Assembly (NCBI GenBank): GCA_958299035.1
Contig: CATQJL010000223.1
Location: 51,380,302 to 51,444,301 of the forward strand
Reading direction: 5' to 3'
Source of the DNA: Cylicocyclus nassatus
Taxonomy: Eukaryota; Nematoda; Chromadorea; Rhabditida; Strongylidae
Length of the DNA stretch: 64,000 nt
In this document: positions 1-64,000 of the stretch, piece after piece
Position numbering within the stretch: the stretch's first letter is position 1
Layout: each line of letters begins with the position of its first letter
Notes under the pieces: generated by a model
Seen by the model: only the letters and a program-made list of their open reading frames with translations
Databases searched by the model: none
Told to the model about the DNA's origin: nothing
Position numbers and translations under genes: made by a program

Positions 1-1
1 T

Positions 2-148
2 ATTGAATTACCTTTGATGGTATCGAAAAATGATCGCGTAAGCGGAATCGTTCTCAATACCAGTCCTAAGCTAAAAATAAGACGACTAACAGGAAATCAT
101 TCAATCGAACTAGCCTTTCTAAGCGGCATAGAGCAATGGCTGCCTTGA
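2..148 (+). other. Possible C-terminal coding fragment entering from the left edge
   Basis: An open frame of 48 codons runs from the left edge to a TGA at 146-148. Its composition (for example the stretch IELPLMVSKNDRVSG) looks protein-like, but no family is recognised and no splice site confirms it. It could be the end of a gene or mobile-element protein lying outside the window, or chance. Confidence 0.2.
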
Positions 149-1180
149 GAAGCTAATTACGAAAATATCTTAAAGTTTTGCTAGCAAATTACTGGGCGAG
201 TTTGCAAGCGTACGTTTGAGCGCAGGTGGTCGCAGATTCACTAATTTGCTGCATGACATTAAAAAAGTAGTTTCTGAAAACTGTCTTCTTTTTCTTAGGA
301 TCTGCGAGTACTTTCAAGGGTGTAAGTACATAAGGAGCATTACGCATTTATTGCGAATCCACGTTATCCGGATGACAACTGACACTGCAGCCCAGAAGCA
401 AGAAAACGCCTCTAACTTCGTTTATTCAACCGTTCAGCAGATATGGAAGGAGTTGTCTTGTAATCAGCGTTAAAGCTTTTTTTATTTGGATACACCACTT
501 TTGAGGGCGTTTTCGCATACACGCATTCCATCTTATGACAATCGAGACATTCACTTCAAGTTGACACCAAGGTAGGACGTTCTTGTCGTTTGCAGTCAGA
601 TTCATTGAAAGTTCTTTTTCAGGGAGGGCTTGGAAACTTCGTAGCTGCTATCGTACAACAACCATCCACCTGTTAATAATAAGGTAAGCTACTACACTTA
701 GTTCGGCTTTTTGCAAGGGACATACATATTTTGAATCAGCCCAAAACACTGATTCCAAATAGGCGACTCCTAGATGTGGCGCAACATTTCGAAGAGAGTT
801 ATGGACTTTTTAATGCGCGGAATTGGCATACTACTGAACATGGAGTAATTGTCTGTGGTAAAATTCTGCAAGAAAGGGGTGCTAATATATCAGAATAGCA
901 TCAAATCTAATCTTTACTCAGTGAAAAGAAGCTTAACGCATGTTTGTCAACACTTAGATGATGATGTCATGATGCCAGTAAGTCAACGACTAAGCAAATT
1001 TTGCACAAAAAAGTCAATAGCTTGCTCTAGAGATGAGCCGAGCTAGGAATAGAATATTCGGATCAGCGTTTGAAGCTGATTCAAATATATAATCTCTTTT
1101 CAAAAGGCCGAGCCAAGGTAGGTAGCTTCCCTTTTGAGAATGATTTTAGTCAACTGATAATTTCCCCTTCAAAATGCAAT
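149..1180. other. No supported gene
   Basis: Only short unrelated open frames are present. One, ending at 471-473 with the tail QQIWKELSCNQR, has protein-like composition, but no start, splice signal or family could be assigned. Confidence 0.4.
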
Positions 1181-1181
1181 A

Positions 1182-1530
1182 CTTAGAGGCACCGTCCACT
1201 CAGATTCTCGGCTTCCAGCTTTTGTCGTTTCAGGGCTTTCTCATGTCCTTGATTCCAAATATGAAGTCGAGAATCCACGGACCTCAATAATCCCCGTTCC
1301 AGAGACTACAGGTCGGCTTCTCGGAACGGCGATTGCCTGGGCGCGCACGAATGGGGAAGTTTGTGCCGTCCGGGGGTCCTCGTGCATCTTCGTTATTTCG
1401 AAGCGATTTTTTCGCTTACGAAGCGACAAATTGCGCCGCGACTTGGGATTAGCTTGATAGGGGCCTATTATCATACGCTGCCAAAAGCTCAAGACCCTCA
1501 ACTTAGGGTGAACAGTACCTTCAAGGCGCC
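1182..1530. repeat. Degenerate inverted-repeat element, same family as 18.0 kb
   Basis: The left end reads GAGGCACCGTCCACT and the right end, reverse-complemented, reads GAAGGTACTGTTCACCCTAA. That matches the left end of the sequence at 18.0 kb (GAAGGCACTGTCCACCCTAA). The internal GTTCCAGA...GGAACGG block at about 1.30 kb recurs at about 18.36 kb. The copies are diverged and carry no coding capacity. Confidence 0.4.
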
Positions 1531-1539
1531 CCATGATAA

Positions 1540-4500
1540 CAAGCAGTCTTTTGGCGTGTTCACTTTTAGAGCTCGCATGGTGCGACTTACACACCTGAAA
1601 GTAGGGTGGTGGTTACAGTGCGTCGCCTTGCCTCATGTGACACACGACACCGTTGCTGTCAACAATGACAATGTTTGGTACTCGGCTCATTCGACTAGCA
1701 TGTACAGATGATTTCTTTCGGTTAGCTATGCTTGCCGTTCTGAATGTGTCGGAAGCGTTAGATACAAAGCCGGGGACGCTGGCAGAGTCCGGGACCGTGT
1801 GATGTGCGCGCATTTCGCATTTATGGATCAAGCAAGTGAAGCGCGCAGCTCAGTTTTGATCGGAAACCCAAAAATTCACAATATAGTAATTATATTGGTT
1901 GAAGGAAATGCTAAATTATTGAGTAAGCTGATACACTACAAGAATGTTAGCAGTTTCTTTGATCTTCCCACTTTCGTTCCTTCTTTTACAACTTCCGGGA
2001 GGACACTCCTAATGGAGCTGCCAGGTAGGATGGGGCCAGGTAGGGCGGTCCTAGCCCAACACAGCCCGATGGGAGCGTCCGCCGCAAGAATTTTGAAAGT
2101 TCAGTTTCCCCGAACATCATTTGCGATTATCTGAAACAGACACTCATACTTTTTTATAGAATAGAACTGAGGGCGGTAGCTAATAAGACTTACTGAAGTC
2201 TGCCTTCGAAAAGAAAGTCGGAACGAACAAATGGAAACAGATTAGTACCACATTCTTCTAATACTTCTGCTCCCTCAGCCTCTTCTTTTTGAAAGTGCGT
2301 CAGTGATAAAACGACCCCCACTCTGTAGTCCAGCAGCGAGATAAGTGAGACCAAGTACTAGGAAAAATTCTATTGAGTAGATGTTGCACTGAAACCTGCT
2401 AGAACTACGACAATATGAGATATTCAAGGGGATGTCGGTAGTAAATATGCATGAGGCACAGAAGGATCGCACTAATGGTAGAGGCCTGAGAAACAGATGT
2501 TGAAATTGGCTGTAACGGGAGAACGGGAGACCTGGAGTTGAGTTACTGTCAGCATCAGGGTGTCTCTAATTTTTACCGTTTTCAACCTAGGCATCAACAT
2601 TTCTCGAGAACTGAGGACCTACTACGATGGGTACAAATAAATGAATGTACTTCTGTATGTATGGGCTTATGACCACGTGCGTGGGAGGAGCTCAGGGCAT
2701 CTAGGGGCGGAGTTTGCCATTTTACTTGATTTATTTTCTGTTTATTTCTAATCATGAAAAAAATCGGAAATTGTACATTTGGATGTGCAATGTCAAGCAT
2801 ATGCTTGGATAGACCGGGAATCTTTTAGAATTTTTGGGGCGGAGCTACGTTTTTGTGAAGTTCGTTTAAGACTGCTATCAGATTTCAGCTCCAAACTTCA
2901 TGTGAGATACGATTTGAGCAGGCTTCTGACAGCCATCTTGGAGCTTGCTTTTCCCTATCAAGCGATTACCCAAGACAATCCAGTTGAAGGATAGGTACAA
3001 AAAAACGGCGGTTATAGTAAAAACGGGGAAAAATTATGAAACACCCCAATACGATTTTGTTTACCAGCTGCACGACAGAAGCAGACTAGCGAAGAGTGTT
3101 CATAGACTGAACTTCGCACCAGCATTCATTAACAGAAATGTAGATACTATGGCGGTCCAAATTTCATCGCAACGAACGGTATTGACCGTAGAATTTCTGC
3201 CGAGTATTCATTTATTTCATGTAAATCCAACTGCTTTGTGGACGTGCACACGAGGACGACAGCACTGTGTACCCTTTCAGGTGATTTGCAAGCGAGCGAG
3301 CAGTAGAAGGGAGAGTGGGAGAAGGGGGGGGGGAGTGGAGAAAGGGAGAGAGGTTATCATGTGCAACGCTGCAGAAGTTGGCTGTCTTGGTCTCACGAGA
3401 GTACCGCAATCCCGATGTTGAACAGTCACCGACACTCGTGCCAAGCCGATTTACAGTATGCTCTCGGAAACTGTGTGCACCAGATTACAAATTATCTGAT
3501 GTAATAGAAACTACAAGCTATGAATTGACCATGGTCACTACTAAACTATAGTCATCTTCCATGAATACAGCCAAGAAACCAATGGAGATGGAAGATACAA
3601 CCGAAATCCTAGTTTATCAGGCATGAACTGTGGTATGCCGTAGATTACAATTTGAAGTTGTACGTCTACTTGAAATCTCACGGATGTTCGTTACTGCAGG
3701 ATGAGAAATGCAGTATGGATGTAACGAAAACATTTAGATATGTTAAATGTCAATTGGTAAGAAACCTGCATGCTCATTTCAACCTATCAACTGCCGACAT
3801 CTTGGAACTCACGCACTTCATCTGTTTTGTCGGATGCAAAACCAAAGCATGCTGACGGCAACAACGGCTATCATTGTTTGAATCAAAATGTGGAGTTTGT
3901 AATGCAAATACACAAATCACGTCGTTTCTTATGAATTTACACTCGGTATAGGATAATTTCAAGGGTGTAGACCAAGATTTGGCATCTAAAAGTTTTTTGT
4001 AACTATTCTAGATTCAAAACCAGCTTTATTGTTTGTTTCACCCTAGCGTCAGCAAAATTATCAGGGCTTTCGAGATACGCTGACTACTGCATACCGTTGA
4101 CGCTAAGTAAGGTGATGGAAGCATTTGTAAGCACATGTACAAACACATGCCAGGCGGAAAAGGAAAAAGCAGTCAACAAAAGCGCGATTGGTCCCGTAAC
4201 GAAAAGCGAGTTGTTGACGTCGCGATCTGTGTGTGGCAAGCCGATTGATTTACATACTGCATCAGTAGGTGAAGATGTGATGCTTCAACGTCGGTAATTG
4301 TGCGGATAGAAAATGTGCGGAGTGGTTTCCGAAGAACTTTTCAGAAGCGTGTCTACTCATTTTTATATTTAGGAACAAAGAGAAATGTCTAATGCTTCCA
4401 GCCCTTTTACTTCGTGATTTCAAATCAAGCTTGATGAATGTCTTACGCGTTGTGCGAAACTTGAAAATGGCTCAAGCTAACAACAAATTAGTCGTAGTTT

Positions 4501-5300
4501 GCCATTTTGAGTGAGACTGAAGATACGATTGTCATCTTTCGTCGTCTGTCACGAACACATTCCGGGTAAGGGCTGTACGAGGGTCAAAAAAAAAAAGAAA
4601 AACGAAGAGCGTTTTGACAAGTTACCTGTTGAATCCCAACAAATGCTTGACTTGCTTTCGCTAGAAGATGAAATATTATGAGTGTATTTGAGGCTTTGAA
4701 GTTTAGCAATGACGTGCCAAGATTTAGAGAAACTTTGACCTACGCTGCGTCCTAAAAGGTTTCCCAAACAATCTGCAACACCTCAAGGATTTTTGGTCAA
4801 GCAATAAAGAGTATCCATCGTGTGTGGTTTGAGCTCTCAAAATGGTAAACAATTTCACGTGAGGGAGTTTGCGATCCTTGGGTGGTGTCTGGGATATTAC
4901 CGACTGTTTGGACCATTTGATGAATGACGACTGGAGAAATACAAAAGATGATTTTGTTTACTTGCAAAAATACTGTCTGCAACTGGTCAGACTTATCATT
5001 TGGTTTCCTATTATTTCCTCCATCCACACCCTAGATTCGTGCTTGCGAAGAATCGACTAACTAAATGTGTTCGCACTTTTACCGTTAATTCTTCTATAAT
5101 TTGGTGACATATGATAACAATGAATTGACTGGAAATCGTCATCACTGCTTCCGGATTGCGAAGGCAGATAATATCTAACCAACCATTAGGCCCTATGTCA
5201 ACTTTGTGAATTTGTCTTATTTTCTTTTGATTCCACCGCGACTTCACTCTACTCTTCATCCGACTCGCTGTAAGAACACACTGACCGACATCAACAAATG
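1540..5300. other. No supported gene
   Basis: Open frames are short, overlap on both strands and show no family resemblance. There is a G-rich stretch at about 3.32 kb and an A-run at 4.59 kb. Nothing else is identifiable. Confidence 0.4.
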
Positions 5301-5302
5301 CA

Positions 5303-5308
5303 TTTATT
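5303..5308 (-). terminator. Poly(A) signal of the minus-strand KCTD gene
   Basis: AATAAA on the minus strand lies about 30 bases after the stop codon. The same GCAGCAATAAATGC context follows the paralogous gene at 31.66 kb, so the duplication included the 3' end. Confidence 0.5.
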
Positions 5309-5338
5309 GCTGCGAAAAAAAAACCCCGAAGACACAAG

Positions 5339-5900
5339 TTACAGCGATGAAATACATGATTTGCATGAACAAGGACGATTCCTGCGAATCGCTAGGGCGT
5401 CACCAGGCGTGAGACCCCTCAAGAAATCAAATGGGACGCTCGCTAGGAGCGCACGGGTAATCAGGCCCTCGATGCGCTGGACAAGGTCTTCGAGTCCATA
5501 GAACTGAAAGGAAATGAATAAAATAATCGTTCTGTAAAAAAACTTTGAAGTCCAAGATGTTGAAAAAAGTCTGCATTCAAAGTTAAACAGAACCAACCTG
5601 AGCCTCGCGCTTTATATGAGCAAGGATACATTGATGTTCACCGACGCTCACGCTACCAGCTTGAAGGTAATTCAAGATGTGGGTGAAGTACATCGGATCG
5701 CGGTCTATGTAGACTTCCTCACCTTCCTGCAATTACTCATATGTCTGAATCTACCACTATCACTACATCAACATAGAACACGAACTCACTACATAATCCA
5801 GATTCGCAAGCATGTTGTTGTCGCGAGGACCCGGGTTCCTTCTCAGCGTCTCAAGCGATGTTTCGAACTTTGTTCCGCGAAGATTTAGTACAACAAGCAT
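5339..5900 (-). CDS. KCTD-type BTB (K+ channel tetramerisation, T1-like) protein, paralog 1
   Basis: Three exons on the minus strand at 5790-5900, 5598-5726 and 5339-5503 join in phase 0 to give about 134 residues. Exon 1 encodes MLVVLNLRGTKFETSLETLR, the first BTB strand (usual motif LNVGG, here LNLRG). Exon 2 encodes EGEEVYIDRDPMYF and ILNYLQ, the typical (F)IDRDP..F..ILNYLR core. Exon 3 starts FYGLEDLVQRIEGL, which matches the FYGL segment of KCTD proteins. Such domains oligomerise and often act as cullin-3 adaptors or channel regulators; no adaptor C-terminus is seen here, so function is not inferable. Donors are GTGAGT and GTTGGT; acceptors are TTGCAG and TTTCAG. The plus-strand gene at 31.07 kb is a close paralog with identical exon boundaries. 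Paralog 1 has a longer tail, NRPCSCKSCISSL. All exons are open, so it is probably functional. Confidence 0.8.
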
Positions 5901-6088
5901 GTTGGAGTTGGCAGAAAAAGGAAGCAGCTATAGTCGAAGCGAATGTTCAGCACAAAATAAGCAGATGGGTGCCTTACGAAGTTGGGTTGACACCGCGGTG
6001 TCAGATGGGGGCGTGGCCCTGGGGGTACCGTATCCGCTCTGCGACCCAGTCGTCTGCCGCATTGTTATCGATCATGGGCACGACACCG
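5901..6088 (-). promoter_or_regulatory. Conserved upstream region of KCTD paralog 1, with palindrome and GC box
   Basis: The roughly 190 bases before the ATG align along their length with 30884-31066, upstream of the paralog at 31.07 kb. The best preserved parts are a perfect 16-base palindrome TGACACCGCGGTGTCA (5988-6003) and a GC-box-like GGCCACGCCCCC (6007-6018 on the minus strand). Both keep the same order, spacing and distance from the ATG in the two genes. A promoter with dyad-symmetric factor sites is the simplest reading. It could also be plain duplication carry-over, but the exact match in the palindrome stands out against the surrounding divergence. Confidence 0.55.
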
Positions 6089-6399
6089 GCTGACATCCGA
6101 CGTGCATGGAAATCATGTAGGAGGAAGTGGATGCACGTACGCAAATCACTACTGCCTTTTGGATAAATTGGTAGTGTCTGATTCGAAAGTATGAGATTTC
6201 CATGATGAAGAGAGATCAAAATTGGAAGGTAAATTACACGGGTGCGCCAGTGTGAGTCTTGTGGATGTGAAAGGCATTTAACTTAGAGCAACGTCTACAA
6301 CAAGTTTGAAATTTTGTTAAGGTAGGAATGTTTTTCAAACAAACTAGCTAGATAAAACTTAGATTGAGTTTTAGAAGTTTAAGGCCCGTAGTAAACCTC

Positions 6400-6575
6400 G
6401 ATCATCGGAGGTGACCTCCCCTGAACCCCAGATGTGAGGTTCCGTCAGGTGAAATGACGACCGTACACTTCCCCATGCTTTAAGAATGCAACGTCACCTG
6501 ACATGTAAGCCTCCGGTTAGGTTCGGCAGGGAGGTGACCTCCCTGCCGAGTCATCGGAGGTGAGCCGAGCGATGA
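6400..6575. repeat. Short palindrome-rich element
   Basis: An odd-length dyad TCGGCAGGGAGGT-G-ACCTCCCTGCCGA spans 6523-6549. The GGAGGTGACCTCCC motif recurs at about 6.41 kb and ATCGGAGGTGA at both ends. It is probably a degenerate MITE; the ends are not defined. Confidence 0.3.
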
Positions 6576-6599
6576 TGTCCAGAAATACTGTGCTAAAGA

Positions 6600-7500
6600 G
6601 GAGATTTAGAGAAAGTTTCCGTAAGTTACTCCTGAGTAACTTACAATACACCTCTCTTCTCCTAATAATGCAGACAGATTCAACGTAAAAATGCACACAT
6701 TCTCGCTGTTGTGGATTAGCTCAACGAAACTGGATATTTTCAAATGTTTCTTGCTGTTGCATTGGTATTTTGCATTTCTGTGCACAGTAATATGGACAGT
6801 ACGATCCAAAAAAGGCTCACTTGGTGGCCGGACTTTTTCTCCGTCCTGTTTATAAACATCTTGATCGTTTCTTAGGAGTGATTTTGAGTGAACTCAATAT
6901 TATGCCTTGAAATGTTTTCAGATACCGATAGTGTTATGCAGAAACACAGCTCTGTGTTCAATATTTTGCTGATGGGATCTTTCTGCCATCACTGAGATTA
7001 CAGTTTTCACCTAAATTTTGAGCGTCGTAAAATTCATAGCCTGTCACTTCCATTTTTTTGCTAAATATCATCTCCGCTCAGTCCATTTTCTTTCTTTTTT
7101 CTGCATACTCGAGCATTTTTTTGATTCCATCATGATGTGTTTGCAGATGACAGGCCAGTTAATCTAAACGTTCATTAAAATTGTATTTTCTCTTTTGTCG
7201 AGCTGTTTACGTGCTGTGTTGTATCACAAACGAAGTTTCTGAACACTTATTAGAAGTTGCTGCGATTTTAATTTTCTTGGAATTTTGTTTTCAATGCAGC
7301 TGAGTTTTTTCAGAATGGTCATGCCCATCTTTTGACCTCGTAGAGGGTATTAAACCTCCATTTTTGGAGTCTGGAAGTCGGAGCCTCAGAATGATGAGCT
7401 TGTTGTTATGGCACTCAAGAGTCTTAGCAGTTTGGAGGTCGGTCAGTGATTTGGATGTTGCTTTTCCATACGCTTACTGCCAAATTCATTTTGACAGAAT
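6600..7500. other. No supported gene
   Basis: AT-rich sequence lying before the glutathione synthetase exons. No open frame or splice pattern stands out. Confidence 0.4.
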
Positions 7501-7510
7501 TATCTTTTAG

Positions 7511-8428
7511 GATGAGGATCATGAAGATGATGATATCCTCAGTGTAGTTTTAAAGACGCAGAGGAGAAAAAACGCTTTCAAATATTTCATCACTTCAAGC
7601 TCACCAGCTTCAAGAGTTCAAAACGTAAGTCGTTCTGGTTTCTGCCCATATCATATGGGATGGGTTCGGTTTCTTCATAGCTTCCTTTTCAGTTGATTGC
7701 TACCTTATATCACGACTCAGCTCACGACTTTGACTTTCTTATCGAACGTCACAAAGACGTCATCACAACAGACATCTTCACAAAAGGACTCATAGACATT
7801 CTGAAGCAAGGTAGAATGAATGGTTTTGTGAAGGTCACTATATCAGTGTGTTCAGCCCTTGCACAGAGAAAAACGCTTGCAATCCAGAGATCAGATTACA
7901 TGTGTCACAAAGACCTTTTCTCGTGCGAGTACACCTTGAAGCAGGTAAGCTATTTTTCATGCTTTTCTTGCATGGTAAAGGTAGCTGACATCTTAGATAG
8001 AAGTAAACAACATAGCGCTAGCATGGAAGCTCATGCTGAAAGGGTTAGTTTCTCCTTACGTAGCGATATTTTCTACTCATAAACACCGTACAGGTTTCCA
8101 AGCTTCATCGAAGAGCTATATTTGAACTTGGTTACGACAAAGAAACAATTGAAAAGGCTGTTCCAAGGAACGAGCCTGTGAAACTCATATCTGTAGCTAT
8201 TTACAAAGCGTGGTAGGTCAGAATTTCAACTTTTCACTTTACAATCTCTTCAACTTGTAATCTCATGTTTAGGAAACTCTATTCATGTCGCGATTCTCTA
8301 GTACTTGTCGTGGTTGAGGAAGAGAATCAAAACCAAATCGATCAGAGGCATGTGGAGTATGGACTGGAAAACCTAGGAATTCCCGTGGACCAAATTGAAC
8401 GGAAGACTCTGGCAGAGTGCAGCTATTG
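7511..8428 (+). pseudogene. Glutathione synthetase, N-terminal half only, with a frameshift
   Basis: Exons at 7693-7810, 7856-7944, 7997-8043, 8094-8212 and 8273-8428 have GT..AG introns of 45-68 bases. They encode segments collinear with eukaryotic glutathione synthetase (ATP-dependent joining of gamma-glutamylcysteine and glycine). Recognised blocks are DFDFLIERHKDVITTD, FTKGLIDILKQ, IQRSDYMCHKD, LKQ/IEVNN...SASMEAHAER, VSKLHRRAIFELG and VVVEEENQNQIDQRHVEYGL. Four introns keep phase. The 47-base exon needs 48: IEVNN and SASMEAHAER lie in different frames, so one base is missing near 8014. No ATP-grasp half (glycine-rich and C-terminal blocks) follows before the repeats at 9.3 kb. An upstream exon 7511-7624 is possible but uncertain, because its in-frame product is poorly matched. 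This is either a truncated pseudogene or a gene hit by an assembly error with a distant 3' part; truncation is favoured. Confidence 0.75.
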
Positions 8429-8429
8429 G

Positions 8430-9330
8430 TAAGTGCTCAGTCATCTTTCGTTTTTTACTCCGTCTAAAAGTCCTATCTTAATTTATTTTCATTGTTTTAT
8501 TGTTGAATACCATACGTTTCATGCACTTAGTTCCTTTTATTTCCAAACCAATGGGCATACTACATCGTGCGGAATCACGTGGTAAATGAGCGAGCATAAG
8601 TTCTAGCAATTGTTTTCGGCGCTTTGTGGACCATTTGTAAGATCGTGACGACGGATTTGACTGCGCTCTTTGCGCCCAGAGCAGCATAAAACACTCATAC
8701 AAAAAGGGATTACATCAATGCTCAGCTCAATACTTCCATTGTTTGAATAATATCATAGGTAAGCAAAAAAAAGCAATTGAATAGGGATGAAAACCAAGAA
8801 AATGCGGTTGCCGGAAGTTGCGGTCGCACCAGCGTCACGATTTTTTGAATGCCCTGTACTTCATTTGACTGAAACCAAGATAGTGAATTCGTTATTCTGC
8901 ACACCACAAAGGTTGCATGATCGCACTGTTGCGCCATCTTTTAGATCAGACGAGTACAGTGTAGGTTTTTGAATTTGAAAAAGGGTTTTTGAAATTTAGA
9001 ACTGTTGTTCCTGGCGTTCGTGGCAATGTATTCTTGACTTGTAGTCGTGCAACTCAAAACCATATTCATCACCCTCTCCGATGCTGGACTCTAAAAGCGC
9101 TACACATGCGATTCTCAGTAAGTTGGCATTTCAGGCGCTTCTTGCATCTTTTAAACTGTCATCTTGCTCTCAGAATCCTTTCCTGATAAGTTTGTTGGAA
9201 CGTGTTGATCATGTCCAAAGTCTGAACAAGATTCAAACATCTCACACGTGGCATTTTCGAGTGCCAGGTATATCATTTTCAAGTATTTCTTCACAGTACT
9301 TTGTTGTCTTCTTTAATTGTCATTTGTTGA
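8430..9330. other. No supported gene downstream of the glutathione synthetase exons
   Basis: The last recognised exon ends at a good GTAAGT donor at 8429, but no acceptor followed by glutathione synthetase-like coding was found here. Open frames are short and unrelated to the family. Confidence 0.45.
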
Positions 9331-9584
9331 AAGCCCGGGCATACTTCACGCGATTTCCGTCGCGATCCGATTTCGCAGCACTTCATTTAACTAAAACTTG
9401 TCGTGGGCATTCTGTGTGTTCATGAATTGAAGAATTTGATCAGTGAAAAGGAATTGAAAAGATTGGTCACTCGTGTAAATTGACCTTATATGCAGTCCGC
9501 ACGTATTAGAATTGAAAACATTTGGCTATTGGCAGATCTCGTGCAAATCACGCACTGAAATCGCGTGAAGTATGCTCTGGACTA
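9331..9584. repeat. MITE, terminal inverted repeat GGGCATACTTCACGCGATTTC
   Basis: The left end GGCATACTTCACGCGATTTC and the right end (reverse complement AGCATACTTCACGCGATTTC) face each other about 250 bases apart. The same core, CATACTTCACG(C/G)GATTT..GTCGCGA, occurs in copies at 9.86 kb, 27.28 kb and 35.98 kb. Confidence 0.6.
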
Positions 9585-9717
9585 AATCAAGCAAATTAAG
9601 GTTAATGATTTCAGTTTTCATTGCTGATTTTGTCACTCTTATTATACGCGCCTTTTGCCATGACTCCGACAGGCAAAGGTCAGTTTGCTTTTTGTGATTC
9701 AATCATTTATGCTAATC

Positions 9718-10115
9718 CCGTGAAGAATGTCCGTGCTTTAAGTAGTGAATCAATTACGTCACCATGTTTTCTGTGTCCTCAGCGCCCATGCTGCGCGCGA
9801 TGGGATAACCGAAGGCTTGGTTCTCTGTAATTCGTGATGATGTAATTGATTCACTACTTAAAGGCCGGGCATACTTCACGGGATTTCAGTCGCGACGCGA
9901 TTTGGCAATTCGCCAGAAGTCTTCAGCGGGTTGATGAAATACCCTATCTTCTGTACATTAAAAACGTGCTTACAGTGAGTTATGGACAGTTGGGATATTG
10001 CCAAATCGCGTCGCGATTGAAATCCCGTGAAGAATGTCCGTGCTTTAAGTAGTGAATCAATTACGTCACCATGAATTACAGAGAATCGATCCTTCGGTTA
10101 TCCCGTGTAGCTTTT
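9718..10115. repeat. Compound MITE cluster
   Basis: A 187-base element (9861-10047) has near-perfect inverted ends GGCATACTTCACGGGATTT and GGCAATTCG/ATTGCC cores. It is flanked by a second inverted unit, TTTAAGTAGTGAATCAATTA, present at 9740 in direct orientation, at about 9850 inverted, and again at about 10042 direct. The tracts CCGAAGG and TTCTCTGTAATTC are shared by the outer halves. This looks like one MITE inserted in, or recombined with, another. Confidence 0.6.
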
Positions 10116-10181
10116 TTTGAATCGATTTATCAATTTTAAACACTGATTTGAGATTACCGTTTGAAACACTATTTCGCTATA

Positions 10182-10216
10182 CAGTCGAGTAGATCTGACG
10201 ACAAATATAGCAAAAG
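10182..10216. repeat. Solo end of the TACAGTCGA MITE family
   Basis: TACAGTCGAGTAGATCTGAC with a following ACAAATATAG matches one end of the complete 220-base element at 39031-39250. No opposing end is visible nearby. Confidence 0.5.
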
Positions 10217-10409
10217 TAACTCAAAGTATCATATTTATGGTCTCCAACAAGAACTTCACCGAAATTTTTCGATTTTCCGTCACCTTGACTACAATCAAAA
10301 CTTAGACTTTAACACTGTAACAACATTCAAATTAGTGGAAGTTAATCGTCATACACAAGCTAATACGAAACAAACTCATTTGGTCAAAGTCTTTTCTAAC
10401 CTTTTTCAG

Positions 10410-11651
10410 AAAGCCCTTCTAAAATTCCGCATGCCGTATCTAGACACATTGTCCAATACTTCATCAAAAATTCGGACATTCTTCTCAATGACACGAACGT
10501 GCGAACGTATGCACAAAATACAAAGAGGATGACGGCTTACCGGAAATTAGTCATTGAAATAGCGGAAGAGTACGGCTTCGAAATAACTGAAAAGCAAATC
10601 CGCAACCATTTCGACCACTACAGATCCAAAGTGATATCAAAGGGAATGACTTTCAGAAGAAACATCAGCGCGGAAAAGAAGTAAGGGCTCAGCTGTGACA
10701 GCCAAATTATCTGTCATACACGATATCTTCAGATACCGAACAACGACTGGTGGCGGACTCATACCCTCAGAGGAGAGTTCTGCGAATAAAAATGATACAT
10801 TTCCGTTCAACACTACCATGGAGGCAGAATTATGGAAATTCTTCGACAAAACACCAGCAACCGTCCCATTTCGCGAAGGCGAAAGCGCTGTAGGCATAGT
10901 AAGTTGTGACAGCAGACGCCGATTCTGATGAGTGTTTAGCATTTGCAGAAAAAAACTCCAGTCCAAAATGCAGAAAATGAACGTCCTGAGCCCCTAATGG
11001 TTAGACGGGATTTTTCCCTTTACTTCTCCTTAACAATTAGCCTTCATAATCTTCCTTTTAGGATGAATTCGAAACAGATAGCGACGACGAGGAAACCGGC
11101 GGATCTTATGAAAGAGGAGGCAGAGGCGGAGGAGGAGGGCGTTTAGTGCGAGGAGTCGGAGGAACTGGAGAAGGAAGATCTTTTATGCGAGGAACCGAAA
11201 GAGAAGGAGAATATGGGGATGAGGAAGAAGAAGAAGAAGAGGAAGAGGAAGAAGCAAGAGGAGGTGGTGGTGGAGGTGGAGGTCGAGGAGGGGCGGGCGG
11301 GTATGAGGCACCTGGTAGAGGCGGCGGTGGTGGTGGTGGAGGTGGATCGAACAGTAACCGAAAACGCAGGATTACAGAAAAAGAGTTGGTAGAAGAGCAG
11401 TTTCGCCTTTGCCAGGTAATCAGAATTTTAGTTTGAAAATCTTCTCAATTGCGTATAACTTCCAGGACCAAAGGAGATTCTTCAGCGAAATGATACATAC
11501 TCTAAATGTAATGTGTGATTACATCGCCTCGCAAAGGAACGTGCAAGGAACATCAAACGGGCAGCACGGAGGGTTGGGTGGTGGAGGGAGGGAACCAACC
11601 GAATTTGTTGCAGATAAGAACATTGAAGAATCTGTCGTCTCTAGCCAATAA
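10410..11651 (+). pseudogene. Myb/SANT-like accessory protein of a PIF/Harbinger transposon
   Basis: Exon 1 (10410-10684) encodes a helical block with VRTYAQNTKRMTAYRKLVIE and TEKQIRNHFDHYRSK, which fits the Myb/SANT-like DNA-binding protein that accompanies Harbinger transposases. Exons at about 10693-10898, 10949-10999, 11062-11415 and 11466-11651 are all phase 0 and open. They contain an acidic tract (DEEEEEEEEEEE), two long glycine runs and a C-terminal helix DQRRFFSEMIHTLNVMCDYI, ending in TAA at 11649. The only break is between exons 1 and 2: exon 1 stops with TAA at 10682 and the exon-2 frame is one base off, with no room for an intron. A second, more decayed copy lies at 19.18-20.10 kb directly beside a transposase fragment, which supports the transposon assignment. 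In Harbinger systems this protein recruits the transposase to the ends and helps nuclear import. Confidence 0.6.
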
Positions 11652-11769
11652 TGAATAGTGAAACTGCATTCTCCATTGATATTCTTTCGTTTTTCTGCTT
11701 ACATTCCAGATGGTATGTTTTGTTACCGTACAAATCTGTTGTTTTCTGAATATATACGTCATATAAACT

Positions 11770-12660
11770 CGATAGAAAGTAGATGATAGTTAGTCATTCA
11801 AACAGCTGAGCTCAGAGTTCGCATTTTCTTCTGCTCAGTGAATCGTTGTGTGCTGTCAGAAAGTGAACAATCATGGTTTTCTTGTTTGCTAAGAATTTGG
11901 ACTACTCTTCATCATCTATCGTTCATCTAAGTTGTATTCATTGCAGTTGCAAAATCCATCAAAGCGGCAGGGTAAGAATCCGTCAATCAGCCGAGTATGG
12001 TAATGAATTCATTGGTTTGGAAGCAGAAACTTAGTCAAATTTGGGTATCTGTCTTACTAGTGTCCATGTATTTATTGTTGGTTCTATATTTTCATCTTGT
12101 CGCTTCATTTCCGTGAATCTCTCAACCATTGTATACCAAGTCTTTATTTTCCATAAAGGATTAAAGTGCCCGGAGAAGCGAAAGTTCGACGAAAAAAATC
12201 AGACAATCCGCGTTGTTGGGTTACAAAAGACATCCTGTTATATGTGGTATTACAATATGAGCTCTTGTTAGGGATAAAAGTGACATAGCTCTAAAGCCAT
12301 TTGTATATACATAATAGAATGAAATTATGAGACCATCGAATTACAAACAGTGCGCTTTGTTGGATTCATTATTGTTGTCGCAAACAGACAGCTACATTTC
12401 ACGCGACTGAGCGCTATCCCTAGCACTTGACGGTGCCCCGGCATCACCTTGTGAGGCTCTTTCTTCTTCTTGCATAATGCGAAGGCATGAACCTTGTCCA
12501 AATCGTGCATCCATTACGATCTTGTGGATATGCATTTTTGCAATGGCCTTCTGCAAACAGTGCACTTATTTTCACTTCAGTTGAAGCTAAACCCACAAAT
12601 GAATAAATTGGAGATTCGAAGATATACAGGTTGTCTCATGAGAGTTTCGTGTATCAGCGG
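11770..12660. other. No supported gene
   Basis: Homology to the second Myb-like copy ends at about 11766 (compare 20217). Beyond that only short frames are present. Confidence 0.4.
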
Positions 12661-12661
12661 C

Positions 12662-14041
12662 TCAGTTTAGCCTGTCAGCTCGCTTGAATCTTGCGCCACG
12701 TCTGCGATCGTCTCCTCTGAGCATTTTCCCGCGCTCGTTAGCCTTCAATTGCAGCACAGGCATGGGAACATGTCCAGATGCAACGTTAGCAAACGCGGCG
12801 TAATCTCCAGCTGAGGAGGCCGCGCAGTCCAGCCGCTGATGAAAAGGCCGCTGTCAACAAGATAATCTACGAACCGTGAACATATGACAAAAGGCTCAAA
12901 GGAAGCAAACGGTCATCTGCACACCTCATCATCATTGGGGAGACTCAAATTTTGGCTGATGAATTGCTGTAACTGGAGATCAGCACCGCATTGGCTTTGC
13001 TTTATGTATCCTGGACCAAGTGAGGGTCAGTGACGCTGTGGCGAGGCCAATACACGCGTTTGTGGTCGTAGCTGGTCGCCCATCTATAATATACAAAGTT
13101 AAGCATCTAAGGTAAACCTCAACAAAAAACACTAACCGATAACGCTATGTGACGCGAACTTCTTCGCGTTACAGCTTGATGACCACTGACCATCATTGTG
13201 CTTAGCGGCGAATCTCCCAATAATGATAAATCAGAATCTAAAACAAGTATAAAAGATGCTTAATTGGGGCTGATCATTTTGAAAGTGGGTGTTGATTTCC
13301 TACCGTGTTGTTCTATAACGGAGGTAGCTGTCAATGCCATCATCAATGATGATATCATCGGCAAGCTGACCACGAGTGCCACCGCCACCGCCATCGCCAA
13401 GCCTATAATTTTCTGGGCGCCATTTGTGTAATAGGTGGTGGGATCAATTAGCCTTGTCATAGTAATTGTCATACATCTTTACTATTACTTCATCCCTGGT
13501 GGCGAAAGATTACCACATATTCAAAACTATTCAGAGCTGTAAAACATACCTAGGCCCTACCGCACAACCACTGCAAATATGCACATGGAGAGCTGATACA
13601 TCAGCAAATATTGGCTAGGCAATAGACGATGGGACGGACGGTTCGTAACAATACCGTTGTGCTGCGGTAAGTATATCTAGAAATAAACAAGCAACGGTAA
13701 TTAAGATGACAGGCAGAAGACTCACACTTCCAACAATGAGATCATCTTTTTCTGCAGAGAACCACTGGAGGAGTGATGCACTGTTCTCCAAACAGTTCTT
13801 CATAAAGCTCACGCAGCTAAACACAAAAATTTTTTGGGTAGACTGACATAGACATCGCAGAGAAAGAGACTAACCTTTCGACGATTCTCCTCTTTTCTCA
13901 TTCTTCTCACATATAACGTATCGAAACAACTCGTCATATCACCATTCTATAAGTGGGAAGATAGAGGAAGAACATGGAATAGATCCTTGTTACCTTTTCA
14001 AAAAGGTGTATCCATATCCATCGCAGCAGATCTCTAAGGTT
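12662..14041 (-). pseudogene. Eroded multi-exon gene of unknown family (minus strand)
   Basis: A series of short exons reads right to left with GT..AG introns of about 50 bases. The pieces include DLLRWIWIHLFEK, NGDMTSCFDTLYVRRMRKEE, LRELYEELFGEQCITPPVVL, IYLPQHNGIVTNRP, KWRPENYRLGDGGGGGTRG, LADDIIIDDGIDSYLRY and QLQQFISQNLSLPNDDE. The last exon (12662-12850, 63 codons) contains FANVASGHVPMPVLQLKANE and ends in a basic tail with a TGA. Exon 12925-13083 is exactly 53 codons, phase 0, but has an internal TGA. Exon 3 shifts by one base in an A-run near 13756 (VVLCRK then DDLIVGS), and another TGA follows YDNYYDKAN. The family is not recognised. The coding look and splice phases argue for a once-real gene; the breaks argue for decay or assembly error. 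Confidence 0.5.
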
Positions 14042-14157
14042 AAAGGAGAAAGGACCACTGTGGAGGTTTTGTTGCGATGATGATGATGATTATTATGATG
14101 TTATTTTTAGATGTTCATCTAAAAAGCCGTCAAATCCTCCCATATTTCCAGTTTGTT

Positions 14158-14255
14158 AAAAGTTTTGGCGCTATTTCAGTGTCCGGGCCCCAAAATTTTT
14201 TTTGCATGAATTTTGTTGAAACTAAGCCCAGAGGGGGTTATTCGGCTGTAACTGT
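14158..14255. repeat. End fragment of the GGGCCCCAAAATTTTTT inverted-repeat family
   Basis: The stretch GTCCGGGCCCCAAAATTTTT followed by TTGTTGAAACTAAGCCCAGA and a GGGGGTTATTCGGC motif matches one end of the element at 17168-17692. Confidence 0.55.
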
Positions 14256-15352
14256 CACAACTTGTAGCGAACAAGACTAAAATAATCTTGCTTGATAATG
14301 GATCTATGGATAATCATGAGGCATCTCCGAAACAATACAGTCAACTAGTTATGGCTACATGAGACACAGGTCACAACTTTTGTGCGCCTGCGGCATTTTG
14401 CCCGAAGAAAACCTTCATGAGGTCAGAACCGTGCAACGCGGGGAAGGGGAGACCGTAATCGTACATGCACAACTTCAACCAAATACAAACAAGTTTCTAG
14501 TACCACCCACAGATAATTTTAAAAAACAGGCTCTCTAGTTCTAACCGTTGGATTCTCATTTTCAAAATTTGTTTGTAACTCTTGTGTCCTGATCTTTTAC
14601 GCAAAACAGACATTGTTACTGAAAAGAAGGACCTCGAAAACACATAAGTCCCAATTTTGGTCGTGATTGGTTCATTGTGATTACTGAACTTCACTTTGGA
14701 GTACTTTCTGAAGTCTCAGTTTCAGCATATGCCTTTTGGGTTCCGTAATACGTCGAGTCGAAAAGACGGTCAGAAATGAAGAACTTTCATTTTTCTGGTA
14801 TTAGGCGCCAAATTAAATGCAAGTCCGTACTCTGCAGAAATTACGCACTTTTCATTTTTTGACGCCTAAGTCAAAAACGATGTTGGTTTGAATTATAATC
14901 CTGTATCGGCAGCTGGCGCTTCTAAAAATCAACGCGTTTCTCATGTACGTCTGGTTCTGACATTGGCGCTCAATGTGTTCAGTTTGGCTGAAGATTATTA
15001 ACATTAGGAAAGCTGCAAGAGTTGCTATTTAAAGGGCATCAGGAGAAGTGTGACATAAGACATGCATGCGGCGTTGACTTTTGCTTATCTGACGCCTATC
15101 ACACAAAAGTCATAAGATATGCCTTTTGTATTGATCTGTTATTAATGAGAATCTAAGATACTTACTATCGCATAAATGGTTTTCGCTATTATCACGGAAA
15201 TTACTTGTGTCAGTGAAGAACTCGAACTAATGATATATTACTTGCTTGTTGGAGTAATGTTCAGTCGCTGTTAATATTGCAGAATAATGTAAAGGCAACT
15301 TCTTTTTGTAGATTTTCGACGAATCTCATGATTCGTCGAATCGCGTAAGGAA

Positions 15353-17090
15353 ATGCAGGAGCGGCTGGAATCAGAACGGAGACGGAAAGAGGAAGAGATA
15401 GCTTCTTTGGTAGAAATGCATACTCGGAATATGAATGAAATGAGAGAGATGTAAGAAGAGCGAATATGCGCATTAAAAGTGAGTTTTCTAAATAAAGGAT
15501 GTAATATTTTGCCAGTTGCTTTTTGTTTTGTTTTGCAACGTCAAGTTTCGAGATTTGTTAGCCAAATTGGTCAGACCTTGAAAGTTTTTTCATGACAATC
15601 ATATGTTCTTCTCAGCGTTCATTATTGTACTAAGTAGGTGCTCGTTTGATTTGATAGAAAAACGTTTTTATAGTTGCAGTGATTAGACGGTATCAGCAAC
15701 AAATTTTGTGAACAGTGACTTTCTGATCGTCGGCCCTTTTTTCTCTGCGTGCCCGCATGCGTCCGCCGTCTGTTTCTTATTTCATTGCATAAGCTCCTCG
15801 CTCTACCCACTGCGTTCTAAATTGTTTTATGTTAGTCTACGTGTCAGAAATGAGCGCTGATCTCATCAAGACCTTCTAAAGTTTGGACCACCGTGAAAAG
15901 AGTGGCATATTTTAGGGTAAAGCATCTTCATCAACCAGCAACACATCCCTGCTGGACGCAGTCTTGCTTGAGAAGGAGGAGCTGTTGGAAACTAAGAGGA
16001 GACTTGTAGAAATGGTTAGCGTTTCTGAGGTTGTTTTACTTTGAGTCCATCTTCAACTTTTTCATAATTGTGCTGCATAGGTTAAGCAACGCGAAAGCGC
16101 TTGCCCTTCAACAGCTGACGCGTCGGTCACTGCAGCAGATGATCGACTTGTCGTACTCGATTTTGTTGAGAGATCAGGTAATAGCAATGACGTATCTGAC
16201 TTGGAAGAAAAGCTACGAGACGCACAGCCTATGATAGAACATCTGCAAGCGAGCACTCAGAGATGGAAGCTAAAGTCGCTGAAGCAGAAAACTTGAAGTA
16301 TGTCGTCATATTTTTTTTATCTAGTTGTAGCTCCATAACTGAAGTAGAAATTTTTCAGAAAAATTTGAACGTTTGAAATTGTTTGAATTTGAAAAAAAAT
16401 TTGATCGTCTAAAGACAGGATTTGCTGACGTGCGCGACCAGAAGGACTCAGATATGTCTGTAAGTGAAGCTTTTTCAACGAAGCTTTCGATTATGTATAC
16501 GTTTAGAACGTCTGACAAGCCCTGATATGATATTTCTGGTCATCGATGGTTTCTATTTTAGGTAGAAGTGGAGCGGTTACGAATGGCATTAGATCAAGCG
16601 AAGCAAGATCGAAACCGAGTTCATGCTGACGTTGATAAGTTCCGCACTACCATAGAAGGTATAGGCACTGAGCTTGATGCGCTCCGTGTATCCAACCAAC
16701 GCCTTTCTCAAGAAAATGAAAGAATGGCTGCGATAATAGATCGGTAGGTTTTTCTGTTGGTCATGGTATGCGTTAAGCGCAGTGTTTAGCTACAATGCCG
16801 TGCTTGAGAGCTCAGCTGCGCAGGACTTCATGAACGAGCATTCTTCAAATTCTCAGTTGTCTGACAAGCAGTCGACTGCTTTTGAAAATCTGAATAGAGA
16901 TCTTCGCGAGGAGATTACTATGCTCCAGGAACGGAACAGGTAGTGAAATACGAAATGATCTTTGCTGAATCAATTTGCTAGTTCAGGTTGCTTTCGGAAG
17001 AGTCGAGACTGCTATCGGAAGTTAATGCTCACATGAAGAAACAAGAAGAGACTGATTCCAAACGAACACAGTTGTTGGAGAAAAAATTTC
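15353..17090 (+). pseudogene. Coiled-coil protein gene, interrupted
   Basis: Exons at 15353-15478, 15916-16014, 16081-16297, 16359-16459, 16562-16743, 16790-16939 and 16987-17090 encode charged heptad-like sequence such as RRRKEEEIASLVEMH, LLEKEELLETKRRLVEM, SDLEEKLRDAQ, VEVERLRMALDQAKQDRNR, NQRLSQENERMAAIIDRY and LREEITMLQERNRLLSEESR. Splice phases agree across exons 2 to 7. There are two breaks. An in-frame TAA lies at 15452 in the first exon. Exon 16081-16297 holds two frames, LQAS then SEMEAKVAEAENLK, and is one base short of the needed phase. After 17090 the donor GTGAGT leads into an inverted-repeat element and no further exon was found. The family is not identified; long coiled-coil scaffolds such as nuclear-pore or cytoskeletal proteins are possible. 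Human-type motifs are not specific enough to name it. Confidence 0.55.
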
Positions 17091-17167
17091 GTGAGTTCGA
17101 TTATGAATGATGTACAGATAATCTACAGATAATACACTTTCTACAGATAATCACTCTAATGAACAAA

Positions 17168-17692
17168 CGGCGCTATTCGGCTATCCGGGCCCCAAAATTT
17201 TTTAGTCATGGATTTGGCTGAAACTTGGCCCAGGCGGGTTATCTGACATGCTGATCACGAGTATCACATTTTCTCCGCAGGAAAACGCCTCCCTGCGGGG
17301 TTACGGTGGGTATACGGTAAGGGGCGAAAAACACGGATTTCGCTGAAACTTGGCCTAGGGGGTTATTTGACCCGCTGATGCCAAATACCACATTGGTTTT
17401 GAACCGTAGCGTCATTTTCTCGAGTTACGGTAGCTACACGGTAACGGGTGTAAAACATAGTTCTGCCTGAAACGCGTGTACGGCGATTCGGACAATCGTG
17501 AAGCTTTGCACACCCGACCACTGCCGCGCGCTACACACCCTGCTGCGGCTTTTGCCTAAGCAAAGGACAGAGGAAAGATACATTTGCCGATTTGTAATTT
17601 TGACTCAGCATGTCAGATAACCCCCCTGGACCAAATTTCAGCCAAATCCGTGACTAAAAAATTTTGGGGGCCCGGATAGCCGAATAGCGCCG
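17168..17692. repeat. 525-bp terminal-inverted-repeat element with direct-repeat flanks
   Basis: The ends are CGGCGCTATTCGGCTATCCG and its inverted counterpart, and the arms extend about 90 bases (GGGCCCCAAAATTTT...GATTTGGCTGAAA...GTTATCTGACATGCTGA). AACAAA flanks both sides, a plausible target-site duplication. The interior repeats a degenerate unit (GTTACGGT..TACGGTAA.GGG..AAAAAC, then GCTGAAACTTGGCC) two to three times. Related pieces occur at 14.16, 35.34 and 61.87 kb. It sits just 3' of the last coiled-coil exon. No transposase is encoded. Confidence 0.7.
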
Positions 17693-18007
17693 AACAAACA
17701 TATATGTCACATTCAGTTATGTTCATGCACTTTGTTTCAATCGCTCTTTCGATTGTTCGTTCGATCGTTAAGCTATCATATTTGCGACGTTCATAGCACA
17801 TCCTATGCCCTTGTGCATTTTTGTGACTAGCTTGTATTAAGTCGGAATAAATTAGAGTGCTAGGTTTTCGTGTTTTGCAGTATTTTTACTTTATAATATG
17901 GAAAAGACATTTTGGAAATGGGTCTGAACTAGTGCGCAGTGGGCATAGGACTATGTCAATTCTCCTTGCTATACCATCCAAATTATGCTTACGTTTGGTA
18001 TACCGGT

Positions 18008-18410
18008 ATCAATGAAGGCACTGTCCACCCTAAGTTATAGGCCGTCCACGCAGGGCGCGGAGAGTGCGCAAGGTGTGTATTGCGCCTCACTTCTCTTTCC
18101 TCGTGCACTCTCGCCGCCTGTTTTTCTCTGCGCTTCTTCCAGTCGTGAACTGCCTTCAATGTACGCAACAGCGTTGCTCTCCGTGCGCAGCGCTGACCGC
18201 CTATAGCGGTCATGAGCTTTTGGCAGTTCACAGCAGTAGGACCTTTTATCAAGCCATTGCGCAAAAGATCGCTTCGGAATAACGAAGACGTATAAGGACC
18301 CCAAGTGCCCCGCCCCCTCCAGTAATGCCCGCCCATCCGTCCGTGCCCCCAATTACCGTTCCAGACCGGCCTGCGGGTCCTGCGGAACGGAGATTGTCGG
18401 GTTTTTCACA
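18008..18410. repeat. Degenerate element related to that at 1.2 kb
   Basis: It begins GAAGGCACTGTCCACCCTAA and includes GAGCTTTTGGCAG and GTTCCAGACC...GGAACGGAGATTG blocks shared with 1.2-1.5 kb. GC content is higher than the flanks, which explains the overlapping open frames on both strands; none looks genuine. Confidence 0.4.
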
Positions 18411-18574
18411 GATTCTCGATTTCTTTCATCCTTGTCCTGCAATTCTCCAATTTTATCAAACTTTTTTGTCTCTCCCGTCTGCCTCTTCCATTTAGTACTT
18501 TTCGCATTGAAGCCATCCATTTGAAAACTTTCCAAAAGATTCTTCAAAAGATCAGTGAAGACTTACAAGGAATG

Positions 18575-18665
18575 CATGTTTAGTCGAAGTGGCTTTTTTA
18601 GATGGGATGTATACCATATTGTAGGACATGAAATGCTGATTCCAAATCTGCCTTCCTTATCGGCA
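18575..18665. repeat. Half copy of the 466-bp MITE family (44955-45420)
   Basis: TAGTCGAAGTGGCTTTTTTAGATG followed by GCTGATTCCAAATCTGCCTT matches the left arm of the complete element at 44.96 kb. Confidence 0.5.
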
Positions 18666-18875
18666 AAAAGTTCATGGGCGAGGAGTCATGAGCGCTCATT
18701 GAAGCAAAGAATTGAATACGCAAGATGACAGAAAAGCCGTAATATTTTTTTCTAGCCTCTCAATGGAGCACTGATAATCATCAAAGCACTGTTCAAAAAA
18801 TAATCTAAAATTAAGATGTTTTCCACACTTGGTTGCATAACTTGAGGGCTAGTAAGGTTGTAGCAACTCATTTTA

Positions 18876-19168
18876 TCAAAAAGTTTTCACCTCGTCGTTG
18901 GGCGGATGGGTCATGAAACCTTGTGGGATCGGCGATAACGACTGCCCTTTGTGGGTGCCGAGATGTATTCCGATGTTGTAGAGAATGACGCAGGCCTTGA
19001 CGACCTTCTGGAGCTTCGGAGGCTGAATGCGGGTGATGTTATGGAGAATGGCAAAACATCGCTTCAGCGCTCCGAACGCCTGCTCAACAACTCGTTGAGC
19101 TTTGGCGTGCTCCTGATTAAATCGCCTCTTCCTGGCGTCATCCTCTGTGGCCCTCTCCCCAAGGCCCA
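18876..19168 (-). pseudogene. C-terminal fragment of PIF/Harbinger transposase
   Basis: The minus-strand frame carries ARKRRFNQEHAKAQRVVEQA, FGALKRCFAILHNITRIQPP and HLGTHKGQSLSPIPQGFM, almost residue for residue the C-terminus of the intact transposase at 21.88-23.00 kb. It keeps the last catalytic acidic residue region (VVEQAFGALK) but lacks the two upstream aspartates. Its 5' side is cut at about 19170, where it directly abuts the truncated Myb-like accessory gene on the opposite strand. Confidence 0.8.
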
Positions 19169-19175
19169 TAACAGC

Positions 19176-20097
19176 CAAACTGTCTCATACACAATATCTT
19201 TAGATACCGAACAACAACTGGTGGCGGATTCACAGCCGCGGAAGAAAGTTTGCCAATGAAAATGACACGTTTCCATTCAACACTACCACGGAGTAAGAAT
19301 ATGGGAATCCCCCGACAAAACACCAGCCACTGTTCCATTCCGCGAAGGGGAGAGCGATGTGGCCTTAGTAAGTGGTAAAGTAGACGCTGATTCTAATGAC
19401 TGTTTAACATTTGCAGAGAAGAACTCCAGCCTTCCAAAACGATGCAGAAGATGGACATCCTGAACCCCTAATGGTTAAACGGCATATTTTCCCTTAATTC
19501 ACCTTCTTAATGTTTCATTAAGAAATATTAAGAAACAAACAGTGACGAAGAAACTAGCAGATTTCATGAAGGAGGAGGCAGAGGTGGGGGAGGAGGGCGA
19601 AATTATGTGCAAGGATCTGGAGGAACTAGAGGAGGAACATCTTTTGTGCGCGGAACCGAAGGAGAAGGAGATTATGGGAATGATGATGAAGAAGAAGCAG
19701 AAGAAGAAGCAATAGGAGGCGGTGGTGGAGGTGGAGAGGAGGAGCGGGCGGGTACGAGGCACTCGGTAGAGGCGGCGGCGGCGGAGGAGGAGGTGTATTA
19801 AGCAGTAGCCGATAGCGGAGGATTACAGAAAAGCTTTGATAAAAGAGTAATTTCGTCTTTGCCAGGTAAGCAGAATTTTGATTAAACCTTAATTGAGTGT
19901 AATTTCCAGGACCAAAGAAAATTCTACAGCGAAATGATACACACTTTAAATGTATTGTGTGGTTACATCAAGTCGCAAGAAAATATGCAAGACGCGGAAC
20001 ATCAAACGGGCAACACGGCGGGCTGGGTGGTGGACGGAGGGAACCAGCAAATCTTGTTGCAGATAAGAACATTGAAGATTTTGTCGTCTTTAGCTAA
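19176..20097 (+). pseudogene. Decayed second copy of the Harbinger Myb-like accessory gene
   Basis: Homologous to 10700-11651 along exons 2 to 5 and the 3' flank to about 20217. The Myb exon 1 is absent. Recognisable parts are GGGRGGGGGRNYVQGSGGTR, FVRGTEGEGDYGNDDEEE, the glycine runs and DQRKFYSEMIHTLNVL. It is broken by a small deletion near 19190, a stop in the first segment, a frameshift at about 19738 inside the glycine tract and further changes. The junction with the transposase fragment at 19170 shows that the progenitor had the two genes divergently transcribed. Confidence 0.7.
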
Positions 20098-20269
20098 TGA
20101 TGAAGAGTAAAATTGCAATATTCTATGATATTTTCCCGTTTTTCTTCTTACATCCCAATTAATATGTTTCGTTACCGTAACCAAATCAGTTGTCTGATAT
20201 GTATCATGATATAAAGGCATTCTTTTTACACCAGCTTTTACACTATAAGGATAAAGGGAGGGAAGGGGC

Positions 20270-20287
20270 GGGGGGGGGGGGGGGGGG
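20270..20287 (+). repeat. Uninterrupted run of 18 G
   Basis: Direct mononucleotide tract preceded by further G-rich sequence. It is capable of G-quadruplex formation and prone to length error. Confidence 0.9.
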
Positions 20288-20542
20288 AAACAAGACTGCG
20301 TTATATGACTATTTAGATCGTTACGATTGAAGCTTGTTACTATCGTTAAAGTGAAAAAAAATTGAAGTGAAAAAAAAGATAAATTGAATTGAATAAATGA
20401 TTAAATAATAGTAATAATAAATAATTATAAAAAATTGAAGTGAGAATGACGTAGGCTTCACTGGAGGCAGTGGACCATATTCAACACTAAATGGTCCAAC
20501 CGCCAAGCGATTCGCGCCCTCGCATAGAACAAGTATAGTCCC

Positions 20543-20731
20543 AGGCAGGCGCTGTACTCCTCAAGGAGTATAGCATGGCGACGATCGATATGAATCAAAT
20601 ACGTGTAAAACCGGCGATTTTTGTCGCCGATATTGGCGATCGCCAATCGCTACGACTGGCAATCGCCAATCGTAGTGATTGGCGATTGCCCGCCGCCATG
20701 CTATACTCCTCGAGGAGTATAACGCCTGCCT
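20543..20731. repeat. 189-bp inverted-repeat MITE
   Basis: The left end AGGCAGGCGCTGTACTCCTC and the right end (reverse complement AGGCAGGCGTTATACTCCTC) enclose a further dyad, ATACTCCT..AGGAGTAT, in each arm and inner TGGCGATTGCC repeats. There is no coding potential. Confidence 0.65.
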
Positions 20732-21874
20732 CAGATGCTTCATAGTCGGATGAGATATGATGCAGCTGAAAAAGCTAGAGGTTGGAAAAGAAAGATCGTT
20801 AAATCACAGCATGATGAAGCAACCCAAATAAGGATAGGCTGGAAACGTAAATAAATCCAGAGATGATAAATGGATAAGCGGTAAATACTTTGTATAAAGC
20901 ATTCCTGCTGCAATTTTGGTCTGCTTTCGGTGAAGAAGAACGGAGACATGAAAATAACTGACTAATTCTTTCGCAGCACTACGTAGCATTCCAATATCCA
21001 CGCTCATCCTTACAGGTAGACCTCCAAAGCATCCAAAAACACGGATGATATGGCCTTGTAGGTAGCTGTCGATCTGCCCAATCCTTTAGCCACACATGCT
21101 GCATATATCTCCGCGGATGCTACGATATCTCGAACCGATGGGTAATGCCTGAATGCTGTTAATTCACCTCAGCAAATCCAAACCAATCTCACTCGAACAC
21201 ATGACTATGCTTTTTGAAAAACGCAGCAATCCATTAGACCACTATGTATGAGAGAGGTCTTAGAGACTTATCAATGGGAGAGTCCAACTGAACCGTAAGA
21301 CTTCTTTCAGATGGGACTGTGCTGGGCAGTGCTCCTAAATTTTGAAAGAAACTTGTGTACGTACTTAGGGATAAGCGCTCATACATACCAATACAGCCAA
21401 AAATGAATAGACATGCGTATGTATAATATGCGTATTGAAAAAATATGTTCTCGAACGCTGCTGATGATGACGATGCGATGATGACGTCAAGTTCAGAAAA
21501 AAAGACAACTTCAATCCAGTCCGGAAATCTTTGGCAAGATCTGCAATGTTTTTTTTTTCAAAGCTAAAAACAAGCCAGGAATTTGCAGTTACCTCTCTGG
21601 AAAAGCTACCTCGAATAATCGTCGGCAACATTGCGAGTTACACTTTTCTGACAAAATTGACAAAAAAGCTTCAAGAAAAATATCCGTGAACGTCAGCCAC
21701 CCTTTCTCTTCGAAAAATTAAAAAACGTTTTAAAATCTACATGGCTGTGCAACAACTCACCGGACTATCGCAACAGCAATATGCAAGTCTGTATTGAAGT
21801 CCACATCAAAATTCATCTCGTTCTGGAATAGGACGAAGTCTTTTGAGGAAATAAGAAGAAAGAATATTGTTACC

Positions 21875-23003
21875 TCACAGATTTTCGGCGACGAAGTTTC
21901 TCACCTCTTCGTTATCGGGCGGATGGGTCATGAAACCTTGTGGGATCGGCGATAACGACTGCCCTTTGTGGGTGCCGAGGTGGATTCCGATGTTGTAGAG
22001 AATGACGCAGGCCTTGACGACCTTTTGGAGCTTCGGAGGCTGAATGCGGGTGATGTTATGGAGGATGGCGAAACGCCGCTTCAGCGCTCCGAATGCCTGC
22101 TCGACGACTCGTCGAGCTTTGGCGTGCTCCCGATTGAATCGTCTCTTCCTGGCGTCATTCTGTGTGGCCCGCTCCCGATAGGGAGCCATCACGCTCCTGG
22201 AGTTGGCGAAGCCCGCGTCTCCCAGGAGTCGATACCCTGGGCGAGCGCGGGCTTCCTCGAACTCGGCGGCAGCCTGCGAATGCTGCCATATGAACGAGTC
22301 GTGGTGCCTCCCCGCGAACCCGCAGTTGATGTACATGAAGCGGGCCCTGGCATCCACTATCGCAATCATATTGATTGCGCAACATGCCTTTCGGCAGTAA
22401 TAGTGGTTGCCAAAGTGGATGGGCCGCTGGATTCGGATGAGGCATCCATCGACACATCCAATGACATCTAAAAAAATCTAGATTATGATAATCTTATTGA
22501 TCAAGTTTAGGGGCTTACTTGTGAATCTCGAGATTCTGGCGATTTCTCGAGATCTCCGCAAGCACCAGGCCTCGTCCGAAGGGCAGAAGCGGAGGAAGCG
22601 GGCCTCTATTGTTGGATGGTTGAGCGCATCCACAACTCTAGCGACAACGTCGCTCACTGCCTTCTGGCACACCCCGAAACAGTCACCTATAACAGTTTGA
22701 TGACTGTTGGTGGCCAGATAGCGCAGTGTGATGAGGACCTGGATTGAATATAGATTAACCTCGTTGGAAATTTTGCTGGGAAGCCCGTACCTGGTCCTCC
22801 TTACTAATTTCCCACGGCTCCAAACCACTGTCCGGCAGCAGCGGTGCGAGCATCCTTACGATCTTTTTGACATCCTCTAAACGAAACCTGTATTTCGAGT
22901 AGAAGATGCGATCGTTCTGCTCAAACACTGAGGATGGATGGAGCCGGTTGTATCGGATGTTCCTCTGACGCTGCTGTCGGACATTAAAGAGGATGGCTGC
23001 CAT
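21875..23003 (-). CDS. PIF/Harbinger DDE transposase, apparently intact
   Basis: Three exons at 22791-23003, 22519-22738 and 21875-22467 join in consistent phase (0, then 1) to give about 341 residues. The start MAAILFNVRQQRQRNIRYNR is followed by a helical N-terminal domain (FRLEDVKKIVRMLAPLLPDS, LRYLATNSHQTVIGDCFGVC). The DDE_Tnp_4 core has NVIGCVDGCLIRIQRP (first Asp), INCGFAGRHHDSFIW (second Asp region), RLLGDAGFANSRSVM (third conserved Asp) and VVEQAFGALKRRF (catalytic Glu region). All exons are open. The cut-and-paste enzyme normally works with a Myb-like partner; no partner gene lies next to this copy, though relics are at 10.4 and 19.2 kb. Terminal inverted repeats and the expected 3-base target duplication were not found by eye. 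A further upstream exon cannot be excluded. Confidence 0.85.
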
Positions 23004-23159
23004 CTGTAAAACCTTTCCATGAATGAATGCCCGAATCATTAATGTTTCACGGCGGCAAACGAATTGAAGAAACATCAGCGTGAGTTGTGGAGTATAAACA
23101 GGTCTTTTGAATCCAATCACCCATACTGAGGCGGTGGCTCGGAAGAAATTCATTGGATC

Positions 23160-24795
23160 TCATATGTTGCATTGCACGTCCGCCTTTTGAACACTATACA
23201 TACGCATAAGTCAAATGCTAACAAATCGGCTTCCCGTTGGTTTCGGTCACATTCTGGCTAGTTCAACATTCCGGTCACAATAAAAGAGTGAGTTATAGTT
23301 ACAGTTAGGCACTGTGCAACTCTGTGATTCAGCTTGGCCTTCTCCTATCGGCGCGTCCATCCTAAACTTGGAGGGCTTCTGTATAATCACACCATCGCTA
23401 TTGCGCCTTCCGAGATACACTGCGAAGTAACAGAGGAGGTGACGGGAACCTCAGGAAGTCAGGCATCCACCGAGCCACTGCCTTCAAGTGACTTCTAATG
23501 GAGCTTCCTGCATGCCGCCCCATGAGTAAGAATCTAATACTCTACAGTACTACAGTAGAGATCATAAGGGATATTGAGAATCATTAGACAAGGACCTTGA
23601 ATTACAGTATAGTTCAGGCTAGGCTACTGCTCCCACTCACGACTACCACCGTTGCGCAACAAATAACTTCAGATGTACGCACCTATGCACTGTATACTTG
23701 AGCAGGGGCAAGACTTATCCGCTTAGCCACTTCAACCACTTTTTCAGTGAGATCAATGATGTGATCAGTAGTGAAGTGGATGAAGCAAGTGAACGTATAA
23801 GTCCGGACTCGCCTCATCAAGCTCAAGCACTGTGGTGACGAGGGTGGAGGACGATATGTTCCCAAAAAGCAAATTGGCATGCAGACATTTGAACATCCCA
23901 CATCTTCAAATTACATGTACCCTCTGTTTCGTTGAAAAAGATGGGAATAGCGCGGCTTGGCTCCAGCGCGAACGCCAAGTTGGGCTCTGCAGCTCTTCTG
24001 CGTGCGTGCTTTCGAAACATAACATTTTCCCGCTTTAAACGTCGGAGAAGCGCTTCTCTCGCTATTTTAGCTGGAAGAATGATCAAAAAGCACTGCAAAA
24101 AAGGAAACCCGAGTCAGACCACGGTAAATTCTAATGAAACAGAGGGTAGAGCAATTATCAGCTGGTTGCGAAGGGCGGAGTCTGTTGGCAAGTCATCGTA
24201 ACCTACACCTACAGTAAAAATTGCTGCAACAAGGAATTTTCACAGAAAGTTTAGTTAATGATGAGAAAAATCGTTTTTGCGATTGTTGCATGTTTTTAGA
24301 TTTTTGTGACAGATGCAAAGTTCATTCCAAAAGGGTAGAGCTGCTGTTAAATTGAGTAAAGAAAGCGATAAGGATTTTCATAGACAGTTAAATTTGATTT
24401 TGAGGTTTTTATGTATAGAGGAATTCAGAAATATTATTTTGGAAAGGTAAAGTGGTCCACTTTCCATTTACAGAAAGAAAGCGCATCCAACAATGAAATT
24501 CTAGAAATTTCCTGAACATAAGATTGAAGTAAAGATTATCGGATAAGAACAAGAAAAAGTATAGAGTCGTCATCGGGAAGCAAGTTGGCATCTCTCTCGT
24601 TTGCAGTTAGACATTGCACATAAGAAAACTGAAGGCAAAATTGCAAATTCGAAAGCTACGCGGATGTAGCGTAGCTAGAGATGCTATCGAATAAATTCAA
24701 AAACTGCGGGTCATGTCAGTTTTATAATGAAGAAATATTATGAATATGAAACTCGAATTGTGAGATTGTGGATTCGTTTTGAGAAATTACCATAT
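23160..24795. other. No supported gene
   Basis: The sequence upstream of the Harbinger transposase has only short open frames. The AGTACTACAGTAG stretch at about 23.54 kb is locally repetitive. Nothing else was recognised. Confidence 0.4.
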
Positions 24796-24799
24796 AGAT

Positions 24800-25663
24800 C
24801 TTGGGTCTGTCCAAAAGTTCATCCAGTTTTTCAGACCATTGCTCGTTAGAATCAGAATAATGATAGACAACGCTCTATACAGTGTTCGATGCAGAATTGT
24901 CTCATCTTTCTAGCATTAGTGGTCTTGTTCCAAGCTTCTTGATCATCGTTCAAATATTTGTCGGAATCTATAACTCGTAGCTTTTACTTGCTCTTTTCAA
25001 AATTTTCATTTTAGACTCCTGTTTGAGCTTCGACAACATCTAGATAATGTAAAAAAACGCAATATCATAAATTGTCTGGGTTTCTTCGATCGGTTTTTCA
25101 GTATTTTTGTTAATTTTTCCGCAAGATTCGCTTCTAACAAACTGTAAGATACACAAACGCTCCAAACATTGGTAAAAGTTCGGAATTAGAAAGTCCATCC
25201 TGACAATTGAGCGTTTAGCGATTTGAAAAATAGAATACCGAATTTTTCGCGTACAACCTGTGACGCGTTTGAAAACAAGAATTGTAATGATCGTACGGTA
25301 GCTTTTACAAATCAGGAAGAAAATGATATCAAAAAGAGAAGATAAAGCTGCATCAAAGAACACCCTAATTGCTTGCTGTTTATTGTTCCAAAAAGATTGG
25401 GTTGCCCAAGTATGGAATTTTACGACACTGAAAAAATAATTTTCAAATTTTAAAAAGCTACCTTTTGATGCCTGAAAAATTTGTTGTATTGTAAATTATT
25501 TGTTCTCTCTAACTGTATAACTGTAACCAAAGGTCTTACAAAACTCTGAGAAGAAAAATCAAAAAACCGACTGAAGGTAAGTGAAAAATATGGGTTGAAG
25601 TTATGCGATCATTCGACCGCCCATCAAAGATCTTGGAAAGGGACAAACTTTGGGCCGACCTAG
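24800..25663. mobile_element. Degenerate mariner-type element without transposase
   Basis: The left end TTGGGTCTGTCCAAAAGTTC and the right end (reverse complement CTAGGTCGGCCCAAAGTTTG) follow the mariner pattern TTAGGT..(G)CCAAAAGTT. The right side is followed by TA. A second mariner-like end, TTGGGTTGCCCAAGTATGG, lies inside at about 25.40 kb. No D,D34D-type reading frame remains. Confidence 0.5.
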
Positions 25664-25669
25664 TATAAA

Positions 25670-27270
25670 GTTTTATAATTTTATGCCAAAAAATATTCTT
25701 AGTTATCACCATTCCTTGACCTTATTATAAAAGTCCTGTTGTCAGAATCTGCTTTTGTTTTAGGGTAAATTTTTCGTGAATATCAGATAGCAAAGAAATG
25801 GCTACTTACTTTCAAAAAGATGAGTGCTTGGTTTCAGCTCTATGAAGTCAGTTAAGTATCGTGAACGAATGTAAGAAAACTACTCCCGAGCTCGAGTAGC
25901 CTCGAGCTGAATGGGAGTGACGACTGGAGGGCGGAGCCTGGAACCGATAATTGAGCCTAACAGATGATTATCGATCACGATCGCAAGAGAGATACAGAGT
26001 TGATTGGCGATCGAAGCTCCTCATTCCACCCGTCACTCTCATCAAAACAAAGAATACAAAATCTCATTCTTTGGCACACATCATGTATTAGGCTGGGTAG
26101 AAAAGAATGTTGCTTTTTGGGTCTTTTCTAAATAAAATTGATATTTCTCAAGGTTTAGGGCATATCCAAGGCCAAAATTTTATAGTCAAAAACACAAGTG
26201 AGGAGCGGGATTGTTGGGGCCAAGCTTTTCATTTCCCGTTTTTGGATTTTATCTTGATTTCTGACCATCTAAAAATATTCCATGTGTGCTTATAGATAAG
26301 TGTATGTGTCTGTTACATTTAGGAGCAAGAAGGAGGTTCGTAGGTTTTTTCGAGCTAAAATCCGGTTTTTGTCAACCAGTTGCTCTTATGTTTTGGCTGC
26401 AAACCGCAGATTACGACTTTCGCGAATATTCAAAGGTCATCTCGTAGAGTTTTCTTTGCTCTTTCGAATGCTTTCAAATGATACCTCCTACATACTTTTT
26501 CGAATCCTTCCTTTTGCGTTATAACGAAAAACGACAACTTGCTTTCCAACCGATATTATACGTACAGGAGTGGAGCAGAAGTTGACGAGTACGACGTTAG
26601 CTTGTGTTTAATGTATATGTCTTTGAAAAATGTTGAAATATAATTGATTGGCAATAAAAAAGTGAGATGGACAGACACTAAGATTCAAAATGTCAAAACA
26701 ATGTAGTCAAGATAGAACCCAATTAGTGCAGCATAACTGGGCCAGTAGTTAAAGAAGATCTGGAGAATCTGAGGACAGTTGAATAGTACTCTATCTAGCG
26801 ATATACTTGATGTTCAGAATAGAAATTAGGACATGAGATTCGTGACAGAAATTTAGAAAAGGGTTAAGTATTAGCTTGGCATTTCAAGCGAAAATTGGGA
26901 ACGTAATGTTTCAGAAATTTCGAGAAGTAGGTCTCAAAAATGTCCGTGTTCCTGAGAGTTTTTGATGTTTTAGTCTCTACAAAGCGATAGTTCTGCCATT
27001 TCTTGAAAATTTTGAAACAAGATGATAATAAATTGACTGAGGTGTGAAGATGGGCAAGAGCAAGAATTTGAAATCGAGCTAATCAAATGGTTTTTTAACA
27101 GGTAGTCTTATTTATTGAAAATCTTAGATATGAGTTGACGGAGATCGATCAACATTTTGTCATGAGCCATTAGTCTGTACATAAAGTAATAAAGATTAGA
27201 AAGAAGAACAGTCAAGGAAACGAAGAAACAAGGCTAAAGCAATCTGTTGTGAGTTTACTCAGGTGAAAAA
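25670..27270. other. No supported gene
   Basis: AT-rich sequence. There are short palindromes such as CTCGAG...CTCGAG at about 25.89 kb and TCGATCACGATCG at about 25.97 kb. No coding or family signal is seen. Confidence 0.4.
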
Positions 27271-27273
27271 AGT

Positions 27274-27477
27274 AAGGCCTAGGGCATACCTATTGAGAAG
27301 TCGCCCGCGATTCGGCAGTTAGCCCGACCTCTTCAAACCCTATGTACAGCTTTTGTGAGTCGATAAAGTGTGCTGTTTTCCGCGTGCTCAAACTGAGTTT
27401 GCGACGAATTATAAGCAACCGCAGTATTGCCAAGTCGCTTCGCGGCTAAAATCACGTGAGGTATGCCCGGGACCTAA
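27274..27477. repeat. MITE copy of the GGGCATACTTCACG family
   Basis: The left end AGGGCATACC and the right end GGTATGCCCGGGACC face each other. Inner motifs TATTGCCAAGTCGC and AAATCACGTGAGG match the complete copies at 9.33 and 9.86 kb. Confidence 0.5.
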
Positions 27478-28362
27478 GACAAGAATGGACAGCGCCTCTA
27501 AGGATCACAATATGAAAACAAAGAACAAACCTGCGCCCGATAAGGGCGCATTGTAGGTTGTGATCCATATGTGACGCGTTCCGACGGTGCATTACGACGA
27601 AGAGGTAAAGAGTGAGGAGCCAGAGCGGAGAGTGGCGTTCCTTAACAAAATCCAACAGGTACGACCACCTCTCTGCTACCGCAGATGTGAATGTGTGGCA
27701 AATAGGTTTTTACTTGTATACTTGCATGAACGTGGCGCTCTCAATCATATCCACATGGGTGGTGAGAATTACCAATCAATGGCTCACCTGAGGCAGAGCT
27801 GACTCGTCGAAGCCTCAACTGAAGCTTTCCTCAGTTGAGATCGAATGAGGCAGCTTTACTACGGGCCTAAGTTGCAGTTGAGTCAATACAAGATGAAGTT
27901 AGCATGATAGACAAATAGATGAATTCATAGTTCGATATAGCTAGGATGTAGACGTTACCGTAGAGGGAGCTAGATTTCCACTTAACACGCAGAATACTTG
28001 ATTTATTCTGATCCATGCTTGCAATAGAACGGGCCAAGCAGCGTGTCCATGATAGCTTAAACAAAGACAGTTATACAGTTCGTTGACACCGCCTCATGTG
28101 TGATTTGCCTGAGCTTTTCGTAATGATGACGACTCCTACTCATTCTCTGCGGTTCCGACCATGCTATTCCTATGATTCCTACAATTATTGCGATCCTCTG
28201 ATTCATGCGGGTCCCGCAATGTACATTGCGTAAACAGAAAACACGATGTATACTGAAGCTCGCAAAGCGCTCCGTAGTGCGGCACATCGGAAGTGAGGAA
28301 TCTCAGGAAATGCAGGAATTTACAGGAATCATAGAATCACCTGGAATAGTATGGCCGGCCCC

Positions 28363-28446
28363 TACCTCTCTCTCATTCTCTCTCCGTCTGTTCACGCTCT
28401 CCCTCCATCTTCTAACTATTTATCTACCTCACTCTCTCTCTCTCAC
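28363..28446 (+). repeat. CT-rich low-complexity tract
   Basis: Repeated CTCTCTC/CTCCCTC motifs. Not coding. Confidence 0.7.
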
Positions 28447-28929
28447 CGCGTTGCTTCTCATCGCCTGTGATCATCGCAAAGCTATATACAAATCAATTCC
28501 TATAAGCAAGCATTGTAAACCTTGTAAATCACTCTTTATCGAAAGCAATCTTTAAGCCCTACTGAATTTCATTAAACTTTATGAGTATCCAGACTTCCTT
28601 AGATTTCTGACTGCAAAATTATGTAATTTCTTAATGAATTTGAACATAAAATTTGCTGCACAAGTGAAGCTTCTAATATCCTTGTCAATAAGGCATGTTG
28701 TCTACGCATATGACTTCTTATTGCAATCATCTCCATCCCTGTAGTTTTGAGGATTCAAGGCCACGTGTTCGGCTAGGATCTTGTCGAAAGGGGTTTCGAT
28801 ATCGACTACGGTGTCGACACGCGCACGACGGCTGTGGCACACACTCCACTCCGTCCAAGAATCCATCCTGTGACGTTTATGGTAGTAGTAAGGTATAAGG
28901 CGACAAAATAATGATTCGTATTATCTGAG

Positions 28930-30004
28930 AACTGGCCCAAATGGGGAGCGGAACTTACATACCCCGAGAAAAATACCAGGTAGTCAGCGGGGTTCATAAG
29001 AGGTCATGAACTGGTACCAACGTTAATTTGCACCTAACTTGCGTCGGAGACGAGCTGTTTTTGCTCACGGGCTGCTCCATCATTACACAGTGCATGAAAC
29101 CGCATGAAACCTAGATTATATTGAAATTTGATTTTAAAGTTCAGTAATGAAATTAATCCAGTTAGGTAAAAATTTGTATTTAGGGGTACTTTGTCATGTT
29201 ATTTTTAATGTGGTGGTAGTTTTGATTGAAATCTTACTTAATCAAATCTTTCCAAGGTAATAAGACATAGGCGTAATCGGCCCCAACTTACCTTGGTACC
29301 ACAAGCATCTTATTTTTCCTTTTAATAGAATTCAAACATGGTTTTATAAACTTCACTGCATATCCCATGAAAATGGTATTTAGAGTTTTTCAGTAGTTTC
29401 ATCATGCTGTCTCCAGTATGCTAGTGTTTGCTCTCTTGAAAAATTTTTTTGAAATACTTTCATTATAAAGAAAAATAGAAAAAAAAGAAATTTTCATGGT
29501 TTCAAGTGAAACCACCAACATCTTAGAAGACAGCATGTCAGAAAACCTATGTTTTATTTCTACTAAAACTGCAACAAATTTATGAAAAAAATCAAATTTC
29601 AGAAACGAACAAAATTCAAGAGAAACCATTAGCCTATTCGCAAACAGCATCATGAAATCCTTGAACAGCAGTTTCGAAAGTTTTGCCGGAAAATTTGTGA
29701 AAACAGGTTTAAAGTTCAAAATGAGAAAAATTCCCGCATTATTCTGAAACAGCACGGCAGACCCGTAAATACAAATTTTTGCTTCAATTGAATTGAACTC
29801 ACTACTGAATTTTGAATTCGAACTACAATAAAATCTTGGTTTCATGCACTGTAGGATGATGGTGTAGTCAACGTGAGCAAGATTAGCTCGTCTCCTACAA
29901 AAATAGGTACAAATCAGGGTTGTTGCCAGTTCATGATTTCTCATGAACTCTGCTAACTACGTGGCGGCATGCTTTCTGGGGTATGTAAGCCCTCACCCGG
30001 CCCA
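28930..30004. repeat. About 1.07-kb element with long (about 250-bp) inverted ends
   Basis: The left arm (CTTACATACCCC, TCATGAACTGG, GGAGACGAGCT, CAGTGCATGAAACC, AAATTTGTATTTA) recurs in the same order on the opposite strand at 29745-30004. Arms are clearly diverged and include small indels. The interior has only AT-rich frames. This is probably a non-autonomous Foldback- or MULE-like element; the class is not determined. Confidence 0.65.
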
Positions 30005-30009
30005 GATCA

Positions 30010-30880
30010 ATCAATGTGATTATAACACAGCATAAATCCACATATTTGTTGAGATCTGGGTGATCCGTTGGTGTCTTGCTCTTGCTAATTGTTCTCAAAG
30101 TCTCTGGCGAACAACCAGAATCTTCTTTGAAACAAGAACATAATCATCCTGATGCATTCCTCAGAATGTTATTTTCTTCATACACAGCACAAATAAAAGA
30201 ACGTCTTCCAATCTGAATACCGTATTTGCATCCAGCATGAAATCCTGCACGGGATTTTATCCCACTGTGTACCTATCGCAAGGATGTTTTAGAATGAAAT
30301 ATCAAACCTGTGATCAGTATGATCTAATAGATAAATTGGCATGGTCAAGATCCCTAGCGATGTCTGAATATTCACCTAAAGTTGTGTAAGGTGAGCTGGT
30401 AAAGATGATTTCGACATATACAGTGATGAAGAACATGCGAGTGAAACAGTGTTCGCATAAACGCATTTTTAGTTTCTGCCATTCACTGGCGGCGGAAGAA
30501 GCGACGCGTGAGCGAAAGAAAAGTTGAGATGGATAGATGATAGATAAGAGAGAGGGAGGGAGAGGCAGAAAATGAGTGGTGTAGTGTAAACATCATTGCG
30601 AAAGGCTGAGGCGAATCACGTGGCGCCACGATACTGTAGTTGTCGTTGTTTACGCTGCGACACAATGCCTGAATCAAAATACAAACGACCGGAAATAACG
30701 TAGGTTTTCCCAGGATTGGGTTCATACCCTAGCTGCCCATCGAAATCCAAGGTTTCATTCATATTCGCAAAGCACAGTTCGTGTAATACCCCTCAATTTC
30801 TGAATTCATGCAAATGTTTAAATTGCACATTAGACATTACCAAGTTGTCGGGAGTAAAAGTAATTTTCGAATCTGCTTAT
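30010..30880. other. No supported gene
   Basis: Sequence between the long inverted-repeat element and the KCTD promoter. GA-rich at 30.54-30.57 kb; no coding signal. Confidence 0.4.
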
Positions 30881-30883
30881 GCT

Positions 30884-31066
30884 AGTCGTGGATCGATAAC
30901 AATGCCGCCGACTACGACTGGGTCGCAAAGAGCATACGGTACGCGCGGCCACGCCCCCATGTGACACCGCGGTGTCAACGAAACCTCGTATGACACCCGT
31001 CTGCTCATTCTGTGTTGACCATTCGCATTGGCTACAGCTTATTTCCCTTTCCTCCTGCTGATTAAC
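30884..31066 (+). promoter_or_regulatory. Conserved upstream region of KCTD paralog 2
   Basis: Aligns with the upstream region of paralog 1 on the other strand. The perfect palindrome TGACACCGCGGTGTCA is at 30962-30977 and a GC-box-like GGCCACGCCCCC at 30947-30958. ATCGATAACAATGC and CGACTGGGTCGCA are also shared, so homology starts at about 30884 and runs to the ATG. Confidence 0.55.
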
Positions 31067-31610
31067 ATGCCTGTTGTCGTACTCAACGTTGGAGGCACCA
31101 AATTCGAAACTTCGCTAGAGACTCTGAGGAAGAATCCGGGCCCGCGAGACAGAAGCATGCTTGCGAGTCTGAATTATGTGGTGAGTTAGTATTCTGTGTT
31201 GGTTCTTAATAGTCTTAGATGTGCAGTTTGCAGGAAGGCGAGGAGATCTTTATTGATAGAGATCCAAGATACTTCCCATCCATATTGAATTACCTGAGAG
31301 ATGGTACCGTGAATGTCGACGAAGATGAGAGTACCCTTGCTCAAATAAAGCGTGAGGCTCAGGTTGGTTCTGTTCAACTTCGAAGAAAAACTTTTTTTCC
31401 AATTTTGAAGTCCAAAGCTTTCAGAAATGACTACGTACCTAGAAACAGCATGATTGATTTATCCACTTTTTTCAGTTCTACGGACTCGAAGACCTTGCGC
31501 AGCACATCGATGGCCTGATTTCACGTGCACTACTAGCAAGCATCCCGTTTGATTTTTTGAGGAATCTCACGCCTGGTGATATCTTCGCTATTCGCAGAGA
31601 TCATCTCTGA
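31067..31610 (+). CDS. KCTD-type BTB (T1-like) protein, paralog 2
   Basis: Exons 31067-31180 (38 codons), 31234-31362 (43 codons) and 31476-31610 (44 codons plus TGA) join in phase 0 to a 125-residue protein. It begins MPVVVLNVGGTKFETSLETL, the canonical LNVGG..FxTS start of a KCTD BTB domain. EGEEIFIDRDPRYFPSILNY and LRDGTVNVDED follow, then FYGLEDLAQHIDGLISRALL and a short tail ending AIRRDHL. Family proteins form oligomers and often bridge substrates to cullin 3, but this one stops just after the BTB and has no visible effector domain. Donors are GTGAGT and GTTGGT; acceptors are TTGCAG and TTTCAG. It is intact, and exon boundaries match the paralogs at 5.3 and 37.2 kb. Confidence 0.88.
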
Positions 31611-31659
31611 TCGTAATGCATTTTATTGCTGTATACTGTTGTCCTCTATTTTTTGCAGC

Positions 31660-31665
31660 AATAAA
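31660..31665 (+). terminator. Poly(A) signal after KCTD paralog 2
   Basis: AATAAA lies 50 bases after the stop codon, in the GCAGCAATAAATGCG context shared with paralog 1. Confidence 0.5.
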
Positions 31666-31669
31666 TGCG

Positions 31670-33000
31670 TCTGTTGATGGTTCTGTGTGGTTGGTGAGTT
31701 ACATGAAAGTCGACCGAAGTCGTGGTATAGCGTAGAAACGTATAAAGCTAATTCAATAGTTTGAGTTAGGACCTAGTGGGTTGGCTAGAGCAGCTGCTGC
31801 TTCACAATTCGGAAACAGTGATAACGATTTTTGATCAAACCATCTTTCCTTGTTATCAGGATTCTAGTAAGAGTTCGGGATGAAATGTGAATATAGTAAG
31901 TTTCAACTCTGTTTAGGCGGAAATTGGATTGGCGGGAGTCCGCTTCGCTACAATTCGCGCCGCTTTGTAATCTGCGTCTCTTCATTCTACTCTATCTCGC
32001 TGAGCCAGTGGCGGTGCGGACGCGCTGCTCCACTTGTAATGTTTCGCCTACTCCGGATTGAAAAAGACTGTACATTCATATTGATTTTTCACGAGCTTGA
32101 AGAATGGAAGATGCATAGACAACGTAAAAATCACGGCACCGAAAGTGTGGAGGTTGTACTGTTTTGTTTCAAGCAATCAATTGCAGAAATGATTTTTGCC
32201 TACCACAAGATCGCTACTCCTTCATAAAATCATGAGATATTGTTCTCCAAATCTTGGCAACCATAATTACACAGATTGAGAAAGCATACAGCTTTGAGCT
32301 GGAACAGTTTCGAATTCTTGTGTGCTTGACTGTTTGGTAAACTTTTCAGGACTCCGCGTGGGTCATACATCTTTTGAAGTTTTGGCATGTCAGTGCTGAA
32401 CTTCAAAGTTTCACGGTAGTACGTCGTAAATATTTCCCTCAATGAAAGCAAGTTCAGCATCTTTTCAGACTAGTTTTCAGAATAGTATTTACTTGTTGTT
32501 TTTTGGAGCCTCTCACAGCCCTTACTAAGCGGTGCTCGTGACAGACGAAATCATGCCTTCTGACTTTCTCCCAACCAGAATGGCAAGCCTTACGGTTAAA
32601 TATGTTGGTAGTTCGATCCTCGTTCTTATCGCACTAGCGTAGAACTGTCAGCAAGCTTGTTTCGAAGTGCTGAAACTGGGCTGAAACCTACTCTCAAAGA
32701 AAAAGGGGTACTGTAGCAGCACCCTCACAGATACTCTTTTCCTCGTTCCTGGATATGAGAATGAAAAATATGGCGGACCCGACTTGCAGTTTCTTTAGTA
32801 CTCAGTCTATAAGAAGTTCCCTGTTTCTCAATACCGCCGTCGAAACATCGCATCTTCACCCAGCGTGCTAAAAATCAATCGGTGTGGGCACAGTGGTCGA
32901 TGTCAACATCGATGTTTCGTCACGACCAATCGCGCTGTCCGTGTTGGCTGCTATTCTTCCATTCTATATTGGACTGTTATGAGTCGTGCCTGCTTTTGAA
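31670..33000. other. No supported gene
   Basis: Several open frames of 60-115 codons on both strands show no conserved motif or splice pattern. Confidence 0.35.
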
Positions 33001-33009
33001 GTTGATTTT

Positions 33010-33935
33010 GGATTCTAACTTTTTCGGGGGGGGGGGGACTTTTCATACGATCAGGGTGCTCGCACCTAGCCTTCGCACCTACCTCGCACCTACATCGCAC
33101 CTCTCCATCCACGTAAAAAGTAAGATTCTCCACTACGCCTAGGTGAGGGGGGGGGGGGAGGGGGACTTTTCATACAAACGCTTCCCGATCACTTTGACCC
33201 TCTAGCGGTATGCTAGGGTGCTGGTAATACGACCAATTATCGATTACAATGGACTAGAATGAAACGTTTATTTTCAAAAATGCGTAAAGTAAAGAATATG
33301 TTGATTTTATCTGTTGTATAAAGCTTACTTCAAATGTTACTTCAAATAGCTAGTAAGCCAATAAATTTTGTCCGGCACTTTTTGAATTCTCTCATACCAT
33401 GTAGCTGGAGTTTTAAGTTGATGACACCCAGGAAAATCGCGGCCCTTGACCGTCTTCCTCTCCAATATCCCCTATGGGAAGATTAGCACTTCCAGGTCAT
33501 ACTGAAGGCTCGGAGAGGCATGTGGCAATACTCAAAGCAGTTCAAAACGTTTGTAAAAGAAAAACCGAATTATGCCGACTTAAATACTAAAAAATTCGTA
33601 AGTGGAACGATCATGATGTTATTTTTCACAGCAAAACACTTTCTGAATTTACACAGCAATAAAGTTTTCATTTTATCCAAATTTGCGGTACTGCAAAAGC
33701 TAATCTAGATGTTTTGTTTTTTGGAATGGAGCCGGAGGCCCAAACCTGGCATGGTGCCAATTTTTACTGGATCTTTGCCAAAGACTATGGGGGCATTCGT
33801 ATGAAAAGTTCCCCTCCCCCCCTCCTTCTACAGTATACTAGACAGGGAGGTGCGAGACTTCAGACTCAGCCGTAGGTGTTCACTCCTCGCACCTCGGAAT
33901 TGCTCATCGTATGAAAAGTCACTCACCCGTGGGTG
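33010..33935. repeat. G-tract/TTTTCATACGA repeat region
   Basis: The unit GGGGGGACTTTTCATAC(G/A)A occurs at about 33.02 and 33.15 kb, and inverted (TCGTATGAAAAGT) at about 33.79 and 33.91 kb. Clustered GCACCT/AGGTGCGA motifs lie at 33.06-33.11 and 33.85-33.89 kb. A short hairpin GTCACTCACCC-GT-GGGTGAGTGAC closes the region. It is probably one old inverted-repeat element of about 900 bp with poly-G expansion. Confidence 0.45.
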
Positions 33936-34601
33936 AGTGACTGTGACCCAACCTTTTCTCGAAAATGATCATTTTGAGTGCAAGAAACTGTGTTAAAATC
34001 TACAAATCCTTGGCAGTTGTATGCATGTTCAAAACTCATGGTTTTTTGGTACCCTACCTTGAGGAACCATAACTTGATTCGATCTGTGTAGGAGTAGCAC
34101 AAACTCTGCTCACTATGTAGCCAGTCGGCTGAGGAGCAAAGTTAACGCGGTGCACAAAAAAGTTCTGCCGGAAGTTCAAAATCTGCTCGAATATGCAATT
34201 TGTTGAAATCTTTCGTCTGTTTGCTGTTGAAAAAACGAGGTCAAGATTAAGATCAAAATCAAAACTTGAAATATCTATCTTGAAATGTACTGGGCCTCTC
34301 TTGCTATTCATAGCGAAAGTTTAGTATCTGCATTACCTTACATTTTGCGATTTATATGGACTGCGACGACATGTTATTTATGTGAAAAATTGCAAGATTC
34401 AAAATTTTTTAACATCATAACCCTGTAAGCATTATGTAGCACGAGCCCTTGTTGAAGTCATACGTATGTTCTGAATGCTCATCAAGTTAGATCTGAAATC
34501 ATGAGGTGTTGATTCAAAACCTATTCTCAAACAACTCGTATATCTTCGTGATTGAAAAGGAATGGTTCATAAGTGACAGCATCTTCATACTTTTTTCCCT
34601 G

Positions 34602-34965
34602 TTAAAGGCAGTGTCCAGGCAGATCTGGGGGTATGGGGTTCTCGCCTGGAAACTGATGTGGGGGTCCTGACTAACGTGCCCAAGCGACAGCGCGAATGGT
34701 TATTCGAGGCTGAGAAATCCGTCCCCAAATCCATTCGCGCCTTCGCAGTGACCGTAACCCGGAAATGACTTCGCTCACTTTAACACTGGACCGTCCTGAG
34801 TCAATCGCGAGTTACGGTCGCGGCGCAGGCGAGGATTGGGGATGTTTTTTTCAGCCCTGAGAGTCATTTGCGCTGCCGTTTGGTGTGCCTTAGCTAGGAC
34901 TCCTTCATTAGTTTCCAGACATCAAGGTTTCCATGCGCTCAAATTTGCCTGGACACTGCCTTTAA
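34602..34965. mobile_element. 364-bp MITE flanked by TTAA
   Basis: The ends are TTAA-AGGCAGTGTCCAGGCA and TGCCTGGACACTGCCT-TTAA. Duplication of TTAA at both ends is the hallmark target site of piggyBac-type transposition. The interior is GC-richer than its surroundings and non-coding. Class assignment is inferred from the target site only. Confidence 0.65.
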
Positions 34966-35340
34966 TACACGTACGAATGACAAGGTAGACGTAGTTTTGA
35001 AAAATCCTCCAGAACTCGCTCATCATTGAAGCACCCTATTCCGCCAAATACCGCAGCCAACATCTCATCTTCCTTCACTCAGAGTGCTAACAATCAATCG
35101 AATCGCCAGGTTGTCAACAACTCGCTGTTTCGACCAATCGCGGTGCACGTGTTGACTGCTGGTTTTCTTCGCCTTCCCTTGCGTCCATGTGTTCCGTTTA
35201 CTCCGTCATCTCAACCATTTGCTTCATTTTCCTTATGCAGTGATCTGCCGATTACAAGACATTTAGGAGTTCTATTCATCTCCTAAAATTTACATTCTCA
35301 CTGAAAATTGCGACACCAATACAATTAATACAATCCAAAA

Positions 35341-35660
35341 GTTCAAAATTTCGGGGCGTTAAGGTAGGCATACGGTATGGGGTTAAAACTCAGATCTCTC
35401 CAAAAATCTGGTGGTTATCTGGGAGAGTTATTCGACATACTGATTTTCCGGATGGAGACGCTTTCTGTATGGCGGTGGGTTTACGGTAATCTGTCAGAAT
35501 CCAGATCTGGCTCCTAGCTCAGAGGGTTATTCGACATCACGAAGATCGTGATTTTTCTTGCATTTTGGGTCCATAGTTACGGTAGGCATATGGTAAAGGG
35601 TCAAAATCGTAATTTGCCTCAAACTTTATGCGAGGTGGTTATCTGATGTGCTGACGCGAA
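35341..35660. repeat. Tandem-unit repeat related to the 17.2-kb element
   Basis: Units of the type GGTAGGCATACGGTA.GGGG..AAAA followed by GGTTAT(C/T)...GACAT(A/G)CTGA recur about three times, as in the interior of 17168-17692 and at 61.87-62.12 kb. Confidence 0.5.
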
Positions 35661-35965
35661 CATCCGCGCATTTCGCATGATAAAGCCTTTAGGCCCAAGA
35701 CGCACCTCACTCGATTCCAGGGGGGGGGGGCAGCCAACATGAACGATAGGTTGTGCCAGCCATATGCGCTGCGTAGATCAAATCTTTTTCAAATTCCATA
35801 TCTACACTATGATGATATCTAGAAACTTGGAAAAAACGCTGTAAGCTTTATATGCCCAAATTCTTACTGTTCGACACCATTTTCAATCCAGTTTAGAAGA
35901 TATAGCTTTGAAAAATAAGACTTCATGTGTGACATATTGACAACCGCTGGAGTACAGTATGCTTA

Positions 35966-36175
35966 TTGCCAGCTATCGTTCATCTTGGCACACACCCGAT
36001 TCCAGTCGCCACACGATCTGGCAATTTGCCAGATGTCTTCAAATTCATTACTGGTAGGCCCCATATTCACAGCACATATAACTTTCGTAGGTTGGTAAAA
36101 TGCCCTATCATCCGTACTGGAGTATTGCCAAATCGCTCGCGACGAATCCGCGTGAGATATGTTTCTGGCCTTACG
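35966..36175. repeat. Degenerate MITE of the GGCATACTTCACG family
   Basis: GATTCCAGTCGCCACACGAT, CTGGCAATTTGCCAGA and ATTGCCAAATCGCTCGCGAC match the core and inverted ends of the copy at 9861-10047, with weakened ends. Confidence 0.45.
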
Positions 36176-36479
36176 TGGCCTTCTGGGATCTAAATCAGCC
36201 TGAAAGGCGGAAAGTTCATACGCTGCAAGTTATAACTCCAAATAACACGTTATTGTAATAATGCTTACCCGGACCGTTTGGGCAAATTTGGGACTTCAGT
36301 CCACCTAATGTATACCCGTGTACTTCAAGAAAATGGCAATACTTTACAAAATTTACGAAAGACGTGTTCAGCGTGCTAAATACCCCCCCCCCCCTCCCCT
36401 CCCTTCCTTGGCAAAATTTCAGGACATTCTGTGATTTCGACAACCTACTTTACACCTGTCGGGGATATTCGTGATTAGC

Positions 36480-36965
36480 TTATGAGTAAATCCTCTCACT
36501 ATGGAAGTCTTTTTAGTCGCAGTGGCCTTTCCAATGACGCATGCAACACTTTGTAGAGCTTTCAACGGTGTCTTCAAATCTGTATTTTTATCTGCCAAGC
36601 CTCTGGAGTCCGAGCTATGAGCTTCTTGTGCTTGAAAAATTGTACATGCATGGGGACCAAATTGTCCAGAATTGCTCAAATAGTCAATTGATAATTTTGA
36701 GAGCACTTCATTCAATGAATACCTTCATCTAAACAGCCATACGCAGCATTACTCTATTAAGCGCTGTAAAGACCGTAAGAATTGATTTTAGTTCTGCGTT
36801 CATCTTTCGGTTCAATAAAAAAACACTCATAACTCGGCATTCACTGGCGTTTGAAAGATAACAAAAGATTTGAAATCAGCGTTTAATACTCTTCAGAGAG
36901 ATTGGTCTCATTTTGAAAGGCCGCTTCGACTAAAAAGGTTTTCTTGTCAGCAAAGTTCCATCCCT
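36480..36965. repeat. Degenerate full copy of the 466-bp MITE family
   Basis: The left arm TTTTTAGTCGCAGTGGCCTTT with TCTGCCAAGCCTCTGGAGTC and the right arm CATAACTCGGCATTCACTGG...GCCGCTTCGACTAAAA match the two arms of 44955-45420 in order and orientation. Confidence 0.5.
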
Positions 36966-37194
36966 TAGAGGAGGGCCTGCTATGCCTAACGAATAAAGTT
37001 TCGTGATCAGCGAGTCCAAGAACTCCCCCCCCCCCCTTTCGAGGCGGACTTATGTGAACTTTTTTAGTCTGTGATCTTTGGGTTATATCATACTACATTT
37101 ACGAGCCGTTCATCTTCCTGTGCAAGTTCGTTGCTTTGCGATGGATTGTCTGTGACTACAGCAATTTCTTTGCTTCAGATTTGATTTGCTCACG

Positions 37195-37795
37195 ATGTTC
37201 CACCAAGTGACATTGAACGTTCGTGGCGACAAATATTACACCAATACAACGACTCTAAGAAGATGTCCAGGTGTCAACGATAGAAGTATTTTTCTGGGCA
37301 TGAGACTTCCCGTAAGTCATTGCTTTCTTGATTCAACGGTTATTGAGATTATGCAACAAGTATATCACACTCTAAACTTGCAGGTTTCGGGAGAATTGTT
37401 CATCGATCGGGATCGTGAAATGTTTGGATGCATCTTCCGATATTTGCAGGACGGAAGCACTACTATCCGATACGATGAACGTCGTATTGCATTGCTACAG
37501 CAGGAGGCTGAGGTAAGATTTGTGATTTATTTACAAAACGTCATATAGTGGTGGCTAGCTGATCGAGAAACAATTACGAAAAACTGATTTAACACCATCA
37601 GTTCCGTTCCGTATGGTGAAGTTTCTTGTGGGGTTACAGCGTGGACTCGAAATAACTTCATTCGCTCACTTGCCGGAAGCTAGTAGACCACTTTCTTTTC
37701 AGTATTTTGGCCTCCATCATCTCGCTGGAAGACTTCGCACTCTCCAGCCATTCGATGGCTATCTAACCATTGTTGCGAATCGCAGCTCCATCTGA
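37195..37795 (+). CDS. KCTD-type BTB protein, diverged paralog 3
   Basis: Exons 37195-37311 (39 codons), 37384-37512 (43 codons) and 37703-37795 (30 codons plus TGA) give a 112-residue protein, phase 0 throughout. It starts MFHQVTLNVRGDKYYTNTTT (LNVRG in place of LNVGG), has ELFIDRDREMFGCIFRYLQD in the middle exon and YFGLHHLAGRL at the start of the last. Exon 2 is exactly 129 bases, as in paralogs 1 and 2, and intron positions coincide, so all three derive from one ancestor. The C-terminus is short and unrelated. There is no homology in the upstream region, unlike the 5.3/31.1 kb pair. Fully open, so probably expressed. Confidence 0.78.
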
Positions 37796-37799
37796 CGTC

Positions 37800-39025
37800 G
37801 TCGTCGCGAAGGATAGGACGTGTTGCGCCATCTGACGCCGTTGATATTATGAATACCTTTTTGACACAATGCTTGTCAATAAATAATTGTCGTGCTGACG
37901 AATTCCATTCCATGAAACGAAGTTTATCTAAATTTATGCCGGTGAGCGTAACACAATTTCCATTGAGATTCCTTCTCGCAAGGAAATGGAACCTAACACA
38001 TTATCAAGTCATCTGAATTAAAACTGGTTCAGTGTGCACATCATGCGCCTCATTAACCACACCACTAACAGAGGAAATAATCCATTATTTTCCTCAAAAC
38101 GGTTAATACAGTTCGCTGCGAATTGGTAAATTTCATCGAAATGCAAGAAAAAACGACAGAAGCCCACTGTAAAATACCGTAATCCAGACGCTATGATTTC
38201 AGAGCTTACCCTATTTTTAACTTTTTTTCATTGTAAAAGACTTTGATACTGGAAACCGTAATCTGTGTTTTTGAGGATACACAGCGTGTACCAAAAAAGT
38301 GTGCCTACTGTTTGATTGTTAATAACTTTGTCAAGGCTCTGAGAAGGTTTAGGTACAAATGTGTAGAACTAGCTTCACTTAGAATTACGGTAAGGAGCGG
38401 ATTACGACCTGTATTCATTACTGTAAGATTACGGTATGACCCGCAGTATAAGGCTCCACTGTGAGATGGGACGTTCGTAAAACGTAAAAAACTGGAAAGC
38501 TTTTGCACCTAACGCATTATGGACTGCTAATCTGTTCAGGAAAATCTGGTGTCAGATTTGAAGTTGGCGAAAATTTTGCAAATTTGCCAACTTCGTGTTT
38601 TGGGCGTGCGTAAATAAAGATAAAATATCTCATTAATAATTGTGTATCTGTCTGATTATTTGGAGCCAAACGTTGCTAATACTTATAGAATTGACCACTT
38701 TTTTTTCGAATTTGCAAGTTTTGTAAGTTTTTCATCACTCATAAACTTATGTGCTGAATTCCATGCGAATTTATGGTGTACGTTACCTTAGTATTCTAGA
38801 ATCACTCATAAATTGAATGTTGTTAAGTGTTCTTTCAATCAAACATCCCAACTTCAAAAACGACATATCAAACCATACTGTGGAAGCTTTTGCACCTAAC
38901 GCATTATGGACTGCTAATCATGCAACAAGGTTTCCTGCATGCTGATTTTAGTAAACAACTTTTTGCGCGGGCGTAGAGCTTTTTAAATAGTGTCATCAAA
39001 TTCAGACGACAGAAACCGGCTGTAA
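37800..39025. other. No supported gene; contains a 36-bp exact direct repeat
   Basis: An identical 36-base sequence beginning AAGCTTTTGCACCTAACGCA is present at 38497-38532 and 38884-38919. No open frame is convincing. Confidence 0.5.
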
Positions 39026-39030
39026 CGATA

Positions 39031-39250
39031 TACAGTCGAGTAGATTTAGCGGTAAATATAGTGTGCTTGCGCAGAAGGTGAAATGCGGTAAAATTGGCGC
39101 GTGAAGAAATAGTTTCGACTGTGACGCCGGCCAATTGCGCGCGCAAGATACCCGCGGTACTGACGTGGCTACTTGTTCACGCGCAAATTTCACCGCATTT
39201 CACCTACTGTGCAGGCACACTATATTTACCGCTAAATCTACTCGACTGTA
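39031..39250. mobile_element. 220-bp MITE, ends TACAGTCGAGTAGAT
   Basis: About 73-base inverted arms, TACAGTCGAGTAGATTTAGC...GGTGAAATGCGGTAAA, face each other across a GC-rich centre. The terminal TA suggests Tc1/mariner-type insertion. A solo end is at 10182, and a distinct element with TACAGTCGAATC ends is at 62737. Confidence 0.75.
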
Positions 39251-39908
39251 TGTAGTATAACTTAAGAGAAAAGCGTTGCGGTAAAGTGTGAGTTTCATAT
39301 TTGGAATGAGCCGACTCTGATTAACCTATTTAGAAGTTCTGCCTCTTCGGTGATGCAGAACCCTCCGCGAAGTTCCTACCATAATCCTAAAGTAATGAAG
39401 AGAGAACGATAACTCGCTTCCTGTTTTAAGTTTGAATTAGTTATTAAAAATCAAATAGTAGGCGGATTTTTTTGGGATACCCTACCTTACCATAGGATGA
39501 AACAGTAATATGTTTTAATCAGAAAACGATTGGACCTGAAGTTTTACTTCCTGACCACCATTTTCTTAGAGCTTCAAACATAAGTCGGAAAAAACGTAAG
39601 GGAGTTTCCGCAACTTGCGAGAACTTCAAACAACAAATCCGTAACTTCTCAATTCTCAATAGTGACGATAAAGAGATTTTTTTCCATGATGTTTCGTCAT
39701 CATGAAAATAAAGCTAGAATCGAAGAGAATTGCTCAGTTATCTGTAGCTGCATGCCGGAAAAAGGTCTTCAAACGCTGATTCCGAATCCAAATCTGTCTT
39801 ACATATCTTTCAAAAACTTTTTTTTGAAGCTATGAGGATTTGCTTCCACAGAGAAACGATTGCCGAGTTCTTGGGTAGCTTCCAGAACCATTTCTCGTAT
39901 GCTCTTAA

Positions 39909-40223
39909 ATGTCTCCTGTGGTTACAGGCGACAAGGCGTATGTTCCTCCTGCACCGCCGCCGAATTTTCAGCTGTGTCTTGAGGAACAATCGAAATCGAG
40001 GATGATTGTATCTTACCGGCACTGCCCGGCTCGAGCTAAACTGGCTCGGGTTCGTAAGTTCCGTCCTCCTACTCCTGCCATGTTTATGAGACGAGTCGTT
40101 TCTCGGTTACGGTCTCTCAGACAGTGGTTTCGCACACCGGAGCGCGTACATTGCGTCAAGTCCCTTAGCACCGCCGATTACGGTAGTTCGCTGGCAAACA
40201 ACCGCAAAGGGGCAACCATGTGA
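39909..40223 (+). CDS. Hypothetical basic protein or terminal exon
   Basis: A 104-codon open frame from ATG to TGA has GC-rich codons unlike the flanking AT-rich DNA. Its protein-like composition includes AYVPPAPPPNFQLCLEEQSK, a basic stretch FMRRVVSRLRSLRQWFR and a tail ending RKGATM. GGTTACAG just before codon 7 could be a splice acceptor, so it may be the last exon of a longer gene. No family is recognised and no neighbour supports it. Confidence 0.35.
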   Translation: MSPVVTGDKAYVPPAPPPNFQLCLEEQSKSRMIVSYRHCPARAKLARVRKFRPPTPAMFMRRVVSRLRSLRQWFRTPERVHCVKSLSTADYGSSLANNRKGATM

Positions 40224-40522
40224 TGTTTGCTACCCAGTATCAAAAAGACCACCGGCTTTTTCCTACAAAATGAAATATATATACAGAGAGTTTCAGAAAT
40301 CGTGCGTTTGATTTTTTACACCACCATTTTTTCATCAGCGTTGTCGTTTTCAAAAAGGATGATCCTCAGGTTTCCCTTCCCACCATGATCTCAGTATTAC
40401 TAGAACCTTTCGGTTTTCGAGGATAAGACTGTAGACCTGTAGGTTCACAAATTCACGTTGCAATCCATGCATTTGCTATTCTTGGCCCAGGCCTTCTAGA
40501 ATGGCACGATGGCTAGTAATGA

Positions 40523-40577
40523 GCATTCAGTCCAGTCTTCTTCCTTAGTTAGAAAGGAAGAAGACTGGACTGAATGC
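40523..40577. ncRNA. Perfect 24-bp hairpin, possible small-RNA precursor or micro-palindrome
   Basis: The arms 40523-40546 and 40554-40577 are exact reverse complements, starting GCATTCAGTCCAGTCTTCTT, with a 7-base loop. A second overlapping dyad (CCTTAGTTAGAAAG and CTTTCTAACTAAGG) extends to about 40612. Whether it is transcribed is unknown; perfect pairing is more typical of an siRNA-like fold or transposon tip than of a conserved miRNA. Confidence 0.35.
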
Positions 40578-40601
40578 TGACTAAAAGCGTGCGCTTTCTA
40601 A

Positions 40602-40904
40602 CTAAGGAAAAAGTATGTTAGAAGCACTAGCACCATTGTCAACAACTATTTCATTCCTACATATGTTACAAATGATACCGTCACTATAATCGTATAATGC
40701 TGATACAAAACTCCAACAATCAGATCCTCGTGCTCGCCATGATGAAACATCAAATACACATTCGCGTTCCAAAGTTAATCCTGACAGTTTTGACAGTAAA
40801 GCACAGTCAGCACGTGTGATACTTATTGCTGGTGCTAACAAGGGAATGGAGCCAGAAGTCGAGGTGGCCAGTCTAAGCATGCTGCCTACCGTTTGATGAA
40901 GCAT
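40602..40904 (-). other. Unsupported but protein-like open frame
   Basis: A 100-codon minus-strand frame contains DCALLSKLSGLTLERECVFD and ICNICRNEIVVDNG. The composition is plausible, but no splice sites, family or paralog are seen, and its 3' end overlaps the hairpin-rich repeat. Confidence 0.2.
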
Positions 40905-41402
40905 TCTACGCTCATGTCGAATCTGTTTTCCATATCTGCTTAACGCCTTTAGTTATGAGAAGTGTTCATGAGAAATAATCATACATAAAAATTGCGAAAT
41001 TTAGCATTGTTGCACCATCAGGCTCACTTTCAGGCTTTAAGAATTCAAAGTAACCTAGCTGTTGGTATAGCATTGAGACGGGGATAGCTCTGTACAGCCA
41101 AATCTGCGTTTTGCATGCACGACTTCTTAGCGAAATAACGGTATTTAAAGGCTCATAAATTCGCCCATATAGCCAAGAGCCAAGCAGGTTTGGAATACAG
41201 ATTCGAATTCAGCATTCATGCTGCATCGGTATGCAGCTCAATTGGATTGGCCACTTCGATTTCTGACCAACCCCTTGTTAGGCGAAACAAGAGTCAATAT
41301 GTAGTTGTTTGTCTTTCAAATCGAAATAATCTGAAAAAGGGCTTTCAAACTGTAAGTAACTGCATCAACTTAGGAGTCAGTTCTTAAGCTACAATTTCAT
41401 CA

Positions 41403-43301
41403 TCCTACTATAATAACGCGCTAAGGGTGTTTACGTTTTTTTGTGTGTGTGTGTCTGAATGTCTGTCTGTCACGAAATTCATAGCGCGAGTTCCAGCCAA
41501 CGTCCTGAGCCCAAATCTTGCATAGCGCATGCTACCAGTATAAAAGTCCACCATGCGAAAGCACGAGCGGATTTGTTAAGTGGATCCCTCAGAAATTGCG
41601 CGTCAGCCGGGTCCAATTGGCTTTCGGCCCGCATATCGGATCCATATCACCACTTTTTGCAAAGTCGTGGATGTGCTTAGCATCTCAATGTTAAAGCCAT
41701 GGGCTTTGCTCCAAAAAAGGGATCAAAAGCCTACTACTTTACAAAAACGACGCCGAAAAGTATTGATTGCTCGATGGTCAATTTTTCAAGATTTTACCTG
41801 ATTATTTGAGGAGATTTTCGCACAGAGATGTGGCTCAGAGTGTTATTGTCCTTATAGCAAGTATCTAGCCAGAAAAAAGTTCAAGAACCTATTCAAATTT
41901 GCATTTGTTCTTCTGCGAAAAATTTCATCCTCTCAAAATTACCGTTCTCACATGGAAAAGCTTTTGGAATGAGTAGTTGTTTACATTTTATTCGTAATAT
42001 TCGGCATCGTCCGGTGAGTTTCAATGCCATCACAAGGCATGAATGAGTAAGGCGTACAGAGTAGGACACAGCGAGCCTCTGCGAATCAGTGTATTTCATA
42101 GCGCAAGCTGCAGCCAATATTTCGAGCTAATTTTTTGGCTATAGCACGCCAGCAGCACCCAGGTTGATTATGTAAAGAAGTGAGCGAATCTGTTTCGGTT
42201 GAAAATCGCGAGTCAAACGGATCCACCAGGCATGTGCTAAGGCAAAAATGAGATCCTAATGCAAGGAGTCTGCAGTAACTGTGAGACTTTTAACTTGGAC
42301 ATCTTCTAAGCCCTGGAATTCATCGCAGATACATAGCAAGAAGTTAATTTCGAGCAAAAATGGAGTCAAAAAGAGATGACTCGACTGTTCATTTTCAAAA
42401 CACTCACTGTATAGCTGGAAATATTCTAGGCTGGGAATGTAGCGTGCATCTGTTGTTGTTCTAATTAGCCAACATCGCATTGATAGAACGGATTCAAAAT
42501 TACACTAACCGTTCACCAAAAAGTTTCGCCACGCTAATTTTACCGGTTTCACATGAAAACCTCGCAGAATGAATGGTTGTTTACATCATATTCTTCCCGA
42601 TCAGAATTTTTCGGGGAGGTTCAAAGCAATTTGAGAGATGAGGCAGGGCGCTGTTTAGCTCTGACGACAAGCATGGACGCGCAGACCCGCACGGCACCAT
42701 ATTCATGGGGTGCATAGAGCCAGTACCTGCTGTGGACGTACCACACTTTGCCTTTCTTAAGAGGAGATATTGCTCAAAAACTATAGAGTAGGACCAGTGC
42801 GATCCTCTGCGAAGCATCATCATCCACTTTCATACTTTCACCACTTTTTGCAGAGTCGTGGATGTGCTTAGCATCTCAGTGTGCGAGCCATGTGCTTTGC
42901 TCCGAAAAAGGGATCAAAAGTCTACTACTTTACAAAAACGACGCCGAAAAGTATTGATTGCTCGATGGTCAATTTTTCAAGATTTTACCTGATTATTTGA
43001 GGAGATTTTCGCACAGAGGTGTAGCCCACTATGTTTATTGTCCTTACGGCGACTACCAATCCATAAAAATTCCAAAAGTCTATTCGAATTTGCATCTTTT
43101 CTTCTAAGAAAGATTTTATCCATGCGAAAATACCGACCTCACATGGAAAACCTCTACGAAAGAGTAGTTGTTTACGAATTATTCGTGATAGCCTAAGCCT
43201 ACATAGCGCGGTGAGTTTCAATGTCATTATTATGCGGGAGAGTAACGCATACAGAAAATAGGGCCAGTGCGAGCCTCTGCGAAGCAGAGGTGACGCACTG
43301 G
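41403..43301. repeat. Array of about 450-bp units, possibly within a Helitron-like element
   Basis: Unit A (41647-42100) and unit B (42838-43285) are close copies: GTCGTGGATGTGCTTAGCAT, a long identical stretch around 41730-41820 and 42930-43010, then CACATGGAAAA and GGTGAGTTTCAATG. A third, more diverged unit lies at about 42495-42825. The block begins TCCTACTATAATAACGCG with a GT/CTGT microsatellite and ends in a strong hairpin, CCAGTGCG..CCTCTGC-GAA-GCAGAGG..CGCACTGG (43264-43301). That is a Helitron-like arrangement, but a CTRR tail is not evident. Confidence 0.5.
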
Positions 43302-43459
43302 TTATATATACTTGAATTGATTTATATCTTTGAGTTCCAAAGTCAGAATTTTACTTCTACACTAATGTAAGTAATATCTCATTATCACTTGTTATCGAGA
43401 TACATTCTCCCATAAATAATGATAATATGAAATATATATTGCAAAACAAACTCTATATA

Positions 43460-44478
43460 TTAGGTCATTCCGAAAGTAATTTCGCTTTTTTCAAACGGGC
43501 GCCACATTTGATGGAAGAAAGGTTTCTAAGAGATCTTGGAAGCATTCGATGCAGGATTTCATTCTCTTTCTAATGGTTATGAAAATGTTGCAAAACAGTC
43601 AACGAGCTTTCAGAAAATAACCAAAATCTGCGACCCATGCTTTTTGAGATGGTCAAGTTTCGCGATTTTTTAAAACTTCCATATCAGTCCTCAGAAGAGG
43701 TTCAAGTAACGGTTCGACAGAGTAAATCTTACAGAATGCAGTACTGCTTTTTTCTCCTTTCCATAGCTTCTCATACATTTTCAACAGAATTTTAACTGAT
43801 GCTACCGATTTTCAGACTTGGGCAGCTAAATCCTCGTAGAACATCAAAAGAAGAGCAGCTCGCGCATTATTCAATTCAGCATTTACTCCTCTCTCTAACA
43901 GGCGTTTTTTGTTTCCGATTCGTTTAGTTTCCGGGGAAAAATTATCAAAACTCATTTTTTTAGCGAGCCCCAGGCTGTGCCCAAAAAACTCGAAATTTGA
44001 TATTTCGAACCCGTAAACCCTCACATGCTTTGTAAAATTAATGCTAGCTCATAATAACATCTTGGTAGTCTCAAATTACGAAAAATTATTATGTTTGATG
44101 CGATTGTGGCTGAGGTGGGCCTGCCATAATCCGATGGTTCTGTTAAAAAATCTTTTGAAAAATTACGGCAAGCTACCAGAAAGAGAAAAAGTAGTACTGT
44201 ATTCTATAAAGTTTACTCTATCGAATCTTTACTTGAACTCCTTCTCAGGTTCGTTATGAAAGTTTTAAAAAATCGCGAAACCTGACCATCCCAAAAAGCA
44301 GGGGTCGCAGATTTTGGTTATTTCCTGAAAGCTCGTTGACTGTTTTGCAACATTGTCATAACCATTAGAAAGAGAATGAAATTCTGCATCGAATGCTTCC
44401 AAGAACTCTTAGAAACCTTTCTTCCATCAAATGTGGCTCCCATTTGGAAAAAGCGAAATTACTTTCGGAACGACCTAA
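43460..44478. mobile_element. 1,019-bp mariner-type element with about 230-bp inverted arms
   Basis: The ends are TTAGGTCATTCCGAAAGTAA and its inverse, ending TTACTTTCGGAACGACCTAA; both are flanked by TA. The 5'-TTAGGT..CGAAAGTAA form is the classical mariner terminal repeat. Homology between the arms continues through TTTGATGGAAGAAAG, GTTGCAAAACAGTCAACGAG and AAAAATCGCGAAAC. The interior (43.7-44.25 kb) has no intact transposase. It is a large MITE or dead copy. Confidence 0.8.
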
Positions 44479-44954
44479 TACATCCTTTGGTTGAGACTTT
44501 GAAGGTAGAGTTCAGGAAATATTTCCAGTTTGTCCAGTTTGTTGCAGAAAACCTAGATACATTTTTCTCTGACTGCGTAAGATCTAACACGATTTATGAA
44601 GGTTTAGAGATTTGACACAGTTAAGCGTTCTACAAAAAAGACAAATATAGGAAAAGTGCGATACCAAGTTTGATTCTCCCGCCAAGTTAGAAGAAACTCT
44701 AAAGAATCTAGTATTTTATAAAGTCTTTTTCTGCTTGAGGTGAATAATATGTATACACTGTGCTTCCACATACTTATCCACGTCTATACAATACAATAAG
44801 ATCTTCTTATGTAAAGAAACAACCTCCTTAGAAATTTTCAGAAAAGAAAACCTCCATAAGCTCACGTTGATCTATCAGAAACAAATACAAAATGAAGGAT
44901 GCAAGAATCAAACTGTCAAAATGTTCTCCCATTCATCTATGAGATATAAAACTG

Positions 44955-45420
44955 ACAAGGGAACCGTGTAGAGTCGAAGTGGCTTTTCCAGATGAGATCC
45001 ATACTGCTTTGAAGAGCATTAATCGGTGATTCCAAATCTGCCTTTCAAATCTGCCAAGCACCTCTAGACGCCGAGTTATGCTCGTTTTTCAGGTCAAAAA
45101 ACTGAACGTAAAACTGAAGCCAAATCGCCCAAATTTCCTCAATGAGTCCAGTTTCAAGTATCAGAGGTGTTTATGCAATGGATACATTTTATTTAATATG
45201 CTAACACTTAACGTTGCTTTACCTTAGTGCTGGAAAGATTGTAACAATCAATTTTATCTAAATTCTGCATTCATTTTTCGTTCCGAAGAACGGTCACAAC
45301 TCGGCGTCTAGAGGCGCTTGGCAGATTTGGAAGGCAGATTTGGAATCACCGCTTAATACTCTTTAAAGCAGTATGGGTCTCATCTGGAAAAGCCACTTCG
45401 ACTCTACACGGTTCCCTTGT
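44955..45420. repeat. 466-bp MITE, complete
   Basis: The ends are ACAAGGGAACCGTGTAGAGT and its inverse. The arms run about 140 bases through CGAAGTGGCTTTTCCAGATG and AGGCAGATTTGGAATCACCG. Degenerate relatives are at 18.6, 36.5-36.95 and probably 39.75 kb. No open frame. Confidence 0.75.
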
Positions 45421-45611
45421 GAGTGTTGGTATGTCAATAAGTATGCTTACTATAGAAAATTTTGCGTGTGGACCGATCAACGCCAAATTTTGCTCACATG
45501 TTTTCTCATCGGTCTAGGCTACTTTCCGCGCTTTATGAATATGAGGAAAAATGAAATTTTAGGTTATATCAGACAACTTCCAACTTTCGTGTAAACAATA
45601 GCAGTAGATAA

Positions 45612-46055
45612 TTACATCTCACGATGACGGACATGCGGCATTGCTTGTAATTGAAAGCATTGGTTCAGTTGGTATCTCTTCTGTGCTACCCGAGAAACAG
45701 AAGCAAGCCAAAATGCAGTTAAGTTGATCATTTGAAGTTGCGCAAAAACTTTGCTGTTTGTTGAGCCATATAGATCCACGGTGCGGGTGAAACCAGCCAT
45801 GCCACCTAGTTTCAGATTGCTTGTAGCACTCAGATCCACACTTATAAAACTTTGCTGAAATCCGTGTGCCGTCGCCACATACTTGATAGACGTGCTATTT
45901 ACGTGAATGAAAGTTAAAGCGCAAATCTAATGCAGATAAATTTCCAGAGGAAAAAAATCTACAGTAACCCAACTCACAAGCGTCGACTATATGATTTCCT
46001 TGCACATGCATCTGCACAACAGTCCATTGTCCAGGTTGGCCCGCTAGAAAGAATT
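45612..46055 (-). other. Possible exons of a secreted-type protein
   Basis: On the minus strand an acceptor TTTCTAG (about 46050) precedes GQPGQWTVVQMHVQGNHIVD and ACELGYC. A second block after GCATTAG reads FIHVNSTSIKYVATAHGFQQ then LKLGGMAGFTRTVDLYGSTN and KVFAQLQMINLTAFW. The style resembles beta-rich extracellular domains found beside VWA modules in nematode proteins, but this is impression, not a motif match. Frames and junction are not fully resolved. The LINE begins just to the right. Confidence 0.3.
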
Positions 46056-46189
46056 CATTTCTACGTATGTGTCCACAAAAAGCGAATGGAATCTAGCATT
46101 GAAGTTCCTAAACCGCTTTCTTTCTCTTTCGCCTCAACGTGGCGTGGGAGTGACACTAGGTGTCGAACTGCGATCCACAACCGAGTGTA

Positions 46190-48990
46190 TATTCTGGTAG
46201 GGCTTCCCGAGCTGTGAAAAAGGTCGACGTTTCCGGTTTCGGCCTAGCTAAGAGCCGGCAAGCCAGATCCCCCACCGTTTGGTTTTTCCGGTCGCCAAGC
46301 AGTTCTCTCCGTTCCACACTCGGGTCAGCGAACACCCCTTGGAACTCAAGAGTAGGTCTGGTAAGTCTGTCTTGTAGGGTAATAATCTTTATTATTCCAC
46401 ATTTAGAAGAATAGAAAGAGACCCTGCACATCGCATCCCGCCTATGGCCCCGGATGGTAGCAAGAACCTCAGGGCGCCTTTTGGATTGGACAAAAACGAC
46501 ACGTCGACACGACGAACGCCATGAAGACTGCCTCATGCTCCGCACCTACAACACCAGGACAGTCTCCACAAACGCCGATCGCTCTTCTCGACGCACCATA
46601 TTATATCTCTATAGGACACGAAGTCCAGGAAGAACGTGCGATAGAAGAGTGATGGGACCTTCATCCTTCGTGGTGAAGTGGTGAGAGGGTTCCATCACGA
46701 AACGTTGGGGCTCTGTCGTCCACCCACCTCCTTTAACTTCTCGATTCGCATGAGATAGTATCACCTCGATTAGCCATCCTACGACTACGACCTTCACGCC
46801 AGAAGACCATCAACATCATCAAGTTACTCGCAATTATCAGCTGCTGACAGTTCAGAATTTGATGCTTTCTACGATGACGAGGAGGATTGTCTGCAATGAG
46901 AAGGAAGCCCTACAAGTTTGTTCTGGGCAACTTTAAGGCAAAAATCGGAATGCTGCTAGGAAAGGAATTTATCGAAAGTTTGGATATCGGCTCTGGAACG
47001 AAAACGGTAAACGTCTCATTGGGCTTGTCTCCGCCACACGACTTTTTCGTGGAGTTTCCATCTTCATGAAGAAAGAACATTGCTGGTGGATATGGGAATC
47101 GCTCAACGGAAAGACTCATGCGGAATTGATCACATTCGTACCAACCGAAGGTGGAGCTTGTTCGATGTCTACGTAGTTCCTCCTTCTTCAGTGGCTCTGA
47201 TCACCGCCTCCTTCGAGCGAAGGTACGATTTAGTCGAAAGCTGGAAAAGAAGATCTGCCACAGTGCCGCAAGAAGGAACAATGACGGTAACCGGCTGGAA
47301 GAGCTCATATCAAGTTGCGACTAGCCCATCGAGGAGGACCCAGCGTATGACTGCGACCGGCTTCTGAAAGGATTGCGAGCTGCGGAGAGTGCGCCTCAGT
47401 AAATTTTGAGAAGAACTTGAAACGCATTTCGAAGACCACCAAGGAATTACTCGAAGAAGATTTCTGAGGCAAAATCCGAATGCAACCATCTCGAGCGACT
47501 GAAACGCCGGTTGCAGAACAGCTTCTTAGGAGGATCTCAGGTAGTTCAGGCAAGCAAGATAATGGAAGCAGCCGAAGGAATACGAAGCCTTAAGAAGTCC
47601 CGAAGGAATCTCCGCGATGATTACGTGCCGCTGACCGTACTATTGAACGAATAAGGGACCCCGACTACCTTCTGGAAGCTATCTCGAAGATGAAAGCTAT
47701 CTCGAAGAGCTTTTATACCAACCTCTTTCGCTCATCGACATCCTTGCCCGATTTCCGTTGCTTTCACTTGAAAAATACCACCACATGCTAGCTACTGAAG
47801 TACGCACTGCGATTCAGCCATGGGAACGTTTACTTCTTTTCGCCCAGACCATATTTCCGTCGAACTTTCACGAGCCGCAGGACAATGTTCTACACGAGTT
47901 TCTCGCTCGCATCCAATAGCTTATAAAGGAAAGTGGAGAATGTCAGAACCGTCCTTCTTTTCAAAAGGGGTGAACGGGACGATCTTCGGAACTACGTCCA
48001 ATGTGCTGAGTGTGCTGTACAAGCATTTCACGAAGACTATCCTCGCTCGCCTATCTAGGATATTGGATGAAGCCCAGCCCCAAGGACATGCTGGATTTCG
48101 CAAAAGATTCAGCTGCATGGACTACATCCAGACGGTTTCGAGGGTCATGGAAGTCTGTCGGGAGTAGCGACTGCCTCTCGTCCTAAACTTCGTCGACTGT
48201 GAGAAAGCCTTTGACAGCGTTGAAACCAATACCATCCTGTCAGCGTTAGTCGATCAAGGAGCGGACCAGCTTACGTGAGGAGGTTAGCCGACTGCTACAA
48301 GGACTGCACAACGACGATTCAGCTGTTCCATCGCCCCTGACCATCCCCATCGGAAAGGGGGCCCGACAAAGTAGGAAAGAACATCGAATCGTGAGTAAAT
48401 TGGAGTAAGACTCAGCTCATGAAGAAGGTTGTTTGCGAAGATGCGGAAACGGAACTGGAAGAAACACCGATCATGGAGACGTCTTCTTACATGTATTTTG
48501 AACGTGAACATGAAGGATTTGAAGGAAGAACTTGACAGGAGAGAGGAGCAGCCTGGGTCGCCTTACTCACAGGGCGCTTGAGCGCAGTCTTCTGAAGATG
48601 GCACGACACACGCAACATCTTGTCGGACTTCGCAGTACGGATTTGAGAAGAAGCTTCCTTCATCGTGACCCAGCGGAATTCGTTGCGAAATCGAAACATT
48701 GATGGATCGGTCACATCATGAGAAGAACAGACGATAGATAGACACTAAGAATGTGACCGGATTCCTTCTGAGGCAAGACGTCCTTGAGGAAGACCTCTAA
48801 CGAGATGGGCAGACGTGCACATGGAAAGGATGGACCAAATGAAAAGTCAGCTCGATACGATTTCCGCACCTAGAACTCTTGGACGCAGCAGCTGACGACA
48901 ACCAAGAAAATCGTGGACATCTGAAGCGAGGGACAGGGATCATTGGAAACTTCTGAACTGGACCCACACGTCAAGTGTAGATGAGCTTCT
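46190..48990 (+). mobile_element. Dead non-LTR retrotransposon (LINE) with endonuclease and reverse transcriptase remnants
   Basis: A non-coding GC-rich leader (46.19-46.44 kb) precedes broken frames. Endonuclease-type blocks include LRTYNTRTVSTNAD (about 46.53 kb), YSQLSAADSSEFDAFYDDEE (46.83 kb) and IDHIRTNRRWSLFDVYVVPP (47.12 kb). Reverse transcriptase blocks include VLSVLYKHFTKTILARLSRI, DEAQPQGHAGFRKRFSCMDY (48.00-48.12 kb), FVDCEKAFDSVETNTILSAL (48.19 kb) and FHRPLTIPIGKGARQ (48.33 kb). The segment that should carry the catalytic F.DD box is missing: sequence jumps to the RT-thumb region at about 48.40 kb. The C-terminal RDPAEFVAKSKHWIGHIMRR type block follows at about 48.67 kb. Many stops and frameshifts mean it cannot encode a working protein. 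Confidence 0.8.
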
Positions 48991-51004
48991 AGGTATTGAA
49001 TATTCGGAATCTTACATACAAGGCCGCTTTTTTGATCCACAGAAGTCCGTCTTCAATTAGATCCGCCCTACAGATAAATCCTTTTTCACCACTATAACTG
49101 ATCTAGATTTTGGCAGATAATCTCACGGGCTTACCTGCGGGAGGCCCTATCTGTGAGATTTTAGGGTGAAATCCTTTTGTTTGTTGTAGCACAACTTCGG
49201 CAATGCGCAAACTCGAATTGTCGGTGTCGACTGACGAAGAATAGTTCGCCTACTTCTTTGCTCAGGAATGGCATGGGTCCCTTATCGTGTGTACGTGAGA
49301 TTACAAGCAAAATTTCGTAACAACTTGCTTTCGAAAAGGCGTCAGGGTCTTCTACATCAGTGCGAGTTATCTGAATGTTATTCTAGAGTCACCGAAAGGA
49401 AAGTCTATGAACTTTTCTTGTCACATACAATTTAAACATAGCTTATCGAAACCTTCTCGTGAGTTCCGAAACTTCTTTGACTTTGAAACATCTGTGTACG
49501 GTTATGCTTACTACAATCGCACAGAGGTGCTTTCGTAGAATGTTCTCAATATATAATTCCTCAATGGTCCTCTCAGCCAAAAGCATCAAGAAAATTTTGA
49601 AAGGCTTCCATGACTGTAAATAAAATAGAACTTCATCTTAGTGAATTCGTGGACCTCTCGATGTGAAGCCCGTCTGTCGCTATAATCTATATGACTATCA
49701 TTAAGATAGATTACATTGCTCACATATGACTTATAGAATAATGCCTAATCGTAATGATAGTCAAATATCGAACAAACACTGGAAGGGCAGAGTCCGTGTC
49801 TGGTATGATATTGAGGTATGTGTCATTCCTTGATTTCAAGTATGATGGGCTTTTTGTTGATTTTTCCATTTGTAAAAACTAATCATGCGATAACGCTTTA
49901 TAGCTTTCAGTTTTGTCAAATAGCACGGATTGTCTGGTATAAAAGCAGCTGAAAATCTGAAGCGAGTGTCAGTTCCCAGCTTTCTATTTCATGTACATAC
50001 CTCTTTCTTAAAATACAGAAAGAATTCATAGATTCTTTTGGGGGGACCAGGCGGTGTCTGGCTTCTGTCGTTGCCTTATTAAGCCATTCCCAAGCAGTTC
50101 AATTGAGCACATTTTCCATAAATTTGTAATTTGTGCCAAAAATAAGAGAAGCCATATTTGAACTTAGCTCACAGCGGCTCACATATATGCACAGAATCAA
50201 GCACAAACCTTCACATGGCCTTTGCCTTCACCTTTTTATAGCCTCAAAGAGCTCCCCCGTAGTCGTCAAAGCGGTAGCGAAATCAGTCAAATGTGGAAAA
50301 TCAAAAGATTTGCAAAGTGAGCGAAACCGTGATCAATACTTTTTCGAAAATGGAAAGAGTCCTGGGTAGCTTATAAGGTTAGATAAACATTGGGTCTCTT
50401 GAATCCTTGCCACCGGCGGAAAGACTTCAAAAAAGCTCTTACTTTTCAACTAATGGACATCCCTTAATACCATTAATTCACCGATTAGTGAATTGATAAG
50501 AATAATCTCGAACATTACATTTCGATATAGAATTTGTTTCATGTGAGTACTAAGTGGGATACGCTGCGAGGGCATGCTGCAAATCATTCGTTCATGGTCA
50601 GCAGCATAATCAATGTTTTCTATGAAAGGCAAGCGAATTCGAAAGCATAAGTTTTTGACCTATTCCAGGTCTTTACCTTCCATAAACATACTCACATGCG
50701 CCATTATTAGTAGAAACATACAGACATACTTACCTACATGCAGGACGTTTGCAATTTGGTCTGATCACAAAAGAACGTGATTGAAAAGTGAAATCTCTGT
50801 CCTTGTTGATTCTAGAGTCCTTCTACTTGCTTAAATACCAGAAACATGCACGCGAGAGTATCCCTGCAAGCTTTCACTCATGTATGTGCAACAGATCGAA
50901 ATAGCAAACATAGTGAGATGTTCGTTGTTGTTCTTGTTGTTGTTCGTAAATTTTCTTATCATTCCGAAAGAATAATTTGATCAACTGAATTTTTTCGCTC
51001 TAGA

Positions 51005-52126
51005 ATGAAAGCAGTTCTCGTGCTTTTCGTCTGCGCGGCATCTATCATGTCGCAAGAGTTGTGGAACCAATACCCGGAGAATGGCAACTACATCGTTCCA
51101 TACAAATTCACCGGCACCTACAGTAACCTTGAATTTCTACACTTGAATCACATGTGAAAACGAAAATTCTTTGTACAAACGAACACTTTGGTCTTTTTAT
51201 CAACTGTCTTGGCTCACTACACTTCAGATTTGAGCAAAACATCGCTAAAATATCTTTTTCAAGGCCCTGAAGAGCGCTCGATGATCACAGCGGCTATGCA
51301 GAAGGTCGCTGACAACACTTGTATCGAATTTAGACCTCGCACGAACGAAGACGAATTTGTCGAGATAGTCAACGAAGAAGACGGGTCGTACGTAACTTTT
51401 CATTTGAGGGTATCTCAAGTGAAACATCATTTGGCACATCTGCGGCCTTAATATGTAAATAGAGATGTATGCGAGGTTGTCCTCGTGATTATCTATGTTT
51501 TCGTTTTTGACTAAGGGTATATTTATTGTACGCTCTCGATTTTAGATGTCGTGCAAATGTAGGAAGAATTGGGGAGAATAGGATATATCTTGAATCGAAC
51601 AATAATGTAAAGTGAGCGCAAGCTACGTTGCGAAAGTTGTATTTTCACAATTTTTCAAACTCATATTCTTCCAGCTGTGCGAAGCAGTGGTATCAACGCA
51701 GAGTACTATTGCATAGTTTGGGACTGAGTGGCGAGCATCAGCGAGTGGATAGAGACAAATACATCAATGTGCATTTCGAAAATATAGCAGGTTGTTCCCT
51801 CAATTTGACTGAGCTCATTTTTAGATAATTTTATGCAGATCCAAATCTGCGCCTGTTCCTAGCCGAGGCTGATTCAACACAAAAGTACACCAGCGTTCCT
51901 TACGACTACTTGTCTATTATGCACGACGCAAAGAATGCTTACGCAAAACCAGGCACGGTTACCATTGAAACTCTCGATTCTACTTATCAGGTCATGTTCA
52001 CACTCTTTTCGTTACTAACATCACGAAAATGCAAGATATTGTTAGGATCAAATTGGATCGGCAACGGAGCCCTCAGGTCGCGACTACGAGAAGATCAATC
52101 TGCTTTACCAGTGCAACAAACCTTGA
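51005..52126 (+). pseudogene. Degenerate astacin metalloprotease, left copy, containing adapter sequence
   Basis: Exon 1 (51005-51122) encodes a signal-like MKAVLVLFVCAASIMSQ, then directly ELWNQYPENGNYIVPYKFTG, the start of the astacin catalytic domain; no prodomain is present. Exon 2 (about 51265-51391) holds ITAAMQKVADNTCIEFRPRT. Exon 3 (51675-51790) holds LHSLGLSGEHQRVDRDKYIN. Exon 4 (51839-51990) holds SVPYDYLSIMHDAKNAYAKP. Exon 5 (52046-52126) holds DYEKINLLYQCNKP and TGA. The start of exon 3 (51680-51706) is replaced by adapter sequence, so the active-site strand is unreadable here. The exon-2 acceptor is TTTTTCAAG rather than TTTCAG. The block between exons 2 and 3 that normally carries the SYVG...GC segment is missing. 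As in the right copy, zinc ligands are lost. Confidence 0.75.
51682..51706 (+). other. SMART cDNA-library adapter sequence (artefact)
   Basis: The 25 bases starting AAGCAGTGGTATCAACGCAG and ending AGTAC are the widely used SMART/SMARTer amplification primer. The tell-tale translation KQWYQRRV appears in the reading frame. In the mirror copy (59.46-59.49 kb) the corresponding 27 bases are ordinary astacin coding, so here they have been overwritten without changing length. Confidence 0.93.
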
Positions 52127-52329
52127 CTCCGTACCTTCAAATCCGATCATTTCACGCATAAAGCATTGAAAGCCAGTTCTACTCCAAATCATCTATTATC
52201 TGAAAAAGAAACCTGCAAAGCTGGAGCGCTTCTCCAAGCAAAACAACTTCATGAGCAATTGAAACGGACACTGAATTGTGCCTCGATTAGCAAATGACCG
52301 CATGTCCATCAGTTTCCAAATTATGTAAG

Positions 52330-52489
52330 GGCTGCTGCATGACGAAGGCGCAGAAGCGATGTTAGTTGAGCGGGCGCAAATGCGACGCGCGCGTATCTTC
52401 ACCGTTGTAAATCCTGCGCCTCTTGTGCTCTGCTGCTAATAAAGCCGCGTTCGTGCCCGAAGGTATTGCGCCTTCGTCATGCAGCAGCC
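52330..52489. mobile_element. 160-bp MITE, private to the left arm
   Basis: The ends GGCTGCTGCATGACGAAGGC and GCCTTCGTCATGCAGCAGCC are exact inverses. It is absent at the matching place in the right arm (about 58.86 kb), so it inserted after the duplication or was lost from the other arm. Confidence 0.8.
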
Positions 52490-53496
52490 TATAGCTTGGG
52501 ACGCATACTTTCTGGTTTCTTTCTAGTCAATTTTCGATTTTGTGTGCCATCAAAATGCGATCCTCTTCCAAATCGAATATTTGGAGCTTAGGACAACCCA
52601 CACAGCCGATAAGCTTGAGAACAAAAAGAGAATCCTATGCATTTTCTTCTACAATTTTCGAGCAAAAAGTTGATCATTTGCTAATGACTATAAAACGATT
52701 TACTCAAACAAACGTTTCCTAATTCGACATCAAAGGACTCAGCAATACAACTTAGCAAACATCTTGTTGTTCTCGAAGTATGCAGGTTTATCGTACGATT
52801 GAGAAAACCACACGAAGACTTGTATCATCATTTGTGCTGCGGCGGGATGGTCGGCGCCTCTTGCTTATTGCTCGGATGCCATGCGCAATTTCCTTAAAGG
52901 ACTTCCGAACTGCGGATGGCCGGTCGCATATTGGCTTCCTCAGATGACTTTACATGGTTTGTCCGACCTGCTGATCAAGACTACGTGGGCGGTGAGAAAC
53001 GGCACTTTTTGACCTTGCATTGTAGATCCTGCTCATTCACGACTCATACTTGTACCCGCTTCCTCTTATGTTCAAAAAAATTCCACACTTACGTGTTTGA
53101 GAACAACTCGATTTTGCTATCCCCGAACCGAATCTGCTCTATTCTTGTACCTTGCTCCAAAGTTGAAGTTCACCAAAAACAAGGTATCGGAAACGACAAC
53201 CGAACGAACGAGCGAATAGTATAATTTGTGAAAAGAAATGGGAAAGCAACCCCAAAATCACGGCATCGACATCAAAGGACTCAGCAATACGACTTCCCCA
53301 GATGACTTCGCATAGGTTGTCCGACCTGTTTATCAAGAAAAACATGTTTTGCAAGATATATTACTGTCGAGTTATTGACAGATAGTAGGGAAGCTCAAAA
53401 TATCCCAATGTTTGCTGGTCCCTTATTTTAAAAAGCTTATGCGTTATGCCAAGTTGGTACATAACTGGGAAAACTTACTAGTGATGCCCATGAAAG

Positions 53497-55130
53497 CCCC
53501 TTATTTACAAGAAACATTGAGTTACGCCCTTACACCGGATTTGCAGAACATAACTAAAGCCTCAACTTAACGCTACAACTTAAGTACGCTGAAGGAACGC
53601 TGAAACAGCCTCAACATCAAGAGGCAATTGATTGATTGGAGGGCAGATAATGCGACAGAAAAAGGACATGGAAAAGCTTCGCGCGGAAAAGAGCTCAAAC
53701 AACAGTTGGAGCAAGCGAACAAATCAAGGGAAAAGCTGTCAAGTGATGAAAGACAGCGAGAGAAAGAACATCGTAGGCCGTCTCAGGAACCTACGGCTAA
53801 GATTCAAAGGACCGACAAGCCAGGGGAAAAGCTGTCAAGTGATGAAAGGCAGCGAGAGAGAATGTCACAGGCTGTGTTAGGACCTGCGGCTAAGACCCAG
53901 AGCACCGACGGACCCGAGCCTTCGAGAGCCTGTGAGAACGGACTTGAAAGGGACATCATCGAAATAAAGACGGTCTTGCAGGATTTCTCTCATCGGAAAA
54001 TGGGACAAGTAAACCTTGGCTCTAAAGGAATCATGTGTGCCTTCTGTGATGAATCAACTCAGCGCTTCTCTGACTCCTGCCCAAGATGTGGATGGGGACG
54101 AAAAATGTGAGATTATTCGACGGAAAGAACTTTGCCGAGTCTGCCTAGAAAACTGCCCTCCACAAAAAGAATGCCTTTACGCAAGAAGAGAATGCTGGTA
54201 CTGCAAGCGCCAAAAGGGATCTATATTCGAAGACCTCATCCCACGCGACAGCAGACACCTCGCGTCCTTTGTAACGTCCCAGACATTAAGGCACGAGGTT
54301 TCTGACGCCAAAAGAGCACTGAAAGATGGCCGCAGGACGTTCACTAGCTGCGCCGGGAGTGTCGGGACGACCAAGTGATCCATAATCAATGTATATAATT
54401 TAGATAAACTTGTTAATTGTTTAACCAATTATATCAAGTATTTGTTTACTATTTGAGTTAATTTGTGTTCTATGGAATCGCACATTTCTCAAGTATCGTC
54501 GACTCGTTGACCGTACGAACTGCTCAAACGCTACTAACCACGCGCGGCGCGGTTAAAATGTTGCGAGAGCACGATTTTGACAATGAGTTTGTATTGGGGC
54601 AAGCGTACCTCGCGGCGCGTGCTCCGCGGTTATGTCCACTCCGTACAGTCAACGAATCGACGATATGCGTTGTTTTGCTTTTTGTAACGTTTATCATATC
54701 ATCTATGTTTCTTTTCGCTCGAAATTTATTTCAAGATTCCACTTTTATCTGATATTCTTTCTGTATAAATAGAGCTCACACCACCGTAAGATCATGCTTC
54801 CTCAAGTGATAAGTTCCGTAAGGATCTTAAGTTCAAGTTCAAGTTCAAGTCTATCGCAGAGGAAGAAGAACTTCCGGATTGTGAGCAGGAAGATAGAAGA
54901 TTGAGAAGACTGTATGTGAAGATTTGAACGATAAACCTATTTGTGAGCCCGTTTTCAACCACAGCTTATAGTCACGTGTGGCAAACGAGCAAGTAAAACA
55001 CAAGTCCTACTCTAAGCGAAGAAAAGAACACCCTTTTCTACAATCCCCTTATTACAAGAAACATTGAGTTATGCCCTTACACTGGATTTGCAGAACATAA
55101 CTGAACGCCTCAAGTTAACGCCACAACGCC
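53497..55130 (+). mobile_element. Internally deleted LTR-retrotransposon remnant (BEL/Pao-like)
   Basis: A direct repeat of about 85 bases (CCCCTTATT.ACAAGAAACA ... GGATTTGCAGAACATAACT) lies at 53497-53582 and 55043-55130. Between the copies are a gag-like zinc-knuckle gene and a region with TATAAATAGAGC (about 54.76 kb), a likely LTR promoter. No protease, reverse transcriptase or integrase is present. The left LTR appears truncated to its last part. Confidence 0.5.
53628..54378 (+). pseudogene. Gag-like zinc-knuckle protein
   Basis: The first frame (to 54110) encodes a charged, repeated region: two copies of the EKLSSDERQRE unit, so an internal duplication of about 35 residues. It is followed by CAFCDESTQRFSDSCPRC. 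The second frame (from about 54085) continues CEIIRRKELCRVCLENCPPQ and ECLYARRECWYCKRQKG. The spacing CxxC..C..C, LCxxCL, CxYCK is that of BEL/Pao gag zinc fingers, where the last knuckle usually ends HH..LC; here the histidines are lost. A one-base frameshift splits the finger array. Nucleocapsid-type RNA binding would be the original role. Confidence 0.55.
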
Positions 55131-55637
55131 ACAACGCCAACAACAGTATTCGCTTGTATTATAAATTGCAACTGTTCACTTATCGTGAATAACGATTTGT
55201 GAATGAATGATTTGTGAACCATGCATGGTTACAAAAATCACCGGTCCTTCTCTTGGTTTCAAAGAAGAGCTTTCTTTCCCGAGAATAATGTGTGGACACA
55301 GCTCCATCGAAACGTATTTACTAAAGCTCGTCATGGGCAATGTGTGCTGCGCTATTTCATAGCGAGTCCACGTCCGCACAAAAATTTATTTTATGTTATA
55401 AAGCTAACTTACGTAAGTGCAACGCATCAATATCACTGCACTCTTGCAACATGAGTGAAATTGAATGATAGTGATTTGTTGGAACCATCATCTAAATTGA
55501 GTAATGATTAAGTGATTTTCACAGCTTTCTACAGTATCTTTTCAATGCCACCAGCAGTGAATCAATGCGAATGCTGTTATCAGCGCGATAAATAATTCGG
55601 CCAACCAAAAATTTGAAGAAATCTGTGAGAACTGACT

Positions 55638-55750
55638 ACTGTCGTATACCACGGTACCACGACAGACTGTGACGCTTTTATATGATGATGCGGTATGCGT
55701 CATCATATAAAAGCGTCACAGCCTGTCGTGGTACCGTGGTATACGACAGT
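55638..55750. repeat. 113-bp near-perfect palindrome
   Basis: ACTGTCGTATACCACGGTAC at the left end is mirrored exactly at the right. Only one mismatch (ACAGACTG versus CAGCCTG region) and a short GCGGTAT-type centre interrupt about 53 paired bases. It lies in the spacer of the large inverted duplication. Confidence 0.85.
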
Positions 55751-55980
55751 CGCCGAGCTGTTGAATCCTCGAGTTCAATTTCAACCAGTCTCAACCGAGG
55801 TGTGGCAATGCAACTCGACTCGGCAAACTGTGGCGGCCGCCGCCTCTTGCTGCCCAAGGCTGCATTTACACTATTGTAAGTTGGAAGTCCTATCACAGTT
55901 CCGACACAGCGTTCTAAATGTGCCGAAAGTGTGCTGCAGGTTCGCAGTCGCCCGTAACCATATTAGGCGGTGGTAGGTAG

Positions 55981-56309
55981 CAGCGGCGGTACAGGATTTT
56001 CATCTGAGGGGGGGGCGGCAAAAATTTTTTTCAAATGGAGGTGCGTGGAGGGGCTACTCAAGATTTTTGCGGGTCCATAACCTCTAAAATCTAGAAAAAA
56101 GGGGGCGTCGGCAACGCCCCCAAAAAAATTATTTCACAAAGTTAATTTGGATTTTTGAAAAATTTGAAAAGTTATTTTAAATGTTTGCAAGAATGAGCAA
56201 GTCATTTTTGCACATTTTTATAACCCATGTAAGTAAATTTTAAAAATTTCGCGATCCATTCTCGGGGAGTGGGTCCTCCTCTCGCCCCTCCCTCCTCGGT
56301 CCGCCACTG
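55981..56309. mobile_element. 329-bp hAT-type MITE
   Basis: The ends CAGCGGCGGTACAGG and (reverse complement) CAGTGGCGGACCGAGG are typical CAGTGGCGGA hAT tips. The flanks GTAGGTAG and GTAGATAG form an 8-base target duplication with one change. The interior is poly-G/poly-A rich and non-coding. Confidence 0.75.
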
Positions 56310-56634
56310 GTAGATAGCTATTTGTGGTCGCCTTTGATCGACTTTTATCGATGTTTTGCTCGTTTCTGTCTGATTTTTTGTATCTTGCTCCCTCTTGTGA
56401 CGAAAAAGGTTCTGCAAAAAAGTTTCACTTAGAGCGAATTGTAAGAATGAGCGCTTTCATACAGTGTATGACTTGAAAACTGTGTTTTCACTTGCGCGCC
56501 CTTTTGCCCCCACATATTTTTTGTCTAATAAACTTTTCGTATCTTAAAAATTCACTGGCCCAGCTATAGCGAGCTGTTTTATAACGGAACTGACACAATT
56601 GTCATAACAGATAAGGTTAGCACTTTTCCTGCTA

Positions 56635-57583
56635 TTAGGTCGTTTTTAAGTCCGTAATTTTTATTTTCGTAGCTATTTTTTGACGAAACGGTCGGCTCAC
56701 GTTGAAGAACATGTACTATTCGAAAGAGCCAAATTTGCTTAGAAAAAATTGTTGTTCCATTCTGAAGCGAATCTAGATCCCTTGTCTTTATACTTCTCAA
56801 CGCAAAGTTTTTTGAGAGGCAAAAATTGGCAATTTCGGTAATAGTAGTCCGTACTTGGTCTGCACCCCGCAGAATCATTCCCAAAGGTAGGCGAATGGTT
56901 AATAGCAAGCAAGACCGGTATACTGACAAATTTGCAGCATGCCACTATGCCAAGAACCATTTAAACAAATTCTTAACAGTCGGCGTCTTTGACTGCTGCA
57001 GCTTTTCTTTTGCGCGCTGCTTAGCGACAGAATGTGTCGGCCCTTCTATCGGGCCTTGTCAAAGGAAGGGCTAATTCTTAGTGGTTCAAGTTGTATGGGT
57101 ACAAGCTCTGGCCAACATTTTACGCTTTCTTCAAAATAATTCCTATTAAAAAGAGTTCTCCAAATTGTATCAAACGCAAAACATCTACACCAATGGCAAA
57201 AGTGCGTTTTATTTTCCTTTGTAGTGTTTCTTACGCAAGAAGACTACTTTTATATGTGCCATAGTCCCGCAAGCAGTATTTTCTTATCACTTTCAACAAG
57301 TTCATATGGAAAATTCCAATTTGTTCTTTGTATACGGATCGAAAGTTGCAGGTGCCGAAATCGTCGATTGCCCTTTTATAAGGTGCTATTTTATAACGGA
57401 ACCTATAACGAATCTTCGCTATGAGAAGTTACAAGATTAAAAATATAAGGTTGGCTTCAAAGTACGGAACACCGCTTTTAGTACAGGTATTTTGATTTGT
57501 AGTACTATTTTGTCTATTTTTTCAAGAACTGCTTCATCGAAGAATTACGACAAAAAACTCTGAGAACTTATAAAACGACCTAA
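56635..57583. mobile_element. 949-bp mariner-type element, degenerate
   Basis: The ends TTAGGTCGTTTTTAAGTCCG and (reverse complement) TTAGGTCGTTTTATAAGTTC are both flanked by TA. The interior holds only broken frames; no D,D34D motif or YSPDLAP-type signature was found. Confidence 0.7.
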
Positions 57584-58425
57584 TACATTAGATCAGATGG
57601 GTTTCGAACTTACAGTCGCAATTCTTTTCACAAATTATACTATTCGCTCTTTCGTTTGGTTATCTTTCCTCTATATATTGTTTTGGTAAACTTCCACTTT
57701 GGAGCAATGTACAAGAATGGAACAGATTCGATTCGATGATAGCAAAATAGAGTCGTTCTCAAACCCACTTATGTTAGCATTTTTCAACATAAAAGGAAGT
57801 GGGTACAAGACTAAGTCGTGAATAGGCAAGATCTACAATGGAAAGCGTTGAAAGGTCAAAAAGTGCGGTTTCCCACGTAGTCTTGATCAGCAGGTCGGAC
57901 AAACCATGTAAAGACATCTGAGGAAGCCAAACCATGCGAATTTTTCTCGTTTCTCGCTTTTGAGCTCGAGAAGAAGTTAGAGTGGGTAAAGGTGGGGTGG
58001 AGGGAGGTGGATGAGCTATAAATTATTGGTAGCCCATCTAATATCTTAATTTCACGAGTAAAAAAAGCACCATTTTTTCTGTAAATTTGATCGCCCAAAC
58101 ACAACAAAGGAATTTTGCGACAGAGTGACCCTATACCTTGCTGCGCATTACCTAAGACGGACGGCGGCGTATTGATCGGCAAAGAACAGCAAAGCGATGA
58201 AGTGCTCGCATTGAAAAGCGCAGAAGATGTACTTTGTACTCATTAAATCACGGTTGGTATGTATTTCATGTTGTTCTTTTGTAATTTGGAGTAACGCGCC
58301 ACTGTGGGCCGGCCATCCGCAGCTGCGGAATTTCTTTGAGGTGATGGCGCATGACATCCGTGCAGTAAACGAAAATGCGCAGACCATCGGGCCGCAGCAC
58401 AAATGATACACGTACGGTAAACCTG

Positions 58426-58531
58426 CTCAGACAATCACAGGCTCTCAGCCGGCGGCCACAATGCCACCGCGCTTTTGGTGGGTTTCGCGGTGGCTTTGTG
58501 GCTGCCGGCTGAGAGCCTGTGATTGTCTGAG
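58426..58531. mobile_element. 106-bp hairpin MITE, private to the right arm
   Basis: CTCAGACAATCACAGGCTCT at the left is exactly mirrored at the right. Pairing continues through CAGCCGGC and GGCCACAATGCCACCGCG with few mismatches. It is not present at the equivalent point of the left arm (about 52.79 kb). Confidence 0.8.
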
Positions 58532-59042
58532 TGCATACTTCGAAAACAAAAGATGTTCTTCAGTAAATTGTACTACTGAGTCGCTTTGATGTCGAATTAG
58601 GAAACCCATTTTGAGTAACTCGTTTTATCGTAATCAGCAAATAATAAAATTTTTGCTCGAAAAAGTCGGACAAGAATCATAGAGGCTTTCCTTTGATTTC
58701 TGTTCTCTAGCTTATCCCCATCTGCTGTATGGGTTTCTAAGCTCCATACATTCGATTTAGAAAATGATCGCATTTTGATGGCACACAAAATCGAAAACCA
58801 ACTAGAAGAAAACCAGAAAGTATCCCCCCACCCTTAAGCTTAATATTTTATGAAAACTAATGTACATGCGGTCATTTGCTAATCGAGGCACAATTCAGTG
58901 TCCGCTTCAATTGCTCATGAAGTTGTTTTGCTTGGAGAAGCGCTCCAGCTTTGAAGGTTTCTTTTTCAGATAATAGATGATTTGGAGTAGAACTGGCTTT
59001 CAATGCTTTATGCGTGAAATGATCGGATTTGAAGGTACGGAA

Positions 59043-60161
59043 TCAAGGTTTGTTGCACTGGTAAAGCAGATTGATCTTCTCGTAGTCGCGACCTGAGGGC
59101 TCCGTTGCCGATCCAATTTGATCCTAACAATATCTTGCATTTTCGTGATGTTAGTAACGAAAAGAGTGTGAACATGACCTGATAAGTAGAATCGAGAGTT
59201 TCAATGGTAACCGTGCCTGGTTTTGCGTAAGCATTCTTTGCGTCGTGCATAATAGACAAGTAGTCGTAAGGAACGCTGGTGTACTTTTGTGTTGAATCAG
59301 CCTCGGCTAGGAAGAGGCGCAGATTTGGATCTGCATAAAATTATCTAAAAATGAGCTCAATCAAATTGAGGGAACAACCTGCTATATTTTCGAAATGCAC
59401 ATTGATGTATTTGTCTCTATCCACTCGCTGATGCTCGCCACTCAGTCCCAAACTATGCAATAGGTTCACCATTATGGTTTTTGCATCCACACAGCTGGAA
59501 GAATATGAGTTTGAAAAATTGTGAAAATACAACTTTCGCAACGTAGCTTGCGCTCACTTTACATTATTGTTCGATTCAAGATATATCCTATTCTCCCCAA
59601 TTCTTCCTACATTTGCACCGCATCTAAAATCGAGAGCGTACAATAAACATACCTTTAGTCAGGAACGAAAACATAAATAATCATGAGGACTTCTCGTACA
59701 TCTCTATTTACATATTAAGGTCCTCTAGTGCCAAATTATGTTTCACTTGAGAACACCCTTGAATGAAAAGTTACGTACGACCCGTCTTCTTTGTTGACTA
59801 TCTCGACAAATTCGTCTTCGTTCGTGCGAGGTCTAAATTCGACACAAGTGTTGTCAGCAATCTTCTGCATGGCCGTCGTAATCATCGAGCGCTCTTCAGG
59901 GCCTTAAAAAAGATATTTTAGCGAAGTTTTGCTCAAATCTGAAGTGTAGTGAGCCAATACAGTTGATAAAAAGACCAAAGTGTTCGTTTGTACAAAGAAT
60001 TTTCGTTTTCACATGTGATTCAAGTGTAGAAATTCAAGGTTACTGTAGGTGCCGGTGAACTTGTATGGAACGATGTAGTTGCCATTCTCCGGGTATTGGT
60101 TCCACAACTCCTGCGACATGATATATGTCGCGCAGACGAAAAGCACGAGAACTGCTTTCAT
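59043..60161 (-). pseudogene. Degenerate astacin metalloprotease, right copy
   Basis: Same five-exon layout as the left copy, on the minus strand, ATG at 60159-60161 and TGA at 59043-59045. Signal-like MKAVLVLFVCA leads directly into ELWNQYPENGNYIVPYKFTG, so there is no inhibitory prodomain. The active-site strand, undamaged here, reads KTIMVNLLHSLGLSGEHQR. The astacin consensus HExxHxxGxxHExxR therefore has the first His replaced by Val, the catalytic Glu by Asn and the third His by Gly; the second His, Gly, Glu and Arg remain. The Met-turn SxMHY is SIMHD, losing the zinc-binding Tyr. Proteolysis is not expected. The exon-2 acceptor is TTTTTTAAG and the segment before the active site is missing, so it is probably a pseudogene, though a spliced pseudoenzyme cannot be excluded. 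Confidence 0.78.
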
Positions 60162-61728
60162 TCTAGGACGAAAAAATTCATAAGTTGATCAAATTATTCT
60201 TTCGGAATGATGAGAAAATCTACGAACAAACAACAAGAACAACAACGAACATCTCACTATGTTTGCTATTTCTCGGAATCTGTTGCACATACATGAGTGA
60301 AAGCTTGCAGGGATACTCTCGCGTGCATGTTTATGGTATTTAAGCATGTAGAAGGACTCTAGAATCAACAAGGACAGAGTTATCACCTTTTTAATCACCT
60401 CGTTTTTTTGTGATCAGACCAAATTACAAACATCCTGTGCACGTATAGGGGATTCGAAGAATCGTGACGATGGCGCGACCGCCCGCGACACGCACGCATA
60501 TCCGGCAACCGCTACTGTTTTGGTTTTCATCTCTGCACGAATGGTTTTTCTGCTTACGTATGATAGCATTTAGACGCTGGAAGTAACTGAATTGAGAGTT
60601 GAGATGATGCCTTTTTGTATGAGTGGTTTGTGCTCCTGTGGGAGCAAAGACCGCAGTGAAATCCGTAGTCACGATTTTATAAATGGCCTATAGATAAAAA
60701 TGTGTCTATACTCCTACTACTGTATACTGGCGCATGTGAGTGTGTTTGTGGAAGCTGAAGACGTGGATTAGGTCAAAAACTTATGCTTTCGAATTCGCCT
60801 GTATTTTCATAGAAAACATTGATTATGCTGCTAACCATAACCCAATGATTTGCAGCATGCTTTCGCACATACCCCACTTGGTACTCACATGAAACAAATT
60901 TTATATCGAAATGCAATGTCTGGGATTGTTCTTATCAACCCATTATTCGGTGAATTAATGGTTTTAGAGGATGCCCATATTATCAATTAAATAGCAAGAA
61001 CGTTTTTAAAGTCTTCTCGCGCATATAAGTTGCTGTGAGCTAGGTTCAAATGTGGCTTCTCTCATTTTTGGCACAGATTACAAACTTATGGAAAATGTGC
61101 TATTCGTGAAGTGCTTGGAACGGCTCAATAAGGCAACGACAGAAGCCACACACCGCCTGATGCCGCAAAAGAATCTATGAATTCTTTCTGTATTTTAAGA
61201 GAGAGGTATGTACATGAAATAGGAAGCTGGAACTGACACTCGCTTCAGATTTTTGGCTGCTTTTATATCAGACAATCCGTGCTATTTGGCAAAACTGACA
61301 GCTATAAAGCGTTATTGCATGACTTTTCACGAAAATGGAAAAATCAACATAAAGCCCATCGCACATACGATTGTAGCGACAAATGGGCTTCACTACGAGA
61401 TCTCGAATTTTCTCAATCAATAATTTTGCAGTCATAGAAGCCTTGTATTTTCTCGAAATTGCTTAGCTGAGCAGACCATCAAGTAATTTCGTATACTAGA
61501 ACATCTGATAGAGCATGAAATTATTGAAACATGTTTTGATGAAGTTCTGTTTGTAGTCTTACATGCACATACCAAGAGCCCATATCATTCCTCAAGAATC
61601 TAGGAAAGCTATTCTTTATCAGTGACACCGACAACTCATTTTTGCGCTTTACCAGTGTGTGCTATAGCAAAACAATGTTGGAAACATATTTTGTATTTGG
61701 TAGAGTAGAGGATGTACAAGAGAATTTA

Positions 61729-62540
61729 TTAGGTTGAACACTAAGTTTTGCAACTTTTCTCATAACTTCCCTCTCACTCAACATAGTGCACTCAAATTTT
61801 GCCACTGTGTTGCTTATTATGTATACTACAAGCGCAGCTGCTGTCCTACCAAATTCTGACGTCGCAGTGAGGGTTAAGGTAGGTGTATGGTATGAAGGGG
61901 AAAAATTCAAAGTTTGACGGATTTGGCTGAAACTTGGTATAGGGATGTTATCCGACATGCTGACCACGAAAGCGGTAGTGAAATTGCGTGATAAGGGCTT
62001 TTTTGTAGGATTACTGTAGGTGTACGATATGGGGTCTCACCCTAAACAAGGAAAAAGGCGTTGATTCAACAAATGAATATGATATTCGCATTCGGCAGGT
62101 CGAATAACCTTACTATGTGAAGTCTCGGCGGAATTTGAGCTTTGGACTCTTTAGTCATTGACGGTCGTCCCCAGTGGCTCTTGCGACATCGACTTGTTCG
62201 ACTTTATGAGGACGCCAAATCTCGACATGCCCCTATATTTTGTTTCTTTCTTAATAGGCCAAAGAAGTCAACCTCCAGCAATAATCTGTAGACGAATCCG
62301 GATTGCTGCGCATGGTCTAGGCTGCCAAAGGCTTCATTTTAGCTTGAAACCTCAAAAATTCTCAAATTTTACTAGTTTTCGAAAAATGCCTGAAACTTTT
62401 CTATTTCACGTTCAAAATTCAGACAATTTGTGCTCACTTGTAGCTCACATTGCATTCTACATGATACCAAAGTTTGAGTGCGCCATGTTGAATGAGAGTG
62501 AAGTTATGAAACAAGTTGCAAAACTTAGTGTTCAACCTAA
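61729..62540. mobile_element. 812-bp mariner-type element carrying an inserted repeat
   Basis: The ends TTAGGTTGAACACTAAGTTT and (inverse) AAACTTAGTGTTCAACCTAA are flanked by TA. Arms pair for about 110 bases (GCAACTT, CTCAAATTTTG). A unit of the 17.2/35.3-kb repeat family (GGATTTGGCTGAAACTTGGT, TATGGTATGAAGGGG) sits inside at 61.87-62.12 kb. The open frames that span the arms are transposon sequence, not genes. Confidence 0.75.
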
Positions 62541-62736
62541 TATTTATACATACAAGATCGTGTATATGGGACAGTGCAGCTCCTCACAAACAACATCCTC
62601 CTGCGAGCAAACGTCGCTGTTATAATGGCAGATTTTGATCTCACAATATGCGACGGCTATGCAGTATCTTGATTTTTTTTTCGCGAGCACTATTGAGCAG
62701 AATGCGTCCTATTCAGTAGTCGAAAAGACTATAGGA

Positions 62737-63013
62737 TACAGTCGAATCATTTCATATGGTTATGTGTGTCACTGCACTGCCCATCTTTGGCGCCCTCATC
62801 CTGGATTTGCAATCGCAAAAGGAAAGAACCTGACCGATTGTTATCGCTTACATCTCTCTGAGGCGATTATTACCTAAAAAGAAAAGAAAAAAACTGAGGA
62901 CTCATCGAAAACACTCATCTGAAGGGTTGTCTCCTTCAGGAATCCAGGATGGGGACGCCAAAGATGGACAGTGTGCAATGACATATATGATCATACGAAA
63001 TGATTCGACTGTA
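62737..63013. mobile_element. 277-bp MITE, ends TACAGTCGAATCATTTC
   Basis: Inverted arms of about 70 bases: TACAGTCGAATCATTTCATA on the left and TATGATCATACGAAATGATTC...GACTGTA on the right, then CCCATCTTTGGCG..TCATCCTGGATT and its inverse. It shares the first nine bases with the element at 39031. Confidence 0.75.
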
Positions 63014-63160
63014 AATCGTTTGACTTCTCCACAGTGATTTGCGATAATAGACGCTCGCCAAATCAATCTTCATCTTCTCAGAATATTCATTTTCAAATTG
63101 GTAGCACGGAGAACAGGGGCTTTGGTTGGTTCGGCGTAGATTGCACCTTGATGCAGCAAT

Positions 63161-63295
63161 GGGTAGGGGAACGAAAGCCGCCAGTTTGAGCCGCCTTTCG
63201 CGGCTAACTGGTCCTTTCGCAACGTTGTTGCATGCCGTCCCAGGACCAGCAGTCCGCGCAGGCGACCGAAGCTGGCGGCTTTCGTCCCCCTACCC
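63161..63295. repeat. 135-bp inverted-repeat element
   Basis: GGGTAGGGGAACGAAAGCCG at the left pairs with CGGCTTTCGTCCCCCTACCC at the right. The inner CCAGTT/AACTGG and GGACCAG motifs add further pairing. It is GC-rich compared with its flanks. Confidence 0.7.
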
Positions 63296-63299
63296 CAGC

Positions 63300-64000
63300 A
63301 ATGTCTTACACCGCTACTCTGTAAGCCGTGGTTTTACTAGCATTCGATCAAAACCATGCGTGAAAATATATTGTCGCCTAGAAGTTAGCTAAAAGATGGA
63401 ATCACCTGTGTCGCCGTTGATTGCCCTTTGATACAAGCGGGATTCGAGAAGTTAAACTTATCTCTGTCGCAAGCGATTGTTGACCGGTGTTTATTCATGT
63501 TTTCTCGCTCTAGGGCAGATACGCTTTAGAGGACTTTATGAGGCCACAGCGTTTTTGTCTTCGCTCGCTGAGCTGAAATCAATCGTATCTCACTTGCACG
63601 AGTCAGGTCACGTGGCATCACTCTTTCAATGGCGCGTTCCATGTCGCTGAACGCATGTTCATCCTGCTTCCTTATGGTTCTTGTAGGTTTAAGTAGAAAC
63701 ACTGCAGAAACGAGCGTTCGAGCGTTTTTGCTCTTTTTCACTATGTCTTCTGTTGCCTTGTATACTCTTCATGCTGCTCGTTTCTGCTACGTTCCGATGC
63801 ACTCATTATATTAGCTTCCCGTGTAGATGTAGCTTGGGCATTCAATGATAATCATTTCATTACATGGAGGGAGCGTCTTCCCGACCGTTTCTCATAAACG
63901 TCGTCCTCGACAGATTCGCCTTGGAGTATTTTTCCCACAAAGGTGGTCAAATTAAGCCATATTCATTTCGCTTGCGTGATGTCAATGTATTCGAAGTGAT
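63300..64000. other. No supported gene
   Basis: Short frames of up to about 70 codons on both strands, without motifs. Confidence 0.4.

Follow-up and report, generated by a model that had tools for sequence, protein, structure and literature searches.

A synthetic 25-mer overwrites part of an astacin-like exon and recurs, very probably as untrimmed amplification adapter, across the Cylicocyclus nassatus assembly

Introduction

Adapters that enter HiFi assemblies are already known for the SMRTbell blunt adapter and the C2 primer: in PMC8864876, which presents HiFiAdapterFilt, read adapters are built into contigs by HiFi assemblers, take internal, contig-end and chimeric forms, and are called 'errant insertions'. 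The copies reported below share this fate, but they correspond to an amplification adapter, number in the thousands and replace bases at constant length. As outlined in passages of PMC11344823 and PMC13173282, the ultra-low-input protocol takes fragments of about 10 kb through end repair, A-tailing, adapter ligation and PCR. In a passage of a 2025 genome report (PMC12613986), lima took out of PacBio HiFi reads, as adapter contamination, the same 26 letters ending in T that were left in the C. nassatus assembly; that passage gives no ultra-low-input kit name for them. Beyond this removal, we found no open-access title on the oligo as an assembly contaminant in ultra-low-input or HiFi work, and among three adapter-coded peptide strings sought in the literature one was matched, in a paper with a title and abstract on T-cell receptors and not on assemblies.

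Cylicocyclus nassatus is a strongylid nematode, with the horse as host according to the title of a preprint cited in PMC10682056, a paper of 2023; in the citing passage, this preprint is one of three references given for the ultra-low-input protocol, and this citation is the one link found between C. nassatus and that protocol. The C. nassatus assembly comprises 514,686,895 bases in 369 contigs. The stretch of DNA analyzed here, called the window, covers 64,000 bases of it (C223:51380302-51444301), and coordinates without a contig name refer to this window. An earlier note had described in it a SMART cDNA adapter embedded in a genomic astacin exon. We take the 25-mer in question to be common to the SMART cDNA primer and to the PacBio ultra-low-input gDNA amplification adapter, and the adapter of the ultra-low-input kit presumably has the 26-mer sequence, that is, the 25-mer followed by T.

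Results

An exact copy of the 25-mer AAGCAGTGGTATCAACGCAGAGTAC was found at 51682-51706 on the + strand. It was the sole match in the window with up to 3 mismatches allowed, and the expected number of matches at the same tolerance was 0 (100 dinucleotide shuffles of the window). The site and its surroundings are as follows.

51682..51706, + strand (C223:51431983-51432007): synthetic 25-mer, matching exactly the SMART-type amplification oligo / PacBio ultra-low-input gDNA amplification adapter
51707..51707, + strand: T after the 25-mer, in the place where an adapter joined by T/A ligation has its T (T next to 2,417 exact copies, 100/100 of those inspected)
51680..51681, + strand: two non-adapter bases before the 25-mer (paralogue alignment)
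51675..51790, + strand: exon 4 in the left copy of the astacin-like gene, with the adapter inside it (frame and splice sites as seen in the DNA letters)
51005..52123, + strand: span of the gene model of the public protein P0018 (exact mapping to window frames)
50741..52318, + strand: left arm of an inverted duplication, carrying the adapter (94% identity over 1,592 columns to 60437-58851; inverted repeats I1 and I2)
58851..60437, - strand: right arm, a paralogue without the adapter (arm alignment)
59463..59487, - strand: adapter-free counterpart of the 25-mer, 25 ordinary bases (flank mapping)

To place the site among its relatives, 301 bases around it were searched against the whole assembly. 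Ten other places gave an alignment across the site, which in five cases covered the whole query, at 80-94%; nine of the ten were aligned and the tenth (C316, 74%) was left out. The two closest paralogues agreed with the left copy at 121 of the 122 columns before the 25-mer and at 82 of the 82 after it, but at only 3 of the 25 columns inside. Exactly 25 bases stood in place of the 25-mer in eight of the nine aligned paralogues, and 22 in the remaining one. The counterpart in the right arm likewise was identical to the adapter at 3 of 25 positions, with 26 bases between the flanks when the T is counted. Since the flanks agree, the columns of the 25-mer do not, and eight of nine paralogues hold 25 bases, the constant-length replacement at this site is real. 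The displaced length is 25 bases, or 26 if the T of a ligated adapter is included; a T also follows in the closest paralogues, so the T at 51707 may be either genomic or part of the adapter.

The 25-mer in the window is a synthetic scar, an assembly artefact without biological function, which the earlier note spotted correctly while being partly wrong about its source. Its core observation, a synthetic sequence written over biology at constant length between agreeing flanks, was confirmed by the paralogue alignment. Its boundaries needed correction: the adapter had been placed at 51680..51706, with 27 ordinary bases facing it in the mirrored copy. The exact 25-mer lies within this interval and the mirrored copy does hold ordinary sequence of equal length, but this length is 25 and not 27. 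Positions 51680-51681 are not adapter, the first being one substitution away from the two closest paralogues and the second identical to both.

The frame given for the scar, KQWYQRRV, was also recovered: its codons occupy 51682-51705 within exon 4, and the peptide forms residues 106-113 of P0018. This protein of 218 aa (ncbi/uniref/nr, 'unnamed protein product [Cylicocyclus nassatus]', UniRef 'Metalloendopeptidase') gave a 99% match to the astacin-like query. It maps exactly to the window in six pieces (51005-51124, 51266-51388, 51547-51609, 51676-51789, 51838-51990 and 52046-52123), except for residue 103, which is split by an intron and was not placed; residues 104-141 correspond to 51676-51789. 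KQWYQRRV was absent from all eight relatives aligned with P0018. The expectation that a gene predictor would pass the scar into a protein database is thereby borne out, for one protein.

The description of the exon as astacin held in part. It is a coding exon, and exons 4 and 5 together meet Pfam PF01400 (astacin, peptidase family M12A) above the gathering cut-off of 22.5 bits, with 59.6 bits for the right copy and 54.4 bits for the left copy, adapter residues included. Within exon 4, the left copy enters the Pfam profile at position 86 and the right copy at 76. The zinc site of astacins has the motif HExxHxxGxxH. This motif is not present in P0018, where G occupies the place of the third His and the adapter hides that of the H-E pair; in all 8 other aligned proteins, both the H-E pair and the third His are missing. 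We therefore use only the name 'astacin-like'. Because the H-E pair and the third His are absent from the aligned proteins, this astacin-like branch may, as far as their sequences indicate, be catalytically inactive.

The 25-mer is by no means confined to the window. With up to 2 mismatches allowed, the assembly contained 2,650 copies (1,385 forward and 1,265 reverse), and the reversed sequence used as a control gave 0 matches over the whole assembly. Among the exact copies, the next base was T in 2,417 and another base in 4; the other 229 copies (2,650 minus 2,421) carry 1-2 mismatches and as a class stand outside these next-base counts. The four non-T copies continue with CTC, ATC, CTC and CTC. 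Those with CTC (L031, L033 and L034) immediately adjoin gaps, and L034 has a second adapter shortly afterwards.

The copies read in detail were the first 100, all on contig C1 (0-29.1 Mb), and are not a random sample. T was next in all 100, the second base after the oligo was mixed (C 30, G 29, A 22, T 19), and a run of at least 8 T after the oligo was seen in none of them. On the outer side, 64 of these 100 copies had an N run, 59 directly and 5 with one base between, whereas none of the 100 ran into N within the next 12 bases. The N runs were 500 long in 52 of 55, the other three being cut by the edge of the stretch taken. The remaining 36 copies were internal. Flanks of the copies were mostly unrelated to each other, and some copies occurred within satellite arrays or at the ends of contigs. 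Near the beginning of C1, three of them (L001-L003; C1:44768, 74506 and 502102) sit in a satellite array that repeats about every 171 bases, and the adapters keep the register of this array to about 1 base. At the window, the closest gap upstream of the 25-mer is C223:51372594-51373093, about 59 kb off, and its far side carries an adapter. Exact copies were absent from the 10 kb after the window, and from the 10 kb before it except for the one at this gap edge.

The length displaced was examined for 38 internal copies (the 36 on C1, the window copy and L032), with distances scored only within -60 to 120. Among the loci compared, an adapter-free homologous site was found for 17 of the 38, and 21 were without one. 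Counting the T, the modal displaced length at these 17 sites was 26 in 11, a tie of 25 and 26 in one, 27 in three, 25 in one and 7 in one; the 17 are not independent, L001-L003 belonging to one satellite and L094-L098 to one repeat array. The length was thus constant at most testable sites. The exception is L038 (C1:6141767), where 7 bases stand in for the adapter in adapter-free repeat copies.

Orientation was uniform as well. In all 7 stretches with at least two internal copies, bounded only by adapter-bearing gaps, the copies pointed one way, and the same held for 17 of 17 neighbouring pairs, which has a probability of 2^-17 if orientations are independent. In the last stretch, five of the six copies belong to one repeat array; if these are set aside, the count is 12 of 12 pairs. 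At L009, a full adapter is immediately preceded by an adapter prefix of 11 nt, the pattern expected from two reads whose starts are 11 bases apart.

The 25-mer with its T was also found in other collections. In IMG/VR, the 26-mer occurred in 114 contig stretches (L099-L212), at base 1 in 110, at the last base in one and elsewhere in three. In the prokaryote collection it occurred in 12 stretches (L213-L224), all from metagenome-assembled genomes with FRAM isolate names. Eleven of these carry head-to-head pairs, made of two exact 26-mers in 8 of the 12 stretches and, in 3, of an adapter immediately preceded by a reversed one that is one base short; the last stretch has a single copy. Such pairs inside contigs are possible misjoins.

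Discussion

The scars very probably consist of amplification adapter that was left untrimmed on reads and laid into contigs at constant length by an overlap assembler. With little starting material, sheared gDNA would have been A-tailed and ligated to a T-overhang amplification adapter, the 25-mer plus T, then amplified by PCR and sequenced as long reads, with the adapter staying on at least part of them. Overlap layouts write contigs as read prefixes placed end to end. Most likely, adapter-bearing read ends were copied into contigs at this step: the assembler would lay such a read end over the genomic sequence of a neighbouring read and write the contig from the first base of the read on, so that 25 true bases (and the one under the T) are replaced and the length is unchanged. 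Constant length, single orientation and the adapter prefix at L009 all follow if contigs are read prefixes with adapter ends taken as overlap. One orientation per stretch would result if the read ends that reach the contig are only those leading the path, and N runs on the outer side with none downstream are what read ends at contig ends require. Most read-end adapters would have been corrected by overlapping reads, and we infer that the survivors mark places where coverage is thin. As a wider reading, it is fairly likely that the scars record how the assembly was made (read start, path direction, thin coverage), and that possibly many public proteins carry one of five adapter peptides. Translated in its frames, the 26-mer gives KQWYQRRV, SSGINAEY, AVVSTQST, VLCVDTTA and YSALIPLL.

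A constant-length replacement at a read end would also be predicted by mispriming, in which the PCR primer annealed at internal, primer-like genomic sites and overwrote them. This requires a likeness between primer and displaced bases that we did not see: at 12 sites, the displaced bases matched the adapter at 83 of 312 positions, as by chance, with a match of at most 2 at the 3' end. In addition, a primer ending in GTAC does not require the near-constant T that comes next. Mispriming is therefore disfavoured, and we hold it to be improbable.

More improbable still is a contamination of the genomic consensus by SMART cDNA reads made from RNA. The oligo is identical to the SMART amplification sequence (the SMART / Smart-seq cDNA primer has 23-25 nt in common with it), and the window copy does lie within an exon. 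A template-switch oligo is followed by G or ATGGG, and an oligo-dT primer by a long T run. The C. nassatus copies show neither, with a single T before mixed bases, no G run among the four non-T exact copies and no poly-T in the 100 copies read; at the window, the sequence beside the oligo is not spliced, introns being present on both sides of the scarred exon. The copies found within satellites and at the ends of contigs also speak against an RNA source. The base after the oligo thus largely refutes a cDNA origin. Because a single T is found without poly-T or a template-switch G run, the oligo points to the PacBio ultra-low-input gDNA amplification adapter and not to cDNA. The near-universal T followed by mixed bases fits T/A ligation of such an adapter to gDNA: the 25-mer is followed by T in 2,417 exact copies versus 4, the sequence past the T is mixed as expected of genomic DNA, and gaps adjoin 64 of the 100 C1 copies read, as they would if these are read ends and often contig ends. 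Regarding the earlier note, its proposal that low-input or cDNA-derived reads contributed here keeps its first half, and a SMART cDNA adapter as the source is not supported.

Equally improbable as a general account are ligation chimeras, in which two amplicons are joined through their adapters and the false junction is kept in the assembly. Head-to-head pairs are what this would leave, and they were found in the metagenome-assembled genomes described above (11 of 12 stretches) and, near-exact, at L049 (C1:12419341), where a contig contains two adapters head to head, one with an extra G, and probably preserves a ligation of two amplicons. Nevertheless, L049 has the only pair among the 36 internal copies on C1, and the flanks are colinear within 25-27 bases at all but one of the 17 internal sites that could be tested. 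At the window, a single adapter with both flanks colinear in the paralogues refutes a chimera. Such joins may explain a minority of copies, such as L049. A natural repeat or mobile element containing the 25-mer by chance would account for the high copy number, but is rejected as next to impossible by that number against the control, by an exact 25-mer in mostly unrelated flanks, by copies beside scaffold gaps, by bases replaced and not inserted, and by its presence in unrelated records (114 viral contig stretches and 12 prokaryote assembly stretches).

The interest of the scar is one of database quality. More than 2,400 exact copies of a laboratory oligonucleotide remain in the public genome of a horse parasite, an assembly at chromosome scale. 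In at least one protein record of the public databases, that of P0018, the translation of this oligo has taken the place of real residues. Work on astacin-like genes, primer design and variant calling at scar sites would be misled, and every internal copy flags a place that needs to be re-checked. Because the same 26-mer is present in IMG/VR contigs and in metagenome-assembled genomes, the problem reaches beyond one project.

The inverted duplication around the site was also considered as a possible amplification artefact, and this was rejected. The arms diverge (94% overall identity, with outer pieces only 79-90% identical) and there are more paralogues in the neighbourhood, which together suggest a genuine cluster of duplicated genes. 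Six copies of the astacin-like exon region, in both orientations, are spread over about 92 kb at C223:51362935-51455105 (L227-L232, the right-arm counterpart being L229), and four further similar places lie at C223:57.40-57.53 Mb. Identity between the arms is uneven, at 99% over 51706-52318 and 96% over 50986-51411 against 79-90% further out, and these differences may reflect gene conversion (51535-52318 versus 58851-59640). The adapter adjoins the 99%-identical stretch. Elsewhere in the window, a transposase frame lies at 21875-22477 on the - strand; it is 89% identical to another C. nassatus copy, and its relatives carry Pfam PF13359 (DDE Tnp4).
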